A model generated the notes under the pieces. It was not told the DNA's origin, ran no database searches, and saw nothing but the letters and a program-made list of their open reading frames with translations. This document shows, piece by piece, positions 1 to 64,000 of a stretch of DNA of 64,000 nt. A program made the position numbers and the translations under genes. Origin of the DNA: Hyphomonadaceae bacterium (GTDB lineage: Bacteria > Pseudomonadota > Alphaproteobacteria > Caulobacterales > Aquidulcibacteraceae); contig JACMMP010000010.1 of assembly GCA_014378995.1 (NCBI GenBank), positions 1-64,000 of the forward strand. The letters run 5' to 3'. Each line of letters starts with the position of its first letter. Position 1 is the stretch's first letter.

Positions 1-406
1 CCAGCCGCTCCTGTGTCAGGGGATCGCGCGCCGGCGCCTGTTCGCTCGCCTGCTCCCGCGAAAACACCAGCGGCAGCACCCCGCCTTGGGTGAACTGGCC
101 CTCGATCCGCCCATTGCTCAGCCGGCCGCGAAAGCTCGCATTGATCACCGGGAGCGAGAGCGTGAGCTGATCGCCCTCGATGCGCGTCTCTCCGACCGGG
201 ATCGCGCTGTTGCCTTGATCGATACTGTAGAGCGTCGAGCGCGGGCCGTCGGTCACAACTAGCCGCAGTCGCAAGCGCTGCGAGCCCAGGTCCAGCGCGC
301 CGAACCACTCGCCCATGAAATCGGCAGCTGACTGGGCGTGCGCACCGGAAGCCATAAACCCTGCCGCAGCGGCGCCCATGAGCAATGGCCGACGAGTGAT
401 GATCAT
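1..406 (-). CDS. Secreted protein, N-terminal part (probable hydrolase accessory domain)
   Basis: The gene runs off the left edge, so only about the first 135 residues are visible. ATG at 406 follows GAAAGGA. The N-terminus starts MIITRRPLLMGAAAAGF, a Tat-like or Sec signal ending near AHAQS. The mature part contains stretches such as EWFGALDLGSQRLRLRLVV, YSIDQGNSAIPV and GRIEGQFTQGG. This beta-rich pattern is typical of the domain in front of many secreted alpha/beta hydrolases and class C beta-lactamase-like serine hydrolases. The catalytic part lies outside the window, so the enzyme class is an inference. Confidence 0.55.
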   Translation of the reverse strand, partial: MIITRRPLLMGAAAAGFMASGAHAQSAADFMGEWFGALDLGSQRLRLRLVVTDGPRSTLYSIDQGNSAIPVGETRIEGDQLTLSLPVINASFRGRLSNGRIEGQFTQGGVLPLVFSREQASEQAPARDPLTQERL

Positions 407-544
407 GTGGACGTCCTTTCGCAATGGGTCAGGCTTTGGATGCCAGCGGCGCGCGGAACAGATGCGAGCGCCCCTCTGACCCGATAGTCGCATTGACGGG
501 ACTTTTCTTACGGGGTTTATGTGCGCGCGCGAATTGGGCGTGAC

Positions 545-558
545 GACACGCCGTCAAT
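545..558. promoter_or_regulatory. Candidate operator in the etfB leader, shared with the TetR locus
   Basis: The 14-mer GACACGCCGTCAAT lies 18 bases before the etfB ATG. The identical 14-mer occurs at 18132-18145, in the exact middle of the divergent TetR/thioesterase intergenic region. The core GAC-N6-GTC is weakly palindromic. A role as a TetR-family operator linking the two loci is an inference. Confidence 0.3.
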
Positions 559-575
559 CCTCAAGGATTTCAACG

Positions 576-1340
576 ATGAAAGTCCTCGTCCCGGTCAAGC
601 GGGTGCTCGATTACAATCTCAAGGTCCGGGTCAAGCCGGATGGATCGGGCGTCGATCTCTCCAACCTCAAAATGTCGATCAACCCGTTCTGCGAAATCGC
701 GGTCGAAGAAGCCGTGCGCATGAAGGAAGGCGGCGGCGGCCACGCCAAGGATGCGGCGACCGAGGTGATCGCAGTCTCGATCGGGCCCGAGCAAGCGCAG
801 GAAACCATCCGCAACGCCCTCGCCATCGGCGCCGATCGCGGCATCCTGGTGAAAGCTGACGGCGAAGTCGAACCGCTGGCGGTTGCGAAAATTTTGAAGG
901 CGGTGGTCGAGGCCGAGAAGCCCGATCTCGTGATCCTCGGCAAGCAAGCCATCGACGATGACTCAAACCAAGTCGGCCAGATGCTCGCGGCGCTGCTGGA
1001 CTGGCCGCAAGCGACATTCGCCTCGAAGATCGTGCTGCAAAACGGCAAGGCCACGGTGACGCGCGAGGTCGATGGCGGCCTACAGACGCTCGATGTCGAT
1101 CTGCCCGCAATTGTCACCACCGATTTGCGTTTGAACGAGCCGCGCTACGCTTCGCTGCCGAACATCATGAAGGCAAAGAAAAAGCCGATTGACGTGAAAA
1201 CGCCGGCCGATTTCGGCGTCGACACGGCGCCGCGCATCAAGGTGCTGAAAACGGCCGAACCCGGTAAGCGCCAAGCCGGCATCAAAGTGAAAAGCGCCGC
1301 AGAACTGGTCGGCAAGCTCAAAGAAGCGGGGATTATCTGA
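576..1340 (+). CDS. etfB: Electron transfer flavoprotein subunit beta
   Basis: 254 residues, the usual EtfB length. EtfB pairs with EtfA to carry electrons from acyl-CoA and related dehydrogenases to ETF-ubiquinone oxidoreductase. The start [14 protein letters not shown] and the AMP-binding-region segment [18 protein letters not shown] are diagnostic. An in-frame ATG at 519 would add 19 residues unlike the family. ATG 576 is preceded by AAGGA at 563-567 and restores the canonical N-terminus, so it is chosen. The stop overlaps the etfA ATG by one base (TGATG), consistent with coupled 1:1 synthesis. Only the stretch between the signal-peptide gene and etfB is available for its promoter. Confidence 0.96.
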
Positions 1341-2284
1341 TGGCCGTTCTCGTTATCGCCGAGCACGACAACACGACCGTAAAGGACAGCACCAACAAGG
1401 TGGTCACCGCCGCCAAGGCGATGGGCGCCGATGTGGATGTGCTGGTCGCTGGCTCGAACGCGGGCGCCGCCGCGCAAGCCGCAGCAGGCATCGAGGGCGT
1501 GCGTAAAGTGCTGCATGCCGATGGCGCAACGCTCGCCAAGCAGATGGCGGAGCCGATGGAAGCGCTGGTCGTCCCGCTGATGGCCCATTACGACGCCGTG
1601 CTCTTCCCTGCCACCACGACGGGCAAGAACGCCGCGCCCCGCGTCGCCGCCAAGCTCGACGTAATGCAGCTCTCCGGTGTCATTGGCGTGGAAAGCGCCG
1701 ACACGTTCGTGCGCCCCATCTATGCCGGCAACGCCATCATCACCGTGCAAGACACGCAGCCGAAAAAAGTTCTCACCGTGCAGCCGACGGCGTTCAAAGC
1801 CGCCGCTGGCGGCGGCAGCGCTTCGGTCGAGACGATCGCCGCGCCGAGCGGCCCGTTCAAGTCGGCGTTCGTCAGCGAGGAAATGGCGAAGTCCGACCGT
1901 CCCGAACTCACCGCCGCCAAGCGTGTCGTTTCCGGCGGCCGCGCGCTCGGCTCCAGCGAAGAATTCCACCGCGTGCTCGACCCATTGGCCGACAAGCTCG
2001 GCGCCGCTGTCGGCGCCTCGCGCGCCGCGGTCGACGCGGGCTATGCGCCGAACGACTACCAGGTCGGCCAGACCGGCAAGGTCGTCGCGCCCGAGCTCTA
2101 CGTCGCCGTCGGCATTTCCGGCGCGATCCAGCATTTGGCCGGGATGAAGGACAGCAAAGTCATCGTCGCCATCAACAAGGACGAAGACGCCCCGATCTTC
2201 CAGGTGGCGGATTACGGCTTGGTCGGCGATTACAAGACCATCGTCCCGGAGTTGATGGATGAGCTGACGAAGGCGGGTGTCTAA
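1340..2284 (+). CDS. etfA: Electron transfer flavoprotein subunit alpha
   Basis: 314 residues, normal for EtfA. The N-terminal half ([11 protein letters not shown]) forms the pseudo-symmetric domain facing EtfB. The C-terminal FAD-binding domain is recognisable from [37 protein letters not shown] and [18 protein letters not shown], all hallmark stretches. It binds the electron-carrying FAD of the heterodimer. It is translated from an ATG overlapping the etfB stop. The downstream hbd gene lies 157 bases away, behind two short hairpins, so it may have its own promoter or be expressed by read-through. Confidence 0.97.
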
Positions 2285-2289
2285 GGACC

Positions 2290-2346
2290 GCGGGTCTTCA
2301 GACCCGCAGACCTGAGCCGCTAGGGACAAGTGCGGGTTTGACCCGC
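2290..2346. terminator. Two consecutive short hairpins after etfA
   Basis: GCGGGTC-TTCA-GACCCGC (2290-2307) and GCGGGT-TTG-ACCCGC (2332-2346) are two stem-loops built from the same arm sequence, directly downstream of the etfA stop. Neither is followed by a T-run, so they could be 3'-end stabilisers, a weak attenuator before hbd, or a small repeat element. Confidence 0.45.
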
Positions 2347-2441
2347 CGCCCTTTGTACGCTTGCGCTCGAAACGCTTGCGCCCAGCGCCACCCTATGCTG
2401 CACTGCAACAAGATTTGCATTTCAGGGGCGCCTGAGCGCCT

Positions 2442-3332
2442 ATGGCCGGTACAATGAGTAACATTCGCACGGTCGGCGTCGTTGGCGCCGGACAGATGGG
2501 CAACGGGATCGCGCATGTCTGCGCGCTCGCCGGCTACGACGTCCTCATCCAGGACGCCGACACAGCCCGCATCGACGCCGCCCTCGGCGCCATCACCAAA
2601 AACCTCGGCCGCCAAGTGCATCGCGAAGTGATCACGCAGGCTGACGCGGACACGGCGCTGAAGCGCATCAAGCCGGCGGCCTCGCTCAACGATTTCGGCG
2701 CCGTCGATCTCGTCATCGAATCCATCGTCGAGCAGGACGAGGCGAAAAAGAAAGTCTTCGCCGATCTGCGCAGCGTGCTGAGGCCGGAAGCAATCCTCGC
2801 CTCCAACACGTCCTCGATCTCCATCACGCGCCTCGCTGCGACCACCGATCGCCCGGACAAGTTCATCGGCGTTCACTTCATGAACCCGGCGCCGGTGATG
2901 GAGCTGGTGGAAATCATTCGCGGCCTCGCCACCAGCCAGGACACCTACGACACCTCCGTCGCCTTCGTGAACACGCTCGGCAAGAAGATCGCCAACGCCG
3001 AAGACTTCCCCGCCTTCATCGTCAACCGCGTGCTGGTGCCGATGATCAACGAGGCCGTTTACACGCTGTATGAAGGCGTCGGCTCGGTCGAGGCGATCGA
3101 CAAATCGATGAAGCTCGGCGCGCACCATCCGATGGGCCCGCTCGAGCTTGCAGATTTCATCGGCCTCGACACCTGCTTGTCCATCATGCAGGTGCTCTAT
3201 GAAGGGCTCTCGGATTCCAAATATCGCCCCTGCCCGCTGCTGGTAAAATACGTAGAAGCAGGCTGGCTCGGCCGCAAAACCCAGCGCGGCTTCTACGATT
3301 ACAGAACCGATCCCCCGACCCCGACGAGATAA
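2442..3332 (+). CDS. hbdA: 3-hydroxybutyryl-CoA dehydrogenase
   Basis: 296 residues with the standard two-domain layout. The NAD-binding Rossmann fold is at the N-terminus (VGVVGAGQMGNGIAHVCALA, residues about 7-27). The all-helical dimerisation domain follows. The catalytic His lies in FIGVHFMNPAPVMELVE and the domain junction contains FIVNRVLVPMINEA. The typical C-terminus LVKYVEAGWLGRKTQRGFYDY is present. It oxidises short-chain (S)-3-hydroxyacyl-CoA to 3-ketoacyl-CoA. Location behind etfBA fits fatty-acid or polyhydroxybutyrate metabolism. ATG 2442 and ATG 2454 are both possible starts; neither has a strong Shine-Dalgarno sequence. A 5-bp inverted repeat (GGCGC-CTGA-GCGCC) sits just before the start. 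Confidence 0.93.
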   Translation: MAGTMSNIRTVGVVGAGQMGNGIAHVCALAGYDVLIQDADTARIDAALGAITKNLGRQVHREVITQADADTALKRIKPAASLNDFGAVDLVIESIVEQDEAKKKVFADLRSVLRPEAILASNTSSISITRLAATTDRPDKFIGVHFMNPAPVMELVEIIRGLATSQDTYDTSVAFVNTLGKKIANAEDFPAFIVNRVLVPMINEAVYTLYEGVGSVEAIDKSMKLGAHHPMGPLELADFIGLDTCLSIMQVLYEGLSDSKYRPCPLLVKYVEAGWLGRKTQRGFYDYRTDPPTPTR

Positions 3333-3380
3333 GCCGCCCACGCGCTCACAGCCGTCGGTGTTTTCACATTAGACGTGCGC

Positions 3381-3408
3381 GGAGCGCGGGCGTTCTGCCC
3401 CGCGCTCC
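3381..3408. terminator. Strong GC hairpin between convergent genes
   Basis: A perfect 10-bp stem (GGAGCGCGGG / CCCGCGCTCC) with an 8-base loop lies between hbd and the small minus-strand gene. The position suits a bidirectional terminator. There is no long T-run on either side. Confidence 0.5.
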
Positions 3409-3422
3409 CGCTGTCATGCGCG

Positions 3423-3533
3423 TCACGCAGCCATGCTGGCCATCAGCACGACGCCGTGCGCCATGTACGCCGCAACGGCGATGGCGAAGGCGCCGCCAAT
3501 GGCGAGTTCGAGCAGTGTGATTGCTGTGCGCAT
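3423..3533 (-). CDS. Small membrane protein, 36 residues
   Basis: A short frame from ATG 3533 to TGA. GGGGA lies 5-6 bases upstream of the ATG as a plausible ribosome binding site. The product starts MRTAITLLELAIGGAFAIAV and is almost entirely hydrophobic or small residues, consistent with one transmembrane helix and a short Met-rich tail. No family is recognised. It lies behind the hairpin that closes hbd. Coding status is inferred from the binding site and the clean transmembrane pattern only. Confidence 0.42.
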   Translation of the reverse strand: MRTAITLLELAIGGAFAIAVAAYMAHGVVLMASMAA

Positions 3534-3674
3534 TGAGTATCCCCAGTGGCGCGGACGGGGAGGTGTCCGCAACGCCGAGATAGTGGCGCCCCGCCGCCGT
3601 AAAATGGCGCCGGCATTAAATCGAGTTGAGTTCAGTCCGATCCGTCGCCGCGCTTGTATCCTTGCAACAGCCCG

Positions 3675-4268
3675 TTAGCGCTCAAACACCAGCGCCAAAT
3701 TGTTCGCCGGCATTTCAATGACCTCGCGCAAGCGCAGACCTTGCACATTCGCCGCCGCTTCCACCTCCGCCACGTCGCGCACGCCGAACGCCGGATCGCG
3801 CGCCTTCAGCCATTGCTCGAACTGTTCGTTCGACGGCGAGGTGTGCGCGCCGCCGCGTTTATAGGCGCCATATGTCACAAGCAGGCCGCCTACGCGCAGC
3901 AGCCGCCCCGCGCCCGCCATCAGGCCAAGCGTCGCTTCCCAGGGCGAGATGTGAATCATGTTGATAGCGATGACGGCGTCGAAGGGTCCTGCGACGTCCC
4001 AACCCGCCGCCCGCGCATCAATCTCGGCCGGCGCCAGCACATTGCCCAGATCGGCGCACCAGGCCGCAACGCTCGCCCGCGCCGCTTCGTCCGGGTCGCT
4101 CGGCTGCCATATCCAACCCGGCATCGCACCAGCAAAGAACGCCGCGTGCTCGCCCGTCCCGGACGCGATCTCCAGCACTCGCGCCCTCTCCCCCAGTAAA
4201 AGCTGCAACACGGCGAGGATCGGCTCGCGGTTGCGGGCTGTAGAGGGCGATTGCTGACGGGCGTCCAT
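3675..4268 (-). CDS. DUF938 family protein (METTL26-like, SAM methyltransferase fold)
   Basis: 197 residues from ATG 4268; a TTG at 4280 is a less likely alternative. VLEIASGTGEHAAFFAGAMP is the glycine-rich SAM-binding motif I. The family signatures WQPSDPDE, DAVIAINMIHISPWEAT and LYGAYK/YGAYKRGGAHTSPSNEQFE-type segments are all visible. The family (UPF0585, human METTL26) has a methyltransferase fold but no firmly assigned substrate. It stands alone on the minus strand. The last residues NNLALVFER are the usual DUF938 end, so the gene is complete. Confidence 0.85.
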   Translation of the reverse strand: MDARQQSPSTARNREPILAVLQLLLGERARVLEIASGTGEHAAFFAGAMPGWIWQPSDPDEAARASVAAWCADLGNVLAPAEIDARAAGWDVAGPFDAVIAINMIHISPWEATLGLMAGAGRLLRVGGLLVTYGAYKRGGAHTSPSNEQFEQWLKARDPAFGVRDVAEVEAAANVQGLRLREVIEMPANNLALVFER

Positions 4269-4366
4269 CGCGCCGTTCAAACACGGCCACAGCTCAGAGG
4301 AAAGCGCAGCGCCTGCGGGTTGCGCGGTGATGACGCCGGGCCTGCAGCAGTTAAAGTCGCCGCCAA

Positions 4367-4927
4367 ATGCGCGCCCCCATCCCGCAACGCATCGCGACGC
4401 TCAGCTGGCGCAACCCGGCGTTCTTGTGGACGCCGCTTTCGCTCGCGCTGGCGATCGCCTGGCCGGCCGCGCTGTTTTGGCAGCAGCCCAACCTGGCGCG
4501 CCTAACGCTCGTCTCCGGCATGCTCGTTTTCGCGCTGGCTTTAAGCTCGCTTGGCGCAATTTGGGCGCTGGGACGCGCGCCGAAGAGCCGCCGGGCGGTG
4601 TTGCTTCATGTGCTTTGCGCCGGCGCCCTGGTGGCGCTGCTGGCGCCATTTGCGCTGACCGGGCTTCTCGGCGCCCTAGGCGCGTATCGAGACGCTGATG
4701 CGGGAGCTGCTTTGAGCCTTGCCGATTCGCTCGCCATCGCGCCGCTTGCGCTGATCGTCGGCCTCCCCGTTGCGCTGATTTCCGGCATCATCTTCGCCTG
4801 GCTCGCGCTCTCACGCCGTGCGCCGGAAAACCTCGATCGGCGTCGCTGCGTTCCATTCCGGCGCCGACCCAAAGGGGCCGTTTTTACCGCCCGCCGCCGT
4901 TGCGTCTCAGCCGACCGGCGCCCATAA
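4367..4927 (+). CDS. Uncharacterised membrane protein
   Basis: Up to 186 residues. Four hydrophobic segments can be drawn, at roughly residues 22-40, 45-65, 75-100 and 118-145. The last approximately 30 residues are Arg-rich and low in structure (RRRCVPFRRRPKGAVF). They look like read-through into what would normally be intergenic sequence, so a C-terminal frameshift or recent stop-codon loss is possible. It is followed 43 bases later by the TauE/SafE gene on the same strand. I do not recognise a family. Confidence 0.55.
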   Translation: MRAPIPQRIATLSWRNPAFLWTPLSLALAIAWPAALFWQQPNLARLTLVSGMLVFALALSSLGAIWALGRAPKSRRAVLLHVLCAGALVALLAPFALTGLLGALGAYRDADAGAALSLADSLAIAPLALIVGLPVALISGIIFAWLALSRRAPENLDRRRCVPFRRRPKGAVFTARRRCVSADRRP

Positions 4928-4970
4928 GGGGCGCGGGCGCGGGACGCCTCTCAGGCTCAGAGCTGGACAA

Positions 4971-5885
4971 TTGATCTACCTGCCGATCGCCGAAATGCCG
5001 GTGAACGTGCTGCTTATCCTTTTGGTGAGCGGCGCGGTGGGTTTTGTCTCGGGTCTCGTCGGCGTCGGCGGCGGATTCATAATGACGCCCGCGCTCATCT
5101 TCATGGGCGTGCCGGCGCCTGTCGCCGTTGCGACTGGCGCAAGCCAGATCGCCGCCACCTCGTTTTCCGGCATCATGACGCAGACGCGGCGCAAGTCGGT
5201 CGATTGGCGCATGGGCATGCTGCTCTCGGCCGGCGGCATTGGCGGCAGCATTTCTGGCGTGTGGCTGTTCGAGCGCCTGCTGCGGCTGGGTCAGCTCGAT
5301 CTCATCGTCTCACTGCTCTATTTGCTGCTGCTCGCCAGCGTCGGCGCCCTGATGCTCCGCGAGAGCTATCACCATTGGCGTGGACGCGAGACGCAAGGCG
5401 TTTCCATCCTGCGCCGGCCGATCAAAACGTTGGCGCACACTTTGCCCTTCCGTTTGCGGTTTCCGCGCTCGGGCCTCCATATCAGCGTGATCCCGCCGCT
5501 GGGGCTCGGCTTCGCCATTGGCGCGCTGGCAGCGATCATGGGCATAGGCGGGGGCTTCATCCTCATCCCGGCAATGATTTATCTGCTGCGCATGCCGACG
5601 AACGTCGTCATCGGCACGTCTTTGTTCCAGGTGCTGATCATCACCTCGCTCATCGTCATTCTGCAATCGGCGGCGACGCAAACGGTGGACCTAGTGCTCG
5701 CCGGATTGTTGATGCTGGGCGGGGTCATTGGCGCGCAGATGGGCGCCCGGCTTGGGGCGGGGCTCAAGGGCGAAACCATCCGCGGCGTGCTGGGCGCGCT
5801 GCTGCTGGCGGCGAGCGCGAAATTTCTATGGGATCTCTTTGTCCCGCCAACCGAACGTTATGTGCTTGGCGGAGGCCTCTGGTGA
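4971..5885 (+). CDS. TauE/SafE family sulfite/organosulfur anion exporter-like permease
   Basis: 304 residues from a TTG at 4971. The product shows two homologous halves: GFVSGLVGVGGGFIMTPALI near the N-terminus and GALAAIMGIGGGFILIPAMI in the second half. These paired GxGGG loops define the TauE/SafE permeases (about 8 helices). The TTG start is preferred because close relatives begin with IYLPIAEM, encoded here just before the first ATG at 4995. An upstream ATG at 4818 would add an unrelated Arg/Pro-rich stretch. The stop overlaps the next gene in a GTGA. The neighbouring Alph_Pro_TM protein is its habitual partner in alphaproteobacteria, which suggests a joint envelope transport role. Confidence 0.85.
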   Translation: MIYLPIAEMPVNVLLILLVSGAVGFVSGLVGVGGGFIMTPALIFMGVPAPVAVATGASQIAATSFSGIMTQTRRKSVDWRMGMLLSAGGIGGSISGVWLFERLLRLGQLDLIVSLLYLLLLASVGALMLRESYHHWRGRETQGVSILRRPIKTLAHTLPFRLRFPRSGLHISVIPPLGLGFAIGALAAIMGIGGGFILIPAMIYLLRMPTNVVIGTSLFQVLIITSLIVILQSAATQTVDLVLAGLLMLGGVIGAQMGARLGAGLKGETIRGVLGALLLAASAKFLWDLFVPPTERYVLGGGLW

Positions 5886-6664
5886 GGCGCCTCCTTGCTG
5901 CGCTCGCGTTCCTGTTGCTGTGCGCGCCTGCGGCCGCGCAAGCGCCTGCCGATGTCGCCTCCGATCTGCCGGCCGGCGTTGCGGAAGATTCGATCACGGT
6001 GAGCTCCGACTATCGCGGCTCTTATGTCACCGTGTTCGGCGTCAATCCGGATCGGCGCGGGCGCGGCGACATCGTCGTCGTTGTCCGCGGCCCCAATGAA
6101 GGGGCGGTTGTGATGCGCAAGCGGCGCGTGCTGGGGCTGTGGGTGAACGGCGATCCCGTCCGCTTCAGCGAAGCGCCGTCGTTTTTCGCCGTGCTCAGCA
6201 ACCGGCCGCTACGCTCGATCGCCAGCGCGGAATCGATCTGGCGCTATCAGCTCGACCCCGCCGCGTCCGCGCAGCTGGAAAGCTCGACGGGCGACAGCGA
6301 TCCTTCCGACTATCGCGCCGCGCTCGTGCGTTTGCGGCGCGCGCAGGGCCTCTATCAAGTCTATGCGGGCGGCGCCACGCCTGACCAACGCGGCGGGCTC
6401 ACCATGTATCAAGGCGGCCTTTTTCGCGCCGTGGTGCGCTTGCCCGCCAACGCGCCGATCGCCCAATACCAAGCCGACACCTACCTCTTCCGCGACGGGC
6501 GCCTCATCTCCGCCCAGCGCATTCCAATTAGCATCAGCCGCGTCGGCATCGAGCGGCGCATCCACGATCTCGCCACCAAGTTCCCGCTCTTCTACGGCAT
6601 GCTGACGGTGATGCTTGCGCTTGCAGCGGGGTGGGTTGCGGCGTTTCTATTCCGGCGCACGTGA
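5882..6664 (+). CDS. TIGR02186 / Alph_Pro_TM family membrane-anchored protein
   Basis: 260 residues from GTG 5882, overlapping the TauE/SafE stop by 4 bases (GTGA). A signal peptide (RRLLAALAFLLLCAPAAAQA) is followed by a beta-rich exoplasmic region. There is one C-terminal helix near residues 236-256 (GMLTVMLALAAGWVAAFLF) and a short cytoplasmic tail. SITVSSDYRGSYVTVFGV and IVVVVRGPNE match the family start. The function is unknown; the constant pairing with TauE/SafE genes suggests a periplasmic partner of the permease. Confidence 0.8.
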   Translation: MRRLLAALAFLLLCAPAAAQAPADVASDLPAGVAEDSITVSSDYRGSYVTVFGVNPDRRGRGDIVVVVRGPNEGAVVMRKRRVLGLWVNGDPVRFSEAPSFFAVLSNRPLRSIASAESIWRYQLDPAASAQLESSTGDSDPSDYRAALVRLRRAQGLYQVYAGGATPDQRGGLTMYQGGLFRAVVRLPANAPIAQYQADTYLFRDGRLISAQRIPISISRVGIERRIHDLATKFPLFYGMLTVMLALAAGWVAAFLFRRT

Positions 6665-7137
6665 TCGAACCGCCGCCCTTCTTGCCCCGCGCCGCACTGC
6701 GCCTGGGCTTTCTCGGTCTCGCCCCGCTCGCCATCGCCGCACTGGTGTCGCTGTCGCAGCACCAGGATACGGCGCTGCTGGGCGCGCTGGCGTTCTCGAT
6801 CTATGCGGCGGTGCTGCTCTCGTTCCTTGGCGGCGTGCGGTGCGGTTTCGAGCTGATGCGTGCGCCGCAAGCGCCGAACGGCCTGCGGCTCATCTTCAGC
6901 GCGATCCCCGCGCTCGTTGGTTGGGCGCTTGCTCTGTTCATCGTGCTGACGCCGGCGGCGACCGGCGCGGCATCCGTGTTTGCCGGCTTGTTTGCCGCGC
7001 AATATGCCTGGGATCACCGCAGCGCGAACGACGCCGGCGCGCCCGAATGGTATCCGCTGCTCCGGCGCGTGCTCACCGGCGGCGCAATGATCGTGTGCTT
7101 ATTGATTCCGCTCGCGTCAGCGCTGCAGCGCTTTTAG
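6661..7137 (+). CDS. DUF3429 family membrane protein
   Basis: 158 residues starting at GTG 6661, in a 4-base GTGA overlap with the previous stop. An upstream ATG at 6631 would add only ten residues translated inside the previous gene. Five hydrophobic helices fill the chain, with LSFLGGVRCGFEL and FAAQYAWDHRSA typical of DUF3429 (YggT-unrelated, function unknown). It is the third gene of a tightly coupled membrane operon (4971-7137). Its stop shares a 4-base TTAG with the convergent pdeM stop. Confidence 0.8.
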   Translation: MIEPPPFLPRAALRLGFLGLAPLAIAALVSLSQHQDTALLGALAFSIYAAVLLSFLGGVRCGFELMRAPQAPNGLRLIFSAIPALVGWALALFIVLTPAATGAASVFAGLFAAQYAWDHRSANDAGAPEWYPLLRRVLTGGAMIVCLLIPLASALQRF

Positions 7138-7850
7138 TCGCCGAGCAGACGCTCCATCGGCGCCGGCAGCACACGCTCCTTGCCGAGCACGAGCGCGACC
7201 AACCCGTCCGGGAATATCCGCGCATAGGCGTCGTCGCAGACATTCAGCCCGCCGGTGAACGCGCCGAACGCAGGCATAACTAAGCGCGTTCCGTCGGTGG
7301 CGAAGCAGCGCCGCCGCACGCTGCGCCCACGCCCGCCTACTTTTGCGCACGGATGCAAGTGCCCCGCGATCTCGCCCGCCGCCGCCGCTTCGGTCGGCTC
7401 ATGCCGAAACACGATCGAACCGATGTGCAGCACGTCGCGCACGGCGCCGCCCAACGTCTCCGCCGCGCGCCCGTCGTGATTGCCTTCAACCCAAATCCAA
7501 TCGCAGCGCGACATCAGCACGCGCAGCAAGCCGCGATCGCGCGCATCCATACGCTGCGGCCCGCCGCCGTCATGAAACGAATCTCCCAGCGACACGATGA
7601 TATCAGGCGAAAGCCGAAGCATCAGATCGGTCAACTTCATCAAAGCCGCGTGCGAGTCGTACGGCGGCAGCATCTGCCCTTTCAGCGCGAACGCGGACGC
7701 CTTCTCAAAGTGCACGTCGGACACGATCAGCGTTTTCGCTTCGCCTATCCACAGCGCGCCTTCGGGCAGCGCCGTCACCATCGTATCGCCCAGCCGCAGC
7801 TCGACATTCGCGCCCGCAATCGCCAGCGGCGGCATCGCCCAATTCGCCAT
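7134..7850 (-). CDS. pdeM: Ligase-associated DNA damage response endonuclease PdeM
   Basis: 238 residues from ATG 7850; an ATG at 7898 would add 16 residues. Calcineurin-type metallophosphoesterase motifs are in order: SDVHFEK (metal), LGDSFHDGG (metal) and EGNHD (metal/catalytic); the terminal His pair lies in EIAGHLHP. LKGQMLPPYDS is characteristic of PdeM. The family co-occurs with an ATP-dependent DNA ligase, an exonuclease and the Lhr-type helicase encoded upstream at 9941-12544. Here an alkylsulfatase gene lies between the two. No ligase is visible in the window. Confidence 0.88.
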   Translation of the reverse strand: MANWAMPPLAIAGANVELRLGDTMVTALPEGALWIGEAKTLIVSDVHFEKASAFALKGQMLPPYDSHAALMKLTDLMLRLSPDIIVSLGDSFHDGGGPQRMDARDRGLLRVLMSRCDWIWVEGNHDGRAAETLGGAVRDVLHIGSIVFRHEPTEAAAAGEIAGHLHPCAKVGGRGRSVRRRCFATDGTRLVMPAFGAFTGGLNVCDDAYARIFPDGLVALVLGKERVLPAPMERLLGD

Positions 7851-7920
7851 ACGGCGAGGGCGCTCCGGCTTGGCGGCGGGGCGATGCAACATCGGCATGG
7901 AAGCGATCAGACCGGATTCG

Positions 7921-9852
7921 TTAAGGCGTGACGATAGCAAAGTTGGGGTCCGGTGTGTCGAACACATCGCCCAAGCCTTCAAGCGAGCGCCTATCGCCCG
8001 CGATGCGGATGCTTCCGGATAACGCCGCCCGCAGCATGGTCTGTGTCGCCATGGCCTGCAGGAATACCGCACGTTGCGAGGTGATCGTCGGCGCGTCGGC
8101 GAGGGTGACGTCGCGTTCGTGGACCAGCACGCCATTGGCGATGCTGACCGCGAAACGCTCATTGCGCTCCGGGAAAACCAAATTGAACGCAAAGCGCCGC
8201 GCGCCCAGGCGTTCAGGATTGAGCCGCACCGCGAGCAGATCGAGAATGTACGAGGTCGGCGTCGCGGCGACGAGATCGGCGCTCTGCACTTGGCTTGGAC
8301 GATCGGGCGGGCCCTGCTCCAACTCGCGCGCGGCGACCAAATACATGTTGCGCCATATTGCGCTCTCGGCCTGGTACGCCATCTGCCGATGCGTGCGCGC
8401 CAACAATTGCCGCGCCGCCGTATTGTCCGGCGCGGCGAACACCAGATGATTGAGCACGCGCGCCGCCCAGCGATAATCGCCTTCATCGAACGCGCGCTGA
8501 CCTTCCGCCAACACGCGCTCAGGCCCGCCCATGGCGCGGACGAAGCGTGTGGCCTCCTCCGCCGGCGGCAGCGGATTGAGGTTGGCGGGATTGGCGTCGT
8601 ACCAGCCCATGTAACGCTGATACACGGCGCGCGAATTGTGCATCATGGTGCCGTAATAGCCGCGATTGAACCAACGGCTCGCCAGCGGCTCCGGCAAACG
8701 TACCTGCTCAGCGATCTCGCGATCGGTGTAGCCGGCGTTCATCAGGCGCACAGTCTGATCGTGCAGATACTTATACGCATCGCGATGACTGGCGATGAAA
8801 TCACGCACGCGATCATTGCCGAAGCGCGGCCATGCGTGGCTGGTCACCAGAGCTTGCGAGCGATCGCCATAGAGGCGCAGCGCTTGCGTCAAATAATCCG
8901 CCCACGCCTTCGCATCGCGCACCAGCGCACCGCGCGGCGTCAGTACGTTGTGCATCGAGGCGTTGGCGTTCTCGGCCAAGCAAAGCACGCCAAGATCAGG
9001 CAGAAAGAAATTCATCTCCGCCGGCGCTTCGGTCTCCGGTGTCAGCTGGAATTCGATGCGGACGCCGTCGATCGTTAGCGTCTCGCCGGTATGCGTGATC
9101 GAGCGTGTCGGCGGAATCAGCGTGAACGTGCCGGCGGAAATGGCGAGGCCGATGCCGGAGCTCATCTGTCCTTCCGGGCCAGGTGTGAGACCGGAGCCAA
9201 ACTGATAAAGCGCGCGCCGCCCCATGGCGTTGCCGGCGATGACGTTCTCGGTCACCGCGTGCTCCATGAAGCCCTCCGGCGCGATGATCTCGACACTGCC
9301 GGCGGCGATATCTTCAGCGCTGACCACGCCGCGCACGCCGCCGAAATGATCGACGTGGCTGTGCGTGTAAATCACCGCGCGCACCGGCCGATCGCCCAAT
9401 GTGCGCCGCGCAAGCGCGAGCGCGGCTTGCGCGGTTTCCGAACTCGTCAACGGGTCAACAAGGATGAGCCCAGTCTCGCCGACGATGATCGTCATGTTCG
9501 ACACATCGAAGCCGCGCACTTGATAGACACGGTCGGTGACGCGGAAGAGCCCGGCGCGCGCCAGCAGGCCGGCCTGGCGCCACAAGCTTGGGTTCACGGT
9601 GGCGGGCGCTTCGCCCTGCAAGAAGCTGTACGCGGCAAAATCCCAAACGAGGCGGCTGCCATCAGCGCTGCGGATTTGCGGCTGGTCCCACGCCGCGATG
9701 AAACCGCGCGCGGCGAACTCCTCGTCCTCGCGGTCGCTCCACGGCAGCGTTCGCGACATCTCCGCATTGGCCGCGCGCGTCGCGTCGCTCACTTGGGCCT
9801 GCGCCGCGCCGCTGAGCGCAAGCGTCAAAATCATCACCACCGCGAACCGCAT
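7921..9852 (-). CDS. Periplasmic MBL-fold alkylsulfatase (SdsA1/BDS1-like)
   Basis: 643 residues with a clear signal peptide (MRFAVVMILTLALSGAAQAQ). The zinc-binding THSHVDHFGG (His164, His166, Asp168, His169) sits in the metallo-beta-lactamase domain. The central TDREIAEQVRLPEPLASRWFNRGYYG region matches the alkylsulfatase dimerisation domain. The C-terminus (from about residue 520) is an SCP2-like lipid-binding domain. The family hydrolyses alkyl sulfate esters such as SDS to alcohol and sulfate. The gene separates pdeM from the lhr helicase with 70- and 88-base gaps, so it probably has its own promoter. Confidence 0.9.
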   Translation of the reverse strand: MRFAVVMILTLALSGAAQAQVSDATRAANAEMSRTLPWSDREDEEFAARGFIAAWDQPQIRSADGSRLVWDFAAYSFLQGEAPATVNPSLWRQAGLLARAGLFRVTDRVYQVRGFDVSNMTIIVGETGLILVDPLTSSETAQAALALARRTLGDRPVRAVIYTHSHVDHFGGVRGVVSAEDIAAGSVEIIAPEGFMEHAVTENVIAGNAMGRRALYQFGSGLTPGPEGQMSSGIGLAISAGTFTLIPPTRSITHTGETLTIDGVRIEFQLTPETEAPAEMNFFLPDLGVLCLAENANASMHNVLTPRGALVRDAKAWADYLTQALRLYGDRSQALVTSHAWPRFGNDRVRDFIASHRDAYKYLHDQTVRLMNAGYTDREIAEQVRLPEPLASRWFNRGYYGTMMHNSRAVYQRYMGWYDANPANLNPLPPAEEATRFVRAMGGPERVLAEGQRAFDEGDYRWAARVLNHLVFAAPDNTAARQLLARTHRQMAYQAESAIWRNMYLVAARELEQGPPDRPSQVQSADLVAATPTSYILDLLAVRLNPERLGARRFAFNLVFPERNERFAVSIANGVLVHERDVTLADAPTITSQRAVFLQAMATQTMLRAALSGSIRIAGDRRSLEGLGDVFDTPDPNFAIVTP

Positions 9853-9912
9853 CGTTTCCCCATCGTGTTTCCAACAACGTGCGACGAAGGTGGAGCCAGC
9901 GCAACTTCGACT

Positions 9913-9937
9913 CCCCCTCCCCTTCGAGGGGAGGGGG
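9913..9937. repeat. C/G-rich palindromic repeat after the helicase stop
   Basis: A perfect 11-bp stem (CCCCCTCCCCT / AGGGGAGGGGG) with a TCG loop, four bases beyond the lhr stop. It belongs to the same C5-T-C4 type as the arms of the element inside lhr (11806-11911). It may act as a 3'-end stabiliser or terminator for lhr. Confidence 0.6.
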
Positions 9938-9940
9938 TTC

Positions 9941-12544
9941 TTAGCTCATCGCCTCTTCAATCAGCGCAGCGGCGTCGGCCAGTATCGCCTCCTCAGCTTC
10001 GCCCTTGATGCCGACGCGGCCCATCTCCAGCATCACCGGCGCGGCGAAGGGTGAGACGTGCGGCAGGTCGCGGTGCACGAGGCGCCCCTTCACGCGCCGC
10101 AGCAACGCGCCGACCCGCCGGATGTCGAGATAGCCTTCGCCCGCATCCGCAAACGCCGCCTGCATCAACAAATGATCCGGCTCGTATTGCTTCAGCACAT
10201 CGTAGATCAGATCAGCGGAAAACGTGACTTGGCGCCCGGTCTTTTTCTCGGCGCCAGGGAGCTTCCGATTGATCATGCCTGCGATGACGGCGCATTTGGA
10301 GAAGGTTGATTTCATCAACGTCGATTCCGCGAGCCAGGCTTCGAGATCGTCGCCCAGCATGTCCTCGTCAAACAGCGCGTTGAGATCGAGATCGCCCATG
10401 GGCTCCAGACCCCACACCGCCATCGCGTATTCGCTGGCGAGAAAGCCGAGCGGATTCTTGCCGGCGCGTTCGAGCCGGCGCGTGATCAGCATGCCGAGCG
10501 TCTGCTGCGCGAGGCGCCCGTCGAAGGGGTAGGCGACGAGGTAGTGTCTGTTGCCCCGCGGGAATGTCTCGATCAGCATTTCATCCGGCGCCGGCACAAT
10601 CGAGCGGCGCTTCTGCAGCTTGATCCATTCGCGCACTTGCGGCGGCAGTTTTTTCTGCTTCTTCGGCTCGTGCAGCATGTGACGGACGCGGTCGGCGAGA
10701 AACGTCGACAGCGGGAACTTGCCGCCGGCATAGGACGGCACGCTCGGATTCTCGGCGCCGGCCGCCGGCACAACCAGCGCATCGCTTTCACGCTGCGCGA
10801 TGACGCGCAGGATTTGACCGGCGAAAACGAAAGTGTCACCAGGCGTCAGCCCTTCGACAAACCATTCTTCGATCTGGCCAAGCCGGCGGCCAGCGATCAT
10901 CGGGCGGGCGCCGTCGCGCTTTGGCGTGCCAGGCCGTGGGCGCGCGCCGACATTGTATGCGAGGCGCACGTCGAGCATTTCGGACTCGATGATGGCGCCG
11001 ACATTCATGCGGTGCTGCTGCGCGACGCTAGCATTACGCGCACGCCAGAGATCAGTGTGCGGGTCCTGCACGATGCGGCGGTAGCGATCATAAGCGCGCA
11101 GCGCATAGCCGCCAGTGGCGACGAGATCGATGGCGCGATCGAACTGGTCTCGGGTGAGATCGGCGTAAGGCGCGGTGGAGGCCACCTCTTCGTAGAGTTG
11201 CTCCGCATCGAACGGCTCGCCGCAAGCGCAGCCCATGATGTGTTGCGCCAGGCAGTCGAGGCCGCCAATGCGGCGCTGTTCCCCGTCGAGTTCGCCGTCC
11301 ATCACCGCTTCCTGCGCGCAGCGGCATTCGAGCACTTCGAAACGATTGGACGGCGCCAGCAACGCTCGCGACGGCTCATCCAGCCGGTGGTTGGCGCGGC
11401 CGATTCGTTGGACGAGGCGCGAGCAGCCCTTGGGCGCGCCGATCTGGATGACGAGATCAACGTCGCCCCAGTCGATGCCGAGATCGAGCGTCGACGTGCA
11501 GACGACCGCGCGCAACTGCCCCGCCGCCATCGCTGCTTCAACCTTGCGCCGCTGCGCCACGTCGAGCGAGCCGTGATGCAGCGCGATCGGCAGTGCGTCT
11601 TCGTTGACGCGCCAAAGTTCTTGGAACGTCATCTCCGCTTGCGCGCGCGTGTTGACGAACACCAGCGCAAGCTTGGCGCGTTGGATGGCGGCATACACTT
11701 CCGGCATGGCGTGCCGCGCCGTGTGCCCCGCCCACGGAATGCGCGCATCGGAGTCGAGCACATCGATCACCGGCTGCGCGCCGGGTGGGGCATTCACGAC
11801 AATCTCCCCTCCCCCTTGCGGGGAGGGGTCGGGGGTGGGGGTATTGGCGCCTTTTTTTGCAAGTCCGGCGCTTGCACCCCCCTCCCTGCCCTCCCCCGCA
11901 AGGGGGGAGGGTTCAGAACCGCGCAACCACCGCACCAAGCCTTCTTCATCCGCCACCGTCGCGCTCAATCCCACGCGCCGATGCATCGGCGCCCAGCGCG
12001 CGAGGCGCGCCATAGCCAGCGCCAAGAGATCGCCGCGCTTCGTGGGCGCGAGCGCGTGGATTTCGTCGATGATGATGGCTTGCAGGTCTTCAAAGAAAAT
12101 ACGCGCGTGTTCTGACGCGATCAGCAGACAGAGTTGCTCGGGCGTGGTGAGCAGAATATCGGGCGGATGCGCGCGTTGGCGTTGGCGTTTGTGCGAGGGC
12201 GTGTCGCCGGTGCGGGTTTCGATGCGGACGCCGAGCTTCATCTCCTGTGCCGGGATTTCGAGATTGCGCGCAACGTCAGTGGTCAGCGCCTTCAGCGGCG
12301 AGATGTAGAGCGTGTGCAATTTGTGCGGACGGCGCGCGCCCTGATCGGCCAGCGGCGCAAGCTCGATCAAGCTCGGGAGAAAGCCGGCCAATGTCTTGCC
12401 GGCGCCGGTGGGGGCGATCAGCAAAGTCGACAGCCCCGCCTGCCCGCGCCGGATCAGCTCCAGCTGGTGCGCGCGCGGGGACCAGCCGCGGCTGGCGAAC
12501 CAGCCGGCGAAGGGCTCCGGCAGAATGGGCACGCGGGCGTCCAT
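9941..12544 (-). CDS. lhr: Ligase-associated DEXH-box DNA helicase (Lhr family) with in-frame repeat insertion
   Basis: 867 residues from ATG 12544. The open frame continues further upstream, but that part reads antisense through other genes. Walker A is APTGAGKT (residues 44-51), motif II is DEIH (160-163) and motif III is LSAT. HHGSL, TSTLDLGIDWGDVD and RIGRANHRLDEPS mark the second RecA domain. The C-terminal Lhr core contains GDTFVFAGQILRV. Relatives are about 810-830 residues; the excess is residues 210-246, encoded by a palindromic repeat. The family unwinds DNA 3'-5' and travels with ligase, exonuclease and PdeM in a repair set. Confidence 0.93.
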   Translation of the reverse strand: MDARVPILPEPFAGWFASRGWSPRAHQLELIRRGQAGLSTLLIAPTGAGKTLAGFLPSLIELAPLADQGARRPHKLHTLYISPLKALTTDVARNLEIPAQEMKLGVRIETRTGDTPSHKRQRQRAHPPDILLTTPEQLCLLIASEHARIFFEDLQAIIIDEIHALAPTKRGDLLALAMARLARWAPMHRRVGLSATVADEEGLVRWLRGSEPSPLAGEGREGGASAGLAKKGANTPTPDPSPQGGGEIVVNAPPGAQPVIDVLDSDARIPWAGHTARHAMPEVYAAIQRAKLALVFVNTRAQAEMTFQELWRVNEDALPIALHHGSLDVAQRRKVEAAMAAGQLRAVVCTSTLDLGIDWGDVDLVIQIGAPKGCSRLVQRIGRANHRLDEPSRALLAPSNRFEVLECRCAQEAVMDGELDGEQRRIGGLDCLAQHIMGCACGEPFDAEQLYEEVASTAPYADLTRDQFDRAIDLVATGGYALRAYDRYRRIVQDPHTDLWRARNASVAQQHRMNVGAIIESEMLDVRLAYNVGARPRPGTPKRDGARPMIAGRRLGQIEEWFVEGLTPGDTFVFAGQILRVIAQRESDALVVPAAGAENPSVPSYAGGKFPLSTFLADRVRHMLHEPKKQKKLPPQVREWIKLQKRRSIVPAPDEMLIETFPRGNRHYLVAYPFDGRLAQQTLGMLITRRLERAGKNPLGFLASEYAMAVWGLEPMGDLDLNALFDEDMLGDDLEAWLAESTLMKSTFSKCAVIAGMINRKLPGAEKKTGRQVTFSADLIYDVLKQYEPDHLLMQAAFADAGEGYLDIRRVGALLRRVKGRLVHRDLPHVSPFAAPVMLEMGRVGIKGEAEEAILADAAALIEEAMS
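11806..11911. repeat. Palindromic element inserted in frame in the lhr helicase
   Basis: Two G/C-rich hairpins face each other: CCCCTCCCC / GGGGAGGGG (11806-11828) and CCCTCCCCC / GGGGGGAGGG (11889-11911). The intervening core contains a T7 run. Read with lhr it encodes EPSPLAGEGREGG, a linker, and TPTPDPSPQGGGE, protein signatures of a palindromic element seen in many alphaproteobacterial genomes. It lies between the RecA1 domain and the expected EIVV segment and keeps the frame open. Confidence 0.85.
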
Positions 12545-12700
12545 GACGCTTGATCCTAGCCTGAACGCCGCTTGTCGATGCCAATCACAAGCCGCCGCTC
12601 GCCAACGTGGCGGGCCATCGGGGCGTTTCAATGCGCTTACTGCTGTCGCCCCGCCGCCATCACGATTGAGACGAACCAGCCGGCGTGGCAGGATCGGCGT

Positions 12701-13366
12701 ATGTGGACACCGCGCCTGATTGTTTTCGCCGCAATATTGTCGCTCGCTTCGGCGGCGTCGAGCCAATCTGCGCCCACGGCGCTGACGCAGGCGGTGGCGC
12801 TGACGCAAGCGGCGAAGACGGCGTACGCGTTCGATGTCGAAATACAGGGCGCCGACCGAACGTGGCGCGCGCGCTTCGCTCCCGACGCCGATCCACGCCT
12901 GCGCCTGATCGAGCCACAACGCACGGAGCTGAGCGGCGACGAACGGCGCGCGTTCGATGCGTATGCCCGCGACATCGAAGGCGTCAGCTGGTGCGCCAGC
13001 GAAAACATGGGGCGTGTGGCGGACGTGCGGCTGCTGCGCGAGGACGCCACGAGCGCCACCTATGCATTTCAGCCAACGCCTGAAAGCGTGCGCGGCGAAC
13101 AGGCGCGCCGCTTCGCCGACCGCATGCGCGGCGAGTTTACGCTGAGCAAAGGGGCGGCCGACATCACCAGCCTGCGCATCTTCACGCCGGAAGCGTTCAG
13201 CCCGGCGCCGTTGGTGCAGGTGCGGCGAGTCAACATCGCCATCACCTGCCACCCGGCGCCGACCGGGCGGCGCTATGCAGCGGAAACAGTGAGCGATGTT
13301 TCGATCAGCGCCTTCGGCCAGGACATAAATCAGCGCACCGTGCAGCGGGCGCGCAACCTGCAATGA
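12701..13366 (+). CDS. Secreted protein of unknown function
   Basis: 221 residues from ATG 12701, preceded by AGGA with about 8-base spacing. The upstream in-frame ATG at 12572 would mask the signal peptide and is rejected. The N-terminus MWTPRLIVFAAILSLASAAS is a Sec signal. The mature part is mixed alpha/beta with two cysteines far apart (SWCASEN and ITCHPAP), possibly a periplasmic disulfide. No family is recognised. It is divergent from lhr and its stop overlaps the next ATG (ATGA), so it forms a two-gene operon with 13363-14064. Confidence 0.7.
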   Translation: MWTPRLIVFAAILSLASAASSQSAPTALTQAVALTQAAKTAYAFDVEIQGADRTWRARFAPDADPRLRLIEPQRTELSGDERRAFDAYARDIEGVSWCASENMGRVADVRLLREDATSATYAFQPTPESVRGEQARRFADRMRGEFTLSKGAADITSLRIFTPEAFSPAPLVQVRRVNIAITCHPAPTGRRYAAETVSDVSISAFGQDINQRTVQRARNLQ

Positions 13367-14064
13367 GCTATCGTTCGCTCGACCCCGCCCACATCGTCAA
13401 AACCATCGAGCGCCTGCAGGAGCGCATCGATAGCCGCTTTCCGAACGCGGGCCTTGGCCGGGTATGTGGTGAGCTGCTGGCGACGGCGCATATCGCAATC
13501 GGCAAGGCGGCTCAGCTCTCGGAGCGCAATTGGCCTCTGCGCATTGCGATTGGGCTCATTCTTCTGCTCGGACTTGCCGCTCAAGTCGCCGCCGCGCAGT
13601 TTCTGAACTTTGACGGCATGGAGGCCAATGTCGGTGTGCTGCAGAGCCTGGAAGCGGCCGTGAACCTGCTGATCCTGTTTGGCGGCGCAGCTTGGTTTCT
13701 GTTGACTCTGGAGGAGCGCCTCAAACGCCAGCGCGCCCTGGACGCCCTGCACGAACTCCGCTCCCTCGCGCACGTGATCGACATGCATCAACTCACCAAG
13801 GACCCGACTGTCGTTTTAGAATCGCAGCGGACACCGGCGTCGCCCGAGCGATCAATGACGCCGTTCGAACTCACGCGGTATCTGGATTATTGCGCCGAGA
13901 TGCTGTCCGTCACCGGCAAGCTCGCGGCATTGTTCGCCGACCGCGTGCGCGACAGCGTGGTTATCGAGGCCGTCAACGACATCGAAACGCTGACCAACGG
14001 GCTTGGCCGCAAAATTTGGCAGAAAATCACCATCGTCGGCGCGCTGGAGCAGAGCGGGCATTAA
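13363..14064 (+). CDS. Membrane protein of unknown function
   Basis: 233 residues, translationally coupled to the previous gene through ATGA. Two transmembrane helices can be seen, at about residues 60-82 (LRIAIGLILLLGLAAQVAAA) and 100-120 (AVNLLILFGGAAWFLLTLEE). The helical N-terminal region precedes them. The C-terminal cytoplasmic domain (MTPFELTRYLDYCAEMLSVTGKLAALFADRVRDS) is predicted helical. The pattern resembles proteins annotated only as hypothetical in alphaproteobacteria. With its secreted partner it could form an envelope complex, but nothing more specific can be said. Confidence 0.7.
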   Translation: MSYRSLDPAHIVKTIERLQERIDSRFPNAGLGRVCGELLATAHIAIGKAAQLSERNWPLRIAIGLILLLGLAAQVAAAQFLNFDGMEANVGVLQSLEAAVNLLILFGGAAWFLLTLEERLKRQRALDALHELRSLAHVIDMHQLTKDPTVVLESQRTPASPERSMTPFELTRYLDYCAEMLSVTGKLAALFADRVRDSVVIEAVNDIETLTNGLGRKIWQKITIVGALEQSGH

Positions 14065-14143
14065 GGATTTAGCAAGCCAGGAACAGCACTTCCTAAAGCA
14101 ATCCCGCCTAGGCTGAGGGGCTGTCTGGGGTGCGTGCGCGATC

Positions 14144-15037
14144 ATGAGCGGCGACGAATTCGATCCGTCCGGATTGACCGCGCTTGTCGTGGACGACAAC
14201 CATTTCGAGCGCGGCATCTCGCTCGATCAGTTGCGCAGCATGGGCTTTCGCCGCGTCCTGGGCGCCGCCAACACCATGGAAGGGTGGGAGTCGCTAAAAA
14301 AGGCGAACCCGCACATCATTCTGCTCGAATGGTTTAACGTGGCAGGCGACGGGCTCGATTTCGTCCGCCGCATCCGCCAGAGCGAAGACGCCCCGAACCG
14401 CGCCGCGTCCATTTTCATGCTCACGTCGCGCGGCGCGTTGGCGGACGTCGAGACTGCGCGCCGCGCCGGCGTGGACGGCTATCTCCGCAAGCCCATTTCG
14501 GCGCTGGCGCTGCAGCAGCGCGTGCGCACTGTTCTGGCCAACCCACAGCCGTTCGTCGCGACGCCAAGCTATGTCGGCCCGTGCCGGCGCAGACGCCGGG
14601 ACGATCTCAATTATTTAGGCCCACGCCGCCGGCTGAATGACGCAGCCGATGTCGGCGCGGACGAAACGGAGATCGAAGTGAAGGCGCATCTCGCGCGCGC
14701 CAGCGTCGCCGCGCTCGAGGCGCACGCGCGCACACTCACCGCGGGCAACGCCAAGGCCGCACGGCATGTGTTCAAGGCGGCGCAAGAATTGATCGATGTC
14801 GCCGAGCAGATCGGCGATGCAACGCTCGCGTTCGGCGCGCGCGAGATGGCGCGCTACCTGCAAGCACAAGGCGCAACCGAGCGCCTCGATCCCGAAGTGG
14901 TGCGCACACACGTTGCGGCGCTGCATCAGCTCGCGCACCTGCCGCATGCTCTGGGCGACGAGCGCGAAGCGGTCGCACAGAGCTTGAAGCGCATGGTCGA
15001 CAAAAAACTGCGCCAGCTGACCAGCGACGCGGCTTAA
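14144..15037 (+). CDS. Atypical CheY-like response regulator with Glu at the phospho-site
   Basis: 297 residues. The N-terminal receiver domain has the acidic pair (LVVDDNHFERG, Asp17/18), Thr94 in FMLTSRG and Lys116 in YLRKPIS. The expected phospho-acceptor position reads ILLEWFN, placing Glu62 where Asp is normal. A Glu often mimics the phosphorylated state, so the domain may be permanently on or serve as a binding module. The linker contains GPCRRRRRDDLNYLGPRRR, strongly basic. The C-terminal half (residues about 175-295) is helical and resembles a degenerate phosphotransfer or signalling bundle. There is no DNA-binding domain. Its stop shares TTAA with the convergent MFS gene. Confidence 0.82.
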   Translation: MSGDEFDPSGLTALVVDDNHFERGISLDQLRSMGFRRVLGAANTMEGWESLKKANPHIILLEWFNVAGDGLDFVRRIRQSEDAPNRAASIFMLTSRGALADVETARRAGVDGYLRKPISALALQQRVRTVLANPQPFVATPSYVGPCRRRRRDDLNYLGPRRRLNDAADVGADETEIEVKAHLARASVAALEAHARTLTAGNAKAARHVFKAAQELIDVAEQIGDATLAFGAREMARYLQAQGATERLDPEVVRTHVAALHQLAHLPHALGDEREAVAQSLKRMVDKKLRQLTSDAA

Positions 15038-16416
15038 TCAGCGCGCTGCGCCGGCGGCTTCACGAACAGCAACAGCACAAAGCCCGCGACAAGCAGGATT
15101 GCGATCGAGGCAAAGCCAACGCGCTGGCTTTGATATGTGGAGGTGAAATACTCCACCAGCAGCGGCCCGAGCCACACCGTGGCGGAACCGGCCAGCGCGT
15201 AGAGCCCAAACAGCTCCCCTTCCATGCCGGGCGGCGCGAGCCGCGCCATCAACGTGCGGCTCGATGCATAAGCCGCGGTGATGGAAATGGCGATGATGAT
15301 CGCAAATCCCATGTAGCCTAGCTCCGGCGCTGTGCGGAAAATTGGCCCCTCCCAGATCAACGCTTCGGGATCGACGGGGATAAAGAAGAGCATCGACGAC
15401 GGCGCCATCGACACCATGGCGATGAGGCAGAGAAACGTGACGCCGACTTCCAGCGTCACCGCCCGCTTCGGCCCGACATTGGAATCGAGCCAGCCGCCGA
15501 CAAAACCGCCGAACACGGCGAAGGTGGTCAAGATCACGCCGAACGCGAGCATCTCGATCAGGCCCCATCCCATCACGCCGGCGGCGTAAATGCCGCTGAC
15601 GATGAGGATCGCCGTCTTGCCGTCGGCATAAAGCATACGCGCGAGAAGAAAGAGCGCGACGTTGCGATAGTCCCGCAGCTTGCGGATGGTGCGCATCACA
15701 TTGCCGACACCGCGCCGTGCGGCATCGATGAAGCGCTCGCCGGTGGTGTCGAGGTCGCGTGTGTAGAGGAAGATTGGCGCCGCAAACACCAAGAGCCACA
15801 GCGCACAGATGATAGCGACGACGCGGCTGGGCTCGTGCGCGGCCGGATCGAGGCCAAACAGCGGGGTGTCAGCGACGAACGGCCAGTCCACCTGCCCCGG
15901 CAACGCGATCGTCACCAGCACGAACACGAGCAGCAGCACAGATGCAAGATTACCGAGCGCGAGGCCGAGGCCCGAGACATAGGGCAACACATCGTGATGT
16001 GCGGCGCGCGTGATCATGGAATTGTGCAGCACCTCGGAATAGGCAAAGGCGATGCCAGCGACGATCACAGCCGCCCCCACGCCCCAAAGCGGCAGGCCGG
16101 CTCCGCCCGGCATCGCCCAATATTGCGCGAAGACGCCTGCGGCCAGCACGAGCGTCACGACGGCCAGCATCGGTTTGCGCCGGCCCATGCGATCTGTCGC
16201 GGCGCCGAGGAAAGGCGCCGTGAACGCGACGAACAAGCCGGAAATCTTGTGCCAGCCGGTGACCATCGCTTGGCCTTGCACTGGATCGCCTACAACCACT
16301 GTCGAGATGTACGGACCCAGCACGTAGATGACGCAGAGCAGCACGTACGGATTGCGCGCCCATTCGTAGAGCGCCCAACTCCAGGCGCCGCGATCGATGG
16401 AGGCGGCGGCGGGCAG
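15034..16416 (-). CDS. MFS transporter (UMF1/Atg22-like), apparent CTG start
   Basis: 460 residues if translation starts at CTG 16416. The conserved UMF1-type N-terminus WSWALYEWARNPYVLL lies upstream of the first GTG (16344). No ATG, GTG or TTG exists between the upstream gene's stop codon (TAG, 16419-16417) and that motif. The CTG follows the TAG directly and has AAGGGA nine bases upstream. DRMGRRKPML is the cytoplasmic loop signature; 11-12 helices follow. The substrate is unknown. It is the last gene of a TetR-esterase-MFS operon. The stop overlaps the convergent response regulator stop by TTAA. A start at 16344 would destroy the first helix. Confidence 0.8.
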   Translation of the reverse strand: MPAAASIDRGAWSWALYEWARNPYVLLCVIYVLGPYISTVVVGDPVQGQAMVTGWHKISGLFVAFTAPFLGAATDRMGRRKPMLAVVTLVLAAGVFAQYWAMPGGAGLPLWGVGAAVIVAGIAFAYSEVLHNSMITRAAHHDVLPYVSGLGLALGNLASVLLLVFVLVTIALPGQVDWPFVADTPLFGLDPAAHEPSRVVAIICALWLLVFAAPIFLYTRDLDTTGERFIDAARRGVGNVMRTIRKLRDYRNVALFLLARMLYADGKTAILIVSGIYAAGVMGWGLIEMLAFGVILTTFAVFGGFVGGWLDSNVGPKRAVTLEVGVTFLCLIAMVSMAPSSMLFFIPVDPEALIWEGPIFRTAPELGYMGFAIIIAISITAAYASSRTLMARLAPPGMEGELFGLYALAGSATVWLGPLLVEYFTSTYQSQRVGFASIAILLVAGFVLLLFVKPPAQRAD

Positions 16417-17451
16417 CTAGCGATTTCCCTTCAGCGCGACGGCGGTTTCGCTGGCGATACGGCGATTGGCGGCTTCGGCCGCCGGCGAAGCGGCCGGGAA
16501 CGCGACGAAGCCGTGCGGCAGCGATTCAAAGCAATGGTACGAGGTTTTCACCCCCGCCTCCTTCAGCCGGTCAGCGTATTGGGCGCCCTGGTCGAGTAGC
16601 ATGTCGAAGCCAGCGGTGTAGACGAGCGCCGGCGCCAGGCCGCGCAAATCGTGCGCGCGCAGCGGCGAGATGCGCGGATCGCTTGGATCGGCCTTCTCGG
16701 GCAGATATTGCTTCATGAAATAATCGACCGTTTCGGCTGTGAGCGGCCAAGCGTCGGCGAAGTCGTTCATCGAGGGGGTTTCGGAAGTGAAATCGACGCC
16801 CGGATAGATGAGCAGCTGCAGCACTGGCGGCTTCGTCTTGCGAAATTCTTGCGCGATGATCGCCGCGAAATTTCCGCCCATCGAGTCGCCGCCGACCGCG
16901 GCCCTGCCGACTGGCGCGCCAAATCGCGCGGCGTTGTCGACGGCCCACTGATAGGCCGCGATGCAGTCTTCGAGGCCGACCGGGAATTTGTATTCAGGCG
17001 CCAAGCGGTAATCGACCGACATTACCGGCGCGCCGGCTTCCTTCGCGACCATACTGCAGAAGCGGTGGCAGGTATCGAGCGAGCCGATCACGCCGCCACC
17101 GAAGTGGAAGTAGACCAGCATCGCCGCCGAATTGTCTCTCACGGTCGGCAAATAGAGTCGCGTCGGCACAGAATGGCTGCGCCCGGTGACGTATTGCTTC
17201 TCGACGCGAACGCCGCTGACCGCCTTGCCGCCGAACAGCTCCGAGCCCGCCTCAGTCTGCTCGCGCAGTTTGTCGACTGTCATCCGGTCCCACGATACCG
17301 CGCGTTGACGCGCTTGGGCTTCCACGAATTGGAAGCGTGGGTCGAGCGTCATGCCGCGCACGGTGCGCGCTTCGCCGCCGGACGCTTTGACCAGCGCCTC
17401 GTTGGAACGCGACAAAGCAAAGTGGACAAGCGCCTTGCGCAGCCAGGACAA
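16417..17451 (-). CDS. Alpha/beta hydrolase, hormone-sensitive lipase (HSL) family esterase
   Basis: 344 residues from TTG 17451, which has AAGGAG nine bases upstream; the nearer ATG at 17460 is followed at once by a stop codon. The oxyanion motif reads YFHFGGGVIG (HGGG variant). The nucleophile is in GGDSMGGNFA, the acid in TAGFDMLLDQG and the catalytic His in LPHGFVAF. HSL-type enzymes cleave short or medium acyl esters. The stop codon TAG is immediately followed, in the same frame, by the CTG start of the MFS gene, so rare read-through would give a fusion. It sits 18 bases behind the TetR gene, probably co-transcribed. Confidence 0.9.
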   Translation of the reverse strand: MSWLRKALVHFALSRSNEALVKASGGEARTVRGMTLDPRFQFVEAQARQRAVSWDRMTVDKLREQTEAGSELFGGKAVSGVRVEKQYVTGRSHSVPTRLYLPTVRDNSAAMLVYFHFGGGVIGSLDTCHRFCSMVAKEAGAPVMSVDYRLAPEYKFPVGLEDCIAAYQWAVDNAARFGAPVGRAAVGGDSMGGNFAAIIAQEFRKTKPPVLQLLIYPGVDFTSETPSMNDFADAWPLTAETVDYFMKQYLPEKADPSDPRISPLRAHDLRGLAPALVYTAGFDMLLDQGAQYADRLKEAGVKTSYHCFESLPHGFVAFPAASPAAEAANRRIASETAVALKGNR

Positions 17452-17469
17452 GTCTTACATCTCCTTGGA

Positions 17470-18087
17470 TCAGCCTTGGCGCGGCGCGCCCTCGAGGCCT
17501 TTTAGAATAAGTCCAGTCGCGAAATTCGCAGCCGCGTCGATGTCCGGCGGCGAACGGCGCAACATCGCCGAGCCCACCTCTTGCGCGATGCCGATGCAGG
17601 CGCAAGCAAGATAATCGGCATCAACGCGCGGCGCATCGCCATGGGCGATGGCGTCTTCAAGGCTTTGACGCACTTCCTGGTACACCGCCATCATCTCGGG
17701 TATGTCCATGCGCACGTGCGGGCGGCGCTGATCGATCGGCAATCCGTCAGGTTGGTGGTCCTCAACGATGAAGCGGAAGTAAGCGACGAAGGCGCTGAGC
17801 AAGTAATCGTCGAACGAACTGGCGTGTTCGCGCGCATGACGCAGGATCGGCCGGAACCGCCGGGCGCCGTCATCGGCCAGCGCTTCGAACACTTCCTCTT
17901 TGGAGCGGAAGTAATTGTAGAACGTCCCAGACGCGAGATCGGTGCCGCGGATGATGTCGCGCACCGTGGCCGCCTCGTAGCCCAATTGAGCAAATACGCG
18001 CCGCGCAGCGACGAGAATGGCCTGACGATTGGCCACCTTCGTTCGCTCACGCTTGCCGGTCGGCTCCGCAAAGGCGGTCTCGTTCAT
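17470..18087 (-). CDS. TetR/AcrR family transcriptional regulator
   Basis: 205 residues from ATG 18087 (MNETAFAEP); GAGGGA upstream supports this start over the ATG at 18144. The helix-turn-helix is QAILVAARRVFAQLGYEAATVRDI...ASGTFYNYFRSKEEVFEAL, a canonical TetR N-terminus. The C-terminal ligand-binding domain is all helical. It heads an operon with an esterase and an MFS permease and faces two thioesterase genes. Control of lipid or acyl-ester uptake and turnover is a reasonable inference. A 14-base candidate operator lies in the middle of the divergent promoter region. Confidence 0.9.
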   Translation of the reverse strand: MNETAFAEPTGKRERTKVANRQAILVAARRVFAQLGYEAATVRDIIRGTDLASGTFYNYFRSKEEVFEALADDGARRFRPILRHAREHASSFDDYLLSAFVAYFRFIVEDHQPDGLPIDQRRPHVRMDIPEMMAVYQEVRQSLEDAIAHGDAPRVDADYLACACIGIAQEVGSAMLRRSPPDIDAAANFATGLILKGLEGAPRQG

Positions 18088-18131
18088 CTGGTTCCCTCGA
18101 GGCAGGAGGCCAGTCATAGCGGCACAAGAAT

Positions 18132-18145
18132 GACACGCCGTCAAT
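18132..18145. promoter_or_regulatory. Candidate TetR operator in the divergent promoter
   Basis: GACACGCCGTCAAT, preceded by T, gives TGAC-N5-GTCA. It sits at the exact centre of the 102-base gap between the TetR start (18087) and the thioesterase start (18190). The same 14-mer is in the etfB leader (545-558). Position and symmetry suit autoregulation; binding is an inference. Confidence 0.4.
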
Positions 18146-18189
18146 TTCTATACTTGGCCAGCCGCGTCCGGCGCTGCTAGCGAGGGAGC

Positions 18190-18693
18190 ATGAGCGAGGA
18201 AACGCCCGCGCCCTCCGTCCCGTACGCCGCCAGCGACGATCCGCTGGAGCGGGTGCGTGCGATGATCCGGTTTACGCCGCAAGCCAAGGCCATCGGCCTC
18301 GAAGTGACGCGGATTGAACCGGCCAGGGTATGGGGGCGTGTTCCCTACCGGCCGGACCTGATCGGCGATCCAGAGAGCGGCGTCATCGCCGGCGGTGTCA
18401 TCACCACCTTCCTCGACACAATTTGCGGCACCGCCGCGGTGGCGGCGATGGAGCATCCGACCACCGTGGCCACAATCGATCTGCGCATCGATTACATGCG
18501 CGCTGCGGAGCCAGGGCGCGACGTGCTGGCCGAGGCGCATTGCTACAAGCTTGGCCGCTCGATCGCGTTCGTGCGCGCTGTCGCTTACGAGGACACGTCC
18601 GACAATCCGATCGCGCATGTGGCCTGCGCCTTCATGATCAATTCGAGCGAAGGGCGGAAGATGTACGCGAACATGCGGAAGAAGAAATCGTGA
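18190..18693 (+). CDS. PaaI-type hotdog-fold acyl-CoA thioesterase
   Basis: 167 residues; GAGGGAGC lies just before ATG 18190. The hotdog core is visible from residue about 40: GVIAGGVITTFLDTICGTAAV (helix with catalytic-site residues) and VATIDLRIDYMRAAEPG, then IAFVRAVAYED. This is the 4HBT/PaaI arrangement that hydrolyses short or aryl acyl-CoA thioesters. The second thioesterase starts 43 bases downstream and the two presumably form an operon. The divergent TetR gene may control both. Confidence 0.88.
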   Translation: MSEETPAPSVPYAASDDPLERVRAMIRFTPQAKAIGLEVTRIEPARVWGRVPYRPDLIGDPESGVIAGGVITTFLDTICGTAAVAAMEHPTTVATIDLRIDYMRAAEPGRDVLAEAHCYKLGRSIAFVRAVAYEDTSDNPIAHVACAFMINSSEGRKMYANMRKKKS

Positions 18694-18736
18694 GCTTCAC
18701 CCCGCCCCTGCCCCCTTCCTTCAAAGCGAGGGGGAA

Positions 18737-19171
18737 ATGAGCGAGACGCCGCAAGCCCGCGTCGCCGCCGCGCTTGAGCGCATTCCGTACGCGCGCTTTC
18801 TTGGCTTGCGCGCTGAGCTGAAGGGCGACGAGCTGACGCTCGTCATGCCGTTCAGCGATCACTTGGTCGGGAATCCGCTTCTGCCTGCATTGCATGGCGG
18901 CGTTGTCGGCGCGCTGATGGAGGTGACGGCGCTGACGCAACTCGCCATCGCCTCAAAGAGCGAGCGTTTTCCGAAAACCATCGACATCGGCATCGACTAT
19001 CTGCGCTCGGGCAAACCCATCGACACCTTCGCCCGCGCCCGCGTCGTGAAAATCGGCCGCCGCGTCGCCAATGTGCAAGCTGAAGCCTGGCAAGGCGAAA
19101 AGAACCAACCAATCGCCACGCTGCACGGCCACTTCATGACGCCGGAGGGCGAAGAGAGCGCCGCCTCCTAG
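18737..19171 (+). CDS. PaaI-type hotdog-fold thioesterase
   Basis: 144 residues. The core LLPALHGGVVGALMEVTALTQLA and KTIDIGIDYLRSGKPIDTFARARVVKIGRRVANVQ is typical PaaI/4HBT. It is a diverged paralogue of the preceding gene (same fold, low identity), so the pair may form a heteromer or handle different acyl chains. The 43-base gap before it is a C/G-rich mini-repeat (CCCCCTTCCTTC...GAGGGGGA), and the ribosome binding site GAGGGGGAA is supplied by that repeat. The stop TAG overlaps the stop of a convergent 30-residue gene (CTAG). Confidence 0.88.
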   Translation: MSETPQARVAAALERIPYARFLGLRAELKGDELTLVMPFSDHLVGNPLLPALHGGVVGALMEVTALTQLAIASKSERFPKTIDIGIDYLRSGKPIDTFARARVVKIGRRVANVQAEAWQGEKNQPIATLHGHFMTPEGEESAAS

Positions 19172-19260
19172 CCCAGCACGCCGAACAAGAAGAGCAAGAT
19201 GATGATCGGTAGCGGCAGGCCGATGGCCCAGAGAATGCAGCCTTTGCCCATTTCTTCCAT
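19168..19260 (-). CDS. Small membrane protein, 30 residues
   Basis: ATG 19260 to TAG. GGAGGG lies six bases upstream, an excellent ribosome binding site. The peptide starts MEEMGKGCILWAIGLP and continues with an unbroken Ile/Leu/Phe stretch, so it is one transmembrane helix with a short charged N-terminus. A Gly-Lys-Gly-Cys turn and a Pro-x-Pro kink are notable. It lies 12 bases downstream of the membrane protein at 19273-19923 and is probably co-transcribed with it. Its stop overlaps the thioesterase stop. The size is below most gene-calling cut-offs. Confidence 0.72.
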   Translation of the reverse strand: MEEMGKGCILWAIGLPLPIIILLFLFGVLG

Positions 19261-19272
19261 TGCTAGCCCTCC

Positions 19273-19923
19273 TCAGATCCGCGGCGTCGTTTGGTACGAA
19301 ACGCCATCGTCCACACGCGGACGGCCTTCCCACTTCGGGTGATGTGAACCGAGCCAGCTGCCGGCGATCGCGCCGGCGAGGCCCAGCGACAGCGCGCCAA
19401 CCGTCCACCACGAAATCGCGGCGAGCGCGTCGGCTGTGTCTTCGGCGGTGGCGAGATCGCTTGCGTTAGCGCCTTGCCCGTCAGTCGCGTCGCTCAATTC
19501 GCCAATCGTTTCGGCGACGCCGGACGGGATCACATCGCCGCTCGCAGTGGCGCCGGCGGTGAAGGCGGCAAGCATGATGGCGACGACGACCGCGAGCGCC
19601 CACACCATAAAGCCGGTGAGCAGACCCCCGAAATGATCGGGGTAGCGCGAGCCGCGCGCAGCGACGTACGCCCCGATCTGAAACGCGACGAGCTGCGCGA
19701 AGATCACGTAAAGCCCGCCGCCGATGCTGATCGTCTCGTCTTGCGCGTTGATCTCGTACGGGTTGAACGCAGACGCGCCGATGGCGAGGCCGAGCACATT
19801 CAAAAGAAAGCCAATCGCGATTGCGGCGACAGCGCCAGCAATGATCGTCGGCCATTGGATCAACGGATGCGCGTAGTGGCGCCCCGTCGTGGTGTAATCA
19901 GGATCAAATCTGTACGCGACCAT
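19273..19923 (-). CDS. Uncharacterised four-helix membrane protein (PhnA-like annotation in relatives)
   Basis: 216 residues from ATG 19923, preceded by GGAGG with good spacing; the longer frame from 19971 is rejected. Helices are at about residues 24-48 (AGAVAAIAIGFLLNVLGLAIG), 70-92, 100-128 and 180-200. An acidic, Ala-rich periplasmic loop (ATAEDTADALA) lies between helices 3 and 4. The sequence resembles the membrane proteins called PhnA-like in rhizobia and Caulobacter, a label with no functional support. The 30-residue gene follows directly. Confidence 0.7.
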   Translation of the reverse strand: MVAYRFDPDYTTTGRHYAHPLIQWPTIIAGAVAAIAIGFLLNVLGLAIGASAFNPYEINAQDETISIGGGLYVIFAQLVAFQIGAYVAARGSRYPDHFGGLLTGFMVWALAVVVAIMLAAFTAGATASGDVIPSGVAETIGELSDATDGQGANASDLATAEDTADALAAISWWTVGALSLGLAGAIAGSWLGSHHPKWEGRPRVDDGVSYQTTPRI

Positions 19924-20003
19924 GAACGTCCCTCCGGTCGAAACATTGCTCGACCGGTAACGTGTGCCCACAGCTTGGGTTCCTTACTTTCGTTACCCAC
20001 TTC

Positions 20004-20110
20004 GTCATCCTGGGGCGCACGGAGTGCGAGCCCAGGATCCAGAGGCAAACGCACCGTGCTCTAAATATCCCCTGGATCCTGGGCTCTCGCTTCACGAGCG
20101 CCAGGATGAC
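20004..20110. repeat. Palindromic repeat, GTCATCC...GGATGAC type (copy 1)
   Basis: Terminal 10-bp inverted repeats GTCATCCTGG (20004-20013) and CCAGGATGAC (20101-20110) enclose a nested pair CCCAGGATCC / GGATCCTGGG. The element ends nine bases from the ilvE stop. Two relatives are at 35009-35114 and 59725-59827. Confidence 0.85.
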
Positions 20111-20119
20111 GAGACCGCG

Positions 20120-20995
20120 CTAAGCCGTGTTCTTGCGCCGCGTCAGCGCGGCGAAGTCGTGCAGCATCTGTTCGGAGACGTTGCCGGGTTTGAACGCCAG
20201 GCCGGCGATTTCTCGGATCGGGGTGATCTCCGCGGCCGAGCCAGTAAGGAAGGCTTCGCTGAACGTCGATAGTTCGTTTGGCCAAATCGCGCGCTCGACC
20301 ACTTCGATGCCGCGCTGTCGCGCAAGGCCGATCACCGTCTGACGGGTGATGCCGTTCAAGAAACAATCGGGCGTCGGCGTGTGCAGCACGCCGTCGCGGA
20401 CGAAGAAAATGTTGGCGCCGGTGCCTTCGGCGATCTGGCCGCGCCAATCGAACATCATAGCGTCGTCGAAGCCCGCATCGGTGGCGGCGTGGCGTGAGAG
20501 CGTGCAGATCATGTAGAGGCCGGCGGCTTTCGAATTGGCAGGCGCGGTGTCGGGCGCGGGGCGGCGCCAGGGCGCGATCATCAGGCGCACACCCTTCATC
20601 TTGTCAGCGAAATAGTCGCCCCACTCCCACGCGGCGATGCCGACATGCACGTCGTCGCGCTTGGCCGAGACGCCCATCTGCTCGGAGCCGCGCCAGGCGA
20701 TGGCGCGGATGTAGCAATTGGGCATGTTTTGTTTGACGATCAGTTCGGCCTTGGCCCGGTCGATCTCTTCAGCGCTGTACGGCAGCGCGAAGCCCAGCAC
20801 GCGCGCCGACTTGTGCAGGCGTTCGCTGTGCTCGCGGCTTTTGAAGATCACGCCGTCATAAGCGCGCTCCCCTTCGAACACTGCCGAGGCGTAGTGCATG
20901 GCGTGTGTCAGCACGTGGACGCGCGCGTCGCGGTGCTGGACGAACGCGCCATCCATCCACATCCAGCCGTCGCGATCGTCATAGGGCTGCGCCAT
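20120..20995 (-). CDS. ilvE: Branched-chain amino acid aminotransferase
   Basis: 291 residues, fold-type IV PLP enzyme. WMWMDGAFVQHRDARVHVLT, the FEGERAY segment and the PLP lysine in ANSKAAGLYMICTLS are characteristic. EGTGANIFFVRDGVLHTP is the class IV signature, followed by LNGITRQTVIGLA. It transfers amino groups between Leu/Ile/Val and 2-oxoglutarate, the last step of their synthesis. GGAGG precedes the ATG with only short spacing. The gene diverges from the response regulator at 21208. A palindromic element lies beyond the stop. Confidence 0.94.
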   Translation of the reverse strand: MAQPYDDRDGWMWMDGAFVQHRDARVHVLTHAMHYASAVFEGERAYDGVIFKSREHSERLHKSARVLGFALPYSAEEIDRAKAELIVKQNMPNCYIRAIAWRGSEQMGVSAKRDDVHVGIAAWEWGDYFADKMKGVRLMIAPWRRPAPDTAPANSKAAGLYMICTLSRHAATDAGFDDAMMFDWRGQIAEGTGANIFFVRDGVLHTPTPDCFLNGITRQTVIGLARQRGIEVVERAIWPNELSTFSEAFLTGSAAEITPIREIAGLAFKPGNVSEQMLHDFAALTRRKNTA

Positions 20996-21207
20996 GCATT
21001 CCTCCTGCTATGATCCGGCCCTTGCCGAGCCTGCGCGCCAATGGGATCATACAGCGCCGGCTCAAGGGTTGGTTTTTTAGGATAATCGGTGTCACAAGGC
21101 ATGCCTGTCAATGAAGCCGATGAAGGGGCGGGTGTCCGTGCCTCTAATTTAGGCTCCTCGGGGCCAAACAACCCTCATTCACGCCATACCGGCGCGGCGC
21201 CTTGCAC

Positions 21208-21915
21208 ATGAGTGCCGCACCCGCCTTCGACGCTTTAGACCGGCCGCCGCACCTTTTGTTGGTCGATGACGACGACCGCATCCGCGAATTGCTGAAGCGC
21301 TACCTCTCTCAAGCGGGCGCCCGAGTCTCGGCCGCGCCGGACGCGGCGGGCGCGCGCAAGCTGCTCGAAAGCATGGATTTCGACTTGCTCATCCTAGACG
21401 TGACGATGCCGGTGGAGGATGGCTTCTCGCTGGCCGAAAGCGTGCGCCGCACCTCCAAAGTGCCGATACTGCTGTTGACGGCGCGCGGATTGGCTGAGGA
21501 CCGCATCCGCGGCCTCTCCATTGGCGCTGACGATTACGTGCCCAAGCCATTCGAGCCGGCGGAGCTTGCCCTGCGCATCAACGCGATTCTGCGGCGCACG
21601 ATCGCCAGTCGCGGCGAAGCACCCGAACTGGTGACGTTCGGGCCGTTCAGTTTCAACACCGCGCGCGGAGAGCTCACCCGCGAGGGCGCACTGGTGAGGC
21701 TGACAGAAGCGGAAGTCGCCCTGCTGCGCGTGCTCGCCGCCAAGCCCGGCGAAGTGGTGAGCCGTGAAGAACTCGCCAAGCGCACGGGCGCCGGGCTTGA
21801 GCGTTCAGTGGACGTGCAGGTCACGCGGCTGAGGCGCAAAACCGAAGGCGATCCACGCGCGCCGATCTACCTGCAGACGGTGCGCGGCATCGGCTACAAG
21901 CTCGCGGCGGATTGA
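21208..21915 (+). CDS. petR: OmpR/PhoB-type response regulator (PetR-like)
   Basis: 235 residues from ATG 21208 (MSAAPAFDAL); a TTG two codons earlier is possible. The receiver domain has LLLVDDDDRIRELL, the phospho-acceptor Asp in LLILDVTMP, Thr in LLLTARG and Lys in YVPKPFEP. The winged-helix DNA-binding domain spans about residues 140-232, with LTEAEVALLRVLAAKPGEVV and VDVQVTRLRRK...TVRGIGYKL. The TGA overlaps the kinase ATG by one base. The pairing, lengths and adjacency to ilvE resemble the alphaproteobacterial PetRS system; the specific name is moderately supported. Confidence 0.85.
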   Translation: MSAAPAFDALDRPPHLLLVDDDDRIRELLKRYLSQAGARVSAAPDAAGARKLLESMDFDLLILDVTMPVEDGFSLAESVRRTSKVPILLLTARGLAEDRIRGLSIGADDYVPKPFEPAELALRINAILRRTIASRGEAPELVTFGPFSFNTARGELTREGALVRLTEAEVALLRVLAAKPGEVVSREELAKRTGAGLERSVDVQVTRLRRKTEGDPRAPIYLQTVRGIGYKLAAD

Positions 21916-23252
21916 TGCAACAAGCGCCCAAGTATCGCCTGCGCGACATTCTGCCGAAGGGTTTGTACTGGCGCACGTTGCTGATCATCGTCGCGCCGGC
22001 GGCGCTGTTGCAGCTCATCATCACGCTGGTTTTTCTCGATGACCATTGGCAGGCGACGTCGAAGCGCATGAGCCAGGGCGTGGCGGCGGATGTGGCCCTC
22101 ATCATCCAGCTCTACGAACGCAACCCGACGCCGGAAAACCTCGCGGACTTGCAGGCGTTGGCGCTGCGGCCGCTGCGGCTCGAAATGGAGCTGGAGTCCA
22201 GCGCGCCGCTGGAAATTCCGCGGTGCAGGCCCTGGGGCTCAACGCTCGATCGCCACTTCCTGCGCGCTTTGACAGCCGATATTGGCCGCGACGTTTTTTA
22301 CGATTCCACCTGCCCCGGCCCGCAGGTGATTATCCGCGTGGAGACGCCGCGCGGGGTGTTGCAGCTCAAGGCGTTCCGCGACCGGCTGCAGGCGCGCTCG
22401 GGGCCGCTCTTTGTGTTCTGGATTTTGGGCGCGACGATGTTTTTGATCGTCGTGTCGGTCATCTTCATCCGAAATCAGGTGCGGCCGATCGAGCTTCTCG
22501 CCGACGCGATGGAGCGCTTCGGCCGGGGCGAGGACGCTGGCCGCTTCCGCGTGCGCGGTGCGCGCGAGGTGCGCGGCGCCACCAACGCCTTCTTCGACAT
22601 GCGCGAGCGCATTTCGCGCGCGATCGAGCAACGCTCGCAATTGCTGGCGGGCGTCAGCCATGACCTGAGGACGCCGCTCACGCGGCTGAAGCTGCAACTC
22701 GCTTTGATGGCGCCCTCGCCCGAGATCGAGGACGCCAAGCGCGATCTCGCCGACATGGAGGAGACGCTCGACGAATACCTGGCTTTCGCTCAAGGCCTCG
22801 CCGAGGAAGCGCCGGAGCAGGTCGATGTCGGCGCGCTAGCGAAGGAGATCGCGGCGGACGTTAGCCGCAACGGCGCTGGCCCCATTGCCGTGGAGCTAAC
22901 GGGCCACGTGACCACGCCCGGGCGCGCCCGCGCGCTAAAGCGTTGCCTCGCCAACCTGATCGATAACGCCGCTGCGCACGGCGACCATGTGCGCGTCACC
23001 GTTCAGGGAGAGGCGGAAGCGGTCCTCGTCTGCGTCGACGACAATGGCGCGGGCATTCCGGAAGAGCAGTACGAAGAAGCTTTCCGCCCGTTTTCCCGCC
23101 TCGACGCCACCCGCTCACGCAATCAAAAGGGGGTCGGTCTCGGCCTTGCCATTGCGCGGGACGTCGCGCGCAGCCACGGCGGAGACATCCTTTTGAGCCA
23201 GAGCCCCCTCGGAGGCTTGCGCGCGACACTGCGTCTGCCGCGGCCTGCGTGA
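21915..23252 (+). CDS. petS: Sensor histidine kinase (PetS/EnvZ-like)
   Basis: 445 residues. A first transmembrane helix at about 20-41 (TLLIIVAPAALLQLIITLVF) and a second at 165-185 (FVFWILGATMFLIVVSVIFI) enclose a small periplasmic sensor domain of about 120 residues. That domain has two cysteines (RCRPW, STCPGP) that could form a redox-sensitive disulfide. A HAMP domain follows, then the H-box GVSHDLRTPLTRLKLQL with His249. ATP-binding boxes are CLANLIDNAAAHG (N), VDDNGAGIPEE (G1) and GVGLGLAIARDVARSHGG (G2). It phosphorylates the regulator encoded by the overlapping upstream gene. Confidence 0.92.
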   Translation: MQQAPKYRLRDILPKGLYWRTLLIIVAPAALLQLIITLVFLDDHWQATSKRMSQGVAADVALIIQLYERNPTPENLADLQALALRPLRLEMELESSAPLEIPRCRPWGSTLDRHFLRALTADIGRDVFYDSTCPGPQVIIRVETPRGVLQLKAFRDRLQARSGPLFVFWILGATMFLIVVSVIFIRNQVRPIELLADAMERFGRGEDAGRFRVRGAREVRGATNAFFDMRERISRAIEQRSQLLAGVSHDLRTPLTRLKLQLALMAPSPEIEDAKRDLADMEETLDEYLAFAQGLAEEAPEQVDVGALAKEIAADVSRNGAGPIAVELTGHVTTPGRARALKRCLANLIDNAAAHGDHVRVTVQGEAEAVLVCVDDNGAGIPEEQYEEAFRPFSRLDATRSRNQKGVGLGLAIARDVARSHGGDILLSQSPLGGLRATLRLPRPA

Positions 23253-23263
23253 GGGCGCGATGT

Positions 23264-23704
23264 CTAGTTGAAGCGGATCAAAATTGCAGCGTTGCGGTTG
23301 AGCGGTTCGCGCACGTTGTCAGCAGTCGGCCGATTTTGATCGTTCGGACGGCCTTCAGCATGCACAATGTTGCGCGGCGCACCGGCGTGGATCAGGATAT
23401 CAGCGACTGTCTGCGCGCGCGCCCTCGACAGCCGATCCCCCGCGCCAATGCTGATCTCAGATGTATCAACATGGCCCGTGATGAAGATCGTGGTGATCCG
23501 ACAGCCTTGCTGCTGACTCCTCCGCGCGCGTTCCAACGCGGCGACAACGGTGTCCTCCGCCTCAGGCGGAAGTTCGTTGATGTTCCACTGATAGTAGACA
23601 ACGAACTCTGTCGGGTAGCATTGATTGGACTGAGCCATTGATGGACTTGCGCCAAACGTGACGGACGCAGCCAATAGCGCGATGGCAGCGAGAATCCTGC
23701 GCAT
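23264..23704 (-). CDS. Small OmpA-family (OmpA C-terminal-like) secreted protein
   Basis: 146 residues from ATG 23704, with AGGAG eight bases upstream. The signal peptide is MRRILAAIALLAASVTFGAS with cleavage near SMAQS. The rest is a single OmpA-like domain: VVYYQWNINELPPEAEDTVV, then ITGHVDTSEISIGAGDRLSRARAQTV, and NRNAAILIRFN. The usual peptidoglycan-contact motif NxxLSxxRA appears as GDRLSRARAQ. No lipobox or barrel is present, so it is probably a soluble periplasmic peptidoglycan binder. It follows the TIR gene by 11 bases on the same strand and is probably co-expressed with it. Confidence 0.8.
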   Translation of the reverse strand: MRRILAAIALLAASVTFGASPSMAQSNQCYPTEFVVYYQWNINELPPEAEDTVVAALERARRSQQQGCRITTIFITGHVDTSEISIGAGDRLSRARAQTVADILIHAGAPRNIVHAEGRPNDQNRPTADNVREPLNRNAAILIRFN

Positions 23705-23715
23705 GTGAACGTCTC

Positions 23716-25647
23716 CTATTCGGTTTGAGTCGGACAAATGGTTCGGGCGGCGGCGTAGAGGGGAGCGTGATCGTCAATGGCGCGGACGATGCTCCGTAAT
23801 TGTTCCTGGCGTCTCTCCGGATCGCGGGACAACGCACTGCAGACACGTGCGCGAATTTGAGCGTCGCTCACGGGCGGCTCCAGCGCATAAACGCCGCCGC
23901 CGCCCCGCGCGATGTCGCTGACCCACAGCATCGGCCGGCCATCGATCTCCACAAAACCGATGAGAGAGCCGGGCGACCCGGCTATGCGCGTGTCGAGCGC
24001 CGTACGGGCGTCCTCAGCGCTCAGCACCAATAATCGTCCGAACGCGTAAACACCGAACCAATCCTCGTCATAAGAAACGCGCACCCCTGCGCCGGCGAGT
24101 TCGGCCTCGCCAATTTGGTCGAACTGGCCATCACGCCAGCGGAACACGGATGTTGAGCCCTCTTCATGAGGCACCACCCCTGTGCCATGCTTGCGCGAGA
24201 AGCCGATACCCACCGGGGTGCGCAGCCATTCTTGCGGCAACGGCGCGACGATCGGTTCGGGGCCGGACGTATCGAGCAGATACGCGCCTTCACGGCCAGT
24301 GAGCAGCCATTTCGATGTTTCAAGCCAAATGATTTCGATGACCGAACTCGGCGCTTGCACGGACCGCATCACGTGCGTCCCGCCACGCACTTCAATCCAA
24401 AACACGCGCCCACTAGCGGACCAGGCGATAATCTCCGCGCTATCGCCCCAAGCAGGCCCATAAATAGGCGGCACAGATACGCGCGCTTCTGGTCGCCGCG
24501 AGGTCTCGACGCCGCTTGAAAATAAATCGGCAAACGCGTTCTGGGGGATGCGAGTGGAAGGCTCCGCGCCGCTTGACGCTGATCGCGCTAGCGTTGCAAC
24601 CGGTTCGGACGTTCGCGCTTCCTCCTGCAAGTCAGCCGCAGGAACACTCAGTAAAACCCGCGCGCGTTGCGCACGCCACTCCACCAGGCGCAGCGTGTGA
24701 TCACGTGCAGAAATCAACACAGTAACACGCGCGCCATCGTCGCGACTTGCATGGCATGAGTAATACTCTTCACCGAGGTTTTCAGGGCAACCGCCGTAGT
24801 CCGGCCAGGTGATGGGTGCGGCGGCGGCAAGCTCTTCATGTGAGATTTGTCGGTCGTCTCCCCATTGCGCGATCACGGCGCGCGCGCTTTCGTTATTTAC
24901 GAAGAAATATGGCCGAGGCGGAGAGAGCGCCGCATAGGCCAACACGGAGGCTGTCTCATCACCGGATTCCGCGCGCCGGACAGCTTCCTGCGAAAGCGCG
25001 ACGTTTTGCGAATAGGCCTCAAAGGCAAACGGCGCCCAGGTGGCCGCTATTGCAAAAGCCGCAATCGGTATCGCCGTGGAAACCGCACGCTGGCGCCGCG
25101 CCGCCTGATCGCGGTCGATCAGTTTCCCCAAATTCACGCCAATGATGCCGGCGACGACTTTGATGAACGCATTGCGGAAGCCATCCTTGTCAGCGCGCAT
25201 GTCGCCGGCGACGACGACCGGCCCGCCCGCCTTTCGAAAAGCCGGTGCAAAGCAAAGCGTCTCATCGCTGACGCCTGCGTCAGACTGAGTGAGCCCGTCT
25301 ACGATCACCGCAAAAATACGATCGGAGCGGCCCTTCCGCTGAAAGGACTCGATTTCCGCGTTGACCCACTGGCTCTGAGCCGAATTCGGCGAACAGATCA
25401 CTACAAGGGCGCTGGCGTTCTCTAGCGCGCGCTCGATCTCCGCGCCCAGGTCACCGCTGGGCAGTTCCTCACGGTCGCGGAAACATGGGAAAATCCGATT
25501 CTCGCTTCGCGCGGCGTCCGTGATTTTGAACGCCCCAAGCGCACGCGGAATCCGGTAATTTTCGAGCGCCCTGTGAATCCGCTTGGCGATCGCGGCGTCT
25601 TTGCTGGAGTATGAAATGAACGCCGCGTAGCGATACCGGTCCGTCAT
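23716..25647 (-). CDS. TIR domain / transmembrane / propeller-like protein
   Basis: 643 residues from ATG 25647 (MTDRYRYAAF); GAGGGGGG upstream supports it over longer starts. The TIR domain spans about residues 6-175: box 1 FISYSSKDA, the loop FRDREELPSGDLG, and the helix SQWVNAEIESF. In that helix Glu98, four residues after Trp94, occupies the NADase catalytic position. A transmembrane helix follows (about 189-208). The C-terminal 430 residues are beta-rich with repeated W-containing blades (IIAWSASGRVFWIEV, KWLLTGREGAYLLD, GFVEIDGRPMLWVS), suggesting an exoplasmic propeller. The architecture suggests a sensor coupled to a cytoplasmic TIR effector. Ligand and activity are unknown. It is divergent from an Hsp70-like gene across 277 bases. 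Confidence 0.82.
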   Translation of the reverse strand: MTDRYRYAAFISYSSKDAAIAKRIHRALENYRIPRALGAFKITDAARSENRIFPCFRDREELPSGDLGAEIERALENASALVVICSPNSAQSQWVNAEIESFQRKGRSDRIFAVIVDGLTQSDAGVSDETLCFAPAFRKAGGPVVVAGDMRADKDGFRNAFIKVVAGIIGVNLGKLIDRDQAARRQRAVSTAIPIAAFAIAATWAPFAFEAYSQNVALSQEAVRRAESGDETASVLAYAALSPPRPYFFVNNESARAVIAQWGDDRQISHEELAAAAPITWPDYGGCPENLGEEYYSCHASRDDGARVTVLISARDHTLRLVEWRAQRARVLLSVPAADLQEEARTSEPVATLARSASSGAEPSTRIPQNAFADLFSSGVETSRRPEARVSVPPIYGPAWGDSAEIIAWSASGRVFWIEVRGGTHVMRSVQAPSSVIEIIWLETSKWLLTGREGAYLLDTSGPEPIVAPLPQEWLRTPVGIGFSRKHGTGVVPHEEGSTSVFRWRDGQFDQIGEAELAGAGVRVSYDEDWFGVYAFGRLLVLSAEDARTALDTRIAGSPGSLIGFVEIDGRPMLWVSDIARGGGGVYALEPPVSDAQIRARVCSALSRDPERRQEQLRSIVRAIDDHAPLYAAARTICPTQTE

Positions 25648-25924
25648 GAAACCGACCCCCCTCGGGAAACGTAGCATGGCCCTACGGGCTGTCGAGAACA
25701 GCACAAGTCTGTGGCCGTTCACGGCCGCTGGTTGGCGGATCCAGCGGGTGCACGGCTGGATCGGCTTAGGGCACTGCCCAGAAGCCGGACTGCCCCTGCT
25801 TTTGCACCGGCTTTCGCCCTGTCAATAACCCCTGCCCTGCGCGGCGGCGCTTCCAAAGCGGTTGAGATGGTTTTAAGGCTTGAAGCCGGCGGGGGCCGCG
25901 GGGTTGGGAAACAGGGTGTCGGGC

Positions 25925-27286
25925 ATGGATGACGGGGAGAGCATGCGCTACGAGCGCGCGCGAATCTGCATCGATTTCGGCACCGCGCTGTCGAAAGCGA
26001 GCATCTGTCTCGATCCGCTCATGCCGCTCGACGTGGGCGTGAAGCCGCTGCCGATCGGCGCCATTGCGCGTGCGGAACATCCGCTGCTGACGCCGTCCGT
26101 ACTCTACGTCGATCAAGGCCGGCTCTATTTCGGCCCGGCCGCACTCGAACACGCCCGGCGCGGCGTAGACAGCGCCCGCGATCCGCTGTTGTCGTTCAAG
26201 ACGGTGCTGGGCGCGACCGATCCCAACGCGGCGCTGGCGCAGAAGCTGCGGCCCTCGATGGATCCGACCGGCACCTTCACCGCCCGCGACGCGCTGGTGC
26301 TCTATCTCGCGTATCTCGATCAGCTGATCCGCGAAGCAATAGACCTTGCGCCGAACATCCCGAACATCGCCGCCAACGCGCGCCGCCGCTACACCAGCCC
26401 GGTATGGCGTCCGGGCAGCGGCGTCGACAAAACTTTCGAGGCGATCTTCGACGAGGCCGCGGCGGTATCGCAGCGTCTGGGCAGACTCTTCATTGCCCCT
26501 GAAGGAATCTCCATCGCGCAATGCAAAGACGCGCTCGACCGCGCCGCGGCGCAGCCGGGCAACGGCATGATGGAAACCGGCGTGTTCGAGCCGCACGCCG
26601 CCGCCGCGACGGCGCTCGCCTTCACCAACGCGCCGACGCGCTACGTGCTCGTGTTCGACATGGGCGCCGGCACTGTGGACATGGCCGCGTTCGAGTTCGA
26701 CGAAACCACCGATCCTCCGGCCCTCTCCGAGATCAAGGAAGCGCGCCAGTGCAGCGCGCTCGCCGGCGACGAAATCGACCGCATTCTGGCCGAACTCTAC
26801 ATGCGCAAGCGCGGCGGTGAAAAGAGCCGCGAAGATGAGCTGAAGCTGAAGCGCACCATCGTGCTGGCGGCGCGCGACCTGAAGCGCGAACTCTTCACCA
26901 CCGGCAAGTGCTCACTGAAAACCGGCTGGATGGCGACCACCGTGCGCGCCAATGAGCTGATGGAAGACCCAAACTTCCGCACCTATCTCACGGCGCTGCG
27001 TGAAACCATCGCCGCCAGCCTTCACCGCGTCATCGTGCGGGCCGAGCAGCAAAACGCCGACGTGGTCGATGTCGTGCTCGCGGGCGGCGGCTCGCGGCTG
27101 CCGTTCATGGTCGATCTGGTGAAAAGCGCCGGGGCCATGCGCCCTACCCGCGTTGCGTTGCGCATCGGCCCGCTCTCACCCTCAAACTCGCTCTATTCCA
27201 GCGTGGACGCATCGCTCCGTGACGCCTTCCCGCAGATCTCAATGTCGGTGGGCGGCGCGCTGGTCGAGATGATGCCGGCGGCCTAA
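25925..27286 (+). CDS. Hsp70-like actin-fold ATPase without substrate-binding domain
   Basis: 453 residues from ATG 25925; ATG 25943 is possible. Actin-fold nucleotide motifs are intact: phosphate-1 [14 protein letters not shown], phosphate-2 [16 protein letters not shown] and the adenosine motif [14 protein letters not shown] central [12 protein letters not shown] corresponds to the Hsp70 EPxAAA stretch. The chain ends soon after the ATPase domain, so the peptide-binding domain and lid of DnaK are missing. Such Hsp70-related ATPases often work with dedicated partners. It is divergent from the TIR gene and its stop overlaps the convergent oxygenase stop (CTAA). Confidence 0.83.
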
Positions 27287-28263
27287 ACGCCGCGCGCTAA
27301 ATCCGGAAACACCTTGGCCACTTTGCTGAGCAGGTAATCGCCGTAGGCGCCGCTCCAGGCGTGGACGTTTGAGCGGTCCCAGCGTTCGGTGCTGTCGTCG
27401 CGGGCGTTGGCGTGCGCGGGCAGCGGCACGATCTCGGCGTTCCAGCCCGGGTCGAAGAAGAATGGAAACGAGAGCCGGCTCTTGCCGCTCAAATTGCGCA
27501 CGCGGTGCGGCGTAGAGCGATAAAGCCCGCCAGTCAGGCGATCGAGCATGTCGCCGATATTGCAGACCAGCGCGCCGGGGATAGGCGGCGCGTCGATCCA
27601 GCCGTGCGGCGTCTTCACTTGCAAGCCGCCGTTCGCGTCCTGCGCCAGGAGCGTGAGCAAGCCGTAATCGGTATGTTCGCCGACGCCCCAGCTCTCCTCC
27701 GGCTGCGATGTTGCGGGATATTCGAAGATGCGGAAGAGCAAGGTCGGCGCCGCCGTGTAGGTGCGGCGAAAATATTGCGCATCGAGGCCAAGACTGAGCG
27801 CAACGCCTTCCATGATGGCATGCGCGGCATTTGTCGCTTCCCGCATAAAGCGCAGCACGGCGGGCCTCAGTTCGGGCACATCCTCGGGAAAGAGATTGGC
27901 GCCGTGCAGCGGCAGGCCCGCGGCGACGCGCGGATCGTCCGCCGCGAGTTCCTCGCCGAAATAAAGCCCCTGCTTCAAGTCGGGCCTGCCAGAGGTTAGC
28001 TCACCTCCGACGGGGAAGTAACCGCGCCATGCGCGCCCGCCGCGCGCCATGGCGATCTCCATCTTGCGCGCTTCCGGCAGGGCAAAGAAGCGGCGGCCGG
28101 CGGCGTCGAGATCGGCGATCGCCGCCTCCATGGCGTGGCCCTTGGCGTAGAAGAAGCCAAGCTCACGGCAGGCGCGGCCGATCTCTGCGGCGACGGCGGC
28201 GCTCTCGCCGCCGGCCATGAGCGGCGCAATATCGATCAACGGCAGGGCCGGGTTTCGATCCAT
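27283..28263 (-). CDS. 2-oxoglutarate/Fe(II) oxygenase, isopenicillin N synthase-like family
   Basis: 326 residues from ATG 28263 ([19 protein letters not shown]); ATG 28308 is an alternative and neither has a clear ribosome binding site. The N-terminal DIOX_N region contains [12 protein letters not shown]. The iron ligands are the His and Asp of [15 protein letters not shown] and the later His in the STPHRVRN segment. The 2-oxoglutarate-anchoring Arg is in [12 protein letters not shown]. The family hydroxylates or desaturates small molecules. The substrate is unknown. It is divergent from a 52-residue CxxC gene. Confidence 0.87.
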
Positions 28264-28327
28264 GTGCGCATGTGTACGGAACCCAGGCGCACGCGCCAAG
28301 TTTTGCATGCGTCACAGGAGGCCGCTC

Positions 28328-28486
28328 ATGGACGGTGACCCGATCACGTTCCGCGCGCTATTGGAAGAAGACGAGGCCGAGCACCGGGCGCCCTGCACGC
28401 GCTGCGGCCAGCTTATCGACCGGCGCGAGCTCGTCGAAATCTTCCACCACCGCTTGCCCGAGCATCAGCCGTTGCCGGCGCACTAA
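28328..28486 (+). CDS. Small CxxC protein, 52 residues
   Basis: ATG 28328 is preceded by a perfect AGGAGG with six-base spacing. The product starts MDGDPITFRALLEEDEAE and contains CTRCGQLIDRRELVEIF, one CxxC pair followed by HH, which could make a half zinc-ribbon or a redox pair. The sequence is acidic then basic, with no hydrophobic core long enough for a membrane helix. No family is recognised. Its leader overlaps that of the divergent oxygenase. Confidence 0.68.
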   Translation: MDGDPITFRALLEEDEAEHRAPCTRCGQLIDRRELVEIFHHRLPEHQPLPAH

Positions 28487-28559
28487 GAATTTGCGCCAAC
28501 CTGTCGGATGGCGGAGGCCCGCGCCGTCCTAGGATCGACAGCGGCTACGGAGGTTGGTC

Positions 28560-29231
28560 ATGCGGAAAGTCATCACCGGCGCGTTCGTCTCGATGGACGG
28601 CGTCATCCAGGCGCCGGGCGGACCGCAAGAAGATCCAACCGGAGGATTCGACAAGGGCGGCTGGGTTGCTCCTCTGATTGATCAGGAGTTCGGCGCGGAG
28701 GTCGATGACCTGTTTAGCCAGCCGTTCGATTTGCTGCTCGGGCGCAAGACCTACGAAATCTTTGCCGCGCATTGGCCGTTCGCCGAGGGCCTCGGGTACG
28801 ACGAAATCGCTAAGCCCTTTAACTCGACCACTAAATACGTCGCGAGCCGCAAAGGCGTGGATTTGACTTGGAACGGCTCTGTCCACTTGAGCAACGCCGC
28901 GGCCGACATCGCCAAGCTGAAGACTGAAGACGGCCCGGCGCTCGTCACCCAAGGCAGCAGCGATCTCATTCAGACATTGCTGGCGCACGACCTGATCGAC
29001 GAGATCAGGCTGCAGACGTTCCCGATCCTGCTCGGCAAGGGCAAGAAGCTGTTCAAAGACGGTGCGCCGCCGCTGGCGTTCAGGCTGACGCACAGCAAGG
29101 TCTCGCAGAACGGCATCGTGATCGCCCGCTATGAACGCGCCGGCGCCGTCACCCCAGGCGACATAGCGATGATCGCGTCACCGAACGAACTGGAGCTTGC
29201 GCGGCGTGAACGGATGAAGCGCGAAGGCTAA
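28560..29231 (+). CDS. Dihydrofolate reductase-like protein (RibD C-terminal domain family)
   Basis: 223 residues from ATG 28560; GGAGG with six-base spacing supports it. MRKVITGAFVSMDGVIQAPGG and LLLGRKTYEIFAAHWP are the standard beginning of the bacterial YyaP/YwjB-like dihydrofolate reductase family. GPALVTQGSSDLIQTLLAHDLIDEI and PILLGKGKKLF follow as in RibD-C domains. The C-terminal 30 residues extend beyond the usual family end. Members use NADPH, but the physiological substrate is rarely known. It converges with a small membrane protein gene nine bases away. Confidence 0.88.
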   Translation: MRKVITGAFVSMDGVIQAPGGPQEDPTGGFDKGGWVAPLIDQEFGAEVDDLFSQPFDLLLGRKTYEIFAAHWPFAEGLGYDEIAKPFNSTTKYVASRKGVDLTWNGSVHLSNAAADIAKLKTEDGPALVTQGSSDLIQTLLAHDLIDEIRLQTFPILLGKGKKLFKDGAPPLAFRLTHSKVSQNGIVIARYERAGAVTPGDIAMIASPNELELARRERMKREG

Positions 29232-29239
29232 GGCCGCGC

Positions 29240-29458
29240 CTAGAGGGTGAAGCTTGCCAGCCTGCTGCGGAAGTCGGTGGCGGCTGTGGACCAACCGTCG
29301 GAGAGGCGGTTCACTTCCGGCGCGACCAGCTCGTCGTACTGGATTGCCGCCATGGCGAGGATCATGAAGGCGAGGCCGCCGAGCATGCGCCACTGCGCAT
29401 TGGCGAGAACACGCAGCCGGGACTTCACACCGCTAAGATCGATATTGTAACCGAACAT
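29240..29458 (-). CDS. Small membrane protein, 72 residues
   Basis: ATG 29458 has GAGG eight bases upstream; a GTG precedes it by one codon. One hydrophobic helix lies at about residues 25-42 (MLGGLAFMILAMAAIQY) between a basic N-terminal region (VKSRLRVLANAQWR) and a C-terminal polar part. This suggests a single-pass protein with the N-terminus in the cytoplasm. No family is recognised. Confidence 0.55.
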   Translation of the reverse strand: MFGYNIDLSGVKSRLRVLANAQWRMLGGLAFMILAMAAIQYDELVAPEVNRLSDGWSTAATDFRSRLASFTL

Positions 29459-29502
29459 CACGCGCGCCTCATGGCTAATGCGCGCTCATCATTGCGTGCG
29501 AA

Positions 29503-29534
29503 GCGTAAACAAGAGCTAACCGAAAGGTTTACGC
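29503..29534. promoter_or_regulatory. Inverted repeat with alternative nested hairpin
   Basis: GCGTAAAC (29503-29510) and GTTTACGC (29527-29534) form a perfect 8-bp inverted repeat. Inside is a competing AACC-GAAA-GGTT stem (29518-29529). It lies between the cupin stop and the next minus-strand gene, so it may be a terminator/attenuator or an operator for the 72-residue gene. Confidence 0.45.
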
Positions 29535-29556
29535 GCGCGCGATTTGCACTCGAATG

Positions 29557-29904
29557 TCAGCCGATGCGCACGACAAAACGCTTACGCATCGGTTCCACGA
29601 CGCGCCACACGCCGCTGAAGCCGGGCTCGATCACGAAACTGTCGCCCGCCGTGTAGCGTTGCGGCGCGCCGCCATCTGGCGTGAGTTCGCACACGCCTTC
29701 CAGCACGTGACAGAATTCCCACTCGTCGTAGTGGACGCGCCACGCGCCGACATCGGCCGCCCACTCGCCCACATAAGTTGTTCCATCGCGCTCATAGTCG
29801 AGCCGCGTCTCGGTCATCGGCGCGCCGTCAAGCAGACGATCCGGCGCAATCGGCTTGAAGTCCGGCGCACCTTCGCCGCGGATGGGGTGGAGCTTTCCGC
29901 TCAC
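29557..29904 (-). CDS. Cupin-domain protein (DUF861/Cupin_3-like)
   Basis: 115 residues from GTG 29904, coupled to the upstream TetR gene by a GTGA overlap. The small beta-barrel is visible in VGEWAADVGAWRVHYDEWEFCHVLEGVCELT, AGDSFVIEPGFSGVWRVVEP and RKRFVVRI. The EFCHVLEG stretch carries the metal-ligand-type His and Glu of cupin motif 1. It resembles single-domain cupins related to (S)-ureidoglycine aminohydrolase; the substrate is unknown. Confidence 0.85.
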   Translation of the reverse strand: MSGKLHPIRGEGAPDFKPIAPDRLLDGAPMTETRLDYERDGTTYVGEWAADVGAWRVHYDEWEFCHVLEGVCELTPDGGAPQRYTAGDSFVIEPGFSGVWRVVEPMRKRFVVRIG

Positions 29905-30515
29905 CCCGCGCCGCCGGACTCATCGGTCTTCGGCTTTGCTTCGAACCCCGCGTAGCGGCCGAACATTTCTTCGGCGCGGCGCAGGTTCTTATCGAGCGAG
30001 GCCATCGTCTTGGCGAAGTCCCCGGCGCTGTCGCCGCGCCAGGCGGCGCGGGCTTGGCCGATGATGACGCCGAGCCCCTGGGCGCGCGCATTGCCGGTCA
30101 TGCCGTCAGCTTCCAGCCCCGCCAACGCCAACACCCAGCGCGCGCAGCGCACGTGACGCTGGTGCGCGGCGGCCAGAAGCGTCGGATCGCGGTCGGCCCC
30201 GTGCTCCATCGCCAGCACCGCGGCGCGGTGCGGCTCCATCGCTTCGAACCGGCGCATGATGAGATCGAACAGCCGGTCGCGCACGCTCTGGCCGGCGCTG
30301 AGTTGATCCAAATTATCGGCGATAGCGCGGTCGAACGCTTCCTCGGCGCAATCGGCCGCCTCCCCGAGGCTCGCGCCATAGAAATCCGTCACGGGACGGC
30401 TGGCGGCGTCCGCAAGCTTGACTAGAGTGGCTTCGCGCCACGATCCGGACGCGGCCAGCGATAGCGCGGCGCGCGCGAGGTCACGCCGGAGTGTGGGGTC
30501 GTGCAGTGCGGACAT
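29901..30515 (-). CDS. TetR/AcrR-like regulator with divergent DNA-binding helix
   Basis: 204 residues from ATG 30515, with GAAGG just upstream. The N-terminal region DLARAALSLAASGSWREATLVKLADAASRPVTDFYGA has TetR spacing, but the recognition helix is weak (no KEEL-type element). The C-terminal part (RLFDLIMRRFEAMEPHRAAVLAM and DFAKTMASLDKNLRRAEEMFGRYAGF) resembles TetR-like proteins of alphaproteobacteria related to COQ9. It could be a regulator of the coupled cupin gene or a COQ9-like lipid binder. It is divergent from the HDO-fold gene across 97 bases. Confidence 0.68.
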   Translation of the reverse strand: MSALHDPTLRRDLARAALSLAASGSWREATLVKLADAASRPVTDFYGASLGEAADCAEEAFDRAIADNLDQLSAGQSVRDRLFDLIMRRFEAMEPHRAAVLAMEHGADRDPTLLAAAHQRHVRCARWVLALAGLEADGMTGNARAQGLGVIIGQARAAWRGDSAGDFAKTMASLDKNLRRAEEMFGRYAGFEAKPKTDESGGAG

Positions 30516-30545
30516 GAAACCTTCGCCACGGGATGTGTGTTGCCA

Positions 30546-30602
30546 ATGAACAAGCCCCCGCCGGAATGCCCCGTCAAGCGGGCGCCGGGGGCATTCTGTT
30601 GA
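30546..30602 (+). CDS. Candidate 18-residue peptide gene before the HDO gene
   Basis: ATG 30546 to TGA 30602 encodes MNKPPPECPVKRAPGAFC. Its stop codon overlaps the GAGGAG that serves the HDO-fold gene (TTG 30613), so the two could be coupled. The peptide is Pro-rich, basic in the middle and ends in Phe-Cys. The same DNA forms two mutually exclusive stems (30554-30595), which partly explains the composition. It may be a leader peptide, a modified-peptide precursor, or chance. The only upstream GGGA is about 14 bases from the ATG, a weak binding site. Confidence 0.3.
   Translation: MNKPPPECPVKRAPGAFC
30554..30595 (+). promoter_or_regulatory. Mutually exclusive stems in the HDO gene leader
   Basis: GCCCCCG (30554-30560) pairs with CGGGGGC (30586-30592), and AATGCCCC (30565-30572) pairs with GGGGCATT (30588-30595). 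The right arms overlap, so only one can form at a time. The second stem ends five bases before the ribosome binding site. A switch or attenuator is an inference. Confidence 0.4.
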
Positions 30603-30612
30603 GGAGACGCTT

Positions 30613-31530
30613 TTGGCAGACTGCGCGCTCGGCGAACGATTACGCCCCCATCCCCATTACGATCATGGCCTGCAGGCAAAACTCGCCCGTTGGAACCACG
30701 ACCGGCTCGCGCCGCAAACGCCGTGCGCGGATTGGCTTGGAGAGCTTCGGCGCGAATTCGACCTGAAGCGCATCGAACTCGATTACCTCGAGGCCACGCG
30801 CGCCGAGCATATTGCGCGCGCCGCCGCCGCGCCGCGCGATCCGGACGGTTTCGTCGCGTGGTTCGAGGCGCTCAAGGAGACTGGGCCGGGCCAAAACGAC
30901 CCCCTGTTTCCGTGGTTGGCAGAGCAAGCGACACTCGCGGAGATGCGCTGGTTCGTGGAGCAGGAAGCCGCTGGCGAAGCGGGGTTTGACGATCTCGTCG
31001 CGCTGTCGCAAGTGAAATTGCCGGCGCGGGCCAAGCTCGAACTCGCCCGCAATTATTGGGACGAGATGGGTCGCGGCAACGCCAAGGGCATGCACGGGCC
31101 GATGCTCGAAAACCTGGTCCGCACGCTGAAAATCACTCCGCAGATCGAGACCACGCTCGCGCCGTCACTGGCGCTGGGCAACACGATGGCGGCGTTCGCG
31201 ACCAACAGAACGTTTGCCTACCACGCGATCGGCGCCCTCGGCGTGATCGAGATGACGGCGCCCTGGCGGGCGGCGCAGGTGAGCTTGGCGTTGCGGCGGC
31301 TCCACGTATCGGCAAAGGCGCGCCACTATTTCGATCTTCACGCCGTGCTCGACGTGAAGCACTCGGAAGCCTGGAATAAAGAAGTGTTTCACTCTCTCGT
31401 TGCCGACACTCCCGATGTGGCGCCTTATATCGCCGAGGGCGCGCTGATGCGCCTGCAGTGCGGCGGCGAATGCTTCGAGGCGTACCGGCGTCATCTGTGG
31501 GGCGGCGACGGCAAGGCGCCGCCAGCTTGA
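30613..31530 (+). CDS. HDO-superfamily protein (haem-oxygenase-like fold, putative di-iron enzyme)
   Basis: 305 residues from TTG 30613, which has GAGGAG six bases upstream. The ligand pattern of haem-oxygenase-like di-iron oxidases is visible: a Glu in LAEMRWFVEQEAAGE, Glu and His in NYWDEMGRGNAKGMHG, Glu in LGVIEMTAPWRA, and the closing HYFDLHAVLDVKHSEAW (HxxxH...DxxH). Members include UndA, BesC and CADD and act on small carboxylates, amino acids or lipids. The substrate is not evident. The gene overlaps the methyltransferase start by TTGA and is divergent from the TetR-cupin pair. Confidence 0.8.
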   Translation: MADCALGERLRPHPHYDHGLQAKLARWNHDRLAPQTPCADWLGELRREFDLKRIELDYLEATRAEHIARAAAAPRDPDGFVAWFEALKETGPGQNDPLFPWLAEQATLAEMRWFVEQEAAGEAGFDDLVALSQVKLPARAKLELARNYWDEMGRGNAKGMHGPMLENLVRTLKITPQIETTLAPSLALGNTMAAFATNRTFAYHAIGALGVIEMTAPWRAAQVSLALRRLHVSAKARHYFDLHAVLDVKHSEAWNKEVFHSLVADTPDVAPYIAEGALMRLQCGGECFEAYRRHLWGGDGKAPPA

Positions 31531-32444
31531 ACGACGCGCGCGATCGCGCGTTGCTCGACCTGCTCTCCGCGCTGGAGGAGCGCCAGTATCGCTTCATTAC
31601 ACCAACGCCGACGACCCATGCGCGGGTGACGGCGCGCAAACCAGAAGCCGGGGACTTGCGCGACGTGCTGGGCTGGTCCCTGCCTTTCCGCGCGGAAACG
31701 CTGGATCGAGAAATCTTTGCATCGCTGAAAGCGGCGGACGCGCTCGACCTGCGCGGCGATCTCTTTGTGAGCCGCCTCCGCGTCTCAAGCCTCGACGATC
31801 TGCTGCTCCTGCACTCCGCCTATCCGACCATTCAGCGCGACGCTGTTTTTTTCGGCCCTGACTCGTACCGTTTTGCGGCCTTGTTGCGCGCCGAGTTGCC
31901 GCGGCTCCTCCCGCGCCGGCGCATCGTCGATGTCGGCGCGGGCAGCGGAATTGGCGGCCTTGTCGCGGCGCAGACGGCGCCGGGCGCCCGAGTCACGCTC
32001 AGCGACATAAATCCCGAAGCGCTGCGCCTCGCCGCCGTCAATGCAGCTTTCGCCGGTGTCGATGCGGAGATCGTACTGGCAAGCGGGCTCGACGGCGCCG
32101 AGGGCGAGATCGACTGCATAATCGCCAATCCGCCCTACATCGTCGATGGAAGCCATCGCGGCTACCGCGACGGCGGCCCGATGCATGGCGGCCAGCTCTC
32201 GCTCGATTGGGCCAACGCCGCCGCCTCGCGGTTGAGCCCTGGCGGCGCGCTTATCCTCTATACCGGCAGCGCGATCGTGAACGGAGCGGACGAGTTGCAA
32301 GCCGCACTCCTCGCCGCGTTGAGCGGCTTCGACATCAGCTATCGCGAACTCGATCCCGATGTCTTCGGCGAGGAGCTGGCGCAGCCGGCGTACGCCGACG
32401 TCGAGCGCATCGCCGTCGTCGGCCTCGTCGCCATTAAGCGTTAG
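31527..32444 (+). CDS. SAM-dependent methyltransferase, PrmC/HemK-like with NPPY motif
   Basis: 305 residues from TTG 31527, overlapping the HDO gene stop by four bases. IVDVGAGSGIGGLVAAQTAP is SAM motif I, LSDINPEALRLAAVNAAFAG follows, and IIANPPYIVDGSHRGYRDGG is the NPPY motif that positions an amide or exocyclic nitrogen. The N-terminal 110 residues differ from PrmC, so this is a relative rather than the release-factor enzyme. The target is unknown. Coupling to an HDO-fold oxygenase suggests a shared pathway. The stop shares TTAG with the convergent ATP-grasp-like gene. Confidence 0.83.
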   Translation: MNDARDRALLDLLSALEERQYRFITPTPTTHARVTARKPEAGDLRDVLGWSLPFRAETLDREIFASLKAADALDLRGDLFVSRLRVSSLDDLLLLHSAYPTIQRDAVFFGPDSYRFAALLRAELPRLLPRRRIVDVGAGSGIGGLVAAQTAPGARVTLSDINPEALRLAAVNAAFAGVDAEIVLASGLDGAEGEIDCIIANPPYIVDGSHRGYRDGGPMHGGQLSLDWANAAASRLSPGGALILYTGSAIVNGADELQAALLAALSGFDISYRELDPDVFGEELAQPAYADVERIAVVGLVAIKR

Positions 32445-33307
32445 AGCGGCGGCGGCGGCGCCAACTCCATCACCACCATCGCACTCAGCGCCGACGCCAG
32501 CAGCGCAGTCGCCCGGGCGCGGTCGCGCCAGGAGAGAACAACTGCCGGTCCAGTATCGGTCTTGTTGACATCGACGACATAGAGCCGGCCGCTGGCGCGC
32601 TCGCGCAGCACGTCGAGGCCGCCCCAATCCAGTTTCATGGCCGCGCAAAGCCGGGTCAGCTGCGCGATCTCGGCCGGAGAGAACGCCTCAGCCGGCGTTT
32701 TTACGACTACGCTAGAGCTCTGAATCGAAAAACGCGCAGTGGCGGGCTTGCGTTTGACGAACACGACGACCGGCCGCCCGCCGACGCACGCCGTGCGCAG
32801 ATCTTCAACAAATCCATCCTCGCCTTCGGTGCGGATCAGATATTGATACGCGGCCCCCGGCGCGGCGGGCCGTGGGCACTCTACGATATGCCCATCGTGT
32901 AGGCCGTTCGCCTCGCTCTTCTCCACGGCTTCGCCGATGTGCGTCACCGGATCGAGCGCAAGCGGATAGCCAAACACCTGCTCCATCATCCGCGCGACAT
33001 GGGTTTTCGAAACATCGCCGACGTCGAAATTGAATGCGCGTGGGTGGCGCGGCTCCGGGGGCGTCGCGATGGTGGCGTCCTCGAAATAAAAGGCGGCGTC
33101 CGCCTCTTGCGGCGAAGACGCAAAGCGCATCCCACCCCACACCGTCGCCGCCCAGATGATGTACCAGGGCCGCGGCTGGTGCGGCGCAAACCAGATGCGC
33201 GGTCCCGCCGGCAGCGTTAGCCGCGCCCAGAAGCCGCGCGCGCGCACGAACGCGTAATAGGTCAGCCAGCGCGCAATGTCGGCCCAGAGCTGAAAATCGT
33301 TCTTCAT
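32441..33307 (-). CDS. ATP-grasp-like protein
   Basis: 288 residues from ATG 33307 (MKNDFQLWADIARWL); a GTG at 33328 would add seven residues. The C-terminal region AAMKLDWGGLDVLRERASGRLYVVDVNKTDTGPAV matches the last strands of ATP-grasp enzymes, where a D/E-x-N motif binds magnesium. The central ALDPVTHIGEAVEKSEANG and RTACVGGRPVVVFVKRKPA fit the grasp core of an atypical family in alphaproteobacteria. The ligated substrate is unknown. It converges on the methyltransferase and lies 163 bases after proC on the same strand. Confidence 0.68.
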   Translation of the reverse strand: MKNDFQLWADIARWLTYYAFVRARGFWARLTLPAGPRIWFAPHQPRPWYIIWAATVWGGMRFASSPQEADAAFYFEDATIATPPEPRHPRAFNFDVGDVSKTHVARMMEQVFGYPLALDPVTHIGEAVEKSEANGLHDGHIVECPRPAAPGAAYQYLIRTEGEDGFVEDLRTACVGGRPVVVFVKRKPATARFSIQSSSVVVKTPAEAFSPAEIAQLTRLCAAMKLDWGGLDVLRERASGRLYVVDVNKTDTGPAVVLSWRDRARATALLASALSAMVVMELAPPPPL

Positions 33308-33470
33308 CCACACGCCGGTGGACTTCACCAGGATGCGGCCGCCTTCATATCGAAAGTCGCCCAGCCACGCGCCGCGCTGGGGGTTGCGTCCGGGGGTGAA
33401 ATCAATTGCGGACAAGCCCGTCTCCTGCAGCGGACTTGTTGTGCCAAAGCAGCCGCGTTGTGGAAAGCGC

Positions 33471-34292
33471 CTAGCCCTTGCCCAAATCGCGCGACCGCTG
33501 TGCGGCGGCGGAGACGGCGCGGCGCAATAGCGGGCCGAGGCCATCGCCGGCGCCGAGTATATCAAGCGCCGCCTCAGTGGTGCCGCCGGCTGAGGTGACT
33601 TGCTTGCGTAAAGTGCTGGCGCTGTCGCCGGTTTCCAACATCAGGGCGCCGGCGCCGGCCACGGTCCGGGTGGCGAGCCGCATTGCGGTTTCTTTGTCCA
33701 AGCCCTCCTGCTCCGCCGCGGCTGCGAGCACTTCGGCGAGCAAGAAAACGTAGGCCGGGCCGGAGCCGGAGACGGCCGTCACGACATCCATCAACCGTTC
33801 CGCCGCGATCGGCTCGACCGTGCCGAGCGGCGCCAGCAATTGCTCGATCAACTGGCGGTCTTCCGCCGTGCATGCCGGCGAGGCGACGTAAGCGGTGACG
33901 CCCCGGCCGATCCGGGCCGGCGTGTTCGGCACGCAGCGGATCACGCGCTGGGCGCCGAACTCACGCGACAGCTTGTCGATCGTCACGCCTGCCATCACCG
34001 ACAGGACGCGCGTATCCTCGCCCACGAACTTGCGCGCCGTTTCAATCGCGGCGGGAAAACTTTGCGGCTTTACTGCCAGCACGAGCACATCCGCCGGCCC
34101 TGCGTCGGGCGGATTAAGCACCGCGCCGACGGCAACCAGTTCGCGCTCAAGATCGAGATCAAAATTGGGTTCGACGACCGTAAGCGTCAGCCCGCCGCCC
34201 TTGCGGACGGCTTCGATCCAGCCGCGGACCAGCGCGCCGCCCATGGCGCCCGCGCCGACCAAGGCGATCGATGGAGATTCAAGGCCGCTCAC
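33471..34292 (-). CDS. proC: Pyrroline-5-carboxylate reductase
   Basis: 273 residues from GTG 34292, coupled to the YbjN gene through GTGA. The NADP-binding start is IALVGAGAMGGALVRGWIEA. The dimerisation domain contains MDVVTAVSGSGPAYVFLLAEVLAAAAEQEGL and the signature VTSAGGTTEAAL. It makes proline from pyrroline-5-carboxylate. The order YbjN-proC is conserved in alphaproteobacteria, though no functional link is known. Confidence 0.95.
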   Translation of the reverse strand: MSGLESPSIALVGAGAMGGALVRGWIEAVRKGGGLTLTVVEPNFDLDLERELVAVGAVLNPPDAGPADVLVLAVKPQSFPAAIETARKFVGEDTRVLSVMAGVTIDKLSREFGAQRVIRCVPNTPARIGRGVTAYVASPACTAEDRQLIEQLLAPLGTVEPIAAERLMDVVTAVSGSGPAYVFLLAEVLAAAAEQEGLDKETAMRLATRTVAGAGALMLETGDSASTLRKQVTSAGGTTEAALDILGAGDGLGPLLRRAVSAAAQRSRDLGKG

Positions 34293-34795
34293 GCTTCTCC
34301 GACGGTTTCGAATAAGGCCGCCTTGCAGGCGTCCTCAGCCGACATGCCGCCGAGAATAACGAATTGGAAGGCCGGCTGGAAGCGCTCCGCCGCATCCATC
34401 GCCGCGGCCAACATCGCCTGCACTTCGCCGATCGAGATCTCATCACGGCCGATCATCGGTAGAGCGTGCCGGAAGATGATCGTGCCGTCGTCAGACCAGA
34501 CGTCGAAATGGCCGAGCCACAGGTTTTCGTTGATGAGGCCCGCCAAGCGCACCGCTTCCTGCAAGCGCGACTTCGGCGCCTGGATATCGAAGCCGAGCGT
34601 GAAAAGCAGCGCTGGCAGTTCGTGGCGATAGGCGAAATAGCCGACGCTCTCGCCCCAATGGCAGCGGAAGGAGAAATGCACGTCTCCGTCCTCGGCGCGT
34701 TCGCAGCCGAAACGATCGTCGGAGCCAATAACGGCTTCGACCGTATCAAGCGGATCGGAAACGGTTTCCGGTTCGTCATCGAGCCAGAGATCCAT
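34289..34795 (-). CDS. YbjN domain-containing protein
   Basis: 168 residues from ATG 34795, with AAGGGG six bases upstream. The YbjN fold, related to type III secretion chaperones, is indicated by TVEAVIGSDDRFGCERAEDGDVHFSFRC, LQEAVRLAGLINENLWLGHFDVW and ISIGEVQAMLAAAMDAAERFQPAFQFVI. It is a cytosolic protein of unknown role whose stop overlaps the proC GTG start. Confidence 0.88.
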   Translation of the reverse strand: MDLWLDDEPETVSDPLDTVEAVIGSDDRFGCERAEDGDVHFSFRCHWGESVGYFAYRHELPALLFTLGFDIQAPKSRLQEAVRLAGLINENLWLGHFDVWSDDGTIIFRHALPMIGRDEISIGEVQAMLAAAMDAAERFQPAFQFVILGGMSAEDACKAALFETVGEA

Positions 34796-35008
34796 GAGCG
34801 TCCCCTTCGAGCCCAAGGGCCGCGATTGGCGGCCGGTTGATCGATCTCTTCGCCTTGGCTGCGCGCTTTGAGCGGGCGCGTCGAATCAAGCCCCTTAGAG
34901 ACAAGGTAAGCGCGGAGAGTCTTGCGCCAAACTTAACGGGGCGGCTTATCCCGACTCTCGGCGCCGCAATGCACAGTCTTTCCGGGCGCGAACAGCGCGC
35001 CGTAGAGC

Positions 35009-35114
35009 GGAACCCGGGGCCAACACACAGCTCGTAGCCCTGGGTTCCGGATCGCGCTTCGCGCGCCTGCGTCGCTGAAGCCGACTTCGGCGGCGCAAGC
35101 GCGTCCGGAATGAC
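35009..35114. repeat. Palindromic repeat, GTCATTCCGG type (copy 2, partial)
   Basis: Read on the minus strand it starts GTCATTCCGGACGCGC (from 35114) and reaches CCGGAACCCAGGG (35050-35038) and a second GGGTTCC arm at 35009-35015. It lacks the second terminal GTCAT arm, so it is a truncated or half copy. It begins one base after the ubiK stop codon. The rest of the 319-base gap (34796-35008) shows no convincing gene; a 66-residue frame there has no ribosome binding site. Confidence 0.7.
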
Positions 35115-35381
35115 TCAATCGGATTTAATCGGTGCGTTAGCGAGCGCCGCTTCTAGCGCGGCAATGCGCGCGCGCAGCGCATCGGCCGCGGCGCGCGCCT
35201 CGGCGGCGAGCTGCTTCACCGCCTCGAACTCGTCGCGGCCCACCAGGTCCATTTCCGCTACGAAACGGTCTGCCTGGGTGCGCATGAAGCTTTTGGCCTC
35301 GTCGCCCGCACCCTGGGCCATGCCCATCGCGCCGGTCATCAAACGGGCCAGATCATCGAACACCGAGCTTGTCGTTTGCAT
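35115..35381 (-). CDS. ubiK: Ubiquinone biosynthesis accessory factor UbiK (BMFP family)
   Basis: 88 residues. The N-terminal amphipathic helix MQTTSSVFDDLARLMTGAMG is followed by RTQADRFVAEMDLVGRDEFEAVKQLA and a coiled coil (ADALRARIAALEAAL), the complete BMFP/UbiK pattern. The protein trimerises and supports the Ubi complex. It is divergent from lgt with about 75 bases between the starts. Confidence 0.9.
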   Translation of the reverse strand: MQTTSSVFDDLARLMTGAMGMAQGAGDEAKSFMRTQADRFVAEMDLVGRDEFEAVKQLAAEARAAADALRARIAALEAALANAPIKSD

Positions 35382-35455
35382 GTGGACCGATCCTTTCCGC
35401 CTACTTAGAAACCCCGGGCCAGCCGGGGCAATGCGGCGAAACAGCTGAACTCAGG

Positions 35456-36520
35456 ATGTTAGCGGCGATGATCGAGGCGGCTTTCCAATTCCCCAATATC
35501 AACCCAGCGGCGCTGACGCTGCCGGCGTTCGAGCTGTTCGGCAACACGCTCGGGCCCTTCCCGCTGCGCTGGTACGCGCTGGCCTATATTGTTGGCCTCG
35601 TGCTGGGCTGGCGCTGGATGGTGTGGCTGATCCGGCGCGACAAGCTCTGGGCGCCTGGCCGCCCCGCGCTCAGCGTGATGCAAGCCGATGATTTTCTGTT
35701 CTGGGCGACGCTTGGCGTCATCCTCGGCGGCCGGCTCGGCTACGTGCTGTTCTACAAAACCGACATGCTCTGGCTAAGCCCGCTGGAGGTTTTCCAGATT
35801 TGGCAAGGCGGCATGAGCTTCCACGGCGGCTTGATCGGTGTTGCGCTCGCCGCGTTCTGGTTCGCGCGGCAAAAGCACGTCAACGAAGAGCAGTTCGCGG
35901 GGCTGGCCAAAAAGCACGTCGTCACTGAGCCGCCGGCGGACAATAAGAGCGAATACACCCGCATCGGCCCGCAAGGGTGGCTGAAGAAAAAAGAAGCTGA
36001 CGATCTGCGCGAGAAAGCGCGCACCGATACGGTGGATCTCTTGCGCCTTGGCGACATCGCCGCCGCGGCTGCGCCGATTGGCTTGTTCTTCGGCCGCATC
36101 GCCAATTTCATCAATGGCGAACTCTGGGGGCGGACGACCGATGGCCCGTTGGGCGTCGTGTTCTGCAACCGCACCATCACGGAGTTGAATTACGGCACGT
36201 GCCCAGCGGGCGTCGAACCGCGCCATCCCAGCCAGCTTTATGAAGCGGCGCTCGAAGGCGTCGCGCTTTTCGCTATCATCAGCATCGCGACTCTGCGCTT
36301 TGAATCGCTGCGCCGGCCGGGCCTGAATGTCGGCCTCTTCCTCCTCTTTTACGGGCTTTTCCGCGCCATTCTTGAAACCGTGCGCGAGCCGGATTCGCAC
36401 ATGCCCGCCGCGCTGCAGGGCTATGTCACCATGGGCATGCTGCTCTCGATCCCGATGATTGTCGCAGGCCTTTGGCTGATCCGCCGCGCCTTCGCCCAAC
36501 CCAAACTGGCGCCGGCGTGA
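35456..36520 (+). CDS. lgt: Prolipoprotein diacylglyceryl transferase with cytoplasmic-loop insertion
   Basis: 354 residues from ATG 35456; ATG 35468 is an alternative. Lgt signatures are RWYALAYIVGLVLGWR, GGRLGYVLF, WQGGMSFHGGLIG and GRIANFINGELWGR, with RHPSQLYEA near the end. It transfers diacylglycerol from phosphatidylglycerol to the lipobox cysteine of prolipoproteins. About 50 residues (141-192), charged and Lys/Glu-rich (KKKEADDLREKARTD), are inserted between the HGG helix and the RLGDIAAAAAP helix. The family is usually 260-300 residues. The stop overlaps the next start (GTGA). Confidence 0.94.
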   Translation: MLAAMIEAAFQFPNINPAALTLPAFELFGNTLGPFPLRWYALAYIVGLVLGWRWMVWLIRRDKLWAPGRPALSVMQADDFLFWATLGVILGGRLGYVLFYKTDMLWLSPLEVFQIWQGGMSFHGGLIGVALAAFWFARQKHVNEEQFAGLAKKHVVTEPPADNKSEYTRIGPQGWLKKKEADDLREKARTDTVDLLRLGDIAAAAAPIGLFFGRIANFINGELWGRTTDGPLGVVFCNRTITELNYGTCPAGVEPRHPSQLYEAALEGVALFAIISIATLRFESLRRPGLNVGLFLLFYGLFRAILETVREPDSHMPAALQGYVTMGMLLSIPMIVAGLWLIRRAFAQPKLAPA

Positions 36521-37560
36521 GTCTCCGCGAAAAACTCGTTGAGCATATTCGCGAGAACGGGCCGATGACGGTTGCCGAATACATGGCGGCGTGCCTCTAC
36601 GATCCGGAAGACGGCTATTACGCGACGCGGCCATCCATCGGCGGCGCAAACGCGGACTTTCTGACCGCCCCCGAAGCCAGCCAGATGTATGGCGAGCTGA
36701 TCGGCCTGTGGTGCGCGCACGAATGGGACGCGCTGGGCAAGCCGGCGTTCAATCTGATCGAGCTTGGCCCCGGCCGCGGCGTGCTGATGCAGGATATGCT
36801 GCGCGCCACGCAGCGCGTCGAAGGCTTCCAGGACTCATCGAACGTTGTGCTGGTGGAAGTCAGCGCGCCCTTGCGTGATGAACAAGCCGAGCGCGTGCCG
36901 CAAGCGGAATGGGCGCTGCGGCTCGACGACGCGCCGCCTGGCGCATCGCTTATAATAGGCAACGAATTCCTTGACTGCTTGCCGATCCGCCAGTTCGTTC
37001 GCGGCGAAGATGGCTGGCATGAAAAACTCGTCGGCATGGACGAGGTTGATCAATTGACGTTCGGCCTGAGCGCCGCCTTGCCCGCGCCGGACAGCGACGA
37101 CGAGCCGGGCACCGTCCGCGAAGTGGCGCCGGCGCTTGAAAGCCTGATCTACGAATTGGAGCGCCGCCTGCATGAAGCGCCCGGCCGCGCGCTCTTGATC
37201 GATTATGGCTACGTGACGCCCGAAGGCGCCGACACGCTGCAAGCGCTTAAACGGCACACCAAGGTCGATCCTATCGAAACACCGGGCGAAGCCGATCTCA
37301 CCGCGCATGTCGATTTCGCGCGTGTCGCGCATTTAGCCGAACAAGCGGGCCTCGACGTACACGGCCCCATCACGCAGGGCCTGTTCCTGCGTGGGCTCGG
37401 CATCGAACTGCGTTTTAAAGCGCTGGCTGAAGCCAATCCACCGCACGCGGAGCGGCTCGCGCGCGAAATGCACCGCCTTACATCGCCCGATCAAATGGGC
37501 GCATTGTTCAAAGTGATATGCCTGTCGAGCCCCAACCTCCCGCCGCCGGCGGGCTTCTGA
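36517..37560 (+). CDS. MidA/NDUFAF7-like SAM-dependent methyltransferase (DUF185)
   Basis: 347 residues from GTG 36517, coupled to lgt by GTGA. MTVAEYMAACLYDPEDGYYATRP is the diagnostic start, followed by FLTAPEASQMYGELIG and the SAM motif LIELGPGRGVLMQDML. IGNEFLDCLPIRQF and LLIDYGYV follow as in MidA. The mitochondrial homologue NDUFAF7 dimethylates an arginine of complex I subunit NDUFS2; a similar role on NuoD is plausible. The reading frame overlaps the next gene by 43 bases. Confidence 0.9.
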   Translation: MSLREKLVEHIRENGPMTVAEYMAACLYDPEDGYYATRPSIGGANADFLTAPEASQMYGELIGLWCAHEWDALGKPAFNLIELGPGRGVLMQDMLRATQRVEGFQDSSNVVLVEVSAPLRDEQAERVPQAEWALRLDDAPPGASLIIGNEFLDCLPIRQFVRGEDGWHEKLVGMDEVDQLTFGLSAALPAPDSDDEPGTVREVAPALESLIYELERRLHEAPGRALLIDYGYVTPEGADTLQALKRHTKVDPIETPGEADLTAHVDFARVAHLAEQAGLDVHGPITQGLFLRGLGIELRFKALAEANPPHAERLAREMHRLTSPDQMGALFKVICLSSPNLPPPAGF

Positions 37561-38324
37561 GCGCGGACGCGCCGCCGCATTGGACAGCCAATGTGCTGAG
37601 CGGCGTGCGCCACGGCTTCTTCGGCCGCCGCGGCGGCGTGTCGGGCGGCATCTATGCAAGCCTGAACGCCGGCACGGGCTCGCGCGACGATGCGGATGCA
37701 ACGCACGAGAACCGCACCCGCATCGCCGCCACTTTCGGCGCCCCACTCGATCACCTCATCGGCGCACACCAAGTGCATTCGCCGACGGCCGTGTTCGTGA
37801 CCGCGCCCTGGCCGGGCGAACGCCCGCACGCGGACGCGCTCGTCACCACGATTCCGGGCCTTGCGATCTCGGTGCTGACGGCCGACTGCGCGCCTGTGCT
37901 GCTTGCCGATACGGAAGCTGGCGTGATCGCGGCTGCGCACGCGGGTTGGAAGGGCGCCATCGGGGGCGTGCTGGAAAGCGCCGTGGCGCTCATGCAAGAG
38001 CATGGCGCCGACGCGTCCCGCATCGACGCCGCCATCGGCCCTTGCATCCACCAAGCCTCGTATCAGGTCGGCGCCGAATTCGAGCAGCGCTTTCGCGATG
38101 CAGATGCGAGCTATTCGCGCTTCTTCTCTCCCGGCCGCGACGGCACGTTTCAGTTCGATTTGCCCGGTTTCTGTGCAGATCGGCTGGCCGCCGCGGGCGT
38201 GCGGCGAATCGAGACGCTGCCGCTCGACACCTATGCGCACGAAGACGCCCTCTTCAGCCACCGGCGATCCGTGCATCGAAACGAGGGCGATTACGGGCGC
38301 AACTGCGCCGCCATTGCGCTCTAG
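37518..38324 (+). CDS. pgeF: Peptidoglycan editing factor PgeF (laccase-domain, YfiH/LACC1 family)
   Basis: 268 residues from ATG 37518, inside the 3' end of the previous gene. HGFFGRRGGVSGGIYASLN is the family start. The zinc site is formed by His in GAHQVHSPTAV, Cys in LTADCAPVLL and His in VIAAAHAGWKG. PCIHQASYQVG and the final RNEGDYGRNCAAIAL are typical. The E. coli enzyme removes misincorporated serine-containing peptides from peptidoglycan precursors; LACC1 homologues act on purine nucleosides. Confidence 0.93.
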   Translation: MPVEPQPPAAGGLLSADAPPHWTANVLSGVRHGFFGRRGGVSGGIYASLNAGTGSRDDADATHENRTRIAATFGAPLDHLIGAHQVHSPTAVFVTAPWPGERPHADALVTTIPGLAISVLTADCAPVLLADTEAGVIAAAHAGWKGAIGGVLESAVALMQEHGADASRIDAAIGPCIHQASYQVGAEFEQRFRDADASYSRFFSPGRDGTFQFDLPGFCADRLAAAGVRRIETLPLDTYAHEDALFSHRRSVHRNEGDYGRNCAAIAL

Positions 38325-38423
38325 GCGCCACAGCAGCGGCCGCCGTCATCAAACTGCAGCAAATCCCTTTCCGCGCCCCCGAGTCGAAGAGTAGAGGAAG
38401 GCGATCCAGCGGGGCCGCATCCG

Positions 38424-39359
38424 ATGAAACTCCTAGCCGGCAATTCCAACGGGACGCTCGCTAAGGCGATCGCCGAGCATCTCGACACGCCGCTCGCGCA
38501 AGCGGAAGTGAAGCGGTTCAAGGACAACGAGATCTTTGTCGAGATTCAGGAGAACGTCCGCGGCGAGGACGTGTTCTTCATTCAGTCGACGTCCTATCCC
38601 GCAAACGATCATTTGATGGAATTGCTGATCGGCATCGATGCGCTGCGCCGCGCCTCGGCGCGCCGCATCACTGCAGTCATCCCTTATTACGGCTACGGCC
38701 GGCAGGACCGCAAAGTCGGCGGCCGCACGCCGATATCGGCCAAGCTGGTCGCCAATTTGGTCACCACCGCCGGCGCCAATCGGGTGCTGACGCTGGAGCT
38801 GCACGCCGGCCAGATCCAGGGCTTCTTTGACATCCCAACTGACAATCTCTTTTCCACACCAGTGCTCGAACGCGACATCCGCGAGGCGTACAAAGATGTG
38901 AGCAAGCTGATGATCGTCTCGCCCGACGTCGGCGGCGTGGTGCGCGCGCGCGCGCTGGCCAACCGCATCGGCGCGGATCTCGCCATCGTCGACAAGCGGC
39001 GCGAGAAAGCCGGCGTCAGCGAGGTGATGCACATTATCGGCGATGTCGCTGGCCGCGAGTGCATTCTGGTCGATGACATCGTCGATAGCGCCGGCACGCT
39101 TTGCAATGCCGCAGAGGCGCTGCTGAAGGAAGGCGCAGCTTCGGTCTCGGCCTATGTGACGCATGGGGTGCTCTCAAACGGCGCAATCAAGCGCGTGGAC
39201 CAGTCCAAACTGAAAGAATTGGTCACCACCGACTCGATCGACCCGGCGGCGCGCAAGGGTCCCAGCAGCAAGATCCGCACCGTCTCCGTCGCCGCGCTCA
39301 TGGGCGACGCCATCTGGCGCATCGCCCACGAAGAAAGCGTCAGTTCGCTGTTCGAGTAG
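38424..39359 (+). CDS. prs: Ribose-phosphate pyrophosphokinase
   Basis: 311 residues, standard length. [68 protein letters not shown] and the PRPP loop [15 protein letters not shown] are all present. It makes PRPP from ribose 5-phosphate and ATP for nucleotide, His and Trp synthesis. The 99-base upstream gap probably holds its promoter. The last 20 bases overlap the 3' end of the convergent desaturase gene. Confidence 0.97.
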
Positions 39360-40320
39360 CGGCTAAGCTGCGCCACCAGCGCAGCGCCAAACGGCAAGCG
39401 GGGCATCCGCCATCGTTGTTCGGCAGCCGGACGAGCGCCGCACGCGTCGGCATCGTCGCGGGCGTCTTGATCTCCCAGGCAAGCCCAAGCCGCTCGAGCG
39501 CGAGGATGAGCCACCAACCGGGATCGGGCTGATCGGCATGCAAGCCAATGCGCGCTGAACCGGGAAAAGCGTGGTGGTTGTTGTGCCAGCTCTCGCCCAT
39601 TGAAAAGAGCGCGGCGATCGGAACGTCGTGTCCCTGCACGCCGGCGCCCATCACGCGCCAGCGCATCGGGCCTTCGTTGTGTGCAAAATAGCCCACCAAC
39701 CAGTGACCGGTAACGCAAACGCTCACCCGCGCGGCAATCCCCCACACCACCCAGCTCCAACCGCCGAGCGCAAACAGGAGCACGGCGAGCGGCGCTTGCT
39801 GCAACATCCAGGTCCGCTCCATCCAGTGATAGACGCGATCGTTCGCCAAGCGCGGCTCCAGTTCGAAGCGCGGCGGATGCTCAAGGTCGATGTCGCAATG
39901 CAATTGCCAAAAACCATCAAGCCAGAAGCTGCGGCGGTGACAGAGATAATCATGGCAGTGCGGCTGGCGCTGCGCCCAGTCGCGTAGATCGTGCTGGCGC
40001 ATTAGCCCAAACGGACCTGCCATGCCGACCAGGACACCCGAATACACCATCACGTACTCAAGCCAGAGCGGACACGCGAAGCTGCTGTGAATCAGCCGTC
40101 GGTGCATGCCCACCGAATGTCCGGCGCAGAGCGTAATTGCGCTCAGCACGACAAACACAGCGAAGGCGTCCCACGCCAAGGTAAGCGGACCGGCAACCAG
40201 CGCGACGAGCGTCATCCCGCCAATCCAAAGCGATTTGACTGGCCTCCAAGTGACGCGACCTTGGTCAGCGCTTGTCGAGGCGTCAGCTATGATGCGCTCA
40301 GACCCATGCTCCCAGCCCAT
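39340..40320 (-). CDS. Acyl-CoA/fatty-acid desaturase-like membrane enzyme
   Basis: 326 residues; AGGAGG five bases before ATG 40320. Histidine boxes of membrane di-iron desaturases are present: [11 protein letters not shown] (HxxxxH), a second cluster around [13 protein letters not shown], and [13 protein letters not shown] (HxxHH). About four membrane helices lie between them ([54 protein letters not shown]). A C-terminal extension of about 40 residues contains CPACR. It starts 12 bases after the ArsR gene on the same strand, so ArsR probably controls it. Membrane-fluidity adjustment is an inference. Confidence 0.87.
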
Positions 40321-40332
40321 CGACGCCTCCTC

Positions 40333-40638
40333 TTATGCGCGTTTTTCTTTGAGCTTCTTGCTTTCGCGTTTCAGCGGCCGCGAAACCGGACACACTTCCT
40401 GGACGAAGCCGTTGAGTGTGTTCAGCAAGTTCTCGCGGACCAAAGCATAGTGGACAAACTGTCCCCGCTTCTCGCCGCGAATGAGCCCCGCTCCTTCGAG
40501 CACCGAAAGATGCTTCGAGATCGCGGGCTTGCTCATGGAAAAACGCGCAGCGATCTCGCCAGCGGTTAGTTCCGCCTCGGCTAGGTAGGCCAAGATTCTA
40601 CGCCGCGGCGTAGACGCGAGGGCGTCGAAGACATCCAT
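40333..40638 (-). CDS. ArsR-family winged-helix repressor
   Basis: 101 residues. ALASTPRRRILAYLAEAELTAGEIAARFSMSKPAISKHLSVLEGAGLIRGEKRGQFVHY (in pieces) is the classical ArsR helix-turn-helix and wing. There is no CxC metal site, so it belongs to the non-metal SdpR/BigR-like type. The C-terminus is Lys-rich (KRESKKLKEKRA). It is followed 12 bases later by the desaturase gene and has a perfect inverted repeat upstream. Confidence 0.92.
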   Translation of the reverse strand: MDVFDALASTPRRRILAYLAEAELTAGEIAARFSMSKPAISKHLSVLEGAGLIRGEKRGQFVHYALVRENLLNTLNGFVQEVCPVSRPLKRESKKLKEKRA

Positions 40639-40653
40639 GGGCTTCCATCATTT

Positions 40654-40673
40654 AACTAATTGGCTAATTAGTT
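40654..40673. promoter_or_regulatory. Probable ArsR operator
   Basis: AACTAATT-GGCT-AATTAGTT is an 8-bp perfect inverted repeat, AT-rich against a GC-rich background, 16 bases upstream of the ArsR ATG (40638). It also lies 26 bases before the divergent TIR-like gene (40699), so it may control both directions. Confidence 0.7.
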
Positions 40674-40698
40674 ACATAGGTCTCTACGCCGGTCAAGC

Positions 40699-41346
40699 GT
40701 GGCGCTCGCACACGCGGCCGATGCAACTTTGGCCGGTTTATTTCGTTGTGCGAGCGTGTTCACAGCTTTGACCTCCCGCCTCCGCGCAAAGCCCGTTCGC
40801 TGGACCGGGTTGACGCGGCAGGTTGCGCTGACACGGGCGTCCCCTGTGGTGCGGCGGCGATTGCGGGCGGCGCGGCGGTTTTTCTATGCCGCCTACGCGC
40901 CCGAAGACGCCGAGAGGATTGCGCCCTTTGTCGATGCGGCGCGCGATCAAGGCCACCTCGTTTGGACCGACTGCATCGACGCCGAGAGCGCGCTGATGGA
41001 TCTGGGCGCAGCGCTGCGGCAAGCGCGCGCGGTGCTAGTATTTTGCTCAGCGCGCGCGTTCGCGTCGCGCGCCATTTACAAACAGCTGGTGCTCGCAGCG
41101 CGCGGCCATAAAGCGATCCTGCCGCTTTATCTCGACGATCAGCTGCCGCCGGATCAGTATTTTTACTACCTTTCCAAGCATCAAAGCTTGCGTGCAACAG
41201 AACCGGACGCGGCCGCGCGTTTCTTGGGCGCGTTGGAGGAACTTGAGCGCGGGCGGCGGAAATGGATGGATATCGAGCCGCCGGCGGCTCCGTCACCGGT
41301 GCGGTTTCCGCAACCCGTGCCGGCTCGCGAGACCGCCGCCGCTTAG
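40699..41346 (+). CDS. TIR-like domain protein lacking the catalytic Glu
   Basis: 215 residues from GTG 40699. A basic N-terminal region of about 60 residues (TSRLRAKPVRWTGLTRQ) precedes a TIR-like core: FFYAAYAPEDAERIAPFVDAA (box 1), GHLVWTDCIDAES, LRQARAVLVFCSARAFASRAIYKQLVLAARG and AILPLYLDDQLPPDQYFYYLSKHQSL. The helix that usually carries CxxEL reads IYKQL, so the NADase glutamate is replaced by Gln. A scaffold or decoy TIR domain is the likely reading. The C-terminal tail is Pro-rich. It shares an intergenic operator with the ArsR gene. Confidence 0.6.
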   Translation: MALAHAADATLAGLFRCASVFTALTSRLRAKPVRWTGLTRQVALTRASPVVRRRLRAARRFFYAAYAPEDAERIAPFVDAARDQGHLVWTDCIDAESALMDLGAALRQARAVLVFCSARAFASRAIYKQLVLAARGHKAILPLYLDDQLPPDQYFYYLSKHQSLRATEPDAAARFLGALEELERGRRKWMDIEPPAAPSPVRFPQPVPARETAAA

Positions 41347-41407
41347 CCGCAGCCCCGCCCAATCAATCCCCTGGGCAAACCGGCGCGGAAGTGCATAAAG
41401 CCAACTT

Positions 41408-42310
41408 ATGCGATCCCTGGCCGGCCTCATTTGCGCGCTCCTCCTCTCGGCCTGCGCCGTCGGCACGGCCGAAGACGACAACGACCGCTATCCGACCTCA
41501 TCGTCCTATCCGGCCGGCACGATGGAGCGGATCGAGTTTACGGCCGGGGTTGAGGAGCGCTGGCGCATCTCAGCGCTGCGCACACCGGAACGGCCCGATG
41601 CGGATTGGAAAGTCGTCATCATCACCGGCACGCCGTCCTGGAGCGAGTACTGGGCGCCAACCATCGCTGGGCTTCCCGAGACCCGCGAACTCATTGTGGC
41701 CGATCGTCCCGGTTTCCGCGCGTCAGAGCCCGAGGACGCAGTTCGCGACCTGGCCAAGCAAGCCGATGCGCTGTCGCCGATGCTGGCGGCGCGCGAGGGC
41801 CAGCGCATTCTGTTGGTCGGGCAAAGCTTCGGCGCGCCGGTCGCGACTTTGATGGCTTCGCGCTACCCCGATCAGGTTGACGCCATGGTGCTGGTTTCAG
41901 CCTATTTCGGCGATCGCGGCCCCACGGCGCGGCGGCTGTTCGGGACTGGGCGGCTGGTGCAGGGCTTGCTGCCACGAGACTTGCGGAACTCGGTTTCCGA
42001 GATGACGGCGCAGACCGATCAGCTTCCAACCGTCTGGGCCGCGTTCCGGCAACTTCGCCAGCCTGTTGTCTTCATCCACGGCGATGCGGATACGTTCGTG
42101 CCAATCGAGGCCGATCAGCGCATCGCCAATGAGTACGGCCATACCCTAGTGACCGTCCCGGAAGGCGATCATTTCCTGAACGCCTGCTGCGTCCCGGACC
42201 TGCTTGCAGCCATTGAGCAGGCGATCGCCGAGGCGGAGGGCCGCGAGGCCGCCGATCCGCCGGCGCCGGCCAGGGATCCTGATCCGGCCGGTGGGCCCGC
42301 CTTGCGGTGA
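41408..42310 (+). CDS. Lipoprotein alpha/beta hydrolase
   Basis: 300 residues with a lipoprotein signal (MRSLAGLICALLLSACAVG, lipobox LLSAC). The hydrolase fold is seen in WKVVIITGTPSWSEYWAPTI (oxyanion region), LLVGQSFGAPVATLMA (nucleophile elbow GxSxG with Ser), FIHGDADTFVPIEA (acid) and VPEGDHFLN (His). The C-terminal 30 residues are Pro/Asp/Ala-rich. It is probably anchored to the periplasmic membrane face. The substrate is unknown. Confidence 0.83.
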   Translation: MRSLAGLICALLLSACAVGTAEDDNDRYPTSSSYPAGTMERIEFTAGVEERWRISALRTPERPDADWKVVIITGTPSWSEYWAPTIAGLPETRELIVADRPGFRASEPEDAVRDLAKQADALSPMLAAREGQRILLVGQSFGAPVATLMASRYPDQVDAMVLVSAYFGDRGPTARRLFGTGRLVQGLLPRDLRNSVSEMTAQTDQLPTVWAAFRQLRQPVVFIHGDADTFVPIEADQRIANEYGHTLVTVPEGDHFLNACCVPDLLAAIEQAIAEAEGREAADPPAPARDPDPAGGPALR

Positions 42311-42375
42311 GGGCGGCCTTCGGCTAGAAGCCCCGCTTCCATTTTTCCGACTTCCGAATTGAAGGCTCAAGCCCA

Positions 42376-43005
42376 ATGGCCGGCATCGTACTGAACGTTG
42401 AAAAGCGCGAAAAAACCGGCACTGGCGGCGCGCGCGCGACCCGTAAGTCGGGCCTTATCCCAGGCATCCTCTATGGCGGCCCGCGCGGCTCGATCCCGAT
42501 CGAGGTCAACGCCAAGGAAATCTCCCTGGCGATCCGCTCGGGCAAATTCCTCTCGCACATGGTGGAGTTGAACCACCAAGGCGAGATCCAGCCGGTGATC
42601 CCGCGCGCGATCCAGTTTCACCCAGTCACGGACGAGCCGATCCACGTCGACCTATATCGGGTGGAAGAGAACTCGGAAATCGACATCGACGTCGTGGTCC
42701 ACTTCAGGAATCACGAGGCTTCGCCAGGCCTAAAGCGGGGCGGCGCGCTCAACATCGTGCGCCACACCATCAAACTGCGCTGCAAGGCGAACAAAATTCC
42801 GGAAGAGATCGTGGTCGATCTCACCGGTCGCGAAATTGGCGACTCGATCCACATCTCGTCGATCACGCTTCCTGACGGCGCCCGCCCGGTCATCCGCGAC
42901 CGCGACTTCACCGTCGCCACCGTCGCCGGCCGCAAGGTGGAAGCCGAGCCCGTCGCGGTCGAAGCCGCCGCCGCGCCAGCCGAAGCCGAGAAGAAGGAAG
43001 GCTGA
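42376..43005 (+). CDS. rplY: 50S ribosomal protein L25 (Ctc form)
   Basis: 209 residues, the long TL5/Ctc form. GTGGARATRKSGLIPGILYGG is the 5S rRNA-binding N-terminal domain, and the beta-rich C-terminal domain contains FHPVTDEPIHVDLYRVEE and ISSITLPDGARPVI. The C-terminus is an Ala/Glu tail (EAAAAPAEAEKKEG). It precedes pth, a very common alphaproteobacterial order. Confidence 0.96.
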   Translation: MAGIVLNVEKREKTGTGGARATRKSGLIPGILYGGPRGSIPIEVNAKEISLAIRSGKFLSHMVELNHQGEIQPVIPRAIQFHPVTDEPIHVDLYRVEENSEIDIDVVVHFRNHEASPGLKRGGALNIVRHTIKLRCKANKIPEEIVVDLTGREIGDSIHISSITLPDGARPVIRDRDFTVATVAGRKVEAEPVAVEAAAAPAEAEKKEG

Positions 43006-43015
43006 TCCGCTTTCC

Positions 43016-43033
43016 CTTCCCGCGCGCGGGAAG
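43016..43033. promoter_or_regulatory. Perfect 18-bp palindrome between rplY and pth
   Basis: CTTCCCGCG-CGCGGGAAG is loopless in DNA and would fold into a short hairpin in RNA. It lies ten bases after the rplY stop and 13 before the pth ATG, and could adjust the rplY/pth ratio. Confidence 0.45.
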
Positions 43034-43046
43034 CTAGAAGGCGCAC

Positions 43047-43667
43047 ATGCTGCTTCTGGTCGGCCTCGGCAATCCGGGCGCGAAATACGCAGGTAACCGG
43101 CACAATATCGGCTTCATGGCCGTGGAAGCGATCGCGCGCGCGCACGGCTTTGGCCCCTGGAAGAAGAAGTTTCAGGGCGATCTGGCCGAGGGCCACATCG
43201 ATGGCGTCCGCACGCTGCTCCTGAAGCCGCAGACATTCATGAACGAGAGCGGGCGCTCGGCTGGCGAGGCGGCGAATTTCCACAAGCTCTCCCCGACCGA
43301 CATCGTCGCCTTCTACGATGAGATCGATCTGGCGCCGGGCCGTTTTCGCATGAAAACCGGCGGCGGCGCCGCGGGGCATAACGGCATCCGCTCGATCATC
43401 GCCTCGCCGGTCGGCGAAGGCTTTCGCCGCGCGCGCCTGGGCGTTGGCCATCCCGGACAAAAGGAGCTGGTCCACCACTACGTGCTGAGCGACTTCTACA
43501 AGGCCGAAGAAGATTGGGTGCGCGCCTTGCTGGACGCGTGCGCCAAGTCGGCGGCTTTACTGGCGAAGGGTGAAGACGAAAAGTATCAGGGCGAAGTGAT
43601 GCGCCTTGCGCCAGCGGCGAAGGCCGATCCGCGCAAGGGCGCTGCGGAGGGAGAGAACGACGCATAG
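43047..43667 (+). CDS. pth: Peptidyl-tRNA hydrolase
   Basis: 206 residues. LLLVGLGNPGAKYAGNRHNIGFMAVEAIA contains the conserved Asn and the catalytic His region (NRHNIGF). LLKPQTFMNESGRSAGEAA, VAFYDEIDLAPGRFRMKTGGGAAGHNGIRSI and RLGVGHPGQK are the other Pth blocks. It recycles stalled peptidyl-tRNA. It follows rplY after 41 bases, in one operon. The C-terminal 25 residues extend beyond the E. coli protein. Confidence 0.96.
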   Translation: MLLLVGLGNPGAKYAGNRHNIGFMAVEAIARAHGFGPWKKKFQGDLAEGHIDGVRTLLLKPQTFMNESGRSAGEAANFHKLSPTDIVAFYDEIDLAPGRFRMKTGGGAAGHNGIRSIIASPVGEGFRRARLGVGHPGQKELVHHYVLSDFYKAEEDWVRALLDACAKSAALLAKGEDEKYQGEVMRLAPAAKADPRKGAAEGENDA

Positions 43668-43851
43668 TCAAATCGCTGCTCCCCCACTCCACCCAGAGGC
43701 GCGCAGCTGCGACATTGTGGCAATGCGCTTGAGGTGAAATCTTTTTGGGCGAAGACCTCAACGGCGGACAGAGGATCGAGACGTTGACGTCGTCAATCCT
43801 TTCACAACTAGACCTGGGTCCGTGCTCGGCGCGGCCTATTTCGAGGGTATT

Positions 43852-44949
43852 ATGGGTTTCAAATGCGGCATCGTGGGCTTGCCCAACGTCGGCAAGTCGA
43901 CGCTCTTCAACGCGCTGACGAAGACGGCCGCTGCGCAAGCGGCCAATTATCCGTTTTGCACCATCGAGCCGAACGTCGGCGAAGTGGCGATGCCGGAGCC
44001 GCGGCTGAACGCATTGGCCAAGATCGCGGGCTCGAAGGAAATCATCCCAACGCGGATGAACTTCGTCGACATCGCCGGCCTCGTGCGCGGCGCCTCGAAG
44101 GGCGAAGGCCTGGGCAACCAATTCCTGGCGACCATCCGCGAGTGCGACGCCGTCGCCTATGTGCTGCGCTGCTTTGAGAACGACGACATCACTCACGTCG
44201 AAGGCCGCATCGATCCGATCGCCGATCTGGAAACCGTCGAAACGGAACTGATGCTGGCCGATCTCGAAAGCCTCGAGAAGCGCGTCACCAACCTCGAAAA
44301 GAAAGCCAAGGGCGGCGATAAAGAATCCAAGCTCACGCTCGACCTGGTGCTCCGCGCCAAGGCGTTGCTCGAAGAGGGCAAGCCCGCACGGCACACCAAG
44401 CGCGCGCCGGAAGAAGAAAAAGCATTCGAGATGCTGCAGCTGCTGACGGCGTTGCCGGTGCTCTATGTGTGCAACGTCAACGAGGCCGATGCGGCGGGCG
44501 GCAATGCGCACACCGAGAGCGTGCAGGCGCGCGCAACCCAGGAACACGCCGCTTGCGTGATCATTTGCGCGCAGATCGAAGCGGAAATCGCCGCGCTCTC
44601 GGACGAGGAGCAAGCGGAGTTTCTCGAAACTGTCGGCCTGCAGGAGCCCGGCCTCACTAAGCTCATCCACGCCGGCTACGATCTTCTCAATTTGCAAACC
44701 TACTTCACCGTCGGCCCCAAGGAAGCGCGCGCCTGGACCATTCACAAAGGTTCGACAGCGCCGCAAGCGGCCGGCGTCATCCACACCGATTTCGAGAAGG
44801 GCTTCATCCGGGCCGAGACCATCTCCTATGACGACTTCATCACCTACAACGGTGAGCAAGGCGCCAAGGAATCCGGCAAAATGCGTCTCGAAGGCAAGGA
44901 CTACATCGTCCGCGAAGGCGACGTGATGCACTTCCGATTCAATGCCTGA
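43852..44949 (+). CDS. ychF: Redox-regulated ATPase/GTPase YchF (OLA1 family)
   Basis: 365 residues from ATG 43852 with GAGGG upstream. [23 protein letters not shown] holds the Walker A (GLPNVGKST); [12 protein letters not shown] and [21 protein letters not shown] are the switch regions. The NVNEAD segment stands in place of the NKxD guanine motif, as expected for an ATP-preferring OLA1 protein. The TGS-like C-terminus ends [31 protein letters not shown] palindrome lies in the upstream region near 43785-43797. The MFS gene overlaps its last eight bases. Confidence 0.96.
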
Positions 44950-46171
44950 GGCCGCGGCGCCTCGTCGCGCGCTCTCTACGTTTGAACTTGTGGCGATGGT
45001 GGCGGCGCTTTCGGCGCTGAACGCGCTCGCCATCGACATCATGCTGCCGGCGCTGCCGGACATCGCCCGCGACTTTGCGCTGACCAACGACAACGACCGC
45101 CAACTCGTGGTCGTCGCCTATGTCGCGCTGTTTGGCGTTTCCCAGCTGGTTTACGGTCCGCTCGCCGACGCCTTTGGGCGGCGCAGCGTGCTGATCTATG
45201 CGCTCGGCATCTACATTGTCGGCTCGATCCTTTGCGTGGTCGCGCCGACGTTCGAGCTTTTCCTTGCCGCGCGCGCCATGCAGGGCGTCGGCGCGGCGGC
45301 CACGCGCGTGATCTCCACCGCCGTCGTGCGCGACCTCACAGAAGGCCGGCGTATGGCGCAAATCATGTCGATGGCCATGACGGTGTTCATGATCGTGCCG
45401 ATCGTTGCGCCGGGCCTCGGCCAGCTCATTTTGTTTGTCGCGCCGTGGCGCTGGATCTTCGGCGCCCTGCTCATTTACGCGCTGGTCGTTCTGGCTTGGG
45501 CGATGATCCGCTTGCCGGAAACGCTGAGGCCCGAGTATCGCGCGCCGTTCAATTCGCGTGCGATCGTCGCGAATTATCTCGCCGTCCTCCGCGAACGGCA
45601 AACGATTGGCTACATGATCGCCACCACGTTCGTGACCGGGTGCCTCTTTGGCTACATCACATCGTCGGAGCAAATCTTCGTCGATTATTACGGGCTCGGC
45701 CCCGCCTTCCCGATCGCGTTTGGCTCCATCGCCATCGCCATTTCGTGCGGCACGTTCCTGAACTCGCGCCTCGTCGTGCGATACGGCATGCGGCGGCTCT
45801 CGCACCTCATGCTGCTGACGTTCACATTATCAGCCGCAATCGTCGCAGCGCTCGCCGCTATGGGGCTCGCGACCTTCTGGGTGTTCACCAGCCTGCTTGC
45901 GCTAACGTTCGCCATGTTCGGGCTGATCGCCAGCAACTTTAACGCCCTCGCCATGGAGCCCGTTGGCCGCGTCGCTGGTTCCGCTTCCGCACTTTACGGC
46001 GCCGTCACGGCCACCGGCGGCGCGTTAGCTGGCGGGCTGATCGCGCGCGCCTTCGACGGCACGCCTGCGCCGTTCGCGATTGGGCTCGCGCTTTCGGGTC
46101 TTGCCGCGTTTCTCGCGGTGGTCTGGACCGAGCGAGGCCGCTTGTTCGATCCGGCGCCGCGCATTCCCTAG
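44942..46171 (+). CDS. MFS multidrug efflux transporter, Bcr/CflA (DHA1) type
   Basis: 409 residues, overlapping ychF by eight bases. Twelve helices are apparent. [19 protein letters not shown] is the Bcr/CflA helix 1, [20 protein letters not shown] the MFS loop 2-3 motif, and [22 protein letters not shown] the helix 4 region. Drug or small-molecule export is the family role; no specific substrate can be read. It is probably co-transcribed with ychF. Its stop shares CTAG with the convergent protease-like gene. Confidence 0.88.
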
Positions 46172-47139
46172 TTTAGCACGCGCGTGCCGAAATATAGATT
46201 GTCGCGCGGACGCAGGTGCACGGTGCCGCGGCCGTAGTCGATTGCAAGGCCGCGCGCCTGCGAGAGCACGTCCATGCCGACGAGTAGCGTCGGCTCGTCC
46301 TGCAGGCCCCAGAAGTTGAAGATGTGAAAATCGCCGACGAAAGCTGTGATGTTGCGCACTTCGAGCTCGCCCATGCTCAGCCGCTGCACCAGCATGGCCC
46401 GGTTGAGAATGACGCGGTCCCCTGCCGTATACGCGATCGCATAATCCACCCGCTGGCGATTGTCGCGGACACGCGCATTCAGGGCATCGCGCAGCGCGTT
46501 GTTGGCGAGTGAAGAGTCCGAGCCGGTGTCGATCAACAGATTGACCCGCACGCCGTTAATGCTGCCGCGCACCACGACAAGATGCCCAAACCGGAGCTCG
46601 CCGCGGATGCTCGCCCAGCCGCGGAGCCGCCGCGCGCCTTCGGACGGCACGATTTCGATGCAATTGCGATCGAAATCCATCCTGAGGCGGCGTCCACGCA
46701 TGCCGTCGACGCCAAGCAGGCCGTGCTCGCCGGCCAGGACCGCGCCATGCAGCATCGGCAACGACTCCCCGGCCAGCGACATCTCGCCGTATCGCAGCGA
46801 GTCCACATCGACCAATTGCGCCGTTGAAACGCCGTGCACTGAATGCACCTGCCCCGTCCCGACCGGCGTCAGTCCTAGCTGCTCGGCAAGCGTCTGCGAG
46901 ACGACCGACCGGTTCGCGCCAGTGTCGACGATGAAACGATACGGCCCGTGCCCGTTTACGATTACAGGCGCCACCACACGCCCGAGCCGGTCCGAGCGCG
47001 TCGGCCCAAGCGCAAAATCTTCCGGCCGCGCCGTCTGGTAGGCGGCAAGATCAGGCGCATCGAGGCATTCGGCCGAGGCGGCTGTCGCCAGCCCCGCCGC
47101 GCAGGCGAGCATCGCGAAGAAACGGCCGAAGGCGCCCAT
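46168..47139 (-). CDS. Secreted retropepsin-like protein with two aspartic-protease lobes
   Basis: 323 residues from ATG 47139. The frame runs on upstream only as antisense sequence. The signal peptide is MGAFGRFFAMLACAAGLATA. Two separate active-site loops are visible: PYRFIVDTGANRSVVS in the first half and NLLIDTGSDSSLANN in the second. Each is followed by a flap-like segment and a late Gly-rich stretch (EHGLLGVDGMRGRRL and TLLVGMDVLSQARGLAIDYG). Most bacterial retropepsin-like proteins have one DTG lobe and dimerise; this one carries both in one chain. A periplasmic location is expected. The target is unknown. Confidence 0.82.
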   Translation of the reverse strand: MGAFGRFFAMLACAAGLATAASAECLDAPDLAAYQTARPEDFALGPTRSDRLGRVVAPVIVNGHGPYRFIVDTGANRSVVSQTLAEQLGLTPVGTGQVHSVHGVSTAQLVDVDSLRYGEMSLAGESLPMLHGAVLAGEHGLLGVDGMRGRRLRMDFDRNCIEIVPSEGARRLRGWASIRGELRFGHLVVVRGSINGVRVNLLIDTGSDSSLANNALRDALNARVRDNRQRVDYAIAYTAGDRVILNRAMLVQRLSMGELEVRNITAFVGDFHIFNFWGLQDEPTLLVGMDVLSQARGLAIDYGRGTVHLRPRDNLYFGTRVLN

Positions 47140-47241
47140 GACGCGGCGACCATGATCCGCTGGGGCGGAACCCGCCAGTGAGATTGTGCTCAACTTCTTG
47201 CGAGGCTCGACGAAGCGGCCCTGCCATGCCACGGAAAATGC

Positions 47242-47904
47242 ATGACCGAGCGGATCACCCTGACAAGCAGCATCGATGGCTTCACCTTCGCCGCGTTGAA
47301 GACGATGCCGCGAGCCGAGCCGATCGGCTTGGTTGTGGTGGTTCAGGAGATTTTCGGCCTCAGCGATCATATCGCCGAGGTTTGCGGCGTGTTCGCAGAT
47401 GCGGGATACGTCGCTATCGCGCCAAGCCTGTTCGACCGGGTCGAGCCGGGGTTTCAAGCGGGCCACGATGCGGACGGCGTAAAGAAAGGCATCGGCGCGG
47501 TGAGGGCGTCGCCTTGGCGCCAAGTGACCGCGGATATCCAAGCCGCCATCGATGCGGCGGCGCAGCCGGCCTACGTCGCCGGCTTCTGCTACGGCGGCGC
47601 GGCGACATGGATGGCGGCTGCGCATTGCACCGGCCTCAAGGCCGCGTCGTGCTTCTACGGCCGCCTCATCGAAGATCTCACCGACAACGCGCCGAAGATT
47701 CCCGTCATGCTGCATTACGGCGCGCACGATGCGTCCATCCCGCCGGAGAATTACGAACGCGTGCGGCTCGCGGCGCCGAACGCGCCGCTCTATCTTTATG
47801 ACGCCGGGCACGGCTTCTGCCGCGCCGGCAACGCCGACTATCACGCGCCGTCGCGAGAGCTGGCGTTGAAGCGCACGCTCGACTGGTTCGCGCGCTGGCG
47901 CTGA
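47242..47904 (+). CDS. Dienelactone hydrolase family protein
   Basis: 220 residues. The catalytic Cys is in VAGFCYGGAATWMAA (GxCxGG), the acid in LHYGAHDASIPPENYE and the His in DAGHGFCRAG. QEIFGLSDHIAEVCGVFADAGYVAIAPSLF is the standard N-terminal block. The family opens dienelactones in chlorocatechol or aromatic degradation and includes general carboxyl esterases. No aromatic pathway genes are visible around it. The remnant flavoprotein follows by one base. Confidence 0.9.
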   Translation: MTERITLTSSIDGFTFAALKTMPRAEPIGLVVVVQEIFGLSDHIAEVCGVFADAGYVAIAPSLFDRVEPGFQAGHDADGVKKGIGAVRASPWRQVTADIQAAIDAAAQPAYVAGFCYGGAATWMAAAHCTGLKAASCFYGRLIEDLTDNAPKIPVMLHYGAHDASIPPENYERVRLAAPNAPLYLYDAGHGFCRAGNADYHAPSRELALKRTLDWFARWR

Positions 47905-47905
47905 C

Positions 47906-48301
47906 ATGAGCGCCGAACCAATCGCCATTATCGGCGCCGGGCCAGCAGGGCTGATCGCCGGCAATCTCCTGCGCGAGCAAGGCGCGTTGCCGTCCGAGCC
48001 GCACGCACTCGCCGCGCTCATCAAAGCCGCGCCGGTCACGCTCACCGCCCCGCGCGGCCTGGATCGCGCGATATCCAGCGCAGGCGGCGTCGCCTGGAGC
48101 GCGGTGGACGAGAACCTGCAGCTGCGCGCGATCCCCGGCGTCTATGTCGCCGGCGAGATGCTCGATTGGGAAGCGCCCACCGGCGGCTATCTCTTGCAGG
48201 CCTGCTTCGCCACCGGCGCCTGGGCCGCGCGGGCGATGCTGGCCAGCTGTTCCCCGGAACAGCGCCCGCCCTTGCCGCATCCCGGCGCCGCTGCTAGCTA
48301 G
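47906..48301 (+). pseudogene. Remnant of a TIGR03862-type flavoprotein with a large in-frame internal deletion
   Basis: 131 residues. Residues 1-27 are a normal FAD-binding start (IAIIGAGPAGLIAGNLLREQG). Residues from about 28 match the C-terminal end of BaiN/TIGR03862 flavoproteins (RGLDRAISSAGGVAWSAVDE, IPGVYVAGEMLDWEAPTGGY, QACFATGAWAA). The roughly 260 residues that should lie between, including the bulk of both domains, are missing, yet the frame is open. It cannot be an active oxidoreductase in the usual sense. Whether it is expressed is unknown; the junction lies near 47990. Confidence 0.75.
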
Positions 48302-48323
48302 CGCCGCTCCGCACAGGACCGAA

Positions 48324-49112
48324 ATGCCGCAAGCTTCCCCCACGATGAACGTGATGATCGCCGCCGCTCGCAAAGCGGCGCGGGCGCTCGCGCGTGATTT
48401 CGGAGAAGTGGAGAATCTGCAGGTCTCGCGCAAAGGCCCGAGCGACTTTGTCTCCTCCGCCGACATCAAGTCCGAGAAGACGCTGTTTGAGGAGCTCTCG
48501 AAGGCGCGCCCCGGCTACAGCTTCTTGATGGAGGAGCGCGGCGTCGTGGAAGGCAGCGACAAGACCCATCGCTGGATCGTCGATCCGCTCGACGGCACCT
48601 CGAACTTCCTCCACGCCATCCCGCACTTTGCCATCTCGATCGGCCTCGAACGCGAAGGCGTGCTGGTTGCTGGCGTTGTGTACAATATCGTGCGCGACGA
48701 ATTGTTCTGGGCCGAGAAAGGCGCGGGCGCCTATCTGAATGATCGCCGCCTCCGCGTTGCGAGCCGCACCGACATGCGCCAGGCGCTGTTCGCCACCGGC
48801 ACGCCCTTTCATGGCAAGCCGGGTCACGACCTCTTCTTGCGCGAAGTCGAGCAGGTGATCGCCAAGACCGCGGGCATTCGCCGCTTCGGCGCCGCGTCGC
48901 TCGATCTTGCCTATGTCGCCGCCGGCCGCTTCGACGGCTTCTGGGAGCGCGGCCTCGCGGCTTGGGACGTGGCCGCGGGCGCCGTTCTCGTGCGCGAAGC
49001 CGGCGGCATCGTCACCGAGATCGACGGCGACGACTTCATGAAGACCGGCGCTATCCTTGCGTCAAACACAGGGCTCGCATCGCAACTCCAGCAAACGCTG
49101 CGCGACAGTTGA
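48324..49112 (+). CDS. suhB: Inositol-1-monophosphatase family protein (SuhB-like)
   Basis: 262 residues from ATG 48324 with AGGA five bases upstream. SFLMEERG, WIVDPLDGTSNFLHAIPHFAISIGL and the late GLAAWDVAAGAVLVREAGG are the three metal-site motifs (E, DPxDGT, WD). Members dephosphorylate myo-inositol 1-phosphate or other sugar phosphates, and SuhB homologues also take part in rRNA antitermination. The open frame extends upstream through the remnant flavoprotein, but only as a shadow. Confidence 0.94.
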   Translation: MPQASPTMNVMIAAARKAARALARDFGEVENLQVSRKGPSDFVSSADIKSEKTLFEELSKARPGYSFLMEERGVVEGSDKTHRWIVDPLDGTSNFLHAIPHFAISIGLEREGVLVAGVVYNIVRDELFWAEKGAGAYLNDRRLRVASRTDMRQALFATGTPFHGKPGHDLFLREVEQVIAKTAGIRRFGAASLDLAYVAAGRFDGFWERGLAAWDVAAGAVLVREAGGIVTEIDGDDFMKTGAILASNTGLASQLQQTLRDS

Positions 49113-49187
49113 TCGCGCGCCTTTGCTCGTGAACACTGGCCGCCGATGCGCTCGCCCCGTTCCCTGGGGACAGGGCGGGAGAAAATC

Positions 49188-50564
49188 TTGACCGCCCCCA
49201 AAAAATCAGACGGCAAAATTTCCATCCTGGAGATCGCGGCGTTTGCAGCGCCAGCGGCGCCGCTACTGGCGCTTGGCCTGCCGACGATCATGTTTCTCCC
49301 GCAATACTTCATCCGCGACCTCGGCATTGAAGCGGGTGCGGCAATATTTGCGCTGGCGCGTCTCCTCGACGTGTTCATCGATCCAGCGATCGGCAGCCTG
49401 CAGGACCGCACCGTAAGCAAATGGGGTCGCCGGCGTTTCTGGCTCGCAGTCTCCTGCCCGCTTCTGATGTTCTTCGTCTGGTGGGCGTTTCACGGACTGA
49501 CATCGTCGTCGGGAATGATCGCCGCAACGATCGTCGTGCTCGCCCTCTTTTCAGCGTTCGCCTCGATGATGATCGCCCATTTAGGATGGGCTGGCGAACT
49601 CGTGCCCACCTATCACGGCCGCACGCGCGTTTTGGGCATCGTGCAGATCGTGAGCTTGGTCGGGCAAGTCGGCGTGCTTGCGTTGGCGGCCTATGTGCAG
49701 ACACGGCCCGGCGCCACCGAGGCCGACGTGATCGAAGCGATGGGATGGTTCCTGCTGATCGGCCTGCCGATCACGACGGCGATCGCGCTCTTCGTGGTGC
49801 CGGAGCGGCAGACGCCGCCGCAGACGCATTTGAGCGTGATAGCATCGCTGCGCGCCGTATGGCGCAACACCTTTGCGCGGCGCGTGCTGCTCGTCGATCT
49901 CTTGTTCGGTTTTGCGCAAGGCATCGCCGGCACGCTGTTTGTCTTCTACTTTCAATACATATTGGGGTTTGAAAACACCTCGAACCTCTTGCTCTTCATC
50001 TATTTTGTGGCCGGCCTGATCGGCGTTCCGCTTTGGATGTGGATCGGCCGGAGGTGGGGCAAACATCGCGGCTTGCAGGGCGCGTTTGTCTACACCGCAG
50101 TGACAACGTTGATGATCGTGATCATGCCGGCGGGCAATTTTCCGCTCGTGGCGGTCGGCATGGCGATCGCAGGGCTTGCACAGGGCGGCGGCATTCTATT
50201 GACGCGCGCCCTCATGGCTGACGTGGTCGACGCTGATGAACTCGAAACCGGCGCGCGCCGCTCCGGGCTTTATTTCGGTTTGATGCTGACGACCTCGAAG
50301 ATTGCAATCATCGCGGGGCCATTGACGTTGGTGGTGCTGCAATTGATTGGTTTCGACGCAGGACTAGGCGGCCAGAATTCGGACGCCATTCTGTTTGCTC
50401 TCGGCGCCTTGTTTATAGGCGGGCCAGCGCTGTTCGCGCTTCTCGCCGCCGCACTTTTGCAGAATTATCCGCTCGACGAAGCGCGTCAGGCCGAGCTTCA
50501 CGCCGCCATCGTCGCGCGCCAGGCCGCAAACAACGAAAACACCTTGGGACCGGTCACCAAATAG
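49188..50564 (+). CDS. MFS transporter, sugar:cation symporter (GPH) type
   Basis: 458 residues from TTG 49188, which has GGGAG six bases upstream; ATG 49146 would add 14 residues. About 12 helices. KISILEIAAFAAPAAPLLALGLP, RLLDVFIDPAIGSLQDRT and SKWGRRRFWL are the GPH signatures (loop 2-3 DPxxGxxxDR). DELETGARRSGLYFGL lies before helix 10. The substrate could be a glycoside or organic acid. Its 3' end overlaps the convergent glycosyltransferase gene by 67 bases, the largest antisense overlap in the window. Confidence 0.87.
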   Translation: MTAPKKSDGKISILEIAAFAAPAAPLLALGLPTIMFLPQYFIRDLGIEAGAAIFALARLLDVFIDPAIGSLQDRTVSKWGRRRFWLAVSCPLLMFFVWWAFHGLTSSSGMIAATIVVLALFSAFASMMIAHLGWAGELVPTYHGRTRVLGIVQIVSLVGQVGVLALAAYVQTRPGATEADVIEAMGWFLLIGLPITTAIALFVVPERQTPPQTHLSVIASLRAVWRNTFARRVLLVDLLFGFAQGIAGTLFVFYFQYILGFENTSNLLLFIYFVAGLIGVPLWMWIGRRWGKHRGLQGAFVYTAVTTLMIVIMPAGNFPLVAVGMAIAGLAQGGGILLTRALMADVVDADELETGARRSGLYFGLMLTTSKIAIIAGPLTLVVLQLIGFDAGLGGQNSDAILFALGALFIGGPALFALLAAALLQNYPLDEARQAELHAAIVARQAANNENTLGPVTK

Positions 50565-51265
50565 CGCCGCCACATGCGGTGCGGCTCGCTCGCCAGCCGG
50601 TGCAGCCATTCCAGCCCCGCCGCCCGCATCCAAGCCGGCGCGCGCTTGGCGCGGCCAGAGAGAAAATCGAGCGCGGCGCCGACGCAAAGCCCCACGCCGC
50701 GCGCACCACCGTGCTGCGTCATGGCGTAGGCGATCAACTCCTGTTGCGGCGCGCCCACACAGATGAAGGTGAAGCGCGAAGGCTGCTGCGCGGCAAACGC
50801 CGCGGCGGCCACGATCGCCTCCGGCTTGCTGCGCAAACCCAACGGCGCCTTGTGCCAGCGCACGTCCGTCAGCGCATAGCGATCCTTCAGCGCTTCGATG
50901 GCGTCTCGGTCGCCGCCAATAATGGTGACCGCCTCGCGGCGATCGATCACCGTATCGAGCAAGCGCTCGGCGAGATCGGCGCCCGTCGCCACCGGCAGCG
51001 CTAGGCCGGCGCGCTTGGCCAACTTCTCGAGAATACGGCTGTCGTTCAGCAGCAGCCAAGCGCGATCATAAAGCGCGCGCCGCGCCGGCTCGTTCGAGAG
51101 GCCGACGACATGATCGACGTTCGGCGTCGCTACATAAGCGAACGGCAGATCGAGGCTGGCGCGAACCGCCGCCGCATCCACCGCCGCGTCGATATCCAAA
51201 CCGCTGAACCGAAGGTCGAGGAAGTCCACCGAGCGCGAAGTCTGCGCGCTGCCATCGAAAGCCAT
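50498..51265 (-). CDS. WecG/TagA/CpsF family glycosyltransferase
   Basis: 255 residues. FAYVATPNVDHVVGLSNEPAR and LNDSRILEKLAKRAG form the acceptor region, IIGGDRDAIEALKDRYAL the nucleotide part and FICVGAPQQELIAYAM the C-terminal block, all diagnostic. The family (CAZy GT26) transfers N-acetylmannosamine(uronate) or glucosyl residues to lipid-linked sugars in surface polysaccharide synthesis. No other polysaccharide gene is adjacent. The C-terminus overlaps the MFS gene tail. Confidence 0.92.
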   Translation of the reverse strand: MAFDGSAQTSRSVDFLDLRFSGLDIDAAVDAAAVRASLDLPFAYVATPNVDHVVGLSNEPARRALYDRAWLLLNDSRILEKLAKRAGLALPVATGADLAERLLDTVIDRREAVTIIGGDRDAIEALKDRYALTDVRWHKAPLGLRSKPEAIVAAAAFAAQQPSRFTFICVGAPQQELIAYAMTQHGGARGVGLCVGAALDFLSGRAKRAPAWMRAAGLEWLHRLASEPHRMWRRYLVTGPKVFSLFAAWRATMAA

Positions 51266-51286
51266 GCTGTTAACCCAAACGCTGCC

Positions 51287-53203
51287 TTAACGCCGTTTGA
51301 GCGCCCTATGCAGAAAGCGGGCCGGATGGATCGCGTCGCGCGCGATTTGCGGCAAAAGCGCTGGTTCGCCGCACATTTCGCTGGCGATTATTTCGCCAAG
51401 CAGAGGCGCAAGCGTAAGCCCGCGCGCGCCTAGGCCGCCGATAACGTAAACGCCCTCGTGCGCCGGCGGCGGGGTGTCCGTTTCGATTGCGCGCCCGTGC
51501 GCCAGCGGCGCGTACTGCGCCAGCCATTGCTCCGCATCCGGCAACAGCCCCGCAATCGGCGCCCGATCGGGCGTGGTCGCGCGCAGCGCCGCGCGGGACT
51601 GAAGCGAACTCAAATCGAGGCTTGCAGCGACCTCCGGCGCCAGTCCCCGCAGCGCCTCCAGATTGCGCTCTCGCGACACACCGTCCGCGGTAGCGCCCGC
51701 GCCGTCGCTCACCTTGTCGAAAGTCGCGCCGAACAGCACCCCGCCATCGAACGGCGCAACGTAGCTGCCGCGTACGCGCGCGTGTGCGGGGGCGCGCCCA
51801 CTTCCCCACTCGATCTGCCCGCGCGAGAGCGTGATCGGCAAAAACCGCGCCGGCTCGAACGCCGTCAGCGCCGCGCCGCAGGCGAGCACCACGGCGTCCG
51901 CTTTCAGCAAGGCGCGCTGATCCGGCGCGCGCAGCAGCCAGCCGTTATCCGCGCGTTCAATCGCCTCAACAGGAGACTCGCAGAGCAAAGTCGCGCCCGC
52001 GAGCATCGCCTCGATCGCCCGCTGCGGGCGCACCAGCCCCGCGCGCGCGTACAGCGCCGTCCCGCCCGGCAGCGCGCTCAACCAATCCTGCGGCAGCGGC
52101 GGATCTGCGAGCAGATCGGCGAGCGCTTCATCGTCTGCGGCGACAAGCTGCTCGACGCCGCGGCTTTCGAACACGCCAAGCGCCTCGTAAGACGCGACCG
52201 CGTGGAGATAGGCGGCCAGATGAAACGCGCCCAGCACGCCGCCGCGGTCGAGGCGCGGCATAACCAGTCCGGCCGGATTGCCGCTCGCGCCAGCGCCCAG
52301 CTCGCGCGCTGCTTCGAGCATGACCGTCTCAATCCCGCGCAGGCTCAATGCCGCCGCCACGGACGCGCCCGCGACGCCCGCGCCGATCACGGCAACTCGT
52401 TTCGGATGCGAGGGGGCGTAAGGATAAATTGGACCACAGGTATTCAAACCCGCCTTTCGTTCTGGCTCTGTCAGGTGCGGGTCCGAAAACCCGCGGCCCG
52501 TTAATTCGAATCGCGCCTCCAGCCGCTCGCGCTTGGTCCCGAAGCCCGGCTTCTTTTCCACCGTGAAGCCGACATCGCTCAGCCGCCGGCGCACCTCGCC
52601 GGCCACGGTGAAAGTCGCCAGCCGGGCGCCCGGGGCGCTGAGGCGAGCGATGTGTGAAAACGTTTCGGCCGACCACATGTCCGGGTTCCGCGCCGGCGCG
52701 AAGCCGTCGAGAAACCAGGCGTCGAACTGGCCCGTGAGCCCTGCAAGCACCTGCTCCGCCTCGCCGGTATGCAGCGTCAGCGAAAGGCCATCTTCGGGAA
52801 ACCACAGCCGTTGCGGCGCGTAGGCGCGAACCGGCCAGCGTGCGAGCAGCTGGCTTGCGACGTCGGCAACTTCAGGAAAGTGCGCCAGCGCCCGTTCGGC
52901 GCCGGCCTTTGCGAGAGGGTATGCCTCTACTGTCGAGATATGCAATTGTGCATGGGGTAGCCGGGTGGTTTTCCACGCCTTCCAGGCTGCTAAAACATTG
53001 AGTCCCGTGCCGAAACCGAGTTCGCACAACGCGAAACGATCCCGATTTCGCCAGCCTTCAGGCAAGCTGGCGCCAGCCAGAAACACCGCCTCGGACTCCG
53101 CTAAGCCCCCGCCTCTGGAAAAGTACACATCGCCAAACGCCGCCGCCCGCGGCGCCGCGGGATCGCTCCAGTCCAAGAGAGGCTCAGGCGGCAAACGCGG
53201 CAT
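51287..53203 (-). CDS. mnmC: tRNA 5-methylaminomethyl-2-thiouridine biosynthesis bifunctional protein MnmC
   Basis: 638 residues. The N-terminal methyltransferase (MnmD) domain has FALCELGFGTGLNVLAAWKAW and FDAWFLDGFAPARNPDMWS. The C-terminal FAD oxidase (MnmC(o)) domain starts VAVIGAGVAGASVAAALSLRGIE and contains the FAD C-end YVIGGLGARGLTLAPLLGE. The two reactions convert cmnm5s2U34 to mnm5s2U34 in tRNA. The fused form is complete here. The gene lies between WecG and the small lipoprotein. Confidence 0.95.
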   Translation of the reverse strand: MPRLPPEPLLDWSDPAAPRAAAFGDVYFSRGGGLAESEAVFLAGASLPEGWRNRDRFALCELGFGTGLNVLAAWKAWKTTRLPHAQLHISTVEAYPLAKAGAERALAHFPEVADVASQLLARWPVRAYAPQRLWFPEDGLSLTLHTGEAEQVLAGLTGQFDAWFLDGFAPARNPDMWSAETFSHIARLSAPGARLATFTVAGEVRRRLSDVGFTVEKKPGFGTKRERLEARFELTGRGFSDPHLTEPERKAGLNTCGPIYPYAPSHPKRVAVIGAGVAGASVAAALSLRGIETVMLEAARELGAGASGNPAGLVMPRLDRGGVLGAFHLAAYLHAVASYEALGVFESRGVEQLVAADDEALADLLADPPLPQDWLSALPGGTALYARAGLVRPQRAIEAMLAGATLLCESPVEAIERADNGWLLRAPDQRALLKADAVVLACGAALTAFEPARFLPITLSRGQIEWGSGRAPAHARVRGSYVAPFDGGVLFGATFDKVSDGAGATADGVSRERNLEALRGLAPEVAASLDLSSLQSRAALRATTPDRAPIAGLLPDAEQWLAQYAPLAHGRAIETDTPPPAHEGVYVIGGLGARGLTLAPLLGEIIASEMCGEPALLPQIARDAIHPARFLHRALKRR

Positions 53204-53223
53204 CGCGGCACCCTAAACGCAAA

Positions 53224-53247
53224 CGAGCCGCCCTTTCGGGCGGCTCG
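53224..53247 (-). terminator. Rho-independent-type terminator
   Basis: CGAGCCGCCC-TTTC-GGGCGGCTCG forms a perfect 10-bp stem 27 bases beyond the small lipoprotein stop. On the minus strand it is followed by TTTGCGTTT. It separates that gene from mnmC. Confidence 0.75.
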
Positions 53248-53273
53248 TCGCAATAACTACGTCCGTAGATAGA

Positions 53274-53501
53274 TTACGGCGTGGTCGGCGGTGTGGTCGT
53301 CGCGGCCGGATCGGCCGGAGCGGCCGGGTCCGTCGGCATCGCCGCCGGGTCGGTCGGAGCAGCGGCCGGATCGGCTGCCGGCTCAGTCACTTCGATCGTT
53401 GCCGGATCTTCTTCAACGGTCGTCGTTTGGCCACAAGCCGCGACGCCGAAGGCGAGAACGGCAGCGGCAGCCGCCGCCAGGCCCAACTTGAACTTCGTCA
53501 T
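53274..53501 (-). CDS. Small Pro/Ala-rich lipoprotein
   Basis: 75 residues from ATG 53501; GAGGGG lies upstream. The signal MTKFKLGLAAAAAAVLAFGV ends in the lipobox AACGQ. The mature part is acidic and low-complexity, with about five imperfect DPAA repeats (EPAADPAAAPTDPAAMPTDP) and a Thr/Pro end. No domain is recognised. Such proteins are typical abundant envelope lipoproteins in this group, and the strong terminator behind it suggests a monocistronic, well-expressed gene. Confidence 0.75.
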   Translation of the reverse strand: MTKFKLGLAAAAAAVLAFGVAACGQTTTVEEDPATIEVTEPAADPAAAPTDPAAMPTDPAAPADPAATTTPPTTP

Positions 53502-53648
53502 AGGTACTACCCCTCGTCTCACAGCGCCGGGGTTTGCCCCAACGCAGGAGGCGACTCAATGCCAAGGATTAACCCCGTTGGCAAGCGGCGCGCGCGAAAA
53601 CCCCAATCCAAATATGCATAGGTCCGCGCGAGGAACTCAACGCTGCTG

Positions 53649-54515
53649 TCAGCCCTCGACGGCGAGTGCCAACGATTCTTCGAGTTGGGCGAAGGTTGGC
53701 TGCATCGGAGTCGGCACCGAACCGCGCCCGATCTCCACAGATACTTGCGCTGCGTTGCCGTGCAAATGCGCCACCAGCACGTCGCGGATGATTTTGTAGA
53801 ATTGCGCGTCGTGTTCGATGACGCCGTTCAAACGCAGCGCGATCGGGCCGACAATGCCGTAGGCGAGGAACACGCCTAGGAAGGTTCCAACGAGGGCCTT
53901 GCCGATCATGAGGCCAAGGATTTCCGGCGGCTCGTTGATCGCGCCCATCGTCTTCACGATGCCGAGCACGGCCGCGACGATTCCGAGCGCCGGCAAGCCG
54001 TCCGCCATGTTCTGCAGCGCGTGCGAGGGATGCAGGCTTTCGTGATGGTGCTTCTCGATCTGCTTTTCCATCGCATCCTCGACCTGGTGCGGATCGTCGA
54101 GGTTCATCGTCATCATGCGCAGCGTGTCGCAGATGAAATCGACCACGAAGTGGTCTTTGCAAAGCTTTGGGTATTTCTGAAAGATCGCGCTTTCGCTGGG
54201 CTTTTCGATATGCGCCTCGAGCGCCACGACGCCTTTGGTCTTCATCAGCTTGGTCAGCTGGAACAGCAGCGCGAGCAGATCGCCGTAATCTTTCTTATTC
54301 CACTTCGGGCCGCTCATCACCTTGCCGAATCCGCCGGCGACGCTTTTGAGCCCGTTCATGTCGTTGGAAATGATAAGCGCGCCGAGAGCGGCGCCGCCGA
54401 TCATCATGAATTCCATCGGCGCCGCTTCGATCAGCACTTCGAAGTGGCCGCCCGCCAGCGCAAAGCCGCCGAACACCATGCCGAACACAACAACGAGGCC
54501 GATAATTGGAAACAT
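53649..54515 (-). CDS. motA: Flagellar motor stator protein MotA
   Basis: 288 residues. Helices 1-2 (MFPIIGLVVVFGMVFGGFAL, FMMIGGAALGALIIS) and helices 3-4 (LGIVAAVLGIVKTMGAI, ALVGTFLGVFLAYGIVGPIAL) flank the charged cytoplasmic domain containing DLLALLFQLTKLMKTKGVVALEAHIE. LPALGIVAAVLGIV carries the conserved Pro. It forms the proton channel stator with MotB. No motB is adjacent here, as in Caulobacter where motA and motB are unlinked. Confidence 0.94.
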   Translation of the reverse strand: MFPIIGLVVVFGMVFGGFALAGGHFEVLIEAAPMEFMMIGGAALGALIISNDMNGLKSVAGGFGKVMSGPKWNKKDYGDLLALLFQLTKLMKTKGVVALEAHIEKPSESAIFQKYPKLCKDHFVVDFICDTLRMMTMNLDDPHQVEDAMEKQIEKHHHESLHPSHALQNMADGLPALGIVAAVLGIVKTMGAINEPPEILGLMIGKALVGTFLGVFLAYGIVGPIALRLNGVIEHDAQFYKIIRDVLVAHLHGNAAQVSVEIGRGSVPTPMQPTFAQLEESLALAVEG

Positions 54516-54777
54516 GGATAACGCGCGTTTACCAGAAGCTGGAGGAACTCCGCGCTTATGCCCCGCACGCGCTTAACGCGCCGTTTCGGTTGACGCACTT
54601 TCATCTCTCCTTTGAGCCGATGGGACAGGGCCGTCTGAGGCTCCCTCACGTCAGGACTTGGCGTCCCGACAGCAACAGGCGTAGCAAGTCGCCGCCGATG
54701 AGCTTTGCAGCCTCCCATTCGCGCCTCGCCCCAACCGCTAGCCCCTCCTCCCAAGAGCAGGGGGCGTGGGGGGGCGC

Positions 54778-56046
54778 ATGACGACCGCAGAGTCCAAGCC
54801 GGCCCAACCTCGCCGCCAGTTTCGTCTTCTCTTTTTGTGTTTGCTCGTGATCGGCGCGGGCAATTCGATGCTGCTTGCCGTTGCGCCGCCGTTGGTGCGC
54901 CAGCTCGGATTGAGCGATTCCAGCGTCGGCTGGATTTTTTCGCTCTCGGCTTTGCTGTGGGTGTTTTGCAGCCCGTATTGGGGGCGCACGTCCGACCGCG
55001 TCGGGCGCAAGCCGATCGCAGCTCTAGGGCTCGCGGCCTACGCCGTCTCGATGGGATCTTTCGGCATCGTCGTGGTGCTGGGGTTGAACGGCCTGCTCGC
55101 CGGCGTGTGGTTGTTCGCGCTGCTGATGTTGGCGCGCGCGATCTTTGGCGCTTTCGGCTCCGCCACCTCGCCCGCCGCGCAGGCTTATGTCGCTGATCGC
55201 ACGTCCCGCACGGAGCGCACTGAACAGCTAGCGGGGCTGAGCGCTGCGTTCGCTGTCGGCCAGGCGTTCGGTCCGGGCGTTGCGGCGGCGCTGCTTGGCT
55301 TCGGCCTCATCGTTCCGATCGTGCTTGTCACTATTTTGGCCGCGGGCACATCGTTTGCGGTGTGGCGATTCCTCCCGGAGACAACGCCGCCACAAACAGA
55401 ACAGCGCCGCAGCGATTGGAAGGAGTCGCTTGCGCTCGCCACGGATAGACGCCTCTCCGGCTATCTTATCTATGGCTTTGGCCTCTCGGTCATTTCCGGC
55501 ATCACCGTGCAGGTGTTCGGTCTCTTCACCATGGACCGGCTGGAGGTCTCCGGCGCGCAAGGCGCCGAATACGCGGCGGCGGGCTTCATGGCCAACGCGC
55601 TCGCCTTTCTCGCCACCCAACTCGGCATTCTGCCGCGCTTGAAAATGTTGCCCCGGGCCTTGATGGCGTGGGGCGCGGGTCTGTTCGCCATCGGCGTTCT
55701 CATCCAGATCGCCGCGCCGAGCTTGGGCGCTCTGATGACCGCTCTGGCCGTGCAAGGTGTCGGCGGCGGCTTGGCGCGCGCGGGCTACGCTGGCGGATCC
55801 TCGATCGCTGTGCGGCCGGATGAACAAGGCGCAGCGGCCGGACTTGTTGTTGGCATCAACGGCGCGGGCTTCGTGTTCTCACCATTGTTAGGAGGCGTCG
55901 TCTACGAGAACGCAGGCATGAACGCACCGCTTTACGTTACGATCGCGATCCTCATGGCGATGCTGATCTTCACCCTGCGCAGCCGGCGCTTGCGTTCGGT
56001 GACGCCGGTCGAGCAGTCCGCTGAGCCGCCCGAGCAGCCGCAGTAA
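54778..56046 (+). CDS. MFS transporter (tetracycline/multidrug efflux-like)
   Basis: 422 residues from ATG 54778; an ATG 12 bases earlier is possible. Twelve helices; WGRTSDRVGRKPIAALGLAAY is the loop 2-3 motif and RAIFGAFGSATSPAAQAYVADRTSRTERT is helix 4 and following, as in TetA-like DHA1 transporters. The upstream 262-base gap holds no gene but contains a C/G-rich mini-repeat (54742-54775) that provides the purine-rich leader. The stop TAA directly abuts the convergent transglycosylase stop. Confidence 0.87.
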   Translation: MTTAESKPAQPRRQFRLLFLCLLVIGAGNSMLLAVAPPLVRQLGLSDSSVGWIFSLSALLWVFCSPYWGRTSDRVGRKPIAALGLAAYAVSMGSFGIVVVLGLNGLLAGVWLFALLMLARAIFGAFGSATSPAAQAYVADRTSRTERTEQLAGLSAAFAVGQAFGPGVAAALLGFGLIVPIVLVTILAAGTSFAVWRFLPETTPPQTEQRRSDWKESLALATDRRLSGYLIYGFGLSVISGITVQVFGLFTMDRLEVSGAQGAEYAAAGFMANALAFLATQLGILPRLKMLPRALMAWGAGLFAIGVLIQIAAPSLGALMTALAVQGVGGGLARAGYAGGSSIAVRPDEQGAAAGLVVGINGAGFVFSPLLGGVVYENAGMNAPLYVTIAILMAMLIFTLRSRRLRSVTPVEQSAEPPEQPQ

Positions 56047-57528
56047 TCAGCCAGCCGTAGCGCGCGCCGCTTCGAGCACAACGTCGGTCGCCCGGCCACG
56101 CACCTCCATGCCGCGTGCGCGCTCAAACGAGCGGATCGCCGCGCGGGTGCGCTCGCCGATCACGCCATCGGCCGTGCCGGCGCGATAGCCCAAACGATTA
56201 AGCAGCCGCTGCAACTCGCGGATACCCGCGCGCTGCAAGCCGCGCGGAGTGCGCTCCGGTTCAACCGCAACCCCTGCGCGCGCGCGCACTTCGTTCAACA
56301 ACGCGCTGGTGGGAAATCCGTCCGCGGGGAGATTTTGCGCCGCCTGAAATCCGCGCACGGCGCGGCGCGTGCCCGAGCCGAACAGGCCATCGGCCGGCCC
56401 CGCGTCATAGCCCATGCCGTTCAGCAGCGTCTGCAATTCGAGCGTCTGGTCGCGGGTCAGCGAGCCAAGCTGCGTCGGCCACGGACGCACCAGCGCGCTC
56501 GCGCGCCCGTCCAGCGCCCGCGCCAGCAGCGCAACGACGAGCGCGTAACGATCCGAATTATTGTAGCGGCGGATCACCCCGAAATTGGGGTGCAGCAACA
56601 ACGCCGGGCCTTGCGCACCCGCCGGCAAGAAGAGCTGCGACTGAAGCGCGCCATCGGTCCATTGCGCGCCATCGATGCGTGCGACGCCGCGGCCGGCCCA
56701 ATCGGCTACAGAGCGCGACGTGCCATCGGCCAACGCGTAATCGAAGCCGATTGGCAACCGCACTTCGTCGAACACGGGCTCGCCGCGGCGCCAGCCGCGA
56801 TCCTGCAGATAATTGCCGATCGAAGCGGCGACGTCGCCTCGATTTGTCCAGATGTCGCGCTGCCCGTCGCCGTCCCAGTCCACTGCCGTGGTGAGGTAGA
56901 CATCAGGCATAAATTGCGGCTGCCCAAGCGCGCCCGCCCAGGACGAGCGCAATTGCGCCTCGGTGACGAGGCCGCGCTCCACCATCTCCACGAGCGCCAG
57001 CAGATATCCCTCGAACTGCTCTCGTCGACGGCCTTCAAACGCGAGCGTCGCGAGCGCTGTTTGCGGCGTCCAGTTCAGCTCCGCTTCACCGTAATTGCTC
57101 TCCAGCCCCCAGATGCCGACGATGATGCCGCTGGGCACGCCGTAACGCTGCTCAACAGCCGTCAGGGTGTCGCCGATCGCGTCCTTCAGCGCGCGCCCGT
57201 CATTGATGCGCCGCTCGGTGACCCGGTTGTCCACGTAATCCCATACCGGGCTCACGAATTCAGGCTGACGCTGATCGAGCTCGATCACCCGGCCATCTGG
57301 GCTGATCCCGCGCAGCAGCCGCCCCAAAACGGCGGGATCGCGCCCACGCGCCGCGGCCCGGCGCGCGAAATCATCGCGCCAGGCGTCAAACCCCGCGTCT
57401 CCCGAAGTCTGAAAACTCGGCGGGGACGGGGTCTGCTGGGCGACCACGGAGGTCGGACCGCAGGCGATCGCGAGCGCAACCGCCGCCGCCAAGATCACCA
57501 CACGCGCCATCCACCACCTCTTCATCAT
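56047..57528 (-). CDS. Lytic murein transglycosylase (MltB family) with two peptidoglycan-binding domains
   Basis: 493 residues with a signal or lipoprotein-type start (VVILAAAVALAIACGP). The catalytic domain spans about residues 40-350: GIIVGIWGLESNYGEA contains the catalytic Glu, and SWAGALGQPQFMPDVYL and DWDGDGQRDIWTN are MltB signatures. Two PG_binding_1 modules follow (LQTLLNGMGYDAGPADGLFG and LQRLLNRLGYRAGTADGVIG), whereas most relatives carry one. It cleaves the glycan with formation of 1,6-anhydro ends. Confidence 0.92.
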   Translation of the reverse strand: MMKRWWMARVVILAAAVALAIACGPTSVVAQQTPSPPSFQTSGDAGFDAWRDDFARRAAARGRDPAVLGRLLRGISPDGRVIELDQRQPEFVSPVWDYVDNRVTERRINDGRALKDAIGDTLTAVEQRYGVPSGIIVGIWGLESNYGEAELNWTPQTALATLAFEGRRREQFEGYLLALVEMVERGLVTEAQLRSSWAGALGQPQFMPDVYLTTAVDWDGDGQRDIWTNRGDVAASIGNYLQDRGWRRGEPVFDEVRLPIGFDYALADGTSRSVADWAGRGVARIDGAQWTDGALQSQLFLPAGAQGPALLLHPNFGVIRRYNNSDRYALVVALLARALDGRASALVRPWPTQLGSLTRDQTLELQTLLNGMGYDAGPADGLFGSGTRRAVRGFQAAQNLPADGFPTSALLNEVRARAGVAVEPERTPRGLQRAGIRELQRLLNRLGYRAGTADGVIGERTRAAIRSFERARGMEVRGRATDVVLEAARATAG

Positions 57529-57650
57529 CGCCCCAGAACGCCTCTAGGGTGCGTCGGGCGCCCCAGCAATGTCTGCGCCGCGCACGCATTGACTTGTGCG
57601 GGCGCCCCCCTTATTGACCCCGCTTCCATTTCCGCCCGGACATTTCGGTC

Positions 57651-57776
57651 ATGAAAGTTAAGTCGTCTCTCAAGTCGCTGAAGGCCCGCCATCGGGATTG
57701 CAGGGTCGTGCGCCGTAAGGGTCGGGTCTACGTGATCAACAAGGTGGACCCGCGTTATAAGGCCAAGCAGGGCTGA
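57651..57776 (+). CDS. ykgO: 50S ribosomal protein L36, type B (zinc-free)
   Basis: 41 residues starting [20 protein letters not shown], then [20 protein letters not shown]. Only one of the four zinc-ligand cysteines of the C+ form remains, defining the zinc-independent paralogue. It replaces the zinc-binding L36 when zinc is short in many bacteria, but is the only form in some alphaproteobacteria. No Zur-type palindrome is evident upstream. Confidence 0.95.
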
Positions 57777-57863
57777 AATAGGCCGTAATTCGAGCCCACA
57801 GGCGCCATCGCCCACTCGCGGGTGTTATGAAAATCAGTTAAGCTGAACGCGGTTCAAATCGCG

Positions 57864-58421
57864 ATGCGCCGATTCATCCTTTCCATTGCCGCTGCTCTGA
57901 CGCTCGCCGCTTGCGGCGCGAACGACCGCGCCGCGCGCGCCGATCCCCAACTGGACGCTCTGTTCGAGCAATTGAGCGAAGCCGACGACGCTGACGCCGC
58001 GGCGCCGCTGCAGCAGGCGATCATGGCCAAGTGGTCGGATTCCGGCTCGCCAACAGTCAACATTCTGCTGGAGCGCGCCACTGCGGCCGCGGCCGAAGGC
58101 GATGAGGAATTGGCCGAGGGATTTCTCGACCAAGCCAGCGCGCTCGCGCCCGATTACGCCGAACCGTGGCGCCTGCGGGCCAACATCGCTTACGGCGCCG
58201 AGGATTATGCCGGCGCCATCGACGCGATCCAGGAAACGCTTAAGCGCGAGCCGCGCCATTTCGGGGCCATGGCTGGACTTGGGCTCATCTACGAAGAGCT
58301 CGGCCAGCACCGCGTAGCGCTCGAGGCGTTCCGCGCCGCGCTTGTCGTGCATCCCCATTACGAGGTCGCGCGCGAAGGCGTGCGCCGGTTAGAGCCGCGC
58401 GTCGACGGCCGCGACGCATGA
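57864..58421 (+). CDS. TPR-repeat lipoprotein
   Basis: 185 residues with a lipoprotein signal (MRRFILSIAAALTLAACGAN). Three tetratricopeptide-like helix pairs are visible from about residue 80: AEGFLDQASALAPDYAEPWR, LRANIAYGAEDYAGAIDAIQ and LGLIYEELGQHRVALEAFRA. It is probably a periplasmic scaffold anchored to a membrane. The ATGA overlap couples it to the downstream hydrolase. Confidence 0.82.
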   Translation: MRRFILSIAAALTLAACGANDRAARADPQLDALFEQLSEADDADAAAPLQQAIMAKWSDSGSPTVNILLERATAAAAEGDEELAEGFLDQASALAPDYAEPWRLRANIAYGAEDYAGAIDAIQETLKREPRHFGAMAGLGLIYEELGQHRVALEAFRAALVVHPHYEVAREGVRRLEPRVDGRDA

Positions 58422-59377
58422 TCGTCTGGCTCGTCGCCGCCGCGCTGGCGGCGGCGCTTGCAATTTGGGCGCTGGCGGCGAACGCACGCAGCTACACGCG
58501 CAAAGTCGAAGCACGATTTCCCCCGCTTGGACGCTTTATCGAAGCCGAAGGCGCGCGCATCCACCTGCGCGAAGCGGGGCCTGAACACGGCCCGCATCTG
58601 CTTCTCATTCATGGCGCGAGTGCAAACCTGATCGAGCTGTGGGGGCCGTTGGCGGAGGAGTTTTCGCCGCTTCACCGCGTCATCGCTTACGACCGCCCCG
58701 GCATGGGCCATTCCATGCGCCCGCGCCGCAACGCGCACACGATGGCCTCGCAAGCGCGCGTCGCGGCGCGCGTGCTCGAGCAAACCGGCGGCGCAGCGCT
58801 CGTCGTCGCGCATTCGCTGGGCGCCGGCATTGCACTCCGCCTCGCGCTCGATCATCCACATCTCGTCACCGGTCTCGTGCTCGTCGCGCCGGCGAGCCAT
58901 CCCTATCCCGGTAAGCCCGCTTGGTGGGCGCGCCTCTCCGCTGCGCCGATTATTGGCGATCTCTTCAACCTGCTCATCCCCTGGCTTGGCCCGATGCGCA
59001 GCGCCGCCGCCGTCGCCAACAATTTCTGGCCGCAGCCCGTGCCTGTGAGTTACCTCGACGCCGCCGCCGTGCCGCTCATCTTCCGGCCGCGCGCATTTCG
59101 GGCGAGCGCTTGCGATGTTGTCGCGAGCAATGCCGAGTTCGCCGCGCAACAGCCGCGTTACGGCGACTTACTCACACCCGCAATCATCATCACGGCGGAG
59201 AAGGACCGCATCGTCAGCCCAAAGCGCCACGCCCGCGCGCTTGCCGCCGATCTCCCTGCCGCCGAACTGGTGATCGCGCCGGACGCCGGGCATATGCCGC
59301 ACCGGCTGAGGACAGATCTCGTCATCGCCGCGATTCGGCGTGTCAACGAGCTGACGTCAGCGCCAGCCGCGAGCTAA
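58418..59377 (+). CDS. Alpha/beta hydrolase with N-terminal membrane anchor
   Basis: 319 residues. The N-terminal helix ([20 protein letters not shown]) is a signal anchor. [18 protein letters not shown] is the oxyanion region, [12 protein letters not shown] follows, the nucleophile is in [18 protein letters not shown], the acid in [11 protein letters not shown] and the His in [11 protein letters not shown]. The position of the nucleophile elbow is standard. The substrate is unknown; it starts within the stop of the TPR lipoprotein gene, so the two may act together at the envelope. Confidence 0.87.
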
Positions 59378-59418
59378 CCTTTCTCAACGATTCGATTCTC
59401 GAAACGATTGAGGAAGAT

Positions 59419-59706
59419 ATGGCGATGCCGGATTTTGGTGGGACGGACACGATCGTCGCGACGCAATCGCTGACGCAAACCGCGCAGGAAAAACTGCGTC
59501 AACTCGTGGCCCGCATCGAGCGGCTCGAGGAAGAGAAAAAGTCGATCTCCGACGACATCAAGGAAAGCTACGCCGAAGCCAAGGCGTTGGGCTTCGACAG
59601 CAAGGTGCTCCGCCAAGTCGTGCGTCTGCGCAAACAGGACCGCCAAGAGCGCGAAGAGCAGGACCAGATCCGCGAGCTCTATCTGCACGCGCTGGGCGAG
59701 ATCTAA
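59419..59706 (+). CDS. gapR: GapR-type nucleoid-associated protein (DUF2312)
   Basis: 95 residues from ATG 59419 with GAGGA four bases upstream. [53 protein letters not shown] and [19 protein letters not shown] match the DUF2312 consensus along its whole length. In Caulobacter GapR clamps overtwisted AT-rich DNA ahead of polymerases and is needed for normal replication and division. An upstream open frame is the shadow of the hydrolase gene. A palindromic repeat lies 18 bases beyond the stop. Confidence 0.95.
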
Positions 59707-59724
59707 AGCGGATTTATAAAGCAT

Positions 59725-59827
59725 CCGTCATCCCGGACGCGCGAACCGCGATCCGGGACCCAGGGGCCACCGGCACGTCGCTTGCCCTGGGTCCAGGGTT
59801 CTCGCTGTGCGAGCCCCGGGATGACGG
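59725..59827. repeat. Palindromic repeat, GTCATCCCGG type (copy 3)
   Basis: Terminal 12-bp inverted repeats CCGTCATCCCGG (59725-59736) and CCGGGATGACGG (59816-59827). The nested arms GGGACCCAGGG and CCCTGGGTCC lie inside. It sits just behind gapR, like copies 1 and 2, which also follow gene ends. Confidence 0.85.
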
Positions 59828-59857
59828 AAGTTGTTGTTGCCGCTAACGTAGGCAGCA

Positions 59858-60223
59858 ATGCCCCGCGACGTCGATCCCAAGCAGACGCGTAAGGCGCTGC
59901 GCATCGTGCGCAAGCTCGCCGCGAAAAGCGCCGCGCCCGAGACGATCGATCCCGAAACTGGCGAAGTGAAACCGGGCGAAGGCACGGTCGATTACTCGCT
60001 GTGGGAAAACGAGTTTCTCACCGAGGTCGATAAACGCCTCGAAAAATACGGCTCCGCCTTCAACGATCTTGGCAAAGGCCGCAAAGAGGACGCGTTGTCC
60101 AATCTGCAAACCGTGAAGCTAAAAGAGATCGCCGCCAAAGCGCGCGGCAAAAAGCGCAAAGGCTTCACCACCAAGAAGCCGCTTGGCTGGAAGAACCGCC
60201 CGCCCCGTGCAGAACGCGACTAG
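59858..60223 (+). CDS. Conserved hypothetical, Lys-rich basic protein
   Basis: 121 residues. The N-terminal DPKQTRKALRIVRKLAAKSAAPETIDPETGEVK, a central acidic SLWENEFLTEVDKRLEKYGSAFND and a basic tail (KARGKKRKGFTTKKPLGW) are visible. The charged, membrane-free sequence and the neighbour gapR suggest a nucleic-acid-associated role, which is only an inference. No family name is known to me. Confidence 0.65.
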   Translation: MPRDVDPKQTRKALRIVRKLAAKSAAPETIDPETGEVKPGEGTVDYSLWENEFLTEVDKRLEKYGSAFNDLGKGRKEDALSNLQTVKLKEIAAKARGKKRKGFTTKKPLGWKNRPPRAERD

Positions 60224-60232
60224 TGCTTGACT

Positions 60233-60280
60233 AACTCATAGCCGTGTAGCTATACGTTAACTCATAGCCCTAAGGCTATG
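60233..60280. promoter_or_regulatory. Tandem operators before the ArsR gene
   Basis: AACTCATAGCC occurs at 60233 and again at 60259, 26 bases apart. Each begins an inverted repeat: CATAGC-CGTGTA-GCTAT (60237-60253) and the perfect CATAGCC-CTAA-GGCTATG (60263-60280). The second ends nine bases before the ArsR ATG. Autoregulation is very likely. Confidence 0.75.
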
Positions 60281-60289
60281 GATTAAGCC

Positions 60290-60613
60290 ATGTCCGCCGC
60301 GCACGATGAACTTTTCCGAACGCTCGCCGATCCAACGCGGCGCGCCATCTTCGAGCGGCTTTGCCGCGAGGGCGAAAAGACGGTTGGCGCACTCACTGAG
60401 CGCGCCGGTGTTTCCCAGCCCGTGGTCTCCAAGCACCTCGGCGTGCTGAAGCAAGCGGGCCTTGTGCGCGACCGTCACGAAGGGCGGCACACGCATTATA
60501 GCGCCCAGCTCAGCGCACTGGCGCCGCTGATCGATTGGACAAGCAAAATGACTGGCTTCTGGGAAAGCCGCTTCGACGCGCTCGAAGATTTGCTGAAAAG
60601 GATGGATCAATGA
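60290..60613 (+). CDS. ArsR-family repressor
   Basis: 107 residues. FRTLADPTRRAIFERLCREGEKTVGALTERAGVSQPVVSKHLGVLKQAGLVRDRHEGRHTHYSA (in pieces) is a complete winged helix with no metal-binding cysteines. It belongs to the subgroup paired with START/AHSA1-type proteins. There is no good ribosome binding site, so it may start from a leaderless or short-leader transcript beginning inside the operators. The stop overlaps the SRPBCC gene start (ATGA). Confidence 0.93.
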   Translation: MSAAHDELFRTLADPTRRAIFERLCREGEKTVGALTERAGVSQPVVSKHLGVLKQAGLVRDRHEGRHTHYSAQLSALAPLIDWTSKMTGFWESRFDALEDLLKRMDQ

Positions 60614-61029
60614 CCGAAACCCGCTCCGTCGTTGTCGAACGCGAGATCGCGTATCCGCCGGAAAAACTCTGGCGCGCGCTGACGCAGCCGCATTTGATCG
60701 CGGACTGGCTGATGAAGAACGATTTTGCGCCGAACGTCGGCCATCGCTTCAAGCTGAGCGGCGATTGGGGCGGCGTGTTGGATTGCGAAGTGCTCGAGGT
60801 CGAGCCCAACAAGACGCTCTCCTATACCTGGAATTACGAGCACGAGGATGCGGCGTACGCGCTGCAAAGCGTGGTGACATTCACGCTGACGCCAACGAGC
60901 GCCGGCACGCATCTGCGCATGGAGCAATCGGGCTTCCGTCCGGATCAGAAGCAAGCCTTCGGCGGCGCGCATGCCGGCTGGAAGCAATTCTTCGACAAGC
61001 TAGACGGTGTCCTGGCGCGCGTTTCCTGA
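60610..61029 (+). CDS. SRPBCC/AHSA1-like START-fold protein
   Basis: 139 residues from ATG 60610. REIAYPPEKLWRALTQPHLIADWLMKNDF, VGHRFKLSGDWGGVLDCEVLEVEPNKTLSYTW and GAHAGWKQFFDKLDGVL are the Aha1-like lipid or small-ligand cavity protein pattern. It is co-operonic with ArsR, a widespread pairing in which the START protein probably binds a hydrophobic ligand. Confidence 0.92.
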   Translation: MTETRSVVVEREIAYPPEKLWRALTQPHLIADWLMKNDFAPNVGHRFKLSGDWGGVLDCEVLEVEPNKTLSYTWNYEHEDAAYALQSVVTFTLTPTSAGTHLRMEQSGFRPDQKQAFGGAHAGWKQFFDKLDGVLARVS

Positions 61030-61038
61030 GGAGGTCAC

Positions 61039-61251
61039 ATGAACATTTGGATTCGCCAGTTCCACCGCTGGACGTCGATCGCCTTCACGCTGACGGTCAT
61101 CATCACCTTCATTGCACTGGCGCAGAAGGAGCCGATCGTCTGGGTATCGTACGTGCCACTGCTTCCGCTCTTCTTGCTGTTGCTGACCGGGCTATATCTG
61201 TTCGTGCTACCCTACATAGCTAAGGGGCGTCGCACTGGCGCGACGGAGTAA
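61039..61251 (+). CDS. Small two-helix membrane protein
   Basis: 70 residues; GAGGAGGT precedes ATG 61039 with close spacing. Helices at about residues 10-28 (WTSIAFTLTVIITFIALAQ) and 36-58 (VSYVPLLPLFLLLLTGLYLFVL) are joined by a short loop, with a basic C-terminus (KGRRTG). It is the third gene of the ArsR operon. No family name is known to me. Confidence 0.8.
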   Translation: MNIWIRQFHRWTSIAFTLTVIITFIALAQKEPIVWVSYVPLLPLFLLLLTGLYLFVLPYIAKGRRTGATE

Positions 61252-61255
61252 GCAA

Positions 61256-61729
61256 ATGGCGAAGAAGGCGAAGGTCGCCAAGAAGACAGCCGCGAAGCCG
61301 AGCAAAGCGCCGGCAACGAAGGGCGCGAAACCGAAGCTGCTCTCCGGTGGCAATCCCCAGATCGCCAAGGCTTACGGCGACGCGCCGGTGCAGGCATACA
61401 TCGCGGCGATGCCGGACTGGAAAAGCGATATCGGCGCCCGCATCGACGCGATCATCACGCGCACCGTGCCGCGCGTGCGCAAAGCGGTGAAATGGAATTC
61501 GCCGATGTATGGCATGTCAGACAATGTCTGGTTCATGAGCTTCCACGTCTTCACGCGCTACGTGAAAGTGGCGTTCTTCCGCGGCGCCGCGCTACGGCCC
61601 GTGCCGCCCGGCACATCCAAGCAGAAGGACGTGCGCTATCTCGACATCCATGAGGACGACGAGATCGACGAGGCGCAGATCGCCGCGTGGGTAAAGCAGG
61701 CAAGCAAACTGCCTGGCGAGAAGATGTGA
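61256..61729 (+). CDS. DUF1801 domain-containing protein
   Basis: 157 residues. A Lys/Ala-rich N-terminal extension of about 30 residues (KKAKVAKKTAAKPSKAPATK) precedes the YdhG-like domain: VQAYIAAMPDWKSDIGARIDAIITR, AVKWNSPMYGMSDNVWFMSF and VKVAFFRGAALRP. The fold is related to iron-chaperone-like YdhG/frataxin-type proteins. The extension resembles histone H1-like tails and may contact nucleic acid. It is the last gene of the ArsR-START operon. Confidence 0.85.
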   Translation: MAKKAKVAKKTAAKPSKAPATKGAKPKLLSGGNPQIAKAYGDAPVQAYIAAMPDWKSDIGARIDAIITRTVPRVRKAVKWNSPMYGMSDNVWFMSFHVFTRYVKVAFFRGAALRPVPPGTSKQKDVRYLDIHEDDEIDEAQIAAWVKQASKLPGEKM

Positions 61730-61790
61730 GCGGGCGCGATGAAGTTGACGCCGGCCAAACGGCCCGGCGCCAGCGTCATTGCGTATCGCC

Positions 61791-63290
61791 TCACCCTTCA
61801 GCGACCGCTTTCTCTTCCAGCCCATATTCGCGCAGCTTGCGATAGAGCGTGGAGCGGCCGATGCCCAAGCGGCGGGCAACTTCCGACATGTGTCCGGCGT
61901 AGTGATCGATCGCGAGTTCGATGAGATCGCGTTCGATCTGTTCGAGTTGGCGCAGGTGACCTTCGCCATCGAACACCGCAACTGGCGCCATCGGCGTCGC
62001 CGCGGCCTCGGCAACGGCTTGCGTGAACACCGCATGCGCCGCCGTTACGTGATGATCGTTGGCCGGAACCGAGTAGACTTCCGCAGGCAACGCATCATTG
62101 GCGGCGACGATTGGCTTGCCGCCTGAAATTTGCGGGAAGTCTTCCGGCTGCAAGAGATCGCCCTCGCACAGGATCACGGCGCGAAAGATACTGTTTTCAA
62201 GCTGGCGCACGTTGCCGGGCCAATCGTGATCCATCAGCATCCGCATCGCACTTTGCGAAGCGCCGCGCACGTTACGGCCTTCTTCAGCGTTGAAACGCGC
62301 GACGAAACGCTGAACCAGGGTGGGCAAATCTTCCTTGCGCTCGCGCAGCGGCGGCGCTTCGATGGGGAAGACGTTGAGGCGATAGTAAAGGTCTTCGCGG
62401 AAGCGGCTATCGGCGACGAGCTTGGCCAAATCCTTGTTCGTGGCGCTGATGATCCGGACATCGACCTTCACCGGGCGCTTGCCGCCAACTGGATCGACTT
62501 CGCCTTCTTGCAGCACGCGCAGCAGCTTCACCTGCATGTCGAGCGGCAGTTCGCCGACTTCATCGAGAAAGAGCGTGCCGCCGTGAGCTTCGACAAACTT
62601 TCCGGCGTGATTGTCGGTCGCGCCCGTGAAGCTGCCCTTGGCGTGCCCAAACAGAATGCTTTCGACCAGATTTTCCGGGATCGCGCCGCAATTAACCGTC
62701 ACGAACGGACGGCCTGCGCGCTCGGAAGCGCCCTGAATCGCACGCGCCAGCAATTCCTTGCCGACGCCGCTTTCGCCGGTGATCAACACCGGAATGTTCG
62801 AGCCCGCCGCGCGCTTGCCCATGCGCACCACCGGCGCCATCACCGGCGCATTGGCGACCATGTCGTCAAAGCCCATCTGCCCGGTCACGCGCTTCTTCAT
62901 GCGCACGACTTCGGTTTTTAAATTGGACATTTCAAGCGCGTTGCGGATCGACACCATGATCCGCTCGGGCGAGGCCGGCTTCACGAAGAAATCCGTCGCG
63001 CCCGCTTGCATGGCTTGCACCACCGTATCGATGCCGCCCGACGCGGTGAGCACGATGCACGGCAGATCGCCGCGGCGCATGCGAATTTCTTTCAGCGCTT
63101 CTTGGCCGCTCAGGCCCGGCATGACGAGATCCAAGAGCACGATGTCGATATCGGCGTGCTTATCGACGGCCTCGACTGCTTGGGCGCCGTTTTCAGCCGC
63201 GCGTGTCAGGAAACCGTTGCGCTCTACGGCCGCCTGCAACAGGCGGCGCTGCGCCGGATCGTCATCGACGATCAGGATCGTCTTGCCCAT
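61791..63290 (-). CDS. NtrC-type response regulator, sigma-54 activator family
   Basis: 499 residues from ATG 63290; upstream frame extension lacks support. The receiver domain has ILIVDDDPAQRRL, the acceptor Asp in IVLLDLVMPG and Lys in FFVKPASPE. The AAA+ domain has Walker A GESGVGKE, the sigma-54 contact loop KGSFTGATD (GSFTGA instead of GAFTGA) and Walker B GGTLFLDEVGELP. The Fis-type helix-turn-helix is at the end (MSEVARRLGIGRSTLYRKLREYG). No histidine kinase is adjacent. An 80-residue Ala/Pro-rich linker (EVYSVPANDHHV) separates the AAA+ and Fis domains. Confidence 0.93.
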   Translation of the reverse strand: MGKTILIVDDDPAQRRLLQAAVERNGFLTRAAENGAQAVEAVDKHADIDIVLLDLVMPGLSGQEALKEIRMRRGDLPCIVLTASGGIDTVVQAMQAGATDFFVKPASPERIMVSIRNALEMSNLKTEVVRMKKRVTGQMGFDDMVANAPVMAPVVRMGKRAAGSNIPVLITGESGVGKELLARAIQGASERAGRPFVTVNCGAIPENLVESILFGHAKGSFTGATDNHAGKFVEAHGGTLFLDEVGELPLDMQVKLLRVLQEGEVDPVGGKRPVKVDVRIISATNKDLAKLVADSRFREDLYYRLNVFPIEAPPLRERKEDLPTLVQRFVARFNAEEGRNVRGASQSAMRMLMDHDWPGNVRQLENSIFRAVILCEGDLLQPEDFPQISGGKPIVAANDALPAEVYSVPANDHHVTAAHAVFTQAVAEAAATPMAPVAVFDGEGHLRQLEQIERDLIELAIDHYAGHMSEVARRLGIGRSTLYRKLREYGLEEKAVAEG

Positions 63291-63458
63291 GTAAAACCCA
63301 CCATGTTTTCGACGCGTTTCTCTGACGGAAACGCTGTTCGTTGGCGGGACCATAAGCATGGGAAGTTCAGGTCGCGTTAAAATGGCACACCGAAACGCGA
63401 TTTCCGTAAGCAAATGTACGCACTAGATAAACACCGTGTTCACCACATCCCTCCCCGC

Positions 63459-64000
63459 ATGACCGAACCGCGCGATCCTGAGCGCAACCGCATCACAGCC
63501 CGCATCGGGCGCGTGGCGAGCGTGGGCGCCAATATTTCTGGCGCTGTTGGCGCGCGCATGATGGGCGCGGATCAACCGGCGCTGGCGCGCGCGGTGCGCC
63601 AGGCGCTTGGGCGCTCCAAAGGCCCGTTGATGAAAGTGGCGCAGCTGCTTTCGACCATCCCCGACCTGTTGCCGCCAGCGTACGCCGAAGAGTTTCGCAA
63701 ATTGCAGGCGCACGCGCCGGCGATGGGCTGGCCGTTCGTGCAGCGCCGCATGCGCGCCGAACTTGGTCACGATTGGGAAACCAAGTTCGAGAGCTTCGAG
63801 CGTGAGGCGGCCGCCGCCGCCTCGCTCGGCCAAGTGCACCGCGCCATCGCACACGACGGCCGCGCCCTCGCCTGCAAGCTGCAATATCCTGATATGGCCA
63901 GCGCCGTCGAAGCCGACCTCGGGCAACTCAAGACGTTGCTCAGTTTGTTTAAAAACATGGACGGTTCAATCGATTCTTCCGAAGCGGTCCTCGAAGTCGG
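63459..64000 (+). CDS. ABC1/UbiB-family atypical kinase, N-terminal part
   Basis: About 180 residues are visible before the right edge. ATG 63459 opens MTEPRDPERNRITARIGRVA. GPLMKVAQLLSTIPDLLPPAYAEEF corresponds to the KxGQ motif of the family (here KVAQ), and AAAAASLGQVHRA is the Ala-rich loop. ALACKLQYPDM carries the invariant Lys of motif I. These UbiB/ADCK proteins support ubiquinone synthesis or other lipid functions; the KVAQ variant differs from the classic KxGQ. Confidence 0.85.
   Translation, partial: MTEPRDPERNRITARIGRVASVGANISGAVGARMMGADQPALARAVRQALGRSKGPLMKVAQLLSTIPDLLPPAYAEEFRKLQAHAPAMGWPFVQRRMRAELGHDWETKFESFEREAAAAASLGQVHRAIAHDGRALACKLQYPDMASAVEADLGQLKTLLSLFKNMDGSIDSSEAVLEV

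Follow-up and report, generated by a model that had tools for sequence, protein, structure and literature searches.

An esterase gene and a permease gene share a junction on the minus strand

The stretch of DNA analysed (the window; 64,000 nucleotides) comes from an incomplete 3.5 Mb assembly whose neighbours within the genus are uncultured assemblies labelled 'Hyphomonadaceae' or 'Caulobacterales'. Its minus strand carries an esterase gene followed directly by a permease gene, with the following features:

16417–17451, minus strand: esterase, upstream gene (alpha/beta-hydrolase, hormone-sensitive-lipase-like), 344 aa, from TTG 17451 to TAG 16419-16417
16426–16431, minus strand: AAGGGA, Shine-Dalgarno-like, in the Lys-Gly codons at the esterase's end, 9 nt ahead of the CTG
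16417–16419, minus strand: esterase stop codon TAG (TAG, TAA or TGA in relatives)
16414–16416, minus strand: CTG, putative MFS start codon, directly against the stop (0-nt spacing)
16396–16398, minus strand: ATC, codon 7; with the CTG, one of only two near-cognate codons ahead of the motif; rejected as a start
16345–16383, minus strand: codons of the conserved N-terminal motif WSWALYEWARNPY, kept in all relatives with sequence here
16342–16344, minus strand: GTG, codon 25, the first canonical in-frame start codon, behind the motif; judged not to be a start
15034–16416, minus strand: MFS permease, downstream gene, ATG22-like, 460 aa counted from the CTG
minus strand, same window: TetR-type regulator

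Both assignments are backed by Pfam profile matches: the esterase to Abhydrolase_3 (PF07859, E=1e-69), and the permease to ATG22 (PF11700, E=7.9e-35; 120.9 bits, above the cut-off of 24.1) and MFS_1 (PF07690, E=2e-18). The esterase itself begins with a TTG behind AAGGAG, and thus both genes of the pair have non-ATG starts.

On the minus strand the junction reads ...CTG AAG GGA AAT CGC TAG CTG CCC GCC GCC GCC TCC ATC GAT CGC GGC GCC TGG AGT TGG... The original prediction held that the CTG at 16416 follows the TAG (16419-16417) in the same frame and without a gap, that the motif begins 11 codons later, and that AAGGGA lies nine bases before the CTG. All of these coordinates are right, and the motif's W is encoded by codon 12 of the permease frame. 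The permease frame contains no ATG, GTG or TTG between the upstream in-frame stop and WSWALYEWARNPY, and the first such codon is, as predicted, the GTG at 16344. We therefore confirm that a CTG stands directly behind the esterase stop with no canonical start ahead of the motif. The ATC at 16398, also near-cognate, had been overlooked.

The stop-start adjacency in relatives

The permease is present in 25 of 30 genomes of the genus and in 44 of 60 of the family. Two copies (G001:C124:22102-23458 and G005:C33:67814-69156) are split over two frames, through either assembly error or decay. A further 18 genomes have an esterase orthologue (71-86% identity) directly 5' of the permease gene; together with the source genome they form a coupled set of 19. 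The junctions of this set are listed by start codon, with a hyphen between stop and start where the two do not overlap.

CTG abutting the stop, six species, TAG-CTG: G000 (source genome), G022, G008, G006, G026, G017
CTG, no ATG, GTG or TTG at the junction, three more species (nine with CTG in all): G010, TAG-AAGG-CTG; G013 and G014, CTGA overlap with ATC just before the CTG
ATG, five species: G027, TAA-ATG; G029 and G007, TAG-ATG; G003, TAATG; G004, TAAC-ATG
GTG, two species: G024, TAA-GTG; G016, GTGA
TTG, three species: G023 and G018, TAA-TTG; G005, TGAGC-TTG

Ten coupled relatives thus have a canonical start abutting, overlapping or near the esterase stop, where CTG stands in the others, and the CTG position agrees with the canonical start position of these orthologues. 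The distance from stop to start is 0 nt in the source genome and between -4 and +4 nt in relatives. Coupling by reinitiation requires an overlap or a very short distance (PMC10666635), and the pair shows this spacing throughout. AAGG or AGG is kept at the same spot in nearly all coupled relatives. Among these sequences, which codons serve as stop and start varies more than the fact that the two adjoin. Termination-reinitiation at the CTG, one of the options raised originally, gains support from the ten canonical and nine CTG starts found at the esterase stop.

A sequencing error at the junction had been named as a possible cause of the missing start. It is ruled out, with six separate assemblies agreeing on TAG-CTG. 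It is also hardly credible that the permease is a decaying gene that has lost its start. While the lack of a canonical start and the two split copies in G001 and G005 would fit decay, the six species with the same CTG have intact full-length frames, and the permeases of the five relatives among them, all from the genus, are 61-77% identical to that of the source.

The other option raised for this locus was that the esterase TAG is sometimes read through, yielding a fused esterase-permease protein some 800 residues long. The arrangement is suggestive in six species, where the genes share a frame with no gap and the TAG is followed by C. However, in-frame placement results from zero spacing alone, and in seven relatives (G003, G004, G005, G010, G013, G014 and G016), including those with TAATG, CTGA, GTGA and TAACATG junctions, the genes are out of frame. 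The stop is not constant either: TAG, TAA and TGA all occur among the relatives, and the CTG is kept exactly while leucine codons elsewhere drift. Comparison of the relatives' loci, as had been proposed, shows canonical starts at the same site in ten of them, and we regard read-through as very improbable.

Nine of 19 coupled genomes have CTG at this position, compared to none of 22 genus and family relatives that lack the upstream esterase, in all 22 of which a canonical start precedes the motif (Fisher p = 2.6e-4, phylogeny ignored). With phylogeny respected, only 2-4 independent pairs are available and the association is not significant.

The CTG is conserved in the manner of a start signal

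Codon 1 is CTG in all six TAG-CTG species, while codons 2-6 vary freely and hold no conserved residue. This contrasts with leucine codons in general: of the 52 columns of both proteins in which all six species have leucine, only 1 keeps a single codon. The CTG is thus under tighter conservation than Leu codons, and it behaves as a start signal and not as a leucine codon. The terminal branches of the six species sum to approximately 1.09 amino-acid changes per site.

Codon 7 (ATC) was rejected as the start, as it is TTC in two TAG-CTG species (G026 and G017), where no near-cognate codon but CTG precedes the motif; other relatives have ATT, CTC, CTT or TTA. A counterpoint to a CTG-only reading comes from G013 and G014, where an ATC beside the CTG is also on offer. 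In G013, a GTG and a TTG are present further on, near the motif.

A start at GTG 16344, behind the motif, would have the merits of a canonical codon and of leaving the first transmembrane stretch in place. Nevertheless, the motif is kept in all relatives, including those with an ATG well before it, and the codon itself is GTC in G026, ATC in G017 and GTA in G003. Homologues that begin at this position, which would have spoken against the CTG, were looked for, and no homologue set does so. We consider this start highly unlikely.

By parsimony, CTG was present in the ancestor of an 11-species clade and the ATG and GTG forms are derived, as read from one gene tree with several weak branches. The start codon changed at least six times across the genus on this tree; because several of the deeper branches are weak, the number of gains is uncertain. 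In the main clade, species with ATG or GTG have 9-13 extra codons between the start and the motif (junctions L006, L007, L011, L012, L015 and L016), so the switch away from CTG seems to be linked to N-terminal extension. Taken from these comparisons, the rare CUG start seems to be real and stably inherited in the genus.

The permease is the only recurrent case in a regional survey

Start codons were surveyed in 252 conserved, non-shadow genes from the window and 20 regions of ten relatives (11 genomes). The permease was the only gene judged to be recurrently without a canonical start, and we reject a general CTG habit of the genus on the basis of this regional survey. Both this recurrence and the TAG-CTG junction shared by six species speak against a product of chance. 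Other flagged open reading frames were attributed to shadow frames or overlap with neighbours, some by inspection and others by their single or scattered occurrence alone. By eye, the recurrent flagged frame at window 4928-6664 shadows a TauE/SafE-like gene that is read in a different frame; for a further flagged frame, at window 38325-39359, an ordinary ATG is present at 38424.

The initiator tRNA stem is class-wide

The anticodon stem of the initiator tRNA-fMet carries A29-U41 in place of the textbook G29-C41 in 24 of 30 genomes of the genus (loci L113-L124; for example L117, 1472-1548, with the C1-A72 mismatch). No genome of the genus showed GGG/CCC there. No initiator tRNA was matched in the source genome, for which the incompleteness of the assembly is the probable cause. 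In a class-wide sample of 115 genomes, all 67 with a match have A29-U41. A genus-specific initiator tRNA is therefore rejected as the cause; being class-wide, A29-U41 is unable to explain why the permease gene is affected and not others. It may provide a permissive background.

A broader proposal is that CUG starts are tolerated and under-annotated in Alphaproteobacteria since A29-U41 may relax discrimination against CUG at a ribosome positioned for reinitiation, and that the pair is a stably inherited, IF3-sensitive example that holds the permease below the esterase. We find this proposal speculative and doubtful.

Probable translational coupling and reinitiation at CUG

The evidence is best explained if the esterase and permease form a translationally coupled pair, with termination-reinitiation at a conserved CUG start; judged from sequence, we give this reading a probability of roughly 0.83. 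The ribosome that finishes the esterase at UAG would already sit over the junction, and AAGG in the last esterase codons would keep the 30S subunit (or the 70S ribosome) there. Initiator fMet-tRNA would then pair imperfectly with the CUG adjoining the stop, and translation would restart in the permease frame. Reinitiation in E. coli is enhanced by a Shine-Dalgarno sequence placed 9 nt upstream, inside the first gene of the pair, and reduced by extra IF3 (PMC2268962).

The CUG start might instead be served by fresh ribosome binding through AAGG, with the esterase merely keeping the RNA unfolded or being irrelevant. This is consistent with the predicted pairing of AAGG with the 16S tail, which is approximately -5 to -9 kcal/mol in the six TAG-CTG species when the standard anti-Shine-Dalgarno sequence, not the genome's own, is used. 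However, CTG-only starts are seen solely beside the esterase stop, and in E. coli CUG supports very little de novo initiation, making fresh binding an unlikely alternative. We infer that CUG does serve as the initiation site, that ribosomes reach it through reinitiation and not by binding anew, that the protein begins with Met, and that less permease than esterase is made.

Output from CUG in E. coli is 0.86% of that from AUG, approximately a hundredfold weaker, and 0.024% of bacterial starts are CUG (figure and survey as cited in PMC11497404). According to the same source, it is not clear why CUG is avoided far more than GUG or UUG. Because CUG is this weak in E. coli, permease expression could be very low.

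Retention of CTG at the level of a genus is unusual. CTG and ATG, GTG or TTG at the same junction make up a natural allele series for asking whether reinitiation relieves the CUG penalty. Start-calling limited to ATG, GTG and TTG truncates the permease behind its conserved motif.

Comparison with known systems

In described termination-reinitiation pairs (NTGA, TAATG; PMC6728339, PMC10666635, PMC12548453), as here, stop and start abut or overlap, a Shine-Dalgarno-like element lies within the upstream gene, and the gene order is common to relatives. The starts discussed for those pairs are ATG or GTG (NTGA in the review), whereas the start here would be a CTG at 0-nt spacing. A word search of these three papers found no naming of a CTG or CUG start. 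The locus combines two known phenomena in a form that we did not find described in the openly licensed papers searched.

Conserved non-canonical starts also have precedents. According to the account in PMC5472188, infC starts with ATT in E. coli and with ATC in Streptomyces; it differs in its known autoregulation by IF3. Streptomyces sigR, with a GTC start repressed by IF3, likewise has a single non-canonical start that annotation rules missed, beside a coupled partner (PMC5472188). sigR occupies the upstream position in its pair and has a strong Shine-Dalgarno sequence and a proven start, while the unusual start of the present locus belongs to the downstream gene, is a CTG, and is deduced from sequence comparison.
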